Source: Terriglobia bacterium (GTDB taxonomy: Bacteria > Acidobacteriota > Terriglobia > JAIQFV01). Taken from it: a stretch of 35,049 nucleotides of DNA. Positions 1 through 35,049 of this stretch are shown here, piece by piece. Within the stretch, counting starts at the first letter, position 1, and each line of letters opens with the position of its first letter. The notes under the pieces were generated by a model that had not been told where the DNA came from, made no database searches, and saw nothing but the letters and a program-made list of their open reading frames with translations. The stretch lies in NCBI GenBank assembly GCA_020073085.1, contig JAIQFV010000033.1, positions 1-35,049 of the forward strand, given 5' to 3'. The position numbers and the translations under genes are program-made.

Positions 1-2
1 TG

Positions 3-125
3 ATTCGATACGAGGTCACTACCAATCGCTATCATGGAACCGTGGACTTGATTGAACAAGCGATTCGGAAACGTCAGAAGCATTGGCGGTCCAACAAGAT
101 TCGTGCTCTATGCAAAGTTATTTAA
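3..125 (+). CDS. 3' end of an unidentified gene (cut by the window edge)
   Basis: An open frame enters from the left edge and stops with TAA at 123-125, giving about 40 residues. The C-terminus is basic (QAIRKRQKHWRSNKIRAL). I do not recognise the family. The codon spanning the left edge ends in TG, so it could itself be a start codon, in which case this would be a complete very short ORF. Reading it as the tail of a longer gene is an assumption. Confidence 0.3.
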   Translation: MRYEVTTNRYHGTVDLIEQAIRKRQKHWRSNKIRALCKVI

Positions 126-374
126 TGCCGTTACTATAGTCCGGCGCGGAGGGGAAACCCTTTGATTTGTGGCCAATAATGTTGCGATCGATGTCCGACG
201 CCTCGACGCTTTAAGTCAAATTTCTCTGGACACTGGCAAGCAGATGGTTGCCGATCGTCGCGCTCGACGTCATGATGGAAGAACAGAAGTTCCTGATGCT
301 TCCCTGACAATACCGAGAGCTATCCCAATCAGTCGCCTCCTCTTGTAATCTTATGGAGTCGAAAGGAGAGAACC
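126..374. other. Intergenic region upstream of cytochrome copy 1
   Basis: No gene is seen. Unlike the leaders of copies 2 and 3, which resemble each other, this leader is unrelated to them except for the last few bases around the ribosome binding site (AGGAGAGAACC just before the ATG at 375). This suggests that the break point of the duplication lies close to the start codon of copy 1. Confidence 0.5.
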
Positions 375-1964
375 ATGCAGAGCAAAAATGGAATTCGTAC
401 TTCCAAATGGCTGGGAGTTGCTTGTGTGATTTCTTTTGTGCTTGTCTTTTTTGCTGATGAGATGTCCTCCCGGATGCAGGATGACAAGAATATCCACGTG
501 GACAAAACACCGGGGGCTTTTCAGGACAGGAGCGAAGCAGCGACCTCGGGTGCTGCCACTCGCAAGGGTATACCCGGTGAGTCGCCGATGCTGCCTGGAC
601 ATGTCGATCAACGCGAGATTGACAAGGGCGAGCTCCGTTTGGAAGACCTCATCGAAGCAGGTCGCTTTCTCTTTGTGACCCAATTCAACGTGTTGGATGG
701 GTTTGGTCGCCCGGCGGCCACCGGCGACGGCAAACTGACCAAGCGCGTTGCCGGCTCGGCCCCCTTCATGATCCGAACCTCAGCGCCGGAAACCAATTCC
801 TGCGCCGGATGCCATAACCACCCTGTCCCCGGCGGGGCCGGCGATTTTGTGGCCAATGTCTTTGTGCTGGCGCAAGTCCGCGACCCCGTCACCGACTCCG
901 TCTCTGCTGAATTCAGCGATGAACGAAACACGCTTGGCATGCATGGGTCCGGGGCGATTGAGATGCTCGCACGCGAGATGAGCACGGATCTGATCGGGAT
1001 TCGAGAGGCTGCGAAGAATGAGGCCCGAATGCGCGGCATCCCGGTGACGAAGGCTCTTGTGACCAAAGGCATCAACTTCGGGCAGATTATGGCCGGGCCG
1101 GATGGCAGCATCGATACAAGCAAGGTCGAGGGCGTGGATGGCGACTTGATTATCAAACCTTACCACCAAAAAGGGGTGGTGAATTCGGTCCGCGTCTTTA
1201 CCGTCAATGCCTTCAACCACCATCACGGCATGGAGGCGGTGGAACGATTCGGTCGAGATCGGACGGGCGAAGATGATTTTGACGAGGATGGGGTCGCGGA
1301 TGAACTTTCGGTAGGAGACATTACGGCGGCCACGATCTTTCAGGTTTCTCTGCCCGTTCCAGGACGTGCCCTGCCTGAAGAACCCGAACTCCGAGACTCG
1401 ATTAAGCGTGGCGAGACCGCCTTTACCAGGATCGGCTGCGCCGGATGTCATCGCAGTGAGCTGATCCTGAACAATCCGGTTTACAGCGAACCCAATCCCT
1501 TTAATCCCGTGGGCAATTTGCGCCCTCAGGATGTTGCGCGTCCCTTCACCTTCGATTTGACCCGGGATGGTCCCAGGCCCCACTTGGAGAGGATTTCCGG
1601 AGGTCGGGCGGTGGTCCGCGCGTATACGGATTTGAAGCGCCATAAGATTGCCGACGACGCCGATCCCTTCTTTGCCAATGAGCGAGTCATTCAGGCGGGA
1701 GTTCCACTCGATCAATTCATCACCCGCAAGCTTTGGGACGTGGGCAGTTCAGCACCTTATGGGCATCGAGGCGACTTGACCACCATCAGTGAAGCAATTC
1801 TCCACCACGCCGGGGAGGCGCGTCCCACGCGGGAAAGCTTCGCGGCGCTCCCTGCCGAGGATCAGGCTGACATTATTGCGTTCCTGAAAACTCTTCAGGT
1901 GCTGCCCGAAGGATCGCCCAATGAGATTAGCGTCAAGAGGATCAAGGCCTTCAAAGGGCAATAA
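375..1964 (+). CDS. Exported di-heme c-type cytochrome / DHOR-type oxidoreductase, copy 1
   Basis: Encodes 529 aa. The N-terminus has a basic region and a hydrophobic stretch (about residues 11-27), consistent with export. Two heme c-binding motifs are visible: CAGCH at residues 143-147 and CAGCH at 355-359. Near the C-terminus is LWDVGSSAPYGHRGDLTTI, the type of segment that follows the second heme in MauG/cytochrome c peroxidase relatives, followed by IIAFLKTLQVLP, the usual ending of a cytochrome c fold. The layout best fits the di-heme oxidoreductase (DHOR, putative peroxidase) group. The start at 375 is chosen because AGGAGAGAACC precedes it. It is highly similar along its whole length to the gene at 7578. 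A remnant of the gene that follows copy 2 lies directly downstream. Electron donor and substrate are unknown; peroxidase activity is inferred only from the family. Confidence 0.9.
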   Translation: MQSKNGIRTSKWLGVACVISFVLVFFADEMSSRMQDDKNIHVDKTPGAFQDRSEAATSGAATRKGIPGESPMLPGHVDQREIDKGELRLEDLIEAGRFLFVTQFNVLDGFGRPAATGDGKLTKRVAGSAPFMIRTSAPETNSCAGCHNHPVPGGAGDFVANVFVLAQVRDPVTDSVSAEFSDERNTLGMHGSGAIEMLAREMSTDLIGIREAAKNEARMRGIPVTKALVTKGINFGQIMAGPDGSIDTSKVEGVDGDLIIKPYHQKGVVNSVRVFTVNAFNHHHGMEAVERFGRDRTGEDDFDEDGVADELSVGDITAATIFQVSLPVPGRALPEEPELRDSIKRGETAFTRIGCAGCHRSELILNNPVYSEPNPFNPVGNLRPQDVARPFTFDLTRDGPRPHLERISGGRAVVRAYTDLKRHKIADDADPFFANERVIQAGVPLDQFITRKLWDVGSSAPYGHRGDLTTISEAILHHAGEARPTRESFAALPAEDQADIIAFLKTLQVLPEGSPNEISVKRIKAFKGQ

Positions 1965-1989
1965 TAGGTGAAATAGCTTTCCCCGTCCC
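1955..1989 (+). pseudogene. Remnant of the 5' end of the 545-aa gene (as at 9158)
   Basis: After the last shared cytochrome codons, copy 1 reads AGGGCAATAATAGGTGAAA where copy 2 reads ATGACAGCAATAGGTGAAA. The similarity runs to the CCCGTCCC at about 1989 (9187-9194 in copy 2) and then stops. In copy 2 these bases start the 545-aa gene; here the start codon is lost and the cytochrome frame now reads two codons further to TAA. About 1.6 kb of the gene is missing, and homology to copy 2 resumes around 2026 in the sequence that follows the 545-aa gene. Confidence 0.75.
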
Positions 1990-2025
1990 GGCGCGGTTGT
2001 TGGCGTATATGCATCTTCTCCTCTC

Positions 2026-2173
2026 ATGATTAGGATCACATCTTCGCGGGCTGTCGCCGAAATAGAATCGCCGGGTCGGCCCCGACGGATCGGGCCGGCC
2101 CACAACGTGAAATCATTTGATTATGTTGTAGGCCCGGTGCCCCCACCGGGCGCCCTCGGGTTTGAATAATGAC
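2026..2173. repeat. Repeat block E, copy 1 (3' flank of the cytochrome cassette)
   Basis: This stretch matches 10811-10953, which follows the intact 545-aa gene. Shared landmarks are AGAATCGCCGGG, AACGTGAAATCATTTGAT and the hairpin GCCCGGTG-CCC-CACCGGGC. Both copies end in AATAATGAC directly before the inverted end of the MITE-like element. It marks the right end of the duplicated cassette. Confidence 0.8.
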
Positions 2174-2268
2174 GAGTGTCAGATCTCTGCAATCGTGAAA
2201 TGGTGTTTCCTCATTGTCAAGACAGCAAACTTTCTTGATCAATTGCCAAATGCAGAGATCTGACACTC
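2174..2268. mobile_element. 95-bp MITE-like element, copy 1
   Basis: The element starts with GAGTGTCAGATCTCTGCA (2174-2191) and ends with its exact reverse complement TGCAGAGATCTGACACTC (2251-2268), i.e. perfect 18-bp terminal inverted repeats around a 59-bp centre. A second copy of the same length lies at 13867-13961, and a left end alone at 10954-10971. All three are preceded by AATAATGAC, so the mobile unit may extend about 9 bp further left. It has no coding capacity, so it must have been moved by a transposase elsewhere. It separates the cytochrome flank from a truncated TonB-receptor gene. Confidence 0.8.
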
Positions 2269-2269
2269 A

Positions 2270-2650
2270 AAATTTTACTTGGTGGGGGATCCCACGTTGG
2301 CGAATCCCACCGTTTCGCAGTGGTTTAATATCGCCGCCTTTTGCGTCCCCGGTACAGCAGGCTGCTCGGGTCCTGCTGTGTTCGGAAATGCGGGGAGAAA
2401 TATTGTGACCGGTCCCGGCTTTAACAACTTTGATTGGTCGATCATCAAGAGAACCCGCATCCGGGAAACTATGAATGTGGAATCCCGAACGGAATCCTTC
2501 GATCTCTTCAACCATCCCAATTTCGGGCAGCCCGGACGAACCGTAGGAACTGCGGCCTCAGGCTTTGGGGTAGTCGGTGGCACTCGTTTTGGTACCGGCG
2601 ATTCGGGGTCTTCGCGCCAGATTCAGTTTGCGTTGAAGTTCATGTTCTAG
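2270..2650 (+). pseudogene. C-terminal fragment of an Oar-like TonB-dependent receptor
   Basis: The frame from about 2270 to the TAG at 2648-2650 encodes about 125 residues typical of the extreme C-terminus of acidobacterial carboxypeptidase-regulatory/TonB-receptor outer-membrane proteins. They are: SQWFNIAAFCVPG; the NAGRN-like turn before GPGFNNFDWSIIKRTRI; the segment FDLFNHPNFGQPG; and the final beta-strand SRQIQFALKFMF ending in Phe. Full-length proteins are around 1,000 aa, so nearly 90% (plug and most of the barrel) is missing. The fragment begins 2 bp after the inverted end of the MITE-like element. No ribosome binding site precedes the apparent TTG at 2279, so it is almost certainly not expressed as a functional protein. 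Confidence 0.85.
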
Positions 2651-2813
2651 GAGGTTTTTGGCGGGACGTAACCTTGGCCGTCCTGCTTGTTACCAGTTTG
2701 GAGCGGGGAGAACTCAGGCAGACCCGCCTCGACGATTCGGGATTGCCAGATTCCGAGTCTCCGGGGAGGTGAGGGAACTTCGCTTCAATGTACGCCGATG
2801 CTACCTCCTGTGA

Positions 2814-2846
2814 CCAGGGGAGAAACCCTTCTCCCCTGGTTTTTTT
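2814..2846 (+). terminator. Rho-independent terminator
   Basis: A perfect 11-bp stem CCAGGGGAGAA / TTCTCCCCTGG (2814-2824 with 2829-2839) has a 4-base loop ACCC and is followed by seven Ts (2840-2846). It sits about 165 bp after the receptor fragment and is presumably the original terminator of the lost receptor gene. Confidence 0.9.
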
Positions 2847-3022
2847 ACAAGGGAATGGCAATCGGGAATTTGAAATGCGTTAAACACCTGAATTTGAGTC
2901 GGCTCCAGAGCGGCTGCCGGAAGCAGAAATCGTGTCGTCCGATTTCTTAGCCTAGCCTTGAGGAAGCCTCTCTGCAGCGAAATAGCGCCCTCCCCCCGTA
3001 AATTTCAGAATTCAGGGCCAAT

Positions 3023-3334
3023 GTGGTAGATGGATTATTGAACCGCCATGGGGAAGTGTTGGAGGCCCCCTCCGTGCACTTACAAACTGAATCAATCACC
3101 CTTAATGAAGAGCAACTGCTGGAGTTCTATCTGAGCCTATCCCTTCAGAAGCGTTCGGAAGCATTTGCCTCGACCGCTCGAGCCGCAGAAATCGCAGGCC
3201 TCTCGCAGCGCACAATTCAATTCTGGATCGAGGTCGGCGCCATCCGCGCCCTTTGTGTGGGAAGGAGATATCAGGTCAGTTTGGATTCGCTGAAGGCCTA
3301 TCTGAGGGCCAAGGCCGACCGGCAAGCCATCTGA
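3023..3334 (+). CDS. Small excisionase/MerR-like helix-turn-helix protein
   Basis: Encodes 103 aa from a GTG start. The C-terminal half (about residues 50-97) reads STARAAEIAGLSQRTIQFWI, then EVGAIRALCVGRRYQVSLDS. This is the pattern of the HTH_17/excisionase-type winged helix: helix-turn-helix, then a wing with a conserved GRRY turn, then a helix LKAYLRA. The first 45 residues have no recognisable domain. No strong ribosome binding site is seen and the start is uncertain; the ATG at 3021 is in another frame and stops at once. It stands alone between a terminator and the frameshifted surface-protein gene, so a target cannot be inferred. It may be a leftover of a mobile element. Confidence 0.55.
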   Translation: MVDGLLNRHGEVLEAPSVHLQTESITLNEEQLLEFYLSLSLQKRSEAFASTARAAEIAGLSQRTIQFWIEVGAIRALCVGRRYQVSLDSLKAYLRAKADRQAI

Positions 3335-3483
3335 CCGGAGGCAAAACTCTTTCGCGCAATTCGCGCATTACGCGCTAGACCTTCGTCCCGCCATTACGTA
3401 TAAACACGCCTTCACCATCACCAAAGATCGTTGACTCCAGACAAGGTAATTTAACCCTTCAAACATGAGGAGGATCCTCAATC
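3335..3483. other. Intergenic region before the frameshifted surface-protein gene
   Basis: No gene is seen. The ribosome binding site for the gene at 3484 lies in the palindrome TGAGGAGGATCCTCA (about 3466-3480), so the Shine-Dalgarno bases could pair with the following TCCTC. A regulatory role is only a possibility. Confidence 0.4.
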
Positions 3484-5854
3484 ATGACTTTACTCTCATG
3501 GAAGCTCTTTGTCGGGACTGCCTCGAAGAGGTCATTCCTTCTAATGGGGATAATGTTCCTTTTTCATTGTCCTGCTTGCGTCTTATTTGCCCAAGCACCT
3601 CAACCTCAGAGCCCACTGCCGCCGCCATCGGGAAAGATGATGGAAATGGACAATCATTTACATGGGGTGTTTTATTCCGTAAAAGAAGGATGGAAGTCCA
3701 CCCTCGTGCTCAACAATGTCATCGGTAGCACCAGTCGTGCTAAGATTACGCTCTACAACAAGCACGGCCAGGCGTTGTCGGTTCCCGAGATAACCCTCAA
3801 CCCGCATGAAAGTCGATACTTTAGTGTCGCTGAATGGCTGACGGGCGACGACGGGAATATCGATGATTTCTCGGAAGGCAGTGTGGAGGTCTTCTTTCAC
3901 GGCATCAGCATGAGCCTCGGAGCGCAGCTTGTTGTTTCGGACGAGCGCCGAGGCCTCAGCTTCGATGTTCACTTTGACGAAGATATGGATTTTGTCTCTT
4001 CACAGCTCGCTGGTCGTCGTGGGAGCACTCCTCAACAACCATAGCAGGTTCTCATCGACGCTCCGATTTGTTGATTTATCCACCCAGCGCACGACAAGAC
4101 TCCATGGCGCACACCTGCTGATTGGGAAAGCTAGTGCCGCATCAGGACTGCCAAGCAGCATGACGTATGTTCCACGAGCGACTGTCCGCAACACAACCAA
4201 TGGTCCCGTCGAGGTCAAGACCACGGTGCGCTTCGCAACTGTCGACGGGCCACAGTCCGTCGAAATCTCCCCCGTTGTACTGACTTCGAACGAAGTTCGT
4301 GACGTTGACCTGAGTGCTGTCGTTTCTTCTGTCGGAACAAAAGTGCTCGAAGATGCAGGAATTGAGTTCGAACACAATGGCCAGCCCGGGGCGATCATTG
4401 CAGCGGCGGCAAGTGTTGACCAAAGCGGAGGCCGGGTATTTGACGTCCCGGTCAAAGATCCTAAGGGATCTATGTTTGGGGGCGGCAGTTATCCCTGGCG
4501 AATCGATGGCGACAATCGTGCGGTGGTCCATCTGAAGAACATCGACCGGATGACGGACGGAAAGCCCCGCACAGCCATCGTGAAGATCTGGTTTGAGGGG
4601 GGAAGCTATACCCTTCCGGTATTGCTTGCGGATGCCGGTCAAACCGTTTCGATCGACCTGAAGAAATTGAGAGACGATCAGGTTAAAGACGGCGCTGGTC
4701 AAGTCCTTCCGTTGAATGTGAGCAAGGGCCAGCTTGAATGGCACAGCCGAGGGGTGCAAGGGCAGTTTATCGGCCGACTGGTGGAGTACAATCCGACAAC
4801 AGGTATTTCAAGCAGTTTTAGTTGTGGATTCGTTTGCATGTGTGAAACCACTTACTCTTCAGGCTTCGTGGCCCCATCTTCTTTTTCGGGCTTTCCGGGC
4901 GACACGGCAAATTTACAGGCCTTTGAGAACGACTACGATTGCAATGGAACTCCTCTGACTTACAATGTCACTACTCTTGCTCTCTTCACTTCCGGGAATT
5001 CTTCCATTGCCTCGGTCAGTGGCTCGACCGCGACATTAGGGACCTCCGGTGGAACAGCGAGCATTAATGCAAGCTGGGATACAACCGTGGTCTTTGGGGC
5101 GATGACGTGTGACCAAGAACTTAATGTGAATGGATGTCCGGGCTGTGATTCCCAAGCTTTCTTAGGATCGGGATCCATGACGACAACAACGTCTTTGCCA
5201 AAGTTTACTGTTCAATATACCTCCTTTATACCTGTTGACCATATAGATGGACCAAATCCTTGTCCGGATATCGTTGACACATTCGGTAATCCCTATCTCC
5301 CGATCATTTACAAGGGTGACGCATTTCGCGGGACTTTTCGGACTGCAGAGTCGCTGCTCATGATTCCGGACGCAAGGCAAAATTCCGCGCCCTTTAGTGA
5401 TACGGGATTCACAAGAAGCTACAGCTTCGGATCGCCAGCCAGTGGCTCAACGTTGTCCCCGGCAGACGAGGACAATGTCGCAGAGGACTGTAAGCTTTGG
5501 AATAATCAAGGCAAAGCGGATACGGTCGGTTTTGTCATCGACCCAACTTATTCTTTGCACCAGGGAACGGTACATTTTTCAGGATCGAAGGGAGATCCTC
5601 TTGAGCCTCCTTTCATCCAATCCATCGATTGGGACGTTGTCGTAGTAATCAATACGACAAATCCACATTCCCCCACCGCTTCCGTGAGCGCCTTTCATTC
5701 GTGCTATCCAGCTCACCAGATCATAGTGAACGAAACGACAGTCTACCAGTATATCCCACCAAGGAATGATGTTCCCTTCCTGCTCGACTGCCTTTTTTTC
5801 CACAGAAACATAGTTACAGGTCTGGTGGGCCCCACGCCTATTGCGCCGCACTGA
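3484..5854 (+). pseudogene. Frameshifted gene for an exported protein with a bacterial Ig-like C-terminal part
   Basis: Two overlapping frames appear to be one gene. Frame 1 (3484-4044, 186 aa) starts after GAGGAGGATCCTCAATC. It has a long N-terminal hydrophobic signal ending near FAQA, a Pro-rich linker (about residues 40-50) and a beta-rich domain (LHGVFYSVKEGWKSTLVLNN). It then runs into a low-similarity tail and TAG. Frame 2 continues from about 4045 to 5854 with FSSTLRFVDLSTQRTTRLHG, a second beta-rich domain containing VPRATVRNTTNGPVEVKTTV. After that come a Cys-rich patch (CGFVCMC) and a Big-2-like segment (SGNSSIASVSGSTATLGTSG, around 5000-5070), then CPGC. Together they would make a protein of roughly 790 aa. 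The frame change lies between about 4000 and 4045. A sequencing error is possible. The role is unknown; secretion is inferred from the signal. Confidence 0.65.
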
Positions 5855-5872
5855 GGGAATAAAGGAGAGAAT

Positions 5873-7411
5873 ATGGATGGTATTCGAACTGCAAAGACAG
5901 GACGTTTTCTCTTCATCATCGTGGCATTACAACTCTGTCAACTGCATGCTCAAGGAGCAACTCCTCATCCTCAAGCAACACCATCCCTGCGGGGGTTCTT
6001 TCAAGCGCTAGTGGAGCAATACAGCCCTTCCAAGTTACCTAAAGACGAGGACCTAATGAAGGTCACGGAGCAGATCGGGGGCGCACGTCCCGAAGAGATT
6101 TCCCAAGCGTTGCCATCGGTTTTTGCGGCACTTGCGCATCAGGATGACGAAGTGAAGCTTCTTGCCGCTGTAGCTGTCGCTGACATTGGCTTGCGCCCGG
6201 ACAGTGCTGGGCTGTTAAACAATTACATAAACGGCATAGGCAATCTCCTCAACTCGCCCAACGATCGCCTACAGGGTGCCGCCGTACTCATTTTGGGTAC
6301 GCTGAAGCCGGCCCCTCCACCGAAAGTATGGCCGCTTCTGGTGACGTATTTGAACCGAACCGATCGCAACAAACGTATGCAAGCTGCTGCTGTCTTTTAC
6401 CTCGCTCGTCATCCTGAAAAACCAGAAGTCTTAGAGGCAATCAGGCAATTCTTGTCACAGGCATTAGATGCTGAAACTAGAATAGGTACTCTAAATGCGA
6501 TAGGCAATTCGCCGCGACTTCAGGATGCTCAAATCATTCACCTGGTGATTGGGTACTTGAATGATCCCGAAAGTCGGGTCAGACTCACGGCCTTACAAAC
6601 GCTCACGCGCCTGGGGCAGCATGCGTTGTCGGAAGCCGAGCCCGCTTTGCAGAGTTTAGTTGAACGAACCGACGAGCCTGGTGAGGTTAAGGCCTCTGCA
6701 AAGAAGACTCTCCGGGAGCTGGCGCAACGCAGAGTGACCGACCAGCTTGACCGCGAGAGTGCGCAAGATATTTCCAAGGCGTTGCCCTCCATTGTTGTGG
6801 CCCTGGCAAGTCCCGACGATCAGGTAAAAAACGACGCGGCTGATGCATTGAACCACATTGCAGCGCGTCCGGATAGCGCTGCGCTATTGAAGAATTACAT
6901 CAACGACATCGGCAATCTCTTGACATTACCTGACAAGCGTCTGCAGCATATGGGCGCGTTCATGCTTGGGAATCTGAAGCCCGCCCCACCGGCGGAAATC
7001 GTGCCTCCATTGTTGGCATTCCTTAACCGCACCGATCGTGATTTAGAGGAACAGGCCGGTGTCGTCTTTTACTTAGCGCGTTCGGCCTCGGGGGATCCAA
7101 AGGTCGCAGATGGGATTATCCGCTTTTTGTCGCGGCTGTTGGATGTTAGGACCCGCTTAGATGCTCTTGATGGGTTGGCGGCCGCGCCCATCAAGAACCC
7201 TTCCCTCATTGACAGCGTGATTGCATCTTTGCGTGATTCCAATCAGGCGGTCAGACTGGCGGCCGTTCAAACGCTCACACGAATGGGAAAGCAAGCTTTG
7301 TTGCAGGCTGAACCAACTCTGAAAAGAGTGGCAGAGAATACCGATGAGCCTGCCGAAGTGAAGGACGCTGCAAAGAAGGCTCTAGAAGAAATCGGCCCAC
7401 GTAAGAAATGA
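5873..7411 (+). CDS. Exported HEAT-repeat protein with duplicated module, copy A
   Basis: Encodes 512 aa. The start is supported by AAAGGAGAGAAT immediately upstream. Residues 1-25 form a signal-like segment (TGRFLFIIVALQLCQLHAQG). The rest is alpha-helical HEAT/PBS-lyase-like repeats, for instance DDEVKLLAAVAVADIG, ESRVRLTALQTLTRLG and NQAVRLAAVQTLTRMG. The protein is a tandem duplication of a module of about 225 aa: EEISQALPSVFAALAHQDDE in module 1 matches ISKALPSIVVALASPDDQ in module 2, and both carry RPDSA-LL-NYIN-IGNLL, LKPAPP and YLNRTDR/FLNRTDR. It starts 19 bp after the preceding frameshifted gene and is followed 167 bp later by cytochrome copy 2. The same pair order recurs at 12696/13729. 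Such scaffolds usually bind partner proteins; the adjacent cytochrome is the obvious candidate, but this is inferred from position only. Confidence 0.85.
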   Translation: MDGIRTAKTGRFLFIIVALQLCQLHAQGATPHPQATPSLRGFFQALVEQYSPSKLPKDEDLMKVTEQIGGARPEEISQALPSVFAALAHQDDEVKLLAAVAVADIGLRPDSAGLLNNYINGIGNLLNSPNDRLQGAAVLILGTLKPAPPPKVWPLLVTYLNRTDRNKRMQAAAVFYLARHPEKPEVLEAIRQFLSQALDAETRIGTLNAIGNSPRLQDAQIIHLVIGYLNDPESRVRLTALQTLTRLGQHALSEAEPALQSLVERTDEPGEVKASAKKTLRELAQRRVTDQLDRESAQDISKALPSIVVALASPDDQVKNDAADALNHIAARPDSAALLKNYINDIGNLLTLPDKRLQHMGAFMLGNLKPAPPAEIVPPLLAFLNRTDRDLEEQAGVVFYLARSASGDPKVADGIIRFLSRLLDVRTRLDALDGLAAAPIKNPSLIDSVIASLRDSNQAVRLAAVQTLTRMGKQALLQAEPTLKRVAENTDEPAEVKDAAKKALEEIGPRKK

Positions 7412-7577
7412 GAAACACAGAGGCCTATCGGGTCAGAATCGAATCTTTGGCTCGGCGGTTTTGAATTATAGGCCGCTCACAGAATGGCGACCGTTCTGAA
7501 TGCGGCTTTGAACTTATCCCCCAAGAGTTCCAAGGTATTGCCTTTTGAGTCCTCGTGCAGTCAATAGGAGAAAGAAC

Positions 7578-9161
7578 ATGCAGAGCAAAAACGGAGTTCG
7601 TACTTCCAAATGGCTGGGAGTTGCTTGTGTGATGTCTTGGGCGCTTGTTTTTTGTGCCAGCGAGATGTCATCCCAGATGCAAGAGGATAGGAATGTCCAC
7701 GTAGACAAGACACCGGGGGCTTTTCAGAACCGGGACGAAGCAGCGACCTCGACTGCTGCCACTCGCAAGGGCATACCCGGTGAGTCGCCAATGCTGCCTG
7801 GACATGTCAATCAACGCGAGATTGACAAGGGTGAGCTCCGTCTTGAAGACCTCATCGAAGCAGGTCGCTTTCTTTTTGTGACCCCATTCAACGTGCTGGA
7901 TGGGTTTGGTCGTCCGGCCGCCACCGGCGACGGCAAACCGACCAAGCGGGTTCCGGGCTCGGCCCCCTTCATGATCCGCACCTCAGCGCCGGAAACCAAT
8001 TCCTGCGCCGGATGCCACAATCAGCCTGTCCCCGGCGGGGCCGGCGACTTCGTGGCGAATGTTTTTGTCCTGGCGCAGGTCCGCGATCCCGTCACCGACT
8101 CGGTCTCTGCCGAATTCAGTGATGAACGAAATACGCTTGGCATGCACGGGTCAGGGGCCATTGATATGCTCGCACGCGAGATGAGCACGGATCTGATCGG
8201 GATTCGAGAGGCTGCGAAGAACGAAGCGCGAATACGCGGCATCCCCGTCGCGAAGGCCCTTGTGACTAAAGGCGTCAACTTCGGACAGATTATGGCCGGG
8301 CCGGATGGCAGCATTGATACCAGCAAGGTCGAGGGCGTGGATGCCGACTTGATTATCAAACCCTACCACCAAAAAGGGGTGGTGAATTCAGTCCGGGTCT
8401 TTACCGTCAACGCCTTCAACCACCATCATGGGATGGAGGCGGTGGAACGGTTCGGTCGAGATCGGACGGGCGAGGACGATTTCGACGAGGATGGGGTCCC
8501 AGATGAACTGTCAGTGGGAGACATTACCGCGGCCACAATCTTTCAGGTTTCCTTGCCTGTTCCAGGACGGGCCCTGCCTGAAGACCGCGAACTCCGAGAT
8601 TCGGTGAAGCGTGGCGAGACCGCCTTTACCAGGATCGGCTGCGCCGGGTGCCACCGGACGGAGTTGATTCTGAACAATCCGGTTTACAGCGAACCTAATC
8701 CCTTTAATTCTCCAGGCAATTTGCGGCCTCAGGATGTGGCGCGTCCCTTCACTTTCGATTTGACCCGGGAGGGTCCGAGGCCCCACTTGGAGAGGATTTC
8801 CGGAGGTCGAGCGGTGGTCCGCGCCTACACGGATTTGAAGCGCCATAAGATCGCCGACGAAGCAGATCCGTTCTTCGCCAACGAGCGCGTGGTGCAGGGA
8901 GGAGTTCCACTCGATCAATTCATCACCCGCAAGCTTTGGGACGTGGGCAGTTCAGCACCTTATGGGCATCGGGGTGACTTGACCACCATCAGTGAAGCAA
9001 TTCTCCACCACGCCGGGCAGGCGCGTCCCATGCGTGAGAGCTTCGCGGCGCTTCCTGTCGAGGAACAGGCTGACATTGTTGCCTTCCTGAAAACTCTTCA
9101 AGTGCTGCCCGAAGGATCGCCCAATGAAATTAGCATCAAGAGAATCAAGGCCTTCAAATGA
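7578..9161 (+). CDS. Exported di-heme c-type cytochrome / DHOR-type oxidoreductase, copy 2
   Basis: Encodes 527 aa, nearly identical in layout to copy 1: a hydrophobic export signal (GVACVMSWALVFCASEMSSQ), heme motifs CAGCHNQP and CAGCHRTE, a conserved NHHHGMEAVERFGRDRTGED segment and the C-terminal LWDVGSSAPYGHRGDLTTI. The ATG at 7578 is preferred over upstream in-frame codons because AGGAGAAAGAAC lies just before it and because it matches the start of copies 1 and 3. The stop overlaps the ATG of the next gene (ATGA at 9158-9161), so the two are probably translationally coupled. Most differences from copy 1 are conservative or silent, suggesting both copies remained under selection. Peroxidase-type chemistry is inferred from the family. 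Confidence 0.9.
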   Translation: MQSKNGVRTSKWLGVACVMSWALVFCASEMSSQMQEDRNVHVDKTPGAFQNRDEAATSTAATRKGIPGESPMLPGHVNQREIDKGELRLEDLIEAGRFLFVTPFNVLDGFGRPAATGDGKPTKRVPGSAPFMIRTSAPETNSCAGCHNQPVPGGAGDFVANVFVLAQVRDPVTDSVSAEFSDERNTLGMHGSGAIDMLAREMSTDLIGIREAAKNEARIRGIPVAKALVTKGVNFGQIMAGPDGSIDTSKVEGVDADLIIKPYHQKGVVNSVRVFTVNAFNHHHGMEAVERFGRDRTGEDDFDEDGVPDELSVGDITAATIFQVSLPVPGRALPEDRELRDSVKRGETAFTRIGCAGCHRTELILNNPVYSEPNPFNSPGNLRPQDVARPFTFDLTREGPRPHLERISGGRAVVRAYTDLKRHKIADEADPFFANERVVQGGVPLDQFITRKLWDVGSSAPYGHRGDLTTISEAILHHAGQARPMRESFAALPVEEQADIVAFLKTLQVLPEGSPNEISIKRIKAFK

Positions 9162-10795
9162 CAGCAATAGGTGAAACAACTGTTCCCGTCCCAAGATCCA
9201 AGGTGCCCGCATCACTCATTCATTGGGGGATGGAAATTCTCCTATTCACGATCGCGGCTTCGGGAATGGCGACAGCTCAAAGTCAAAACAAAGAGGCAGG
9301 GGACGCCACCTCGGTACTCGCTCGCGAGCAAAAGAGAGAGGCGGAACGAGCCCGGGCGCTGGTCGAGGGGGTGACCCGATTGCCGTTTGAGTATCGCGCA
9401 GACATTCAGCTCACCGCGATCGAGTCAGGACGGACGCGATCTCCTCAATGGGAAGAGAAAATGCTTGACGCGTTGTTTCGAGACGCCGGCCAGGCCCAAT
9501 ATCCTTACAAAGAGAGGGATGCAACCGGTAATAGAGACGCCCGGTCGATGAGCCTGGAGGGGGCCTTCGGCCTGAATCTGGACGGCTTGAGCGTTCGTCT
9601 CAGAGTGATCCGCGCGATGCTCAAAAGAGATCCTAAGAAGGCGCGGCGGCTGCTGAACGAGATTCGACTGGGGATCCCCTCTTCTCCGTGTAGTTCAACC
9701 ATGGTTTATGATGTGTCCGACTATTACAAGGTCTGGACGGAGGTGAGTGCAAGACAGGACAAGAAACAGGAGAAGGTGCAAGCGGACGAGGCCCTTCTTC
9801 TTCAGCAGCACTTTTGGGCATTGACTTCGCCAGTGCAACTGACCCCCCTGGCCCATCTCATAACAGGCACTGAGCGACCTCACGATGAACTTAATTCGCT
9901 GGCCTACCTCTTTGCTCAACAGCTATACCGCCTGCAGGCAACCGACAGGGAACTGGCTTTCATTGACGGCAAGCAAGAGCTCACCAATGCAATCCGGCAG
10001 ATAATGGAAAAGAGCGGTAAGCTGGCGCCTGCCATCGTTGAATTGGTGCGCGCCTACCGTGACTTTCTGGTGAGAAGCACCACCCCCGTTCACTGTGCCG
10101 ACATCACTGCGGACCGGGCACACCTGTTGCTGCAGCTTAACCGAATGCTGGAAGATTTCGCTCATGGAAGCGGAATAGCCGCTCTCAATAAACAGGACCT
10201 TGAGGCGTCCAAAACAGGAGATTCCGCCCAGGTGGAGCTAATTCCTGATGCCGGCAAGATCAGTTCCGGATTGCTGGGTCGCATATCCAAAGTTCTGAAC
10301 GTGGCGTCAGCGATTGACAGTTCGCCATACCCCGGCAATTGGGAGGCAGACGCCGATGAAATGCTCCAACGAATCGTTGCGCTTGATACCTCAAACGGAC
10401 CGTGTCGTATCTGTCTCTTCTACGAAAAGGAGAGTCTGTTTTTCTTCCTGTTCGCATTAATTCCAGGGGGAACAACAAAGGAGCAAATCCTGGAACATTA
10501 CATTTCTTTCCTGGCGGATGACCCTGCTCAGATGGACAGCCCGATCGAGTGGCTGTTTCGTTTTAAGATTCTCCTGAACACCTCCCGTAAACCCTCGAAA
10601 GAACAGCTGGAGAGCATTGCCAAATTCCAGAAAGGAAGAAAACTCGCGGATCTCCCCGGCGGGCCCAGCGAAATGAGCTCCCGGATGTTGGAGATTTTTA
10701 AGCAGCAGAAAAATGAGATCATCCAAGCCTATTTAATGGCAGATGGAACTTTGAAGATTCCCTACGCGTTGCCCCCCTATGTTCGAGCCCAATGA
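9158..10795 (+). CDS. Exported protein of unknown function, coupled to cytochrome copy 2
   Basis: Encodes 545 aa and begins in an ATGA overlap with the cytochrome stop codon. A hydrophobic stretch around residues 22-40 (HWGMEILLFTIAASGMATAQ) suggests an N-terminal signal or anchor with a somewhat long leader; the Met at residue 25 could be the true start of a shorter signal. The rest is rich in charged helices (LAREQKREAERARALVEGV, VRLRVIRAMLKRDPKKARRL), resembling helical-repeat scaffold proteins, with no catalytic motif I can name. A CRIC motif (GPCRICLFYEKE) occurs near residue 418; it lacks the His of a heme site. Copy 1 of the cytochrome has lost this gene apart from its first bases (1955-1989). 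Function is unknown; a role with the cytochrome is suggested only by coupling and co-duplication. Confidence 0.75.
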   Translation: MTAIGETTVPVPRSKVPASLIHWGMEILLFTIAASGMATAQSQNKEAGDATSVLAREQKREAERARALVEGVTRLPFEYRADIQLTAIESGRTRSPQWEEKMLDALFRDAGQAQYPYKERDATGNRDARSMSLEGAFGLNLDGLSVRLRVIRAMLKRDPKKARRLLNEIRLGIPSSPCSSTMVYDVSDYYKVWTEVSARQDKKQEKVQADEALLLQQHFWALTSPVQLTPLAHLITGTERPHDELNSLAYLFAQQLYRLQATDRELAFIDGKQELTNAIRQIMEKSGKLAPAIVELVRAYRDFLVRSTTPVHCADITADRAHLLLQLNRMLEDFAHGSGIAALNKQDLEASKTGDSAQVELIPDAGKISSGLLGRISKVLNVASAIDSSPYPGNWEADADEMLQRIVALDTSNGPCRICLFYEKESLFFFLFALIPGGTTKEQILEHYISFLADDPAQMDSPIEWLFRFKILLNTSRKPSKEQLESIAKFQKGRKLADLPGGPSEMSSRMLEIFKQQKNEIIQAYLMADGTLKIPYALPPYVRAQ

Positions 10796-10810
10796 GAGCG
10801 CATTCTCGCT

Positions 10811-10953
10811 CTGATTGGGGTCACGTCTTCGCCAGCTGTTGCCGAAACAGAATCGCCGGGGCGGCCCGCAACGTGAAATCATTTGATAATGTTGTAGGCC
10901 CGGTGCCCCCACCGGGCGCTCTCAGGGTTGAGCAGCAGCCCGCGAATAATGAC
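10811..10953. repeat. Repeat block E, copy 2
   Basis: Matches 2026-2173 with scattered substitutions and small indels. It follows the intact 545-aa gene and carries the same hairpin (GCCCGGTG-CCC-CACCGGGC) and the same AATAATGAC ending before the MITE-like left end. It shows what originally followed the cytochrome/545-aa gene pair. Confidence 0.8.
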
Positions 10954-10971
10954 GAGTGTCAGATCTCTGCA
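10954..10971. mobile_element. Orphan left end of the MITE-like element
   Basis: Identical to the 18-bp left end of the copy at 2174. The sequence diverges right after it (AACGGCAATTGGCAATG) and no matching right end is found within the next few hundred bases, so this is a truncated copy. Confidence 0.65.
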
Positions 10972-11019
10972 AACGGCAATTGGCAATGAGAAGTTCGCTG
11001 TGTTCAAAATGAAGAAACT

Positions 11020-11131
11020 GATGAATGGGGTCTGGTCTTTCCATTCTCCAGTTGAGATGTGGAGTTCCGGAAGATCCCGGCCAAGTGCTGGTCGGTCTCC
11101 ATTTGGCCTTCGATCCGATGGATGGCCCGGA
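11020..11131. repeat. 112-bp repeat block, copy 1
   Basis: From TGATGAATGGGGTCTGGTC to GATGGATGGCCCGGA this stretch is almost the same as 13971-14082. Both copies lie shortly to the right of a MITE-like sequence. Similarity stops abruptly on the right in both cases. No coding sense is apparent in either strand. Confidence 0.75.
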
Positions 11132-11613
11132 GTAAGGAACCGTTGGCTTTCGTCTTTCCCTTCGGCCTTCACGAGAACCCATCCTATGTCGTAGCTTACT
11201 ACATAGGCTATTGCGCGATCTGTAGCAGGAGCTGGATTGGAATTATTGGACTGACAGGGAACCACTATGAGATGTTAGCCAGTGATGAGAATTCGTTGCC
11301 AAACCAGGGGCTGACGGTGATCCCCCTCGGGAGCGGGAGTCTGGAGTTCGCCCGATTTCTGGCATACGGCAGGTCTTGGGGAGATGCGCACGGACGACTG
11401 AACGCGATAGCCTACTCTTTTGATGGCCGACAGCTTCATAGGATTTGGTCCCGATTGGAGCTCCCTCAAGGGAAGATAACTGTGACTTCAGCCAAAATTA
11501 TCCTCTCGTTTTTGACCTCGCTCCCATCTTCTTCGCGCGAGCGGATACAAGTGTACACCGTAACCCCCGAGGGAATTCAGCTCCAGAATGCCTCCGAACG
11601 ACCTGCAAAGTAA
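11132..11613 (+). pseudogene. Probable 3' fragment of an unidentified gene
   Basis: An open frame ends with TAA at 11611-11613. Its first part (11059-11131) is 112-bp repeat sequence, so only about 160 C-terminal residues look like protein: LAFVFPFGLHENPSYVVAYY, later GRLNAIAYSFDGRQLHRIWS and ERIQVYTVTPEGIQLQ. No ribosome binding site precedes the frame. The repeat junction seems to have removed the 5' end of the gene. The family is not recognised. Confidence 0.5.
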
Positions 11614-11895
11614 ATTCCGGTGGCATCATTAATGGTGTCGGAATTGTGCGGTCAGGCTTCCACGTTTCATCATTGTGGCGCAGATCGAGACTTGGCCGAG
11701 GCTAAGTCTGCATCGATCACAGACGGCTGCGAAGACCGACAGGGCCTTCCCCTGACACCAACATGAAATGTCGAAGCCCGGCCCATTTTCGACAAGGAAC
11801 ATAGTTATCTATCAACTGGGGCGTCGGATGGTTTCCCGGCCTCGCTGTGCAGGGAGAACTCGATGCGCCTCTTACTACGAATTCTGGAGGACACC
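11614..11895. other. Intergenic region, nothing recognised
   Basis: No gene, repeat or terminator stands out, apart from the ribosome binding site TCTGGAGGACACC of the next gene at its right end. Confidence 0.4.
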
Positions 11896-12195
11896 ATGAC
11901 GATGAGAATTGATCGATTTACTCGTACTTGTCTGGTCGCGATTTTACTGCTGTTGACGCTGATTGCCGCAAGATCATTGTTCCAGCCTCCCGTCGCTCGC
12001 GCGGACGCCGCACCCCAATACAAAACTGAGATCGTCGACCAAGGGTTTCTTGCGACTGACGCTGCTGCTGCCGAAATGATACAGCAGCGTTCCCATGAGG
12101 GATGGCAGCTTGTCACAGCCACAGTCTACTGGCGTGAATATAACCAGAAAGGACACATAATTGGGCCGCTCTATCTGCTCGTCTTTCGGAAGTAG
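11896..12195 (+). CDS. Small exported DUF4177-like protein
   Basis: Encodes 99 aa. The ATG at 11896 has TCTGGAGGACACC upstream and is preferred over an in-frame ATG at 11863. Residues about 8-36 form a signal or anchor (TCLVAILLLLTLIAARSLF) ending near VARADA. The remainder, YKTEIVDQGFLATDAAAAEM then IQQRSHEGWQLVTATVYW, resembles the short DUF4177-type fold: a Y-x-V strand, then a helix leading to the conserved GW-LV turn. Family members are small and of unknown function. It stands alone. Confidence 0.6.
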   Translation: MTMRIDRFTRTCLVAILLLLTLIAARSLFQPPVARADAAPQYKTEIVDQGFLATDAAAAEMIQQRSHEGWQLVTATVYWREYNQKGHIIGPLYLLVFRK

Positions 12196-12695
12196 GTGCT
12201 TGCAGGCGTAGCCCTCGTCCAATTGTTCGGGTTGAGAAAGAATCCGTGCCAGGAGAGGGAGGGTCGCATCTGCAGTTTCCATTCTATCCCTATTGAGCGG
12301 CGTCTTTGGGGGCGGTCTCCGTTTTGAACAAGCCCGTTCCGCTTTCGGTTAAACTCGCCTTGCTTCACATCAGGCCTGACATTGAAAGTAGCTTCGGGCG
12401 GGATCATTAATATCCTATCATCCCACATCGACCTGAAAAATGGATAATGGATTCTGCTGCAAAACCCCCTGTTTGTTGAAACATTCAATTTCTCGGGGGA
12501 TCACAAATGTATCCTGACACGATAGAAATGCATTGTAGGCCTTTTAAACGCGATTTACTGACGGTCTATCAGTCTATACCCCCGAGAAATGACATAGGCT
12601 TCATTCAGAATTGCCTTTTTTTTCATATAAACCCTGTTATTAATCAGACAGGCCCTACGGATGTCCCGTCGCAGTGAGCGAAGAAACGGAACGAG
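12196..12695. other. 500-bp gap without a recognised gene
   Basis: No convincing gene, terminator or repeat is seen. The base composition is more AT-rich towards the right (12,480-12,660), which could hold the promoter for the HEAT-repeat gene at 12696, but no clear -35/-10 pair was found. It shares no similarity with the leader of HEAT copy A. Confidence 0.4.
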
Positions 12696-13562
12696 ATGAT
12701 TAGCATTCGAACGAGAAAGATCGGACGTGTTCTCATCATAATCGTGGCTTTACAGCTTTGCCCACAGCTTACTCAAGCAGTACCTCCTGAGGCTCAAGCG
12801 CCTCGTTCTCTTCAGCAGTTCTTTCAGGGATTAGTGGAGCAATATAGTCCTTCCAAGTTACCTAAAGACGAGGACCTAATGAAGGTCACGGAGCACATCG
12901 CGGACGGACAACCCGAAGAAATTTCCAGAGCCCTGCCCTCGATTGTTGTCGCACTTGCACATCATGATGACAAAATAAAGCTTTATGCCGCTGTAGCTCT
13001 TGGAGACATTGCCTTGCGTCCGGACAGTGGTGAGCTGTTGAAGAAATACCTAAATGCCATAGGCAATCTCTTCAATTCATCCAGCGACCGCTTACAGGGC
13101 TCCGCTGTGCTCATTTTGGGCAGCCTGAAGCCGGCCCCTCCACCGGAGGTATGGCCGCTTCTATTGACGTACCTGAACCGGACGGATCGGGACACACACA
13201 TGCAAGCTGCTGCCATTTTTTACCTCGTCTGGCATTTTCCGCGAAAGCCAGAAGACTTAGACGTGATCGAGCGCTTTCTGTCGCGGCCCTTAGGTGCTGA
13301 AACTAGAATTGGCATTTTGACCGAGTTAGCTGGTTCGCCTCTTAAAGATGTTCGCGTCATTGACATGGTGATTAGATCCCTCGATGACCCTGAGCAGTCG
13401 GTCAGACTCAAGGCCATACAAACTCTCACGCACTTGGGGCAGCATGCGTTGTTGCGGGCGGAACCCGCCATGAAAAGATTGGCAGAGCGCTCCGATGAGC
13501 CTGCCGAAGTGAAGGATGCCGCCCGGAAGGCTCTAAAAGAAATCGGTCCTGGTAAGGATTGA
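12696..13562 (+). CDS. Exported HEAT-repeat protein, single-module copy B
   Basis: Encodes 288 aa. It is a clear paralogue of the 512-aa protein at 5873: the same signal segment (RKIGRVLIIIVALQLC), the shared YSPSKLPKDEDLMKVTE stretch and one HEAT module of about 225 aa. Its N-terminal side resembles module 1 of copy A, while its last ~30 residues (SDEPAEVKDAARKALKEIG) resemble the end of module 2 (TDEPAEVKDAAKKALEEIG). Copy B may therefore be the ancestral form, with copy A expanded, or it may be a recombination-shortened form. The ribosome binding site is weak (GGAACGAG). It is followed 166 bp later by the truncated cytochrome copy 3, and the spacer resembles that between HEAT copy A and cytochrome copy 2. 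Confidence 0.85.
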   Translation: MISIRTRKIGRVLIIIVALQLCPQLTQAVPPEAQAPRSLQQFFQGLVEQYSPSKLPKDEDLMKVTEHIADGQPEEISRALPSIVVALAHHDDKIKLYAAVALGDIALRPDSGELLKKYLNAIGNLFNSSSDRLQGSAVLILGSLKPAPPPEVWPLLLTYLNRTDRDTHMQAAAIFYLVWHFPRKPEDLDVIERFLSRPLGAETRIGILTELAGSPLKDVRVIDMVIRSLDDPEQSVRLKAIQTLTHLGQHALLRAEPAMKRLAERSDEPAEVKDAARKALKEIGPGKD

Positions 13563-13728
13563 GAAGCAAAGCGGTCTATCGGCTCAGAATCGAACCTTTC
13601 GCTTGGCGGTATTAGATTACAGGCTGCTCACATAAAAGCGACCGTACTGAATAGCACTTTGATCTTATTCCCCAGAAGCTCCAAGGTCTTGCCTTTTGAA
13701 TCCTCGTGCAGTCAACAGGAGAAAGAAC

Positions 13729-13858
13729 ATGCAGAGCAAAAATGGAATTCGTACTTTCAAGTGGCCGGCTGTTGCTGGCGTGATGTGTTGGGTGCTTGTT
13801 TTTTGTGCTAGCGAGGTGTCATCCCAGGTGCATGACGATAAGAACGTCCACGTAGACA
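13729..13858 (+). pseudogene. Truncated di-heme cytochrome, copy 3
   Basis: After AGGAGAAAGAAC the ATG at 13729 opens a frame whose first ~43 residues (MQSKNGIRTFKWPAVAGVMC through to VHVDN) match copies 1 and 2. Homology ends at about 13858, where AATAATGAC and then the MITE-like element begin; the frame runs on to a TGA at 13954-13956. No cytochrome sequence resumes beyond the element, so this is a deletion ending at the element rather than a simple insertion. Both heme sites are gone. Confidence 0.85.
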
Positions 13859-13866
13859 ATAATGAC

Positions 13867-13961
13867 GAGTGCCAGATCTCTGCAATCGTTAAATGGTGTT
13901 CCCTCATTGTCAAGACAGCAAACTTTCTTGACCAATTGCCAAATGCAGAGACCTGACACTC
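13867..13961. mobile_element. 95-bp MITE-like element, copy 2
   Basis: Same length and nearly the same sequence as 2174-2268. The ends GAGTGCCAGATCTCTGCA (13867-13884) and TGCAGAGACCTGACACTC (13944-13961) are still almost perfect inverted repeats. Each end has one change from copy 1 (T to C in the left end, T to C in the right end), at positions that do not pair with each other. Confidence 0.8.
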
Positions 13962-13970
13962 GATGAATGG

Positions 13971-14082
13971 GATGAATGGGGTCTGGTCTATCCATTCTCC
14001 AATTGAGATGTGGCATTCCGGAAGATCCCGGCCAAGTGCTGGTCCGTCTCCATTTGGTCTTCGATCCGATGGATGGCCCGGA
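13971..14082. repeat. 112-bp repeat block, copy 2
   Basis: Near-identical to 11020-11131. It lies 10 bp to the right of the MITE-like element and ends at GATGGATGGCCCGGA, after which the leader of the next gene follows. Confidence 0.75.
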
Positions 14083-14167
14083 GACGGTGACATGCTCCAA
14101 GTATTTCGTAACGCTGAAATGGAGATTGGATAGACCCCAATCGCTGATAATCCGTAGGAGAAGGCCG

Positions 14168-15529
14168 ATGAGAAATTGGATTGTGACCATAGCATTCACA
14201 CTACCCACCTTGCTCTTATTCCCTGTGGGCACTCCTGCTCTGAAGATGGGTTCGATTCATGGTGTGGTCGTTGACGAAATAGGGATCCCAGTGAGCAAAG
14301 CAGCGGTTAGCGCCCGGATTATCAATGGTCACATACTTAGCACTCTTATTCGCTATGTTGAAACCGATACTGATGGCCAGTTCTCGCTTGACCGTCTGGA
14401 ATGGGGCGCATATAGGGTCTACGCAAATAAAGAAGACTCTGGCTATCCTGACACCAGTTTCTCGTTCTACAACAAGGGTTTTCCTACAACGGCGACTCTA
14501 ACACCGCAGGCACCGATCGCCGAGGTCCGAATACAGTTTGGTCCGAAGGCTGGGATCTTAACGGGTATGGTAACGGATGCTCTCTCCGGTGCTCCCATTA
14601 ACGCTGGTTTTAAACTCATTCGAACGGGTTCTCCCGATGATTGGATTTCGACCGCGTTACTGGCAAGATATCGTGTTCTGGTGCCCCCGTCCACGGACAT
14701 CACGCTGGAGGTGTCTGCGCATGGTTACAAGACCTGGTACTCCGGCGGCTCTTCCGACCCCTTACGAAGTGTCCCTCTTTGTTTGGAGTCAGGCGTTGAA
14801 ATGAGACTGGATATTCAGTTGCAACCGGAGGATTCCAGTGGAATAAATGCGGTACCAGGACTGACAGCACGACCTCCGGTGTCGGCCAAGGGTGTGCGAC
14901 CTACCATGCCTCCAGCCCAGAACGAAGGCTCCATCCGCGGGACGGTCGTCGACGAAAATGGCATCCTCTTGAGCGGGGCGAAGGTGTTCTTCGAACCTAC
15001 GGATCACCACCAGAGGCACTCGTCAGTTTCCACTGTTGAAACGGATGCTACCGGGCGGTTTGTGATCGATTATTTGGAATGGGGTCAATATCAACTCTAC
15101 GCGAGGAAGGAAGACGCGGGTTATCCGAACACGGTGTTTCCAATTTACAGCAATGGAATTCAAACGAGAGCCGAGATAACATCGCAGGCGCCAAAGGCGG
15201 AGGTAGAGATGCGCATTGGTCCCAAGGCCGGCGTGTTGGCAGGTGTCGTGACGGACGCTAACACCGGTAAACCTGTAGTCGCCGATTTCTTAATCAAGAG
15301 AGTCGCCTCTCCGGACGAGTCGGTTTCACTCCGCTCCTCCGCCCGTTATCGATACCTGGTCCCTCCTTCCACCGACGTAACTCTCGAGGTGTCTGCCCCC
15401 GGCTATAAAACATATTACTACGGCGGTTCTTCGGACCCTTCGCGACGCCTCCCCCTGCGGTTGGAACCAGGGGCCCAAAAGATATTGGATATTAAGTTGG
15501 AGCCTCAGACCGACGGTCCCGCAAAGTAA
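14168..15529 (+). CDS. Exported protein with two tandem carboxypeptidase-regulatory (beta-sandwich) modules
   Basis: Encodes 453 aa. The ATG at 14168 follows AGGAGAAGGCCG; an in-frame upstream extension runs through the 112-bp repeat and is discarded. After a signal (TIAFTLPTLLLFPVGTPA) come two similar modules of about 200 aa each. Each contains a carboxypeptidase-regulatory-like domain (GSIHGVVVDEIGIPVSKAAV; GSIRGTVVDENGILLSGAKV). This is followed by YRVYANKEDSGYP / YQLYARKEDAGYP and a second beta-sandwich domain (GPKAGILTGMVTDALSGAPI / GPKAGVLAGVVTDANTGKPV). The second domain ends with RYRVLVPPSTDITLEVSAHG / RYRYLVPPSTDVTLEVSAPG. Such domains occur in acidobacterial surface and TonB-linked proteins and are thought to be structural or to bind ligands. 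It is probably secreted or anchored at the cell surface; no catalytic residues are seen. Confidence 0.8.
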   Translation: MRNWIVTIAFTLPTLLLFPVGTPALKMGSIHGVVVDEIGIPVSKAAVSARIINGHILSTLIRYVETDTDGQFSLDRLEWGAYRVYANKEDSGYPDTSFSFYNKGFPTTATLTPQAPIAEVRIQFGPKAGILTGMVTDALSGAPINAGFKLIRTGSPDDWISTALLARYRVLVPPSTDITLEVSAHGYKTWYSGGSSDPLRSVPLCLESGVEMRLDIQLQPEDSSGINAVPGLTARPPVSAKGVRPTMPPAQNEGSIRGTVVDENGILLSGAKVFFEPTDHHQRHSSVSTVETDATGRFVIDYLEWGQYQLYARKEDAGYPNTVFPIYSNGIQTRAEITSQAPKAEVEMRIGPKAGVLAGVVTDANTGKPVVADFLIKRVASPDESVSLRSSARYRYLVPPSTDVTLEVSAPGYKTYYYGGSSDPSRRLPLRLEPGAQKILDIKLEPQTDGPAK

Positions 15530-15649
15530 TACGCTTCCGGGTTCCAAGCATTATTTTGTAGCGACCATGCATCGTGTGGATTTGAGCCACAGCGCGCAAA
15601 GATTTGACCCTCCAAAATGATAATCGTTCACTGGCCTGCTCCTTCCCCA

Positions 15650-15690
15650 TTGACACTCTATATGTATCCCGATATCATTCCTATAGAGTG
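15650..15690 (+). promoter_or_regulatory. Sigma-70 promoter embedded in an inverted-repeat operator
   Basis: TTGACA (15650-15655), a 17-bp spacer and TATCAT (15673-15678) make a near-consensus promoter. The same stretch carries an exact 8-bp inverted repeat, CACTCTAT (15654-15661) and ATAGAGTG (15683-15690), overlapping the -35 and reaching the expected transcription start. This is the arrangement expected for a PadR-family operator. The gene that follows is a PadR stub, so the site may now be served by another PadR protein or be unregulated. Confidence 0.75.
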
Positions 15691-15707
15691 CCGATAGGAG
15701 AGATCGC

Positions 15708-15818
15708 TTGAACGTTGAACCGACCACCCTTCTGCAGGGGACTTTGGACCTGCTGATCCTCAAATCGCTGGTCGCGGGCGAGATGCACGGATTGGGAGTA
15801 GCATGCCGCTTCTTGTGA
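15708..15818 (+). pseudogene. Truncated PadR-family regulator (N-terminal ~31 codons)
   Basis: From a TTG at 15708, preceded by ATAGGAGAGATCGC, the frame encodes NVEPTTLLQGTLDLLILKSL and then VAGEMHGLGVA, the typical opening helix and start of the winged helix in PadR regulators associated with acidobacterial permeases. At about 15800 the PadR similarity ends and the frame runs into the start of the permease gene, stopping at TGA 15816-15818. Normal members are about 110 aa, so the recognition helix and C-terminal dimerisation helix are missing. It is not expected to bind DNA. Confidence 0.85.
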
Positions 15819-18508
15819 AAGTCCGAAGTTTCCTGCGAAATCTTTTCTTGCGTCGCCGTGTGGACACAGACCTCGACCAGGAGGTTCATTCATACCTCGA
15901 AATGCTGACCGAGGAAAACCTTCGTGCGGGCCTGCCACCGGAGGAAGCGCGACGGGCCGCGCGGATCGAACTGGGCGGCGTCGAACAGGTGAAAGAGCAG
16001 GTTCGCGGGGAACGAATTGGCCATTGGCTCGACTCCCTGATCTCCGATTGCCGCTACGGTCTCCGGCAGCTCCGCAAGAACCCCGGCTTCACGGCCGTCG
16101 CCGTCCTTACCCTGGCCCTCGGCATCGGCGCCAACACCGCCCTCTTCTCCGTGGTCGATGCGGTGCTCATGCGGCCCTTGCCGTTCGAATCCCCCTCGCG
16201 CCTCATTGCCCTCCATGAGGGAATTCCCAAAATGGGTTACCCGAAGATGGGCTTTTCTCCGCCCGACCTTGTCGTTTTTGCGCGTGAACAGAAGTCGTTC
16301 AGCGCCATCGGCGCCTTTCAGAATGGAAACGTGAACGTCTCGGGCCATGGCGAGCCGGAGCGGGTAATGTCGGCACGCGTTTCCTCGTCACTTTTCCCCA
16401 TGCTCGGCGTGGAGCCGATGCTGGGCAGGACCTTTGCTCCTGACGAGGACGTGCCGGGCCATCACGTCGTCCTCCTCAGCTACGGATTTTGGCAGCGCCG
16501 TTACGGCGGCACTCCCGGCATCCTCGGTCAAACCGTCGACGTCGACCGCCAGCCCTATACCGTCGTCGGGGTCATGCCGCGAGAATTCGAATTCCCCCTG
16601 CAGGGGCCGGAGGTCAATGGCTCCCCTGCAGATCTTTGGGTGCCGCTGGCCTTCACCTACGCGGAACTGCAGGATTGGGGTGGCGCGTACTTCACCAGCG
16701 TGGTCGGGCGGCTACGGCCCGGCATCACGATGGACCAGGCGCGCGGCGAAGCCACCTCGCTCGCGCATGAAGTCCTCGCGAGTTACCCTTCTGCTCTCAC
16801 GAATGTATTTCGCAGCGCTGAACTCAGGATCAGTGCGTCTCCGTTTCAAGAAGAGGTCGTCGGCTCGGTCCGCACCTTGCTACTCGTTTTGATGGCGGCC
16901 GTGGCTTTTGTCTTGTTGATCGCGTGTGCCAACATTGCGACGCTCGTTGTCTCGCGGGCTGCCACACGACAAAAGGAGATCGCAGTCCGCACGGCGCTCG
17001 GGGCCACGCGGCTTCGGTTGGTGCGACAGATGTTGACGGAAAGCCTTGTCCTCGCACTCGGCGGGGGGGCGCTCGGACTGCTTCTCGCCTTCCTGGCACG
17101 GAATTTCATCCTCATCCTGGTCCCTTCGAGCATCCCTCTGCCGCGTCATGTAGCACTCCACGGGGGGGTGTTCGCCTTCGCGGTTGGCCTGTCTATCCTG
17201 GCCGCTGTTCTTTTCGGGCTCGCTCCGGCTTTCCAAGTATCGTCGGCATCAGTGCAAGGTCCTTTGCAGGAGAGCGGACGGGGCGCCACACCTTCCCGCT
17301 CGCATCACCGTCTCCAGGGGATTTTCGTCACCGTGGAATTTGCCCTGGCACTCGTGCTCTTGATTGGAGCCGGACTCTTGATTCGCAGCTTTGGCAAACT
17401 GCTCGAAACGAATCCGGGGTTTCGCCCCGAGCGCGTGCTGACGTTGAATATTCCCCTGCCGCGCAAGGCCTATCCCCGGGAGGCGCAGATCCGGGGTTTT
17501 TACAGACAATTGCTCGACCGCGTTTCGAACTTGCCCGGTGTCGAGAGTGTCGGGCTATCCAACGATTTGCCTCTGAATGCCCGCGAAATGGTCTCGGTCT
17601 CCATCGAAGGTCGAGGCAATGCCGAAACCGACACGCCGCAGGCGATATGCCAGTCCTGGGTGATGGGAAACTACTTTCAGACCATCGGTATTCCGCTCAT
17701 CCAGGGCAGGTGGTTTACGTCCGAAGACGGCATCGAGTCTCCGCCGGTCACGATGGTGAGCCTGGCCGCGGCGCGGAAATTCTGGCCGGGACAGAGCGCC
17801 CTCGGGAAACGTATCCGCTGGGGAGTGAGAGCCCCGTGGCAGACCATTGTGGGTGTCGTCGGCGACGTCAGCCAGGGGCCGTTGAACACTGCCGTGGCGC
17901 CGCACGTCTATCGACCTTATAGCCAGTTGGCCGGCCCCTTCCTCGAAGAGGACCCGTTTGGCGACTGGCACGCGATGAACCTTGCGGTGCGCACGAACGT
18001 GGATCCGGCTTCGCTAACTTCCGCCGTGCTCGCCGACGTTCATTCGCTCGACCCTGATTTGGCTGTCGCCGGCATTCGAACGATGACTGAGGTCATCAGC
18101 TCTTCCTTCGCTGGGCCTGAATTCAATATGGTCATGCTGGGGGCGCTTGCGGGCTTGGCGCTTTTCCTTTCCGCCATTGGGGTTTATGGTGTCCTGGCGT
18201 ACCTGGTGGCGCAGCAGACGCATGAGATCGGCATCCGGATGGCCCTGGGCGCGAAACCGCGCGACGTGCTCCGGCTCATCCTGGGCAGGGGAGCGCGGCT
18301 GGCCGGAGTAGGCGCCGGATTGGGGCTCGTGGCGGCCCTTGCCCTGACGCGGCTCATGAAAGGGCTGCTCTATGGCGTCAGCGCAATCGACCCGCTCACC
18401 TTTGCAAGCGTTGTTGCGCTTTTGACGGTGGTCGCGCTACTCGCCAGCTATCTCCCCGCCCGCCGCGCCACCCGCGTCGATCCCATGGTCGCCCTGCGCT
18501 ACGAATAG
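15803..18508 (+). CDS. MacB/FtsX-type ABC transporter permease (ADOP family)
   Basis: Encodes 901 aa. The N-terminal ~90 residues form the extension typical of acidobacterial duplicated orphan permeases (VDTDLDQEVHSYLEMLTEEN; ISDCRYGLRQLRKNPGFTAV). Then come a transmembrane helix (about 96-120), a MacB-type periplasmic core domain and a three-helix FtsX domain around residues 357-440 (ANIATLVVSRAATRQKEIAV). A second periplasmic core follows, and a second FtsX domain at about 776-901 (HEIGIRMALGAKPRDVLRLI), ending in VDPMVALRYE. No ATPase subunit is encoded nearby, as is usual for this group. The ATG lies exactly at the PadR deletion junction, with GGGAG five bases upstream. The substrate is unknown; related systems export macrolides, peptides or lipoproteins. 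Confidence 0.9.
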   Translation: MPLLVKVRSFLRNLFLRRRVDTDLDQEVHSYLEMLTEENLRAGLPPEEARRAARIELGGVEQVKEQVRGERIGHWLDSLISDCRYGLRQLRKNPGFTAVAVLTLALGIGANTALFSVVDAVLMRPLPFESPSRLIALHEGIPKMGYPKMGFSPPDLVVFAREQKSFSAIGAFQNGNVNVSGHGEPERVMSARVSSSLFPMLGVEPMLGRTFAPDEDVPGHHVVLLSYGFWQRRYGGTPGILGQTVDVDRQPYTVVGVMPREFEFPLQGPEVNGSPADLWVPLAFTYAELQDWGGAYFTSVVGRLRPGITMDQARGEATSLAHEVLASYPSALTNVFRSAELRISASPFQEEVVGSVRTLLLVLMAAVAFVLLIACANIATLVVSRAATRQKEIAVRTALGATRLRLVRQMLTESLVLALGGGALGLLLAFLARNFILILVPSSIPLPRHVALHGGVFAFAVGLSILAAVLFGLAPAFQVSSASVQGPLQESGRGATPSRSHHRLQGIFVTVEFALALVLLIGAGLLIRSFGKLLETNPGFRPERVLTLNIPLPRKAYPREAQIRGFYRQLLDRVSNLPGVESVGLSNDLPLNAREMVSVSIEGRGNAETDTPQAICQSWVMGNYFQTIGIPLIQGRWFTSEDGIESPPVTMVSLAAARKFWPGQSALGKRIRWGVRAPWQTIVGVVGDVSQGPLNTAVAPHVYRPYSQLAGPFLEEDPFGDWHAMNLAVRTNVDPASLTSAVLADVHSLDPDLAVAGIRTMTEVISSSFAGPEFNMVMLGALAGLALFLSAIGVYGVLAYLVAQQTHEIGIRMALGAKPRDVLRLILGRGARLAGVGAGLGLVAALALTRLMKGLLYGVSAIDPLTFASVVALLTVVALLASYLPARRATRVDPMVALRYE

Positions 18509-18682
18509 AATGTTGTGACCTCCGAAACGCCATTCATGATGTAAATCAGGCGAAAATCTGTCGTCATCCCCCGCACTTCTCATTGCACAAAAGCCGCTCC
18601 AAGGCGATAATGGCGTTCTTTTGCCGGGGATCACTTCCAGACAGGCAGATTTGAATTACGGATTTTTTTTCGAGGACTTCGA

Positions 18683-20080
18683 ATGGGCCGAGGCACTCTG
18701 AATACAGCGTGGAGACTGATTCCGACGCTGCTGATTCTCCTTTCATCCGGTTATTCCTCCGCCCAGCCGAGTTATCTCCACATCCCGATGAACCAGCGGG
18801 GCGAACTGCTCAACGGACTGAAACTGGTCGTCGTCGAGCGCCAAAATCAACCCACGGCGACTGTGCTGCTGGTAACCTTTGCCGGATCGAATGCCGACGA
18901 ATCGGGGAAGGCCGGCACCGCCTCGCTCACGGCCAAGATGTTGCTGGCTGCCACGCCGCAGCGAAAGAGAGCTCAGATTACTGACGATCTGGCGGGAGAT
19001 GGCCTGACGGCTTCGTCGTATGCCGACTACGATGCCAGCTGGTTTCGTGTCAGTGGACCGGCCAAGGATGTCCGGACCATGCTGGAGGAGTTGAGCGATC
19101 TTCTTCTCACGTCCACCTTTGATGAGAAGGAACTGGCGCAACTCAAGGAGGAGACCAAAAACGGGCTCCTCGAACAACACCGGGATGCTCCGGCGCTGGC
19201 GGAACTCTATTTCCGCGAGAAACTTTACGGGATGCATCCTTACGGGTTTCCCACGGAGGGCATCCCCCGCATGGTCAATGATGTCGCCGCCGCCGATTGC
19301 CTCAAGTTCTATCAAAAGTACTACCACCCGAACAACGCGATGCTGCTGGTGGTGGGAGGGGTGCGGTCAGACGACATCGAAAGTAAAGCACGCGTGCTGC
19401 TGGGAGGATGGAAGAACATTCCCTCCCCAACCATCTTCCCGAAATCCGCCAAGCAGCCCGTCGGCGTTCAGATCCGACTCGTGGACCGTCCCGGCAGCGA
19501 CCCTGCTCAAATTCTAATGGGACGCATCGGCGTGCAACGAACCTCCCGCGATTATTACAACCTGGAGATGCTGAATTTCATCCTGGGCGGCGAAGGATTC
19601 GCGTCGCGCTTCGCGGAACGGCTCCAGAAGAAGGACCACGTGGCTTCAAGTGTTTCCAGCGCCTTTGAATATCATCTCAGTGGAGGCGAGTGGAAGGTCC
19701 GCCTTTCGACCGCGTCCGCCAACGCCCCCGCCGCACTCGCCGCTGTCATCGATGAGATCAAGCGAATCCGCGATTCCCGGGTGACGGAACAGGATCTGGC
19801 GGCAGCCGTATCGGCTCAAACCTCCCAGATCACAGCGAGACTCCAAAGCAATGACCAGATTGCCGAGGCCCTCGCCGCCATTGAAGTCTATAACCTCGCC
19901 TTTGATACTTATACTGCCTACACGGCCCACCTCGCGCGCGTCTCCGCAGAGCAGGTCCAACAGGCCGCCCGTGAGTATCTCGACCCCGATTCTCTTGTGG
20001 TGGTGGTGGTCGGCAACGCCGCGGAAATGAAGGAAGGCCTTGAGAAACTGGGCTCGGTCGAAGTTTTTCCGGGCACTTGA
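18683..20080 (+). CDS. M16 (pitrilysin) family protein lacking the zinc-binding motif
   Basis: Encodes 465 aa with an N-terminal export signal (LIPTLLILLSSGYSSAQ). The fold is recognisable: NGLKLVVVERQNQPTATVLL at the N-terminus, then KLYGMHPYGFPTEGIPRMVN and YYHPNNAMLLVVGGV, then LGGEGFASRFAERLQKKDHV and VTEQDLAAAVS. Where active M16 peptidases carry HxxEH, this protein has S81-L-T-A84-K85, so the zinc ligands and catalytic Glu are missing. It therefore matches the non-catalytic partner of two-subunit M16B peptidases. Active and inactive subunits are usually adjacent, but no active partner is in this window. A possible ribosome binding site is GAGGA upstream of the ATG at 18683. The last codons and the stop lie inside the first unit of a tandem repeat, so the original C-terminus may have been altered. 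Confidence 0.85.
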   Translation: MGRGTLNTAWRLIPTLLILLSSGYSSAQPSYLHIPMNQRGELLNGLKLVVVERQNQPTATVLLVTFAGSNADESGKAGTASLTAKMLLAATPQRKRAQITDDLAGDGLTASSYADYDASWFRVSGPAKDVRTMLEELSDLLLTSTFDEKELAQLKEETKNGLLEQHRDAPALAELYFREKLYGMHPYGFPTEGIPRMVNDVAAADCLKFYQKYYHPNNAMLLVVGGVRSDDIESKARVLLGGWKNIPSPTIFPKSAKQPVGVQIRLVDRPGSDPAQILMGRIGVQRTSRDYYNLEMLNFILGGEGFASRFAERLQKKDHVASSVSSAFEYHLSGGEWKVRLSTASANAPAALAAVIDEIKRIRDSRVTEQDLAAAVSAQTSQITARLQSNDQIAEALAAIEVYNLAFDTYTAYTAHLARVSAEQVQQAAREYLDPDSLVVVVVGNAAEMKEGLEKLGSVEVFPGT

Positions 20081-20473
20081 TCCATTTATCCCCCGCCAGC
20101 TAAAAGAGAAATTCCAAATCCCAAATTCCAAAATCCAGATAAAACCCAAATTCCAAAGTCCAGACAAAACCACGCTGGCCCGGAGGGACGTCCGAGTGTG
20201 GGGTCACGGGCACTTGGTTCATTTATCCCCCGGTTGCTAAAAGAGAAATTCCAAATCCCAAATCCCAAAATCCAGATAAAATCCAAATCCCAAAATCCAG
20301 ACAAAACCCAAATTCCAAAGTCCAGGCAAAACCACGCTGGCCCGGAGGGACGTCCGAGTGTGGGGTCACGGGCACTTGGTTCATTTATCCCCCGCCAGCT
20401 AAAAGAGAAATTCCAAATCCCAAATTCCATGCAAAACCACGCTGGCCCGGAGGGACGTCCGAGTGTGGGGTCA
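20071..20473. repeat. Three tandem repeat units with internal AAATTCCAAATCCC sub-repeats
   Basis: Three units begin with GGGCACTTG at 20071, 20208 and 20370 and end around GTGTGGGGTCA; their lengths are about 137, 162 and 104 bp. Each contains CATTTATCCCCC, CTAAAAGAGAAATTCCAAAT and CACGCTGGCCCGGAGGGACG. The length differences come from variable numbers of short CCAAAT/CCAGA(T/C)AAAA sub-repeats, as expected from slippage. The first unit contains the stop codon of the M16 gene. Frames running through the repeats have no gene-like composition. Confidence 0.9.
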
Positions 20474-20495
20474 AGGATGGGATATGAGTCAGGTG

Positions 20496-20894
20496 AGGCC
20501 CGGAGGGCCGCTAGAATGTAGCCCCGTCCGAAGCTCCGCGCTCTTTGCGGAGCGAGGGCGGGGTCAGGAATGGAAAAAAGCATAGAGCCCCGCTTGCGGG
20601 GCGACAGAATCCTCTCGAAGACGCAAGATGATTTCCTGTTATTTATATCTCTCCCGTATTCTCTCTGCTTCCCCCTTTACCCTCTCGTAATCCCGATTTG
20701 CGGGATTGGAGATTTTCCTTATGTGCCGCATGTTGTGAATGCCGATGAAATCGACGATCGGTATGTTGAGGTGGAGCACGATTCTGTCGCCCCGCAAGCG
20801 GGGCTCGGACCTTTTACCACCCCTTACCCCACCCTCGCCCCGCAAAGAGCGCGGAGCTTCAGGTGGGGCCACATTCTAGCGGCCCGCCGGGCCT
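20496..20894. repeat. Long imperfect inverted repeat (arms ~115 bp, 168-bp centre)
   Basis: The left arm 20496-20611 (AGGCCCGGAGGGCCGCTAGA to GCGACAGAATC) is matched, reversed and complemented, by 20780-20894. The longest exact stretches are GAAGCTCCGCGCTCTTTGCG and, next to the centre, GAGCCCCGCTTGCGGGGCGA. Roughly five in six bases agree by eye. Both arms hold smaller palindromes (GCCCCGCTTGCGGGGC). The centre reads on the - strand as VDFIGIHNMRHIRKISNPAN then YERVKGEAERIRERYK before a stop at 20639, possibly the tail of a captured gene. Confidence 0.85.
20639..20779 (-). pseudogene. Possible C-terminal gene fragment in the centre of the inverted repeat
   Basis: On the - strand about 45 residues are open up to a TAA at 20639-20641. 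The composition is protein-like: a hydrophobic start (IPIVDFIGIHNMRHIRK) followed by a charged helix (YERVKGEAERIRERYK). Upstream the frame runs into the inverted-repeat arm, which does not look coding. I do not recognise a family. It may be chance. Confidence 0.25.
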
Positions 20895-21139
20895 AATCCA
20901 GACCCTTTCGGATTCTGGAGCCTCCCTCAAACCGCCCTGCCAACAGCACGGGGGGCTCCGCTCCCCTACGACAGAAAACACCGAACTTGCGCCACGAAGG
21001 ATCTTTGCCATGTGGGCATGCTGCTCCCACGGATCGCCCTTCCGGACACACGAAAATGAGCCTTCCGCCAACTTTTCGTAAGAATTTTGATGGAGATTGT
21101 ATTCGCACATTGTCAGCTTGTTCGATGGGAGGGTAAGCC

Positions 21140-21652
21140 ATGAGATGTCCTCAATGTGGATATATCCAAATCCGGAGCGAGGAATGCGTCCGGTGCGGCA
21201 AGACCCTCACCTCGCTCAAACCACGGCGATCCGTCGTGGAAACCCCGTCAGGCATTGAACCTGGAAAGCGCCTGTTGTCGCGCCCGCTTTACATTCCCTC
21301 CTGCTCTTTCCTGGAAGACAAGAAGGATCCCACGGCGGCAGCCTGGTTGAATTTCTTCTTTCCCGGTCTCGGTTATATCTATATCGATCGGAATTTTCTC
21401 GGGGTCTCGCTGCTCTTGATTTTCATCAGTTGTATCATCGGGGCGAGCATTGGCATCTATGCCCTATTGCCGGTCAGCATCGGGATGTCACTTCTCTGCA
21501 CCCTGGCCTCCTACATGAGTGTGAAGAAGCACAACCGCGCTCTCAATGGTCACGGGTCCAGGACCTCTTCCGACACCCAAACCTCCTCTATAAGACATCT
21601 CAATACTGAATCCTCATTGGACGAAGAAGACTTAGAGATCGTCGATGCGTAA
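21140..21652 (+). CDS. Zinc-ribbon membrane protein
   Basis: Encodes 170 aa. The start follows GGGAGGGTAAGCC. The N-terminus is a zinc ribbon, with Cys at residues 3, 6, 16 and 19 (CPQCG and CVRCG). After a linker comes a hydrophobic region of about 65 residues (DPTAAAWLNFFFPGLGYIYI, then LGVSLLLIFISCIIGASIGI and a third stretch). It resembles the TM2-type arrangement of small membrane proteins with a PGLG-Y motif. The C-terminus is acidic (SSLDEEDLEIVDA). The gene is alone. Function is unknown; a stress- or envelope-related role is a guess by type. Confidence 0.7.
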   Translation: MRCPQCGYIQIRSEECVRCGKTLTSLKPRRSVVETPSGIEPGKRLLSRPLYIPSCSFLEDKKDPTAAAWLNFFFPGLGYIYIDRNFLGVSLLLIFISCIIGASIGIYALLPVSIGMSLLCTLASYMSVKKHNRALNGHGSRTSSDTQTSSIRHLNTESSLDEEDLEIVDA

Positions 21653-21868
21653 GCCGCTCACTGTCCCCTTATAGAGATTAGAAGCACTCCTGAGGCCGAC
21701 AACTTAAACTCATGTGCGGGAATAACTCGCCGGGTGGCCTGCCTGGGTAGCCGGGATTCCGTTCCTGGGAATCCCGGGCCTTTCCGTGCCGCCCGGTGGT
21801 GCCCGCCCCGATCCACCGGACCCCTGTTCAAATTAAAACCAAATTCAGGTATTCTTCCATCCGTGACC
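21653..21868. other. Intergenic region upstream of murB
   Basis: No gene is seen. The murB frame stays open leftwards to about 21734, but that part (NPGPFRAARWCPPRSTG) does not look like MurB and is discarded. Confidence 0.4.
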
Positions 21869-22975
21869 ATGGTGCTCCAGGAAAATGTCCCCTTGGCGCC
21901 GATGACGACGTTGGAGATTGGCGGCCCGGCACGATACCTTGTCGAAGCGCAGGACGAATCCACCCTGATCGAGGCGCATCAATTTGCCCGGCAGAGGCAG
22001 CTTCCTTTTTTTGTTCTGGGCGGTGGAAGCAACATCGTTGTGGCGGATGAGGGGTTCCAGGGCATGGTCGTTCGCAATTCGATTCCCGGCCGTGAAGCGG
22101 TAGCTGGAGACCGTAAGGATTCGACCGAGAGGATTTACCGTGTTGGCGCCGGGATTGACTGGGATCAGTTTGTAGACTTTTGCGTGGGACAGAATCTTGC
22201 CGGGGTGGAATGTTTGAGCGGGATCCCGGGTTCAGTCGGGGGGACCCCCATCCAGAATGTGGGCGCTTATGGACAGGAGGTCTCCAGCGTCATCCGTTCC
22301 GTCCGCGTTTTTGACCGTCGCGAGGAAAAGGTTCGAGAACTCGAGAAGGGTGAATGTGGATTTTCCTATCGCAAGAGTATTTTTAACACCACCGAGCGAG
22401 ACCGCTACATCGTCCTGTCGGTCACGTATGCGCTCCACGTCGGCGGTCCACCCACCCTCCGGTATGCGGATCTGGAACGCTACTTCCGGAGCGCGGCCCT
22501 GAAACCTTCCCTCCAGGCCGTTCGTGAAGCCGTGCGAAGCATCCGCCGGCGCAAGGCGATGCTGTGGGTAAGGGAGGATCCCGATTGCCACAGTGTCGGC
22601 TCTTTTTTCAAGAATCCCATCGTGAAGCCCTCTTTCTTCGAGGAACTTCAGAAACTTCATCCCGGTGTGGACATCCCGCACTATCCGGCCCCCAGTGCTA
22701 CTTTTCCTGGAGAAAGCGTGCCGGGTGGAATAAAGATAGCGGCGGCATGGCTCATCGAACAGGCAGGCTTTTCCAAAGGATATCCCCCGGAGTCGCGCAG
22801 AAAAAGTCGCGTTGGCATCTCCAGCAAACATACCCTGGCGCTGATCAACCGCGGTGGGGGCACAGCCCATGAGGTCCTCGAGCTGATGCGCGAGGTCCAG
22901 GCGGGGGTGGATGAGAAGTTCGGCCTCCGGCTTGAAACCGAGCCCGATTTCGTCGGCTTTCCAAATCCATTGTAG
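21869..22975 (+). CDS. murB: UDP-N-acetylenolpyruvoylglucosamine reductase
   Basis: Encodes 368 aa from the ATG at 21869 (a GTG two codons earlier is an alternative; no clear ribosome binding site). MurB reduces UDP-GlcNAc-enolpyruvate to UDP-MurNAc with NADPH, using FAD, in cytoplasmic peptidoglycan synthesis. Landmarks are NVPLAPMTTLEIGGPARYLV at the N-terminus, the FAD-binding GGGSNIVV (about residue 50) and GIPGSVGGTPIQNVGAYGQE. Further on are FSYRKSIF, SVGSFFKNP (catalytic Ser, about residue 240) and near the end a Glu in LETEPDFVGF. The FSYRKS-type loop places it with E. coli-type (type I) enzymes; at 368 aa it is slightly longer than that enzyme. A cluster of palindromic repeats begins right at its stop codon. 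Confidence 0.93.
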   Translation: MVLQENVPLAPMTTLEIGGPARYLVEAQDESTLIEAHQFARQRQLPFFVLGGGSNIVVADEGFQGMVVRNSIPGREAVAGDRKDSTERIYRVGAGIDWDQFVDFCVGQNLAGVECLSGIPGSVGGTPIQNVGAYGQEVSSVIRSVRVFDRREEKVRELEKGECGFSYRKSIFNTTERDRYIVLSVTYALHVGGPPTLRYADLERYFRSAALKPSLQAVREAVRSIRRRKAMLWVREDPDCHSVGSFFKNPIVKPSFFEELQKLHPGVDIPHYPAPSATFPGESVPGGIKIAAAWLIEQAGFSKGYPPESRRKSRVGISSKHTLALINRGGGTAHEVLELMREVQAGVDEKFGLRLETEPDFVGFPNPL

Positions 22976-23143
22976 TACCGACTTCAGTCGGTTACCTCGT
23001 TCTGCCGTGATCCCTCCGTAGTACCGACTTTAGTCGGCCATGTCGTGTTCCCGTAGTGCTGACTTCAGTCGGTCATGTTGTATTTCCGTAGTACCGACTT
23101 CAGTCGGTCATGTTGTATTTCCGTAGTGCCGACTTTAGTCGGT
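22972..23143. repeat. Five palindromic repeats with 35-bp period
   Basis: Units starting with GTAGT at 22972, 23018, 23053, 23088 and 23123 carry the palindrome ACCGACTTCAGTCGGT or a close variant (ACTTTAGTC, GCTGACTTC). Start-to-start spacing is 46, then 35, 35 and 35 bp, with a semi-conserved spacer (CATGTTGTATTTCC). Changes in the palindrome are concentrated in its loop and first bases. The first unit overlaps the end of murB. Each unit could form a small hairpin in RNA or DNA. The unit is far too regular and palindromic for a CRISPR with unique spacers. Confidence 0.9.
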
Positions 23144-23585
23144 CCCTCCTATTCAATCAAACCTTCCCGCTCGAAACCCACGGCTGGTCTCCACCGGAAC
23201 CTCTCGTCAATTTTCCATTTTGATTTTTCTTTCCGATTTGCTAAAGTCGGTGGGCTTGTTTGTGGGGATAACGGCACATTTTCAACACAAGGAATTTTCC
23301 AACATCATCTTCCCCCCACAGGGCTCTTCCTTTCGGCAGGCTGCATTGCTCGCTGGATTCCCTCGTGGGTACACAATGGACTGCTCTCAGAAGGCCCGAA
23401 ACCTGAGACCTCAGGGTTGCTTTACCTTTTTCGAGATGTGCCCCTGTTCTTCTTAACGCGTTCGAGGGTGAGCGACCGTCGCGGGGGGGCTTCATACTTC
23501 GAGGACATCTTCTCGTCCTTGACTGCGGGATCATTTAAAAAACCATTTTCGAACCGAGTGCATCGAGGGAGGGTGGAGAACCACT
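23144..23585. other. 440-bp gap without a recognised gene
   Basis: Open frames cross this region but have no recognisable protein character and no ribosome binding sites. Its right end holds the ribosome binding site for the TPR gene (GGTGGAGAACCACT). Confidence 0.4.
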
Positions 23586-24530
23586 ATGACACGAACCGCA
23601 AAATACCTAGCTGTTGTGATGGCCGCAGTCCTGCTCTTTGCGGGGACGGCGGTCATGATGGCGCAAGCCCAGGCCAAAGATTCGGAAGCCGATCTTTACA
23701 CCGCCTGGTACAACGAAAAGGACTTGGCCAAGAAAGCTGATGTTGCGAAGAAATACCTCGATAAGTATCCCAAGGGACAGTACGCGGCGTACATGCATCA
23801 GTCCATTACGGAGTATCAGTTCCAGCAGTTTGCTGCGGCCTGGCAGAGTCACAACTCCGCCGATCTGTTCAACCGGGCCAAGGAATTTCTTGCCAGTCCG
23901 CCGGAGGGCGTTGAAGCGATCACATTTCTTTACTGGCCGGCTCTCGAAAGCCATCGTCTGACCCGGGCGCGAGACTATGCGCTGGCCAAGGACGGGCGCG
24001 ATTTTACTCAGAAGGCGATCGCCGAGATCGAGGCCGGCAAGGTGCCCGCCATGGTGCAGGACAAGGCAAAGTGGGACGGGGGAGAGAAGAACAAGGTCCT
24101 CGGCATGCTTTACCAGAACCTCGGCCTCATCGATGCCCATGACAAGTCCGTTGATCAGGCGATCACCAATCTTCAGAAGGCCCTGGCGGCGGATCCCAAC
24201 GAGCCCTACTCCGCCTTTCAACTCGGTCTCATTTTCCAGGGCAGATACGACGAAGACCTGAAGAAATACAATGCCGTCACCGACAAAGACAGTCCCGAGG
24301 CCAAAGCCCAGTTGGACGTGATCCACAAGGACGCGGATGACACCATCGACGCGCTCGGCCGCTTCCTGGCGCTCACCGACGGTCAGGCCCAGTGGACCAA
24401 CCAACGGAATTCCGTGGATGCGGTGCTCAAGGAGTACTGGAAGACCCGACATCCGGAGGACCCCAACGGGGCCCAGAAGGCCGTCGACAAATATAAGGCC
24501 CCTGGGAGCACCCCAGCGCCCGGGAATTAA
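23586..24530 (+). CDS. Exported TPR-repeat protein
   Basis: Encodes 314 aa. The start follows GGAGAACCACT. Residues 1-30 form a signal peptide (LAVVMAAVLLFAGTAVMMAQ, then AQA). The mature part is helical with tetratricopeptide-like repeats: ADVAKKYLDKYPKGQYAAYM; KNKVLGMLYQNLGLIDAHDK; and VDQAITNLQKALAADPNEPY followed by SAFQLGLIFQGRY, the clearest TPR. The C-terminus is Pro-rich and disordered (APGSTPAPGN). No catalytic motif is seen. It is probably a periplasmic scaffold protein of a type frequent in Acidobacteriota. No operon partner is evident. Confidence 0.75.
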   Translation: MTRTAKYLAVVMAAVLLFAGTAVMMAQAQAKDSEADLYTAWYNEKDLAKKADVAKKYLDKYPKGQYAAYMHQSITEYQFQQFAAAWQSHNSADLFNRAKEFLASPPEGVEAITFLYWPALESHRLTRARDYALAKDGRDFTQKAIAEIEAGKVPAMVQDKAKWDGGEKNKVLGMLYQNLGLIDAHDKSVDQAITNLQKALAADPNEPYSAFQLGLIFQGRYDEDLKKYNAVTDKDSPEAKAQLDVIHKDADDTIDALGRFLALTDGQAQWTNQRNSVDAVLKEYWKTRHPEDPNGAQKAVDKYKAPGSTPAPGN

Positions 24531-24719
24531 CCCGGCCGGGTGGCTTCCAGAACCCGACCCTGCCGTTCATCGCGTCGGGTGGACCGCATCGGGAGTGGAT
24601 TCCCGCGAACAACATCATGCGCCGCTTGCCGGGATTTCTGAACCGGAAATCCGGCCCGCGGCGTTTTTCTTTGCTCCCGTGAGCATCCGCACACGGTCAA
24701 TTCAAGTCACCATCGGAAT

Positions 24720-25988
24720 ATGAATCCCTTTCATTTTTCCTCTCGCACGGCCTGGGATCTGTCTCCCAACGAACTCTCCCTGCGGGTGGCCGAGCATCGC
24801 CGCAAAGGCCGGCCCTTGCTCGATCTCACGGAGTCCAATCCCACCCGGTGCAAGCTGTCCTATCCGGGCGGAAAAATCCTGGGGCCCCTTCTTCAACCTG
24901 AAAACCTCTCCTACGAACCGGCCCCGCAAGGCCTGCTCCAGGCTCGGGAGGCCGTGGCCCGGTATTACGAATCAACGGCCGCTCAGCGCATCGATCCGAA
25001 ACAGATTCTTCTCACCGCCAGCACCAGCGAGGCGTATTCATTTCTGTTCCGCCTTCTCGCTCAGCCCGGAGATCAGATTCTTGTCCCTCGTCCCAGCTAT
25101 CCCCTTCTGGATTTCCTCGCTCGCCTCAACGATGTGAACCTTCAGGCGTATCACCTCGAGTATCACCGGGGCTGGCATGTCGATCTGAGCTCGGTGGAGC
25201 ATGGGCTCACCTCCCGAACGCGCGCCCTGCTGGTGGTGAATCCCAACAATCCCACCGGATCGGGCATCCGCCCACAAGAGCAGGAAGCTTTAACCGCATT
25301 CTGCCGCGATCACCAGCTCGCCCTGATTTCCGATGAGGTGTTCTTGGATTTCGGATTTGAAGACGGCCCCTCCGGGGACAACCCGCGCACTGAACTCGCA
25401 GGCAGCTTGTCCCGACCCTCGCCGGAGACTACACGGCTGCACTCGCTGGTCGGAGGCACCGAGGCGCTTACTTTTTGTCTCAACGGAATTTCGAAGATGC
25501 TGGGATTGCCCCAGATGAAACTGGCGTGGATCGCTTCAAGTGGACCGCCGGCCTGGCTGACGCCGGCGCTGGAACGGCTGGAGGTCATTGGCGATACCTA
25601 CCTCTCGGTCGCAACTCCGATCCAGCAGGCCCTCCCCACGCTGCTTCAAGATGTCCGCCCGATGATGCGCCGGGAGATTCTGACGCGTGTCCGTTCCAAC
25701 CTTCACGCCCTCGATGAGCGCGTAGCTCAAACCGGGGGCCTCTGCGAGCGGTTGATCGCCGAGGGGGGTTGGAGCGCCGTGCTCGCCATTCCGCGCACTC
25801 CGACGGAGGACGCCTGGGCTTTCGAATGGCTGGAGCGCGACGAAGTCCTTGTCCATCCCGGCTATTTTTTCGACTTCGAAGGCGAGGGCCACATCGTTTT
25901 GAGCTTGATCCCTCCCGAACCCGTGTTTCGTGAAGGCATCGAGAGGATCTTCTCAAGAATTGAAAAGGTGCTGAAGGGACACTCCTGA
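24720..25988 (+). CDS. PLP-dependent class I/II aminotransferase
   Basis: Encodes 422 aa. Transfers amino groups using pyridoxal phosphate in the cytoplasm. Landmarks are LTESNPTRC near the N-terminus, the cofactor-loop region TASTSEAYSFLFRLLAQPGD, NPNNPTGSGI, SDEVFLDFGF (the Asp that contacts the PLP pyridine nitrogen) and NGISKMLGLPQMKLAW, with the Schiff-base lysine at residue 259. The overall layout resembles alanine/aspartate-type aminotransferases of fold type I; the exact substrate cannot be read from the sequence. No strong ribosome binding site precedes the ATG at 24720, and the 190-bp leader holds no recognised element. The next gene begins about 280 bp later, so no operon is obvious. 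Confidence 0.88.
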   Translation: MNPFHFSSRTAWDLSPNELSLRVAEHRRKGRPLLDLTESNPTRCKLSYPGGKILGPLLQPENLSYEPAPQGLLQAREAVARYYESTAAQRIDPKQILLTASTSEAYSFLFRLLAQPGDQILVPRPSYPLLDFLARLNDVNLQAYHLEYHRGWHVDLSSVEHGLTSRTRALLVVNPNNPTGSGIRPQEQEALTAFCRDHQLALISDEVFLDFGFEDGPSGDNPRTELAGSLSRPSPETTRLHSLVGGTEALTFCLNGISKMLGLPQMKLAWIASSGPPAWLTPALERLEVIGDTYLSVATPIQQALPTLLQDVRPMMRREILTRVRSNLHALDERVAQTGGLCERLIAEGGWSAVLAIPRTPTEDAWAFEWLERDEVLVHPGYFFDFEGEGHIVLSLIPPEPVFREGIERIFSRIEKVLKGHS

Positions 25989-26270
25989 CAATCTTTTGAA
26001 TCCACATCCTTCGCCACCTCGCGCATAGCGACGCTTCGATCTCGGGAGATATCAGGACTCGTCCGGATGCGCTCAGGCAATTGAAGAATGGAAGATGCCA
26101 ATCCATTCTTTTTTCGGCCCGGGCCTGCCGGCTCACTTCACAGCCTTCGATCTCGGAATCCGGGAATAAAACCAGGCAGTCCGGGGATTAACCTCTTCGG
26201 AGATTGGGGAGCGGGATTTGTCATCAAAGCTTTTCTCGGTGATGAACTTCTGCATCTAACTGGAGCAGGC

Positions 26271-28415
26271 ATGGAACAATCACTCTCTGTTTCGAGAAAC
26301 GCGCTTGAGCGCGCCCGGCGAATCACACTGCGCGTGTGGATCGCTGCCGGAGCCCTGCTGGTCCTGGTCTTGTTCCTCTCCGTGCCCTCCCTTCGCAATT
26401 TCATGGAATCGGCCCGCGGAATGATCTCGATTCGCAACCTCGCCGCCTTCTCGAATTCCAACAATCTCGACCCGGTTGACAACGGGGGATCCATGAGTCA
26501 AACACAACGGCAAATTCACGCACCCGATTTTGACGGGGCCGTGGCCTGGTTAAACGTTGAACACCCGCTGACGATTCAAGACCTGCGCGGCAAGGTGGTC
26601 CTGCTCGATTTCTGGACTTATTGCTGCATCAATTGTATGCACGTCATCCCGGATTTGAAAAAACTGGAGACGAAATACGGCGGCGCCCTGGCGGTGATCG
26701 GGGTTCACTCGGCCAAGTTCCAGAATGAGAAGGAGTCCGGAAACATTCGCGAGGCCATTTTGCGGTATGAAATCGAGCATCCCGTCATCAACGATGCCAA
26801 CTTTGCAATCTGGCGGCGATACGCGGTTCGCGCCTGGCCCACCCTGGTGCTGATTGATCCGGATGGCTATGTGGTCGGCGAGGTGTCGGGCGAAGGAAAC
26901 TACACGGCCCTCGATCGCGCCATTGGGCAACTCGTGGATCAGTTCAAGGCGGCTGCAAAGCTCAACACGAAGCCGCTGCCCCTCGCCCTTGAAAAATACA
27001 AGCAGCCCCCGTCAGTCCTCTCCTTTCCGGGAAAAATTATTGCCAGCGAGAAGCTCGACCGGCTTTTCATTGCGGACTCCAACCATAATCGCATCCTGAT
27101 TACCACTCTCGAGGGCAAGGTCGTCGACGTGGCCGGCGCGGGAGCGGAAGGCCGCGCGGACGGCGATTTTGCCAAGGCGACCTTTCATCATCCGCAGGGA
27201 ATGGCCCTCTCTGAATCCGGTGATGTGCTGTGGGTCGCCGATACGGAGAACCATTGTATCCGAAAGCTGGACCTCAAGAAGCGTACCGTCGGGACAGGGG
27301 CCGGCACCGGGGTCCAGGCCGAGTGGGGAGCCAAGGGCGGCCCTGCCCTCAGCACGCCTCTCAGTTCGCCCTGGGACCTGACGGCGATCAGGGAAAGAAT
27401 CTACATTGCGATGGCGGGGAGCCATCAGTTGTGGGTGTTTGATCCCGAGAAAAAAGAGGTCGCTCCTTTTGCCGGGAATGGGGCGGAAAACATCGCCGAC
27501 GGGCCTTTGGACAAGGCGTCGCTCGCTCAACCCAGCGGGATCACCACGGATGGGAAGCGGCTGTTTTTTGCCGACAGTGAGGTGAGCGCTGTGCGATATG
27601 CCGACCTCGGTCAACCCACTCAAGTCCACACCCTCATCGGCGAAGGCTTGTTTGAATTCGGGGATCAGGATGGTTCCTATCCGGACGCCCGATTGCAGCA
27701 CCCGCTGGGCGTCCTGTATCACGACGGCAAAGTCCTGGTGGCCGACACTTACAACCACAAAATCAAGAGGGTCGATCCCGAGAAGAAGACTGTAGAAACG
27801 CTGCTTGGGACGGGCAAGCCGGGCCTCGGCAATGAAAGTCATCCCCAGTTTTACGAGCCGGGGGGACTGGCCATCGCCCATGACAGGCTGTTTATCGCCG
27901 ACACCAACAACCACGCTATCCGCGTCGCCGATCTGAAGACGAAGAAGGTGACCACGCTGCAGATTTATGGCTTTGATGAACTGGCCTCTTCAGCGCCCGT
28001 GGCAGGCGATGATTCCGGATCACCCTTCAACATCCGCCAGTCCCTCGCCGCACGGTCAATCAAGCCGGGTGCCGAAGGACGTCTTCTCGTGGATCTCAAG
28101 CTTCCCGATGGCTATCATCTCAACCCGCTGGCTCCGTTGAGCTACCGAATTAAGAAGATTAACGGAGAGGGCGTGACGATTGCCGAGTCCGCGAGAAAAA
28201 ACTCCGTTAAAGACCCGAAACTGCCCATTGCGATTCCTTTCAAGTCGTCCCCGGGACCGGGAAAGACGGAAATCGAAATCGCCATGACCGTCTATTACTG
28301 CCGCACCGATAACCAGGGGCTGTGTTTCATTAAGTCGCTCGAACTGACCCAGCCGCTTGAAATTTCGGCCTCGGCCTCGGGAAATGATGTGCCGGTGAGC
28401 GTGAGGATCCAGTGA
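26271..28415 (+). CDS. Membrane-anchored thioredoxin-like/NHL-repeat protein (NHLRC2-like)
   Basis: Encodes 714 aa; the ATG at 26271 (GGAG upstream) is preferred over an upstream ATG at 26088 whose extra residues look non-coding. Domains in order: a transmembrane anchor (about residues 18-41); a thioredoxin-like domain with FWTYCCINCMHVIPDL, redox pair C119/C122, and the cis-Pro region VRAWPTLVLIDPDG; an NHL beta-propeller of about six repeats (for example LFIADSNHNRILI, LWVADTENHCIRKLD, VLVADTYNHKIKRVD, LFIADTNNHAIRVAD). It ends in a beta-sandwich domain similar to the DsbD N-terminal fold (LLVDLKLPDGYHLNPLAPLS; YYCRTDNQGLCFIKSLEL). The domain order matches bacterial NHLRC2-like proteins, presumably acting in periplasmic thiol chemistry. 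The WTYCCINC active site has an extra adjacent Cys. Confidence 0.88.
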   Translation: MEQSLSVSRNALERARRITLRVWIAAGALLVLVLFLSVPSLRNFMESARGMISIRNLAAFSNSNNLDPVDNGGSMSQTQRQIHAPDFDGAVAWLNVEHPLTIQDLRGKVVLLDFWTYCCINCMHVIPDLKKLETKYGGALAVIGVHSAKFQNEKESGNIREAILRYEIEHPVINDANFAIWRRYAVRAWPTLVLIDPDGYVVGEVSGEGNYTALDRAIGQLVDQFKAAAKLNTKPLPLALEKYKQPPSVLSFPGKIIASEKLDRLFIADSNHNRILITTLEGKVVDVAGAGAEGRADGDFAKATFHHPQGMALSESGDVLWVADTENHCIRKLDLKKRTVGTGAGTGVQAEWGAKGGPALSTPLSSPWDLTAIRERIYIAMAGSHQLWVFDPEKKEVAPFAGNGAENIADGPLDKASLAQPSGITTDGKRLFFADSEVSAVRYADLGQPTQVHTLIGEGLFEFGDQDGSYPDARLQHPLGVLYHDGKVLVADTYNHKIKRVDPEKKTVETLLGTGKPGLGNESHPQFYEPGGLAIAHDRLFIADTNNHAIRVADLKTKKVTTLQIYGFDELASSAPVAGDDSGSPFNIRQSLAARSIKPGAEGRLLVDLKLPDGYHLNPLAPLSYRIKKINGEGVTIAESARKNSVKDPKLPIAIPFKSSPGPGKTEIEIAMTVYYCRTDNQGLCFIKSLELTQPLEISASASGNDVPVSVRIQ

Positions 28416-28796
28416 ACAGTGAAGGAGGTGTCAGGTGCCGGGTGTCAGGGGGGAGGAGAAGGCGGAGTTCGATGGTCGGAGGCCAGATTTCTCCCGTAGA
28501 GGCGCACAGACGTGCGCCCTCTCTTGAATCCAAGGCACAAAAGGCAGACACCAGAAACAGGAAGCAACTACAATTCAAACAAAAGATCATCAATTGTGTG
28601 TCTCGTCAAATTCGAGACGATTTCCGGCTTCTGACCGCCGATTTCTGACCTCGGACTCCGACATCAAAGGAGGGCGCACGTCTGTGCGCCCCTACAGAAG
28701 AATTCCGGCCTCTGGCTTCTGTCTTCCGACATCCGACTTCGGCTGGTTCAGTTCCTCTAACTATCGGCATCCCAAATTAAGCTTGGAGCACAATGC
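28416..28796. other. 380-bp gap with repeats, no gene recognised
   Basis: Contains GTGTCAGGTGCCGGGTGTCAGG, and further on the inverted pair listed separately. There are also several CTTCTGACCGCCGATTTCTGAC-like short direct repeats (TCTGACC, TCCGACTT, TTCCGAC). No protein-like frame is seen. Confidence 0.5.
28496..28695. repeat. Spaced inverted repeat with self-palindromic arms
   Basis: GTAGAGGCGCACAGACGTGC continuing to GCCCT (28496-28520) is matched in reverse by AGGGCGCACGTCTGTGCGCC continuing to CCTAC (28671-28695), with one mismatch. Each arm is itself palindromic (GCGCACAGACGTGCGC). The 150 bp between hold no gene. Confidence 0.8.
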
Positions 28797-28798
28797 TA

Positions 28799-30003
28799 GT
28801 GTAGTGTCCAAGAATTAGCTGGACAGTTTTTTCTTTGCCTTTCTGCGGCGCGGCTGGGTACAGCCGGGTTGAATTTGTTCGAGCGTCTGACGACAACGTG
28901 AGAGCTTGTTTTGGATCGATTCGACCGTGGCCGTCCAAACAAAGGGCTTGGGGTTCTCATTCCACGCCGCCAGAAACTCGGAGATGGCCTTTTGCAAATC
29001 TTTCACGCTTCCAAACGAACCGCGCCGAATTCTCTTGGAGGTCAGTTCCCCAAACCAGCGCTCCACCAGATTGAGCCAACTGGAACTGGTCGGCACAAAA
29101 TGAGGGAGGAAGCGAGGATGTCGTTTCATCCAGGCTTGCACGCTGGGATGTTTGTGAGTGCCATAGTTGTCCATCACCAGGTGCAAGGGCACCTCGCCGC
29201 GAAACTCTTGGTCCAGACGGCGCAAAAATCTCAGAAACTCCTGGTGGCGGTGTCGCTGGTAGCATTGGCCGATGACTTGGCCCTGCAGCACTTCCAAGGC
29301 TGCAAACAGCGTCGTCGTGCCATGGCGCTTGTAGTCGTGAGTCAGCGTGCCACAGCGCCCCTTCTTCAGAGGCAAGCCCGGTTGCGTGCGGTCCAGCGCC
29401 TGAATCTGGCTCTTTTCGTCCACACAAATCACCATGGCCTGTTGCGGTGGGTTCAAATACAGACCCACCACATCCGTGAGCTTTTCCAAAAACTTGGGAT
29501 CGCGCGACAGCTTGAAGCTCTTGACCCGATGCGGTTTGAGATTGTGGCTGCGCCAGATGGTGCTGATCGTGGACTTGCTCACCTCCTGGCGCTCCGCCAT
29601 CAGCCGGCAACTCCATTGCGTCATGCCGTGGGGTTTGGTCTCGAGCGTCGCCGCCACGATGGCTTTTATCTTTTCCGGTCCCAAGAGAGGCTTGCGCCCG
29701 CGACCCGGCGCCACTTCCCACAAACTCTCCGTCCCTTGCTCGGCAAAGCGGCGGCGCCACAACATCACCGTCTTGCGATTGATCTCCAGTGCTCGGGCGA
29801 TGGCACTGTCGGACTGACCGGCTGCCGCCGCCAAAACGATGCGGCTTCGAAGCGCCACTTGCTGGGGGGTTCCATACGCTGCCAGCCACTGCTGAATCTG
29901 TTCCTGATCCCCGGGGTTCAAACATACAGTAGGGGTGGTTGGGCACATGATTGAGTTTAACTTGAACCATATTATCTGTCCAGTTATTTGTTGGACACTA
30001 CAC
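28799..30003. mobile_element. Intact IS630-family insertion sequence
   Basis: The element is 1,205 bp long with 28-bp inverted ends (28799-28826 and 29976-30003) beginning GTGTAGTGTCC and ending CTGGACAG at the inner side, differing at three central positions. It is flanked on both sides by TA (28797-28798 and 30004-30005), the target duplication typical of IS630/Tc1-mariner elements. One transposase gene fills it. Intact ends and an intact reading frame suggest recent arrival and possible activity. Confidence 0.92.
28815..29948 (-). CDS. IS630-family transposase
   Basis: Encodes 377 aa. The N-terminal half holds helix-turn-helix segments (SDSAIARALEINRKTVMLWR; SKSTISTIWRSHNLKPHRVK). The catalytic domain carries a DDE triad visible as CVDEKSQIQALDRTQP (D177), LHLVMDNYGTHKHP (D260) and WLNLVERWFGELT (E297), with the VDEKSQ and ERWF signatures characteristic of the family. 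It catalyses cut-and-paste transposition into TA. The basic C-terminus (QPRRRKAKKKLSS) runs to within 16 bp of the left end, overlapping the inverted repeat. The + strand frame opposite it is a shadow. Confidence 0.93.
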   Translation of the reverse strand: MCPTTPTVCLNPGDQEQIQQWLAAYGTPQQVALRSRIVLAAAAGQSDSAIARALEINRKTVMLWRRRFAEQGTESLWEVAPGRGRKPLLGPEKIKAIVAATLETKPHGMTQWSCRLMAERQEVSKSTISTIWRSHNLKPHRVKSFKLSRDPKFLEKLTDVVGLYLNPPQQAMVICVDEKSQIQALDRTQPGLPLKKGRCGTLTHDYKRHGTTTLFAALEVLQGQVIGQCYQRHRHQEFLRFLRRLDQEFRGEVPLHLVMDNYGTHKHPSVQAWMKRHPRFLPHFVPTSSSWLNLVERWFGELTSKRIRRGSFGSVKDLQKAISEFLAAWNENPKPFVWTATVESIQNKLSRCRQTLEQIQPGCTQPRRRKAKKKLSS

Positions 30004-30794
30004 TAGAACTTCAACTCCAGTCCCACCGGACAATGATCTGAGCCCGTCACTTCGGGATCGATCCAGGCTTTCTTGACGTGCGGCAAGAGGTCTTCGGTCA
30101 CAAAGAAATAATCGATGCGCCAGCCGACATTCCGCTCGCGGGCCCGCGTCATCATGTCCCACCAGGTGTATTGATCGCGCCGGTCAGGATTCATCTTGCG
30201 AAACACGTCGACGTACCCGCGGGCCACCATGCGGTCCATCCAATCGCGCTCGATCTTTAGAAATCCCGACACATTCTCATTTTCCTTGGGGCGCGCGATG
30301 TCGATCTCGTGATGCGCGGTATTGTAGTCGCCGCAAATCACCAGGCGGTGGCCCTGTTTCCGCAGCGTCTCCCAGTGCTTCAGGATCGATTCATAAAAAT
30401 CCATCTTGTAGTCCAGCCGTTCCTGGTCGCGCTTGCCGTTGGGGAAGTAGACATTGAACAGGGTGAACGGTTCGAACTCGGTGACCAGCACCCGACCTTC
30501 CGTGTCGAACCGGGGGATTCCAAACCCCGGCCTGACCGAGCGGGGAGGACGATTGCAGTACGTGGCCACGCCGCTGTATCCCTTGCGCTCGCCTGAACTC
30601 CAGAAACTTTGATACCCCTCAAGGCCCACCACCTGCGGATCGAGTTGCTGCTGCTCCGCCTTGGTTTCCTGGAGACACACACAGTCGGCCGAAGCCTTGC
30701 GGAACCAGTCCAGAAATCCCTTTTTCACAACGGCCCGAATGCCGTTCACATTCCACGAAAGGAGCTTGATCGAGGAGGATTTTGTTTTCTTCAT
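30003..30794 (-). CDS. xth: Exodeoxyribonuclease III (AP endonuclease)
   Basis: Encodes 263 aa from the ATG at 30794 (an in-frame TTG at 30812 would add six residues). The enzyme removes nucleotides from 3' ends and cuts at abasic sites in base-excision repair, using Mg2+. Landmarks: KLLSWNVNGIRAVVKKGFLD at the N-terminus with N15, LQETKAEQ with the metal-binding E43, GYSGVATYCNRPP, FNVYFPNG, CGDYNTAHHEIDIARPKENE with D156 and N158, and DYFFVTEDL with GSDHCPVGLEL (D253/H254). All catalytic residues are present. The stop codon TAG (30005-30003) shares its TA with the target duplication of the IS630 element, and its final G comes from the end of the element; the pre-insertion sequence would also have read TAG. 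Confidence 0.93.
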   Translation of the reverse strand: MKKTKSSSIKLLSWNVNGIRAVVKKGFLDWFRKASADCVCLQETKAEQQQLDPQVVGLEGYQSFWSSGERKGYSGVATYCNRPPRSVRPGFGIPRFDTEGRVLVTEFEPFTLFNVYFPNGKRDQERLDYKMDFYESILKHWETLRKQGHRLVICGDYNTAHHEIDIARPKENENVSGFLKIERDWMDRMVARGYVDVFRKMNPDRRDQYTWWDMMTRARERNVGWRIDYFFVTEDLLPHVKKAWIDPEVTGSDHCPVGLELKF

Positions 30795-30900
30795 GGGTTT
30801 TAGTGGGTTCAAAGAATTGTTCTTGTCGTCGTTGAGCGGTACAAAATATACAACAAATTCACGCGCAAGAAATCAAAAGGTTTCAGTTTGCTGGGATTGC

Positions 30901-31029
30901 GCTTTGGTAGCCCCGCCTGGCGCTTTTTGCCCGGCGGGGGCTGGTGCCGGCAGTGTGCACAAAATCACCTTTTCTGCACCTCTCATCCACAAGCCCCCGC
31001 CACACACCCCGTGGCGGGGCTACCAAAGC
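30901..31029. repeat. Nested inverted repeat between xth and the nuclease gene
   Basis: GCTTTGGTAGCCCCGCC (30901-30917) is matched exactly by GGCGGGGCTACCAAAGC (31013-31029). Inside, GGCGGGGGCT (30933-30942) pairs with AGCCCCCGCC (30992-31001). The left half is the same element as the 84-bp tandem repeats at 34773-34985, so this is one direct and one inverted copy facing each other. Confidence 0.85.
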
Positions 31030-31581
31030 AACCCCACTTCTACTCACAACCTGATTGGGACACACGACGGTCAGAATACCATTTGAACTTTCTACGTCGG
31101 GGGGGTTATCATTACCCACAAGGAGTCACACCACCGTTTGAGTTGAGGCTCTCAAATGGTTCGAATTCACATGTGACTTTCCTCAACTCAAAATAGAACG
31201 AAGAGACAGGCAAGAACAAAATTCCGGTTTCATCCCGTCACGATCTAGCGCTGTCCCGGAAGCCCTGACTATCAAACCCGTCAGACTGACTTTAGAAAAT
31301 GAACATCGCGTGAGGAAATCTCTCGAATTCCGGAAGTCCAAGGCCCCGTTCTGTTCCTCACAGGAAACCACTGAGTGATGACCATCACCCCATTCCACGT
31401 CTTGCATCAATCCGGAGCTTTACTGAACAATTGCCTTCATGGAGGAAACACCATCGGCGGGCTTTTCATTCCGGCCGATCTTGAGCTCAACAGCAGCATT
31501 CCCACATCTGCGGATGACCGAAGGGGACTTTCATCCCCCTCGGAAACGAGCAGTGCGGATTCATAAAGAGGAGAACAATCA
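31030..31581. other. 550-bp gap before the exported nuclease gene
   Basis: No gene is seen. It contains an 11-bp inverted repeat (listed separately) and, at its right end, the ribosome binding site AAGAGGAGAACAATCA of the gene at 31582. No confident promoter was found. Confidence 0.5.
31138..31191. promoter_or_regulatory. 11-bp inverted repeat, possible regulatory site
   Basis: TTGAGTTGAGG (31138-31148) is matched exactly by CCTCAACTCAA (31181-31191) with 32 bp between. It lies about 390 bp upstream of the nuclease start. It is not a terminator, since no T run follows. It could be an operator or a looped structure; the function is not shown. Confidence 0.35.
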
Positions 31582-34500
31582 ATGAGAATTACCCCCTTGT
31601 CACAACGAACAACGCGACGTTCCCGTCTTGTCAGGACTGGCGCGTTTGCATTCCTCGGTCTCGTCTTAATCCTCAGTCAACTCGCCAGTCCTTCCCCTAT
31701 TCAGGCTGCATCGAGCAGCATCGTGATCAGCCAGGTCTATGGGGGCGGCGGCAATTCGGGTGCAACCTTAAAAAATGATTTCATCGAGCTCTTCAATCGA
31801 GGAGGCAGCGCCGTCGATGTGAGCACCTGGTCGGTGCAATATGCCGCTGCCGCAGGTTCCTCGTGGCAGATAACGAACCTCTCTGGCGTCATCCAGCCGG
31901 GTCAGTATTATCTGGTCCAGGAGGCCCAGGGCGCGGGCGGTACCTTGCCTCTGCCAACCCCCGATGCCATTGGGAACATCCCCATGAGTGCCACTGCCGG
32001 CAAGGTGGCGCTCGTCTCCAATCAAACGACGCTCACTTGTGGTGCCGCCGCGGGCAATTGTTTTCCCAATACGGCGATCGTGGATTTTGTGGGATTCGGG
32101 AGTACAGCAAACAACTTCGAGGGAAGTGGTCCTACGGCGACGTTGAACAATACCACGGCCGCGCTGCGCAAATCAGGAGGATGCACAGACACGGATAACA
32201 ATGCCTCCGATTTTTCGACAGGAGCTCCCACTCCACGCAACACCGCCTCTCCAATCAGCCTGTGCGCTGGTCCCACTGATCCGTCGGGCACCGGAGCGGC
32301 CACACCCGGTTCATTGACCGCCGGGAGTTCCACCCTGTTGACGGTGAAGGTCACGCCGGGCGCTAATCCAACCAGCACCGGAATTTCTGTGACTACCAAT
32401 CTGCTTCTGATCGGCGGCTCGGCCGCACAGGCGTTGTCCGACGATGGAACCAACGGCGATGCCGTCGCGGGAGATCTCATTTTCTCCTATCAGGCAACGG
32501 TGGGCGGTAACATCACGCCGGGTTCCAAGACGCTCCCTGTGACGATTTCAGACGCGCAGTTGAGAAACGGAATTGCGTCCATCACCCTCGCCATCGAACC
32601 TCCGCTGACAGCCATCCATGATCTCCAGGGACCCGGTACGACCTCGCCCCATGTAGGTGAACTGGTTGCGACCCGCGGCGTCGTCACGGGAATCAAAAGC
32701 AACGGATTTTTCATTCAGATGCCGGACGCCGAAGTGGATGGCGATCCCAACACCTCCGAGGGGATCTTCATCTTCACGTCCAGCAACCCTTCGGCCTCGG
32801 TCTCGATCGGCGATTTGGTCAAGGTGACGGGGACAATCCAGGAATTCATCCCCTCTTCTGATCCGGTCAGCCCGCCCTTGACAGAAATTGCAGGGTCCCC
32901 GGTCTTCACCATTCTCTCCTCGGGGAATGCCCTGCCCAACCCGGTCACGCTCACCAGCACCGACACCACTCCATCGGGCGGCCTCGAACAGCTGGAGCGA
33001 TTCGAAGGCATGCGCGTTCACGTGGACTCGTTGCTGGTTGTTGCGCCCACCGGCGGAAGCATCACTGAAGCCAGCGCGACCTCAACCTCGAGCGGCATTT
33101 TCTTTACGGTGATCGACGGCGTGGCCCGCCCCTTCACGGAGCCCGGCATTGAGGTCCCCGACCTGTTGCCGGCAGGTGCTCCCTGTTGTGTTCCGCGGTT
33201 CGACGGCAATCCCGAAAAGCTGCGTGTCGATAGTGACGGATTGCTCGGCGCCGCGCGGCTCGAAGCCACCAGCGGAGCCTTCCTCAACAATGTCAGCGGG
33301 GTGCTCGACTACGGTTCCCGCAGTTACACCCTCCTGCCTGATCCTGGAAACCAGACACAGGCGAGTGTTGCGGGGAATATCACCGCCCTTGCGGTGCCGG
33401 ATGCTTGTCCCGCGGAATTCACTGTGGCCTCTTCCAACATGCAGCGTTTTTATGACACGGTCAACGATCCCTCGACCAGCGATGTCGCGCTCACGACCAC
33501 TGCCTTCAATAACCGGCTCAACAAGGTCTCGCTCGCCATCCGCAATGTCATGAAGCTGCCCGACATTGTTGGCGTTGAGGAAATGGAGAATCTCTCGACG
33601 CTCCAGACCCTCGCCGACAAGGTCAACTCCGACGCCGTGGCCGCCGGTCTGGCCAGTCCGCAATACCAGGCCTTCCTCGCCGAAGGCAATGATGTCGGCG
33701 GGATTGACGTCGGATTTCTCGTCAAGGCAACGCGGGTCACGGTCATCGATGTGACGCAGGTGGGGAAGGATACCACCTACGATGATCCCAATAGTGGTCC
33801 GGCGATGCTGAACGACCGCCCGCCGCTCGTGCTGCGCGCGACCATTCAGCCCCCTGCCGGTCCCCCATTCCCCGTGACCGTCATTGTGAATCATCTCCGT
33901 TCGCTCTCTGGCATCGACGATCCCGTCGATGGAGTCCGCGTCCGCGCCAAGCGGGCCGCCCAGGCGGAGTTCCTGGCCCAGTTGATCCAGGACCACCAGG
34001 CGGCGGGAGAACGCGTGATTTCCGTGGGCGACTATAACTCGACCCAGTTCAGCGATGGCTATGTGGATGTCATCGGGACCGTCCTGGGAACGCCGGCTCC
34101 TTTTGACCAGGTACTCTTCGCCACGTCCGCCCTCGTGAATCCGACCCTCACGGACCTGGTCGATACGGTCGCTCCGGACCAGAAGTATTCCTACGTCTTC
34201 AACGGAAACGCCCAGGAGCTCGACCATATCCTGGTGACCGGGAATCTGCTCCCCTCTTTGAACGGGCTCTTTTATGGCCGCAACAACGCCGATTTCCCCG
34301 AGAGCTACCGCAACGATGCAAACCGTCCGGAACGCTTTTCGGACCACGACATTCCGGTGGGATTCTTCCAGATGCCGTTGTTGGTGAGCAACGCCTCGGT
34401 CGACCAATCGACGCTGTGGCCGCCCAATCACAAGCTGGTTCCCATCACCGTCAACTACACCCTCCAGAACCTGTGCACCACTCTTCGTACGGTGACCACG

Positions 34501-34719
34501 ACGTTGAGTGTCACCAGCAATGAAGCCATCAACGGGACCGGAGACGGCAATACCGATCCCGATTGGGTCGTCGTCGATCCGCACCACGTGCTGCTGCGGT
34601 CGGAACGGGCCGGCACCGGCAACGGGCGGGTCTATACGATCACCATCAAGGCCACCGATAGCAAAGGCAACGTGGCCACCCAGGCTGTCACCGTTACCGT
34701 AGGAAAAGACAAGAAGTAA
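31582..34719 (+). CDS. Large exported nuclease: lamin-tail domain + endonuclease/exonuclease/phosphatase domain
   Basis: Encodes 1,045 aa after RBS AGGAGAACAATCA. A signal peptide (AFAFLGLVLILSQLASPSPI, cleavage near IQA-A) is followed by a lamin-tail domain (about 45-210: ISQVYGGGGNSGATLKNDFI, ELFNRGGSAVDVSTWSVQYA). Next come an Ig-like stretch (~225-340), a probable OB-fold region (~345-500), and a catalytic EEP (DNase I/ExoIII-like) domain from about residue 613. Catalytic landmarks are SSNMQRFYDTVND, GVEEMENLSTLQ (Glu), NHLRSL, VGDYNSTQFSDGY (Asp/Asn near 815), ELDHILVTG and FSDHDIPVGFF (near 919). A C-terminal Ig-like domain (LWPPNHKLVPITVNYTLQN) ends the protein. The order resembles the ExeM/NucH group of extracellular nucleases. 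Likely secreted or surface-bound and acting on external DNA, by family. A strong terminator follows. Confidence 0.9.
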   Translation: MRITPLSQRTTRRSRLVRTGAFAFLGLVLILSQLASPSPIQAASSSIVISQVYGGGGNSGATLKNDFIELFNRGGSAVDVSTWSVQYAAAAGSSWQITNLSGVIQPGQYYLVQEAQGAGGTLPLPTPDAIGNIPMSATAGKVALVSNQTTLTCGAAAGNCFPNTAIVDFVGFGSTANNFEGSGPTATLNNTTAALRKSGGCTDTDNNASDFSTGAPTPRNTASPISLCAGPTDPSGTGAATPGSLTAGSSTLLTVKVTPGANPTSTGISVTTNLLLIGGSAAQALSDDGTNGDAVAGDLIFSYQATVGGNITPGSKTLPVTISDAQLRNGIASITLAIEPPLTAIHDLQGPGTTSPHVGELVATRGVVTGIKSNGFFIQMPDAEVDGDPNTSEGIFIFTSSNPSASVSIGDLVKVTGTIQEFIPSSDPVSPPLTEIAGSPVFTILSSGNALPNPVTLTSTDTTPSGGLEQLERFEGMRVHVDSLLVVAPTGGSITEASATSTSSGIFFTVIDGVARPFTEPGIEVPDLLPAGAPCCVPRFDGNPEKLRVDSDGLLGAARLEATSGAFLNNVSGVLDYGSRSYTLLPDPGNQTQASVAGNITALAVPDACPAEFTVASSNMQRFYDTVNDPSTSDVALTTTAFNNRLNKVSLAIRNVMKLPDIVGVEEMENLSTLQTLADKVNSDAVAAGLASPQYQAFLAEGNDVGGIDVGFLVKATRVTVIDVTQVGKDTTYDDPNSGPAMLNDRPPLVLRATIQPPAGPPFPVTVIVNHLRSLSGIDDPVDGVRVRAKRAAQAEFLAQLIQDHQAAGERVISVGDYNSTQFSDGYVDVIGTVLGTPAPFDQVLFATSALVNPTLTDLVDTVAPDQKYSYVFNGNAQELDHILVTGNLLPSLNGLFYGRNNADFPESYRNDANRPERFSDHDIPVGFFQMPLLVSNASVDQSTLWPPNHKLVPITVNYTLQNLCTTLRTVTTTLSVTSNEAINGTGDGNTDPDWVVVDPHHVLLRSERAGTGNGRVYTITIKATDSKGNVATQAVTVTVGKDKK

Positions 34720-34739
34720 CCGGAACCCCCTCGTCACCA

Positions 34740-34771
34740 CCGCCTCCCGGATTCATCCGGGAGGCGGTTTT
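34740..34771 (+). terminator. Rho-independent terminator of the nuclease gene
   Basis: A perfect 12-bp GC-rich stem CCGCCTCCCGGA / TCCGGGAGGCGG (34740-34751 with 34756-34767) has loop TTCA and is followed by TTTT (34768-34771). Confidence 0.9.
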
Positions 34772-34772
34772 G

Positions 34773-34985
34773 CTTTGGTAGCCCCGCCGGGCGTTCTTGG
34801 CCTGGCGGGGGCTGGTGCCCGAGGATCTCAGGAAATTACCACCTCTGCCGCGTTTGCTTTGGTAGCCTCGCCGGGCGTTCTTGGCCCGGCGGGGGCTGGT
34901 GCCTGCGGATTGCAAGAAATTACCAGCTCTGCCGCGTTTGTTTTGGTAGCCTCGCCGGGCGTTCTTGGCCCGGCGGGGGCTGCGT
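34773..34985. repeat. Three tandem 84-bp repeats
   Basis: GGTAGCC(C/T)CGCCGGGCG occurs at 34777, 34861 and 34945, exactly 84 bp apart. Each unit holds a hairpin formed by CCGCCGGGC...GGC(C/T)(C/T)GGCGGGG and a spacer ending CTCTGCCGCG. The third unit breaks off at GGGGGCTGCG. The same sequence begins the nested inverted repeat at 30901. No coding function is apparent. Confidence 0.9.
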
Positions 34986-35049
34986 GCCCATGATGTATAT
35001 TGCGGCCAGTTCCGTTTCACACCACTGTCTCTTCTCATCGCTGAAGGAG

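Follow-up and report, generated by a model that had tools for sequence, protein, structure and literature searches.

Whether genes that were duplicated together also work together is the question raised by the locus described here. The window, a complete contig of 35,049 nucleotides (C33), belongs to the 5.79-Mb, 68-contig genome of a soil Acidobacteriota (Terriglobia), coded G000, and all features mentioned below lie on its forward strand. The genes for an exported HEAT-repeat protein (5873-7411), a di-heme cytochrome (7578-9161, starting with the ATG at 7578) and a probably exported protein of 545 aa, P545 (9158-10795), stand side by side, and the stop of the cytochrome gene overlaps the start of P545 (ATGA). 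This arrangement had been reported in a first-pass annotation and was confirmed by the coordinates. The same annotation had seen parts of the set elsewhere in the window and took their co-duplication as a hint that the three proteins cooperate.

Self-comparison of the window resolved three copies (A, B and C) of one DNA segment, and the self-similarity exceeds chance by far. In self-BLAST, positions 354-1989 matched 7556-9192 with 90% identity, 5737-6692 matched 12560-13515 with 74% and 6765-7708 matched 12916-13859 with 72%; the divergence between the copies ranges from 8 to 36%. Only copy B holds the complete set of HEAT, cytochrome and P545, and it extends from the 3' part of a gene for a P39-type exported protein (3484-5854) through HEAT, a 166-bp spacer (7412-7577), the cytochrome gene and P545 to the 3' flank of the latter (10812-10943), which it has in common with copy A. 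In copy A (354-2268) an intact cytochrome ORF (375-1964, 529 aa) is followed by a P545 remnant and the 3' flank (1965-2164): the 5' end of P545 reaches to 1989, the remainder is deleted and the flank sets in at 2027, with 2027-2203 matching 10812-10983. Of the cytochrome and third-gene remnants formerly annotated at 375-2173, the cytochrome stands and P545 is reduced to about 34 bp plus its 3' flank. Copy C (12560-13859) comprises a 118-bp P39 remnant, a half-length HEAT gene, again a 166-bp spacer (13563-13728) and 44 cytochrome codons. The claim that the HEAT-cytochrome pair recurs at 12696-13858 was right for the spacer and wrong for the gene pair, as HEAT measures 288 aa there and the cytochrome is a pseudogene with the first 44 codons only (13729-13860). 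The spacers of copies B and C align without a gap and are identical at 137/166 positions, whereas about 300 segments drawn at random from the window average 35% and do not exceed 49%. Between the coding parts of the two HEAT genes 621/817 positions are identical, and a spacer similarity at least as high as that of the coding parts is what is expected for copied DNA.

The 5' edge of the duplicated segment falls within the P39 gene upstream of HEAT, the end of which (5737-5854) recurs as a remnant at 12560-12677 and was duplicated along with HEAT. As a cut-off gene end is part of the copied DNA, linkage and not function accounts for the co-duplication, and HEAT, cytochrome and P545 were copied jointly because they are adjacent. 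The segment from the 3' end of P39 over HEAT, cytochrome and P545 to the flank was probably tripled by segmental duplication and then trimmed. No further HEAT copy was found elsewhere in genome G000; the contig begins 374 bp ahead of cytochrome copy A, and a HEAT copy ahead of copy A may be hidden by the contig ends of the MAG. The HEAT protein of copy B (512 aa; Pfam HEAT_2, E = 3e-27) contains two internal 224-residue units, and that of copy C (12696-13562) has a single one. Since the HEAT protein of a sister genome has the two-unit length, copy C probably lost one unit.

The 3' end of all three copies is formed by a short inverted-repeat element. Element 1 (97-104 bp) is complete and MITE-like in copy A (2165-2268, with the ends GAGTGTCAGATCTCTGCA and TGCAGAGATCTGACACTC), a stretch that had been taken for a gene remnant and turned out to be a repeated element instead. 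It is truncated to its first part in copy B (10944-10983) and interrupts the cytochrome gene in copy C (13858-13961, 95% identical to 2165-2268). In copy C the next feature is element 2 (13962-14140; about 170-180 bp, with inverted ends), inside which an ORF called from 13976 begins; in copy B element 2 is truncated (11020-11132, 95% identical to 13971-14083). The copy C element is 99% identical to positions 72515-72680 of contig C7 of the sister genome G396, which belongs to the same genus, and 84% identical to sequences on contigs C26 and C4 of G000. A search of both genomes revealed that the elements are dispersed, with about 10 copies each per genome. Being short (about 100 and 180 bp), multi-copy and non-coding, with inverted ends and no gene of their own, they resemble miniature inverted-repeat transposable elements. 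An Rfam search gave no match.

Directly next to element 1 of copy A lies a TonB-receptor gene without its 5' part, of which only the last part remains (the ORF of a relative has at least 570 aa). In G396, element 2 immediately precedes a second cytochrome gene, which misses exactly the first 44 codons. Recombination or insertion at the dispersed elements would be a likely source of the breakpoints. A plain tandem duplication with unequal crossing-over, in which the elements were inserted near the ends later and by chance, would agree with the gene conversion described below and with the difference of exactly 672 bp, or one 224-residue unit, between the two HEAT genes, which unequal recombination would produce. 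We consider this rather unlikely, because element 1 is present at the end of every copy and element 2 at the truncation point of the cytochrome in both genomes.

To what extent the copied genes are maintained was assessed by the Nei-Gojobori method. The cytochromes of copies A and B, which share 92% of their amino acids, have a dN/dS of 0.12 at a dS of 0.33, and values between cytochrome copies range from 0.07 to 0.15, with the lowest (0.07-0.09) outside the first 65 codons, that is outside the signal region. For P545 between G000 and G396 the dN/dS is 0.27 at a dS of 0.14, and for HEAT between copies B and C 0.30 at a dS of 0.70. These ratios indicate that the cytochrome and P545 are under purifying selection, and the cytochrome is the product best shown as a maintained gene; the three dS values do not fit one simple duplication date. 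In the four cytochrome genes the informative sites are distributed 20/20/14 over the three topologies, and the mosaic sites are clustered (17 runs versus 37 expected; 0 of 20,000 shuffles), which points to gene conversion between the cytochrome copies. Gene conversion may also have lowered the dS of cytochromes A and B. One could suspect that the copies were created by faulty assembly of a metagenome bin, as the window is one MAG contig ending just before copy A. We rejected this explanation as extremely unlikely, because the copies are 8-36% divergent and carry the marks of purifying selection and gene conversion, and because two cytochrome copies and the junction with element 2 recur in a second, independent MAG of the genus.

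Other genomes allowed us to separate linkage within the duplicated segment from conserved linkage. In G396, the cytochrome and P545 genes are adjacent on C7 (86 kb), and the HEAT gene lies inside a different contig (C96, 136 kb), away from its ends, so that HEAT is at least about 80 kb apart from the other two. The expectation that homologues would sit beside DHOR cytochromes elsewhere therefore failed for HEAT already within the genus. Furthermore, neither a HEAT nor a P545 homologue was found near any of 49 other cytochrome loci (0/49) from Acidobacteriota, Proteobacteria, Planctomycetota, Verrucomicrobiota and others, and a DHOR-like cytochrome is missing from three HEAT-bearing genomes (G429, G187 and G289). 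As supporting evidence, when 31 genomes were searched for the HEAT_2 family, each had many HEAT proteins and, among the matches listed, none lay near the cytochrome. The proposal of the first-pass annotation that the three proteins form one functional cassette, in which a helical scaffold in the periplasm holds a peroxidase and which was amplified because its parts cooperate, could draw on one full set, one copy of HEAT and spacer with a cytochrome start and one cytochrome copy with P545 flanks, as well as on the overlap of cytochrome and P545 and the retention of both in the sister genome. With HEAT unlinked in G396, none of the 49 loci carrying a partner, three HEAT-bearing genomes without the cytochrome and two of three copies broken, this reading is very improbable and, as to HEAT, largely refuted.

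It is more likely that the HEAT protein belongs with the P39 surface protein encoded just before it. The P39 gene of the window is split between two frames that overlap (3484-4044 and about 4007-5854), and in tblastn the match to homologues leaves frame 1 at 4007-4014 and continues in frame 2; the homologues are one undivided ORF. Its C-terminal domain, with the motif CYPAH...VY.Y.P...N...CL, is encoded directly 5' of HEAT in G396, G429 (4 bp apart) and G172, that is in 3 of the 5 clear HEAT relatives outside the own genome, for which a simple model gives a chance of about 1e-8 or less. P39-type genes also adjoin the cytochrome in three other Acidobacteriota, namely G331 (L055), a Bryobacteraceae (L117) and an Acidobacteriaceae (L124), with a chance of 2e-6 to 3e-4, and in G396 such a gene is one small gene away from it. 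Both figures presuppose that 1-5 of every 4,000 genes encode P39 and that genes are placed independently. In addition, a gene for an FG-GAP/UnbV-type protein adjoins the cytochrome in five other loci, one of which was checked against Pfam.

The cytochrome of copy B (527 aa) has CXXCH motifs at 143-147 and 355-359, both of which are kept in 32/32 aligned sequences. It scores 27.8 bits with the DHOR family (PF06537; a second score is 31.7 bits, cut-off 22 bits), and 31 of 32 relatives match DHOR at E up to 0.01. As the best stretch covers profile positions 434-499 of 499 and thus only the last 60-odd, we call the protein DHOR-like. A profile search also matched it to bCCPs (E = 1e-7), and its AlphaFold2 model (pTM 0.81, with low confidence for the N-terminal heme region, 113-177) has the two-domain fold of CCP type. 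Foldseek gave a best E of 3.9e-4 for the model, and VIA-align comparisons with PDB entries of CCP, MauG and MbnH yielded Z of 16.4-14.6 at 3.4-5.2 Å over about 230-270 residues, with MauG at Z 15.7 (3.9 Å over 260 residues); hydrazine synthase gamma reached Z 16.4 (5.2 Å over 245 residues). RoxA-type rubber oxygenases were absent among the fold matches. The peroxidase-superfamily reading of the first annotation is upheld by the DHOR score, the bCCP match and the fold comparison. With two CXXCH hemes, the CCP-type fold and a C-terminal APYxHxG segment the protein resembles the CCP/MauG superfamily (PF03150, PF06537 DHOR; MauG, MbnH, BthA). It differs in an insertion of a helix and a hairpin (at about 192-256) for which the CCP matches give no explanation, and in a DxDxDGxxxE loop (301-310) that is invariant in the 32-relative alignment together with H283, H423, W454 and H464. 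It also scores far under the equivalog cut-offs of MauG and MbnH (for MauG, TIGR03791, 18.2 bits versus 443.85).

His478, conserved in 31/31 covered sequences, is aligned opposite the CCP segment AVAVM, which bears the axial Met of the heme at which electrons enter. A canonical Met ligand of the C-terminal heme as in bCCPs is missing at this position, and the alignment suggests that the second ligand is probably His478, where known enzymes have Met or Tyr. From sequence and model, the cytochrome can be placed in the di-heme peroxidase/MauG superfamily, as member of a DHOR-like subfamily with an invariant loop of putative calcium type. The CCP/MauG superfamily holds non-peroxidases too. By comparison with its relatives the protein looks like a working enzyme of the peroxidase family, a putative peroxidase, and most likely works in the manner of a di-heme peroxidase whose C-terminal heme has two His ligands. 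By analogy to the superfamily, electrons would enter this periplasmic protein via the C-terminal heme, and peroxide would be reduced at the N-terminal one. As an enzyme it adds an unremarkable new member to a known superfamily; its locus is duplicated and decaying.

P545 belongs to no family in Pfam, NCBIfam or PHROG, and its best PDB matches (E 0.04) are designed helical proteins and not credible as relatives. It is predicted to be all-helical at low confidence, as the AlphaFold model from two sequences has a mean pLDDT of 37.6. An orthologue in L094 is 93% identical, and C178 and C313 are invariant among 13 relatives. In 7 of about 15 other loci a membrane-anchored thioredoxin gene of TlpA/AhpC type lies directly upstream of P545 on the same strand (chance below 1e-12 in a simple model), and this company hints at a redox role for P545. 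The cytochrome-P545 pair is conserved only within the genus: near 16 P545 loci from genome searches, including one distant paralogue in the own genome, no cytochrome of this DHOR-like family was found. The two genes are neighbours in both genus genomes, and selection on P545 is purifying; part of the set may therefore cooperate, and within the genus P545 may act together with the cytochrome. That the two alone are a functional pair, in which a helical periplasmic P545 with its conserved Cys pair would supply the cytochrome with electrons or a substrate protein, is in line with the retained adjacency, the invariant cysteines and the thioredoxin neighbours. We regard it as possible but doubtful, since P545 relatives outside the genus lack such a neighbour, copy A retained the cytochrome and lost P545, and the ATGA overlap is missing in G396, where the cytochrome ends at 7593 and the P545 ORF starts from 7603. 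Promoter and terminator scans of the locus found no more than in shuffles.

The adjacency of P39 with the cytochrome and with HEAT, each in three other genomes, and the pairing of thioredoxin with P545 could also be read as an undescribed cell-surface redox system of Acidobacteriota that is scrambled in the window, with a di-heme enzyme that modifies or oxidises P39 in a MauG-like manner and HEAT and P545 as helpers; we think this improbable. On balance, the account we prefer is probably correct: a duplicated and trimmed segment, copying by adjacency, a maintained cytochrome of the peroxidase superfamily and a HEAT protein that goes rather with P39.

A literature search for a HEAT/di-heme system found none apart from a study of paralogues in Ca. 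Solibacter usitatus Ellin6076 (PMC3174227). In this Acidobacteriota genome too, paralogues are expanded, 'FOG:HEAT repeat' and 'Cytochrome c peroxidase' among them, and the study ascribes the expansion to duplication and to rearrangement mediated by repeats or elements. The paralogues there are mostly less than 50% identical, whereas the set described here is more recent, local and decaying. BthA of Burkholderia is another di-heme enzyme with a constant gene neighbour of uncharacterised role, a putative phosphatase, and this pairing is conserved across Burkholderia (PMC6405878); here, in contrast, P545 is the only partner conserved within the genus. Local segmental duplication together with short repeats can mimic a conserved gene cassette, and therefore shared function is not readable from co-duplication alone. 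The linkages of P39 with HEAT, of P39 with the cytochrome, of a TlpA-like thioredoxin with P545 and of FG-GAP/UnbV-type proteins with the cytochrome are modest new leads, and they provide a first handle on a widespread, uncharacterised di-heme subfamily.

The P39-type gene, which encodes an exported surface protein upstream of the HEAT-repeat gene, spans 3484-5854 and changes frame at ~4007-4014, whereas its homologues in other Acidobacteriota form a single uninterrupted ORF. The gene may be naturally disrupted, or the frame change may stem from a mistake in the assembly. At three homologue loci in other genomes (L055, L117, L124) a P39-type gene lies immediately 3' of the di-heme cytochrome.

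The TonB-dependent receptor gene is cut at the short MITE-like element 1 and persists as a 3' remnant (2279-2650), whereas the sister genome, a relative of the same genus, contains a long ORF for this receptor. The carboxypeptidase-regulatory-domain protein was called at 13976-15529 with a start within element 2, the second of these short elements; its true start is probably the ATG at 14168, which is followed by a signal-peptide-like stretch. Elsewhere in the window, tandem arrays were found at 20116-20429 (162-bp units), 23015-23144 (35-bp units) and 34769-34989 (84-bp units, with a segment of the unit occurring again at 30901-30977), and a transposase with DDE_3 and HTH domains is encoded on the minus strand at 28815-29948.

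In other genomes, five DHOR-like cytochrome genes are adjoined by a gene for an FG-GAP/UnbV (CRTAC1-like) protein (L107, L109, L111, L112, L115), and in several of these loci both genes overlap or sit a few bases apart. Seven relatives of P545, the exported 545-aa protein, are immediately preceded on the 5' side by a gene for a membrane-anchored thioredoxin of the TlpA/AhpC type (L075, L076, L078, L080, L081, L083, L087). This thioredoxin and the P545 relative are a recurrent, uncharacterised pair in Acidobacteriota.
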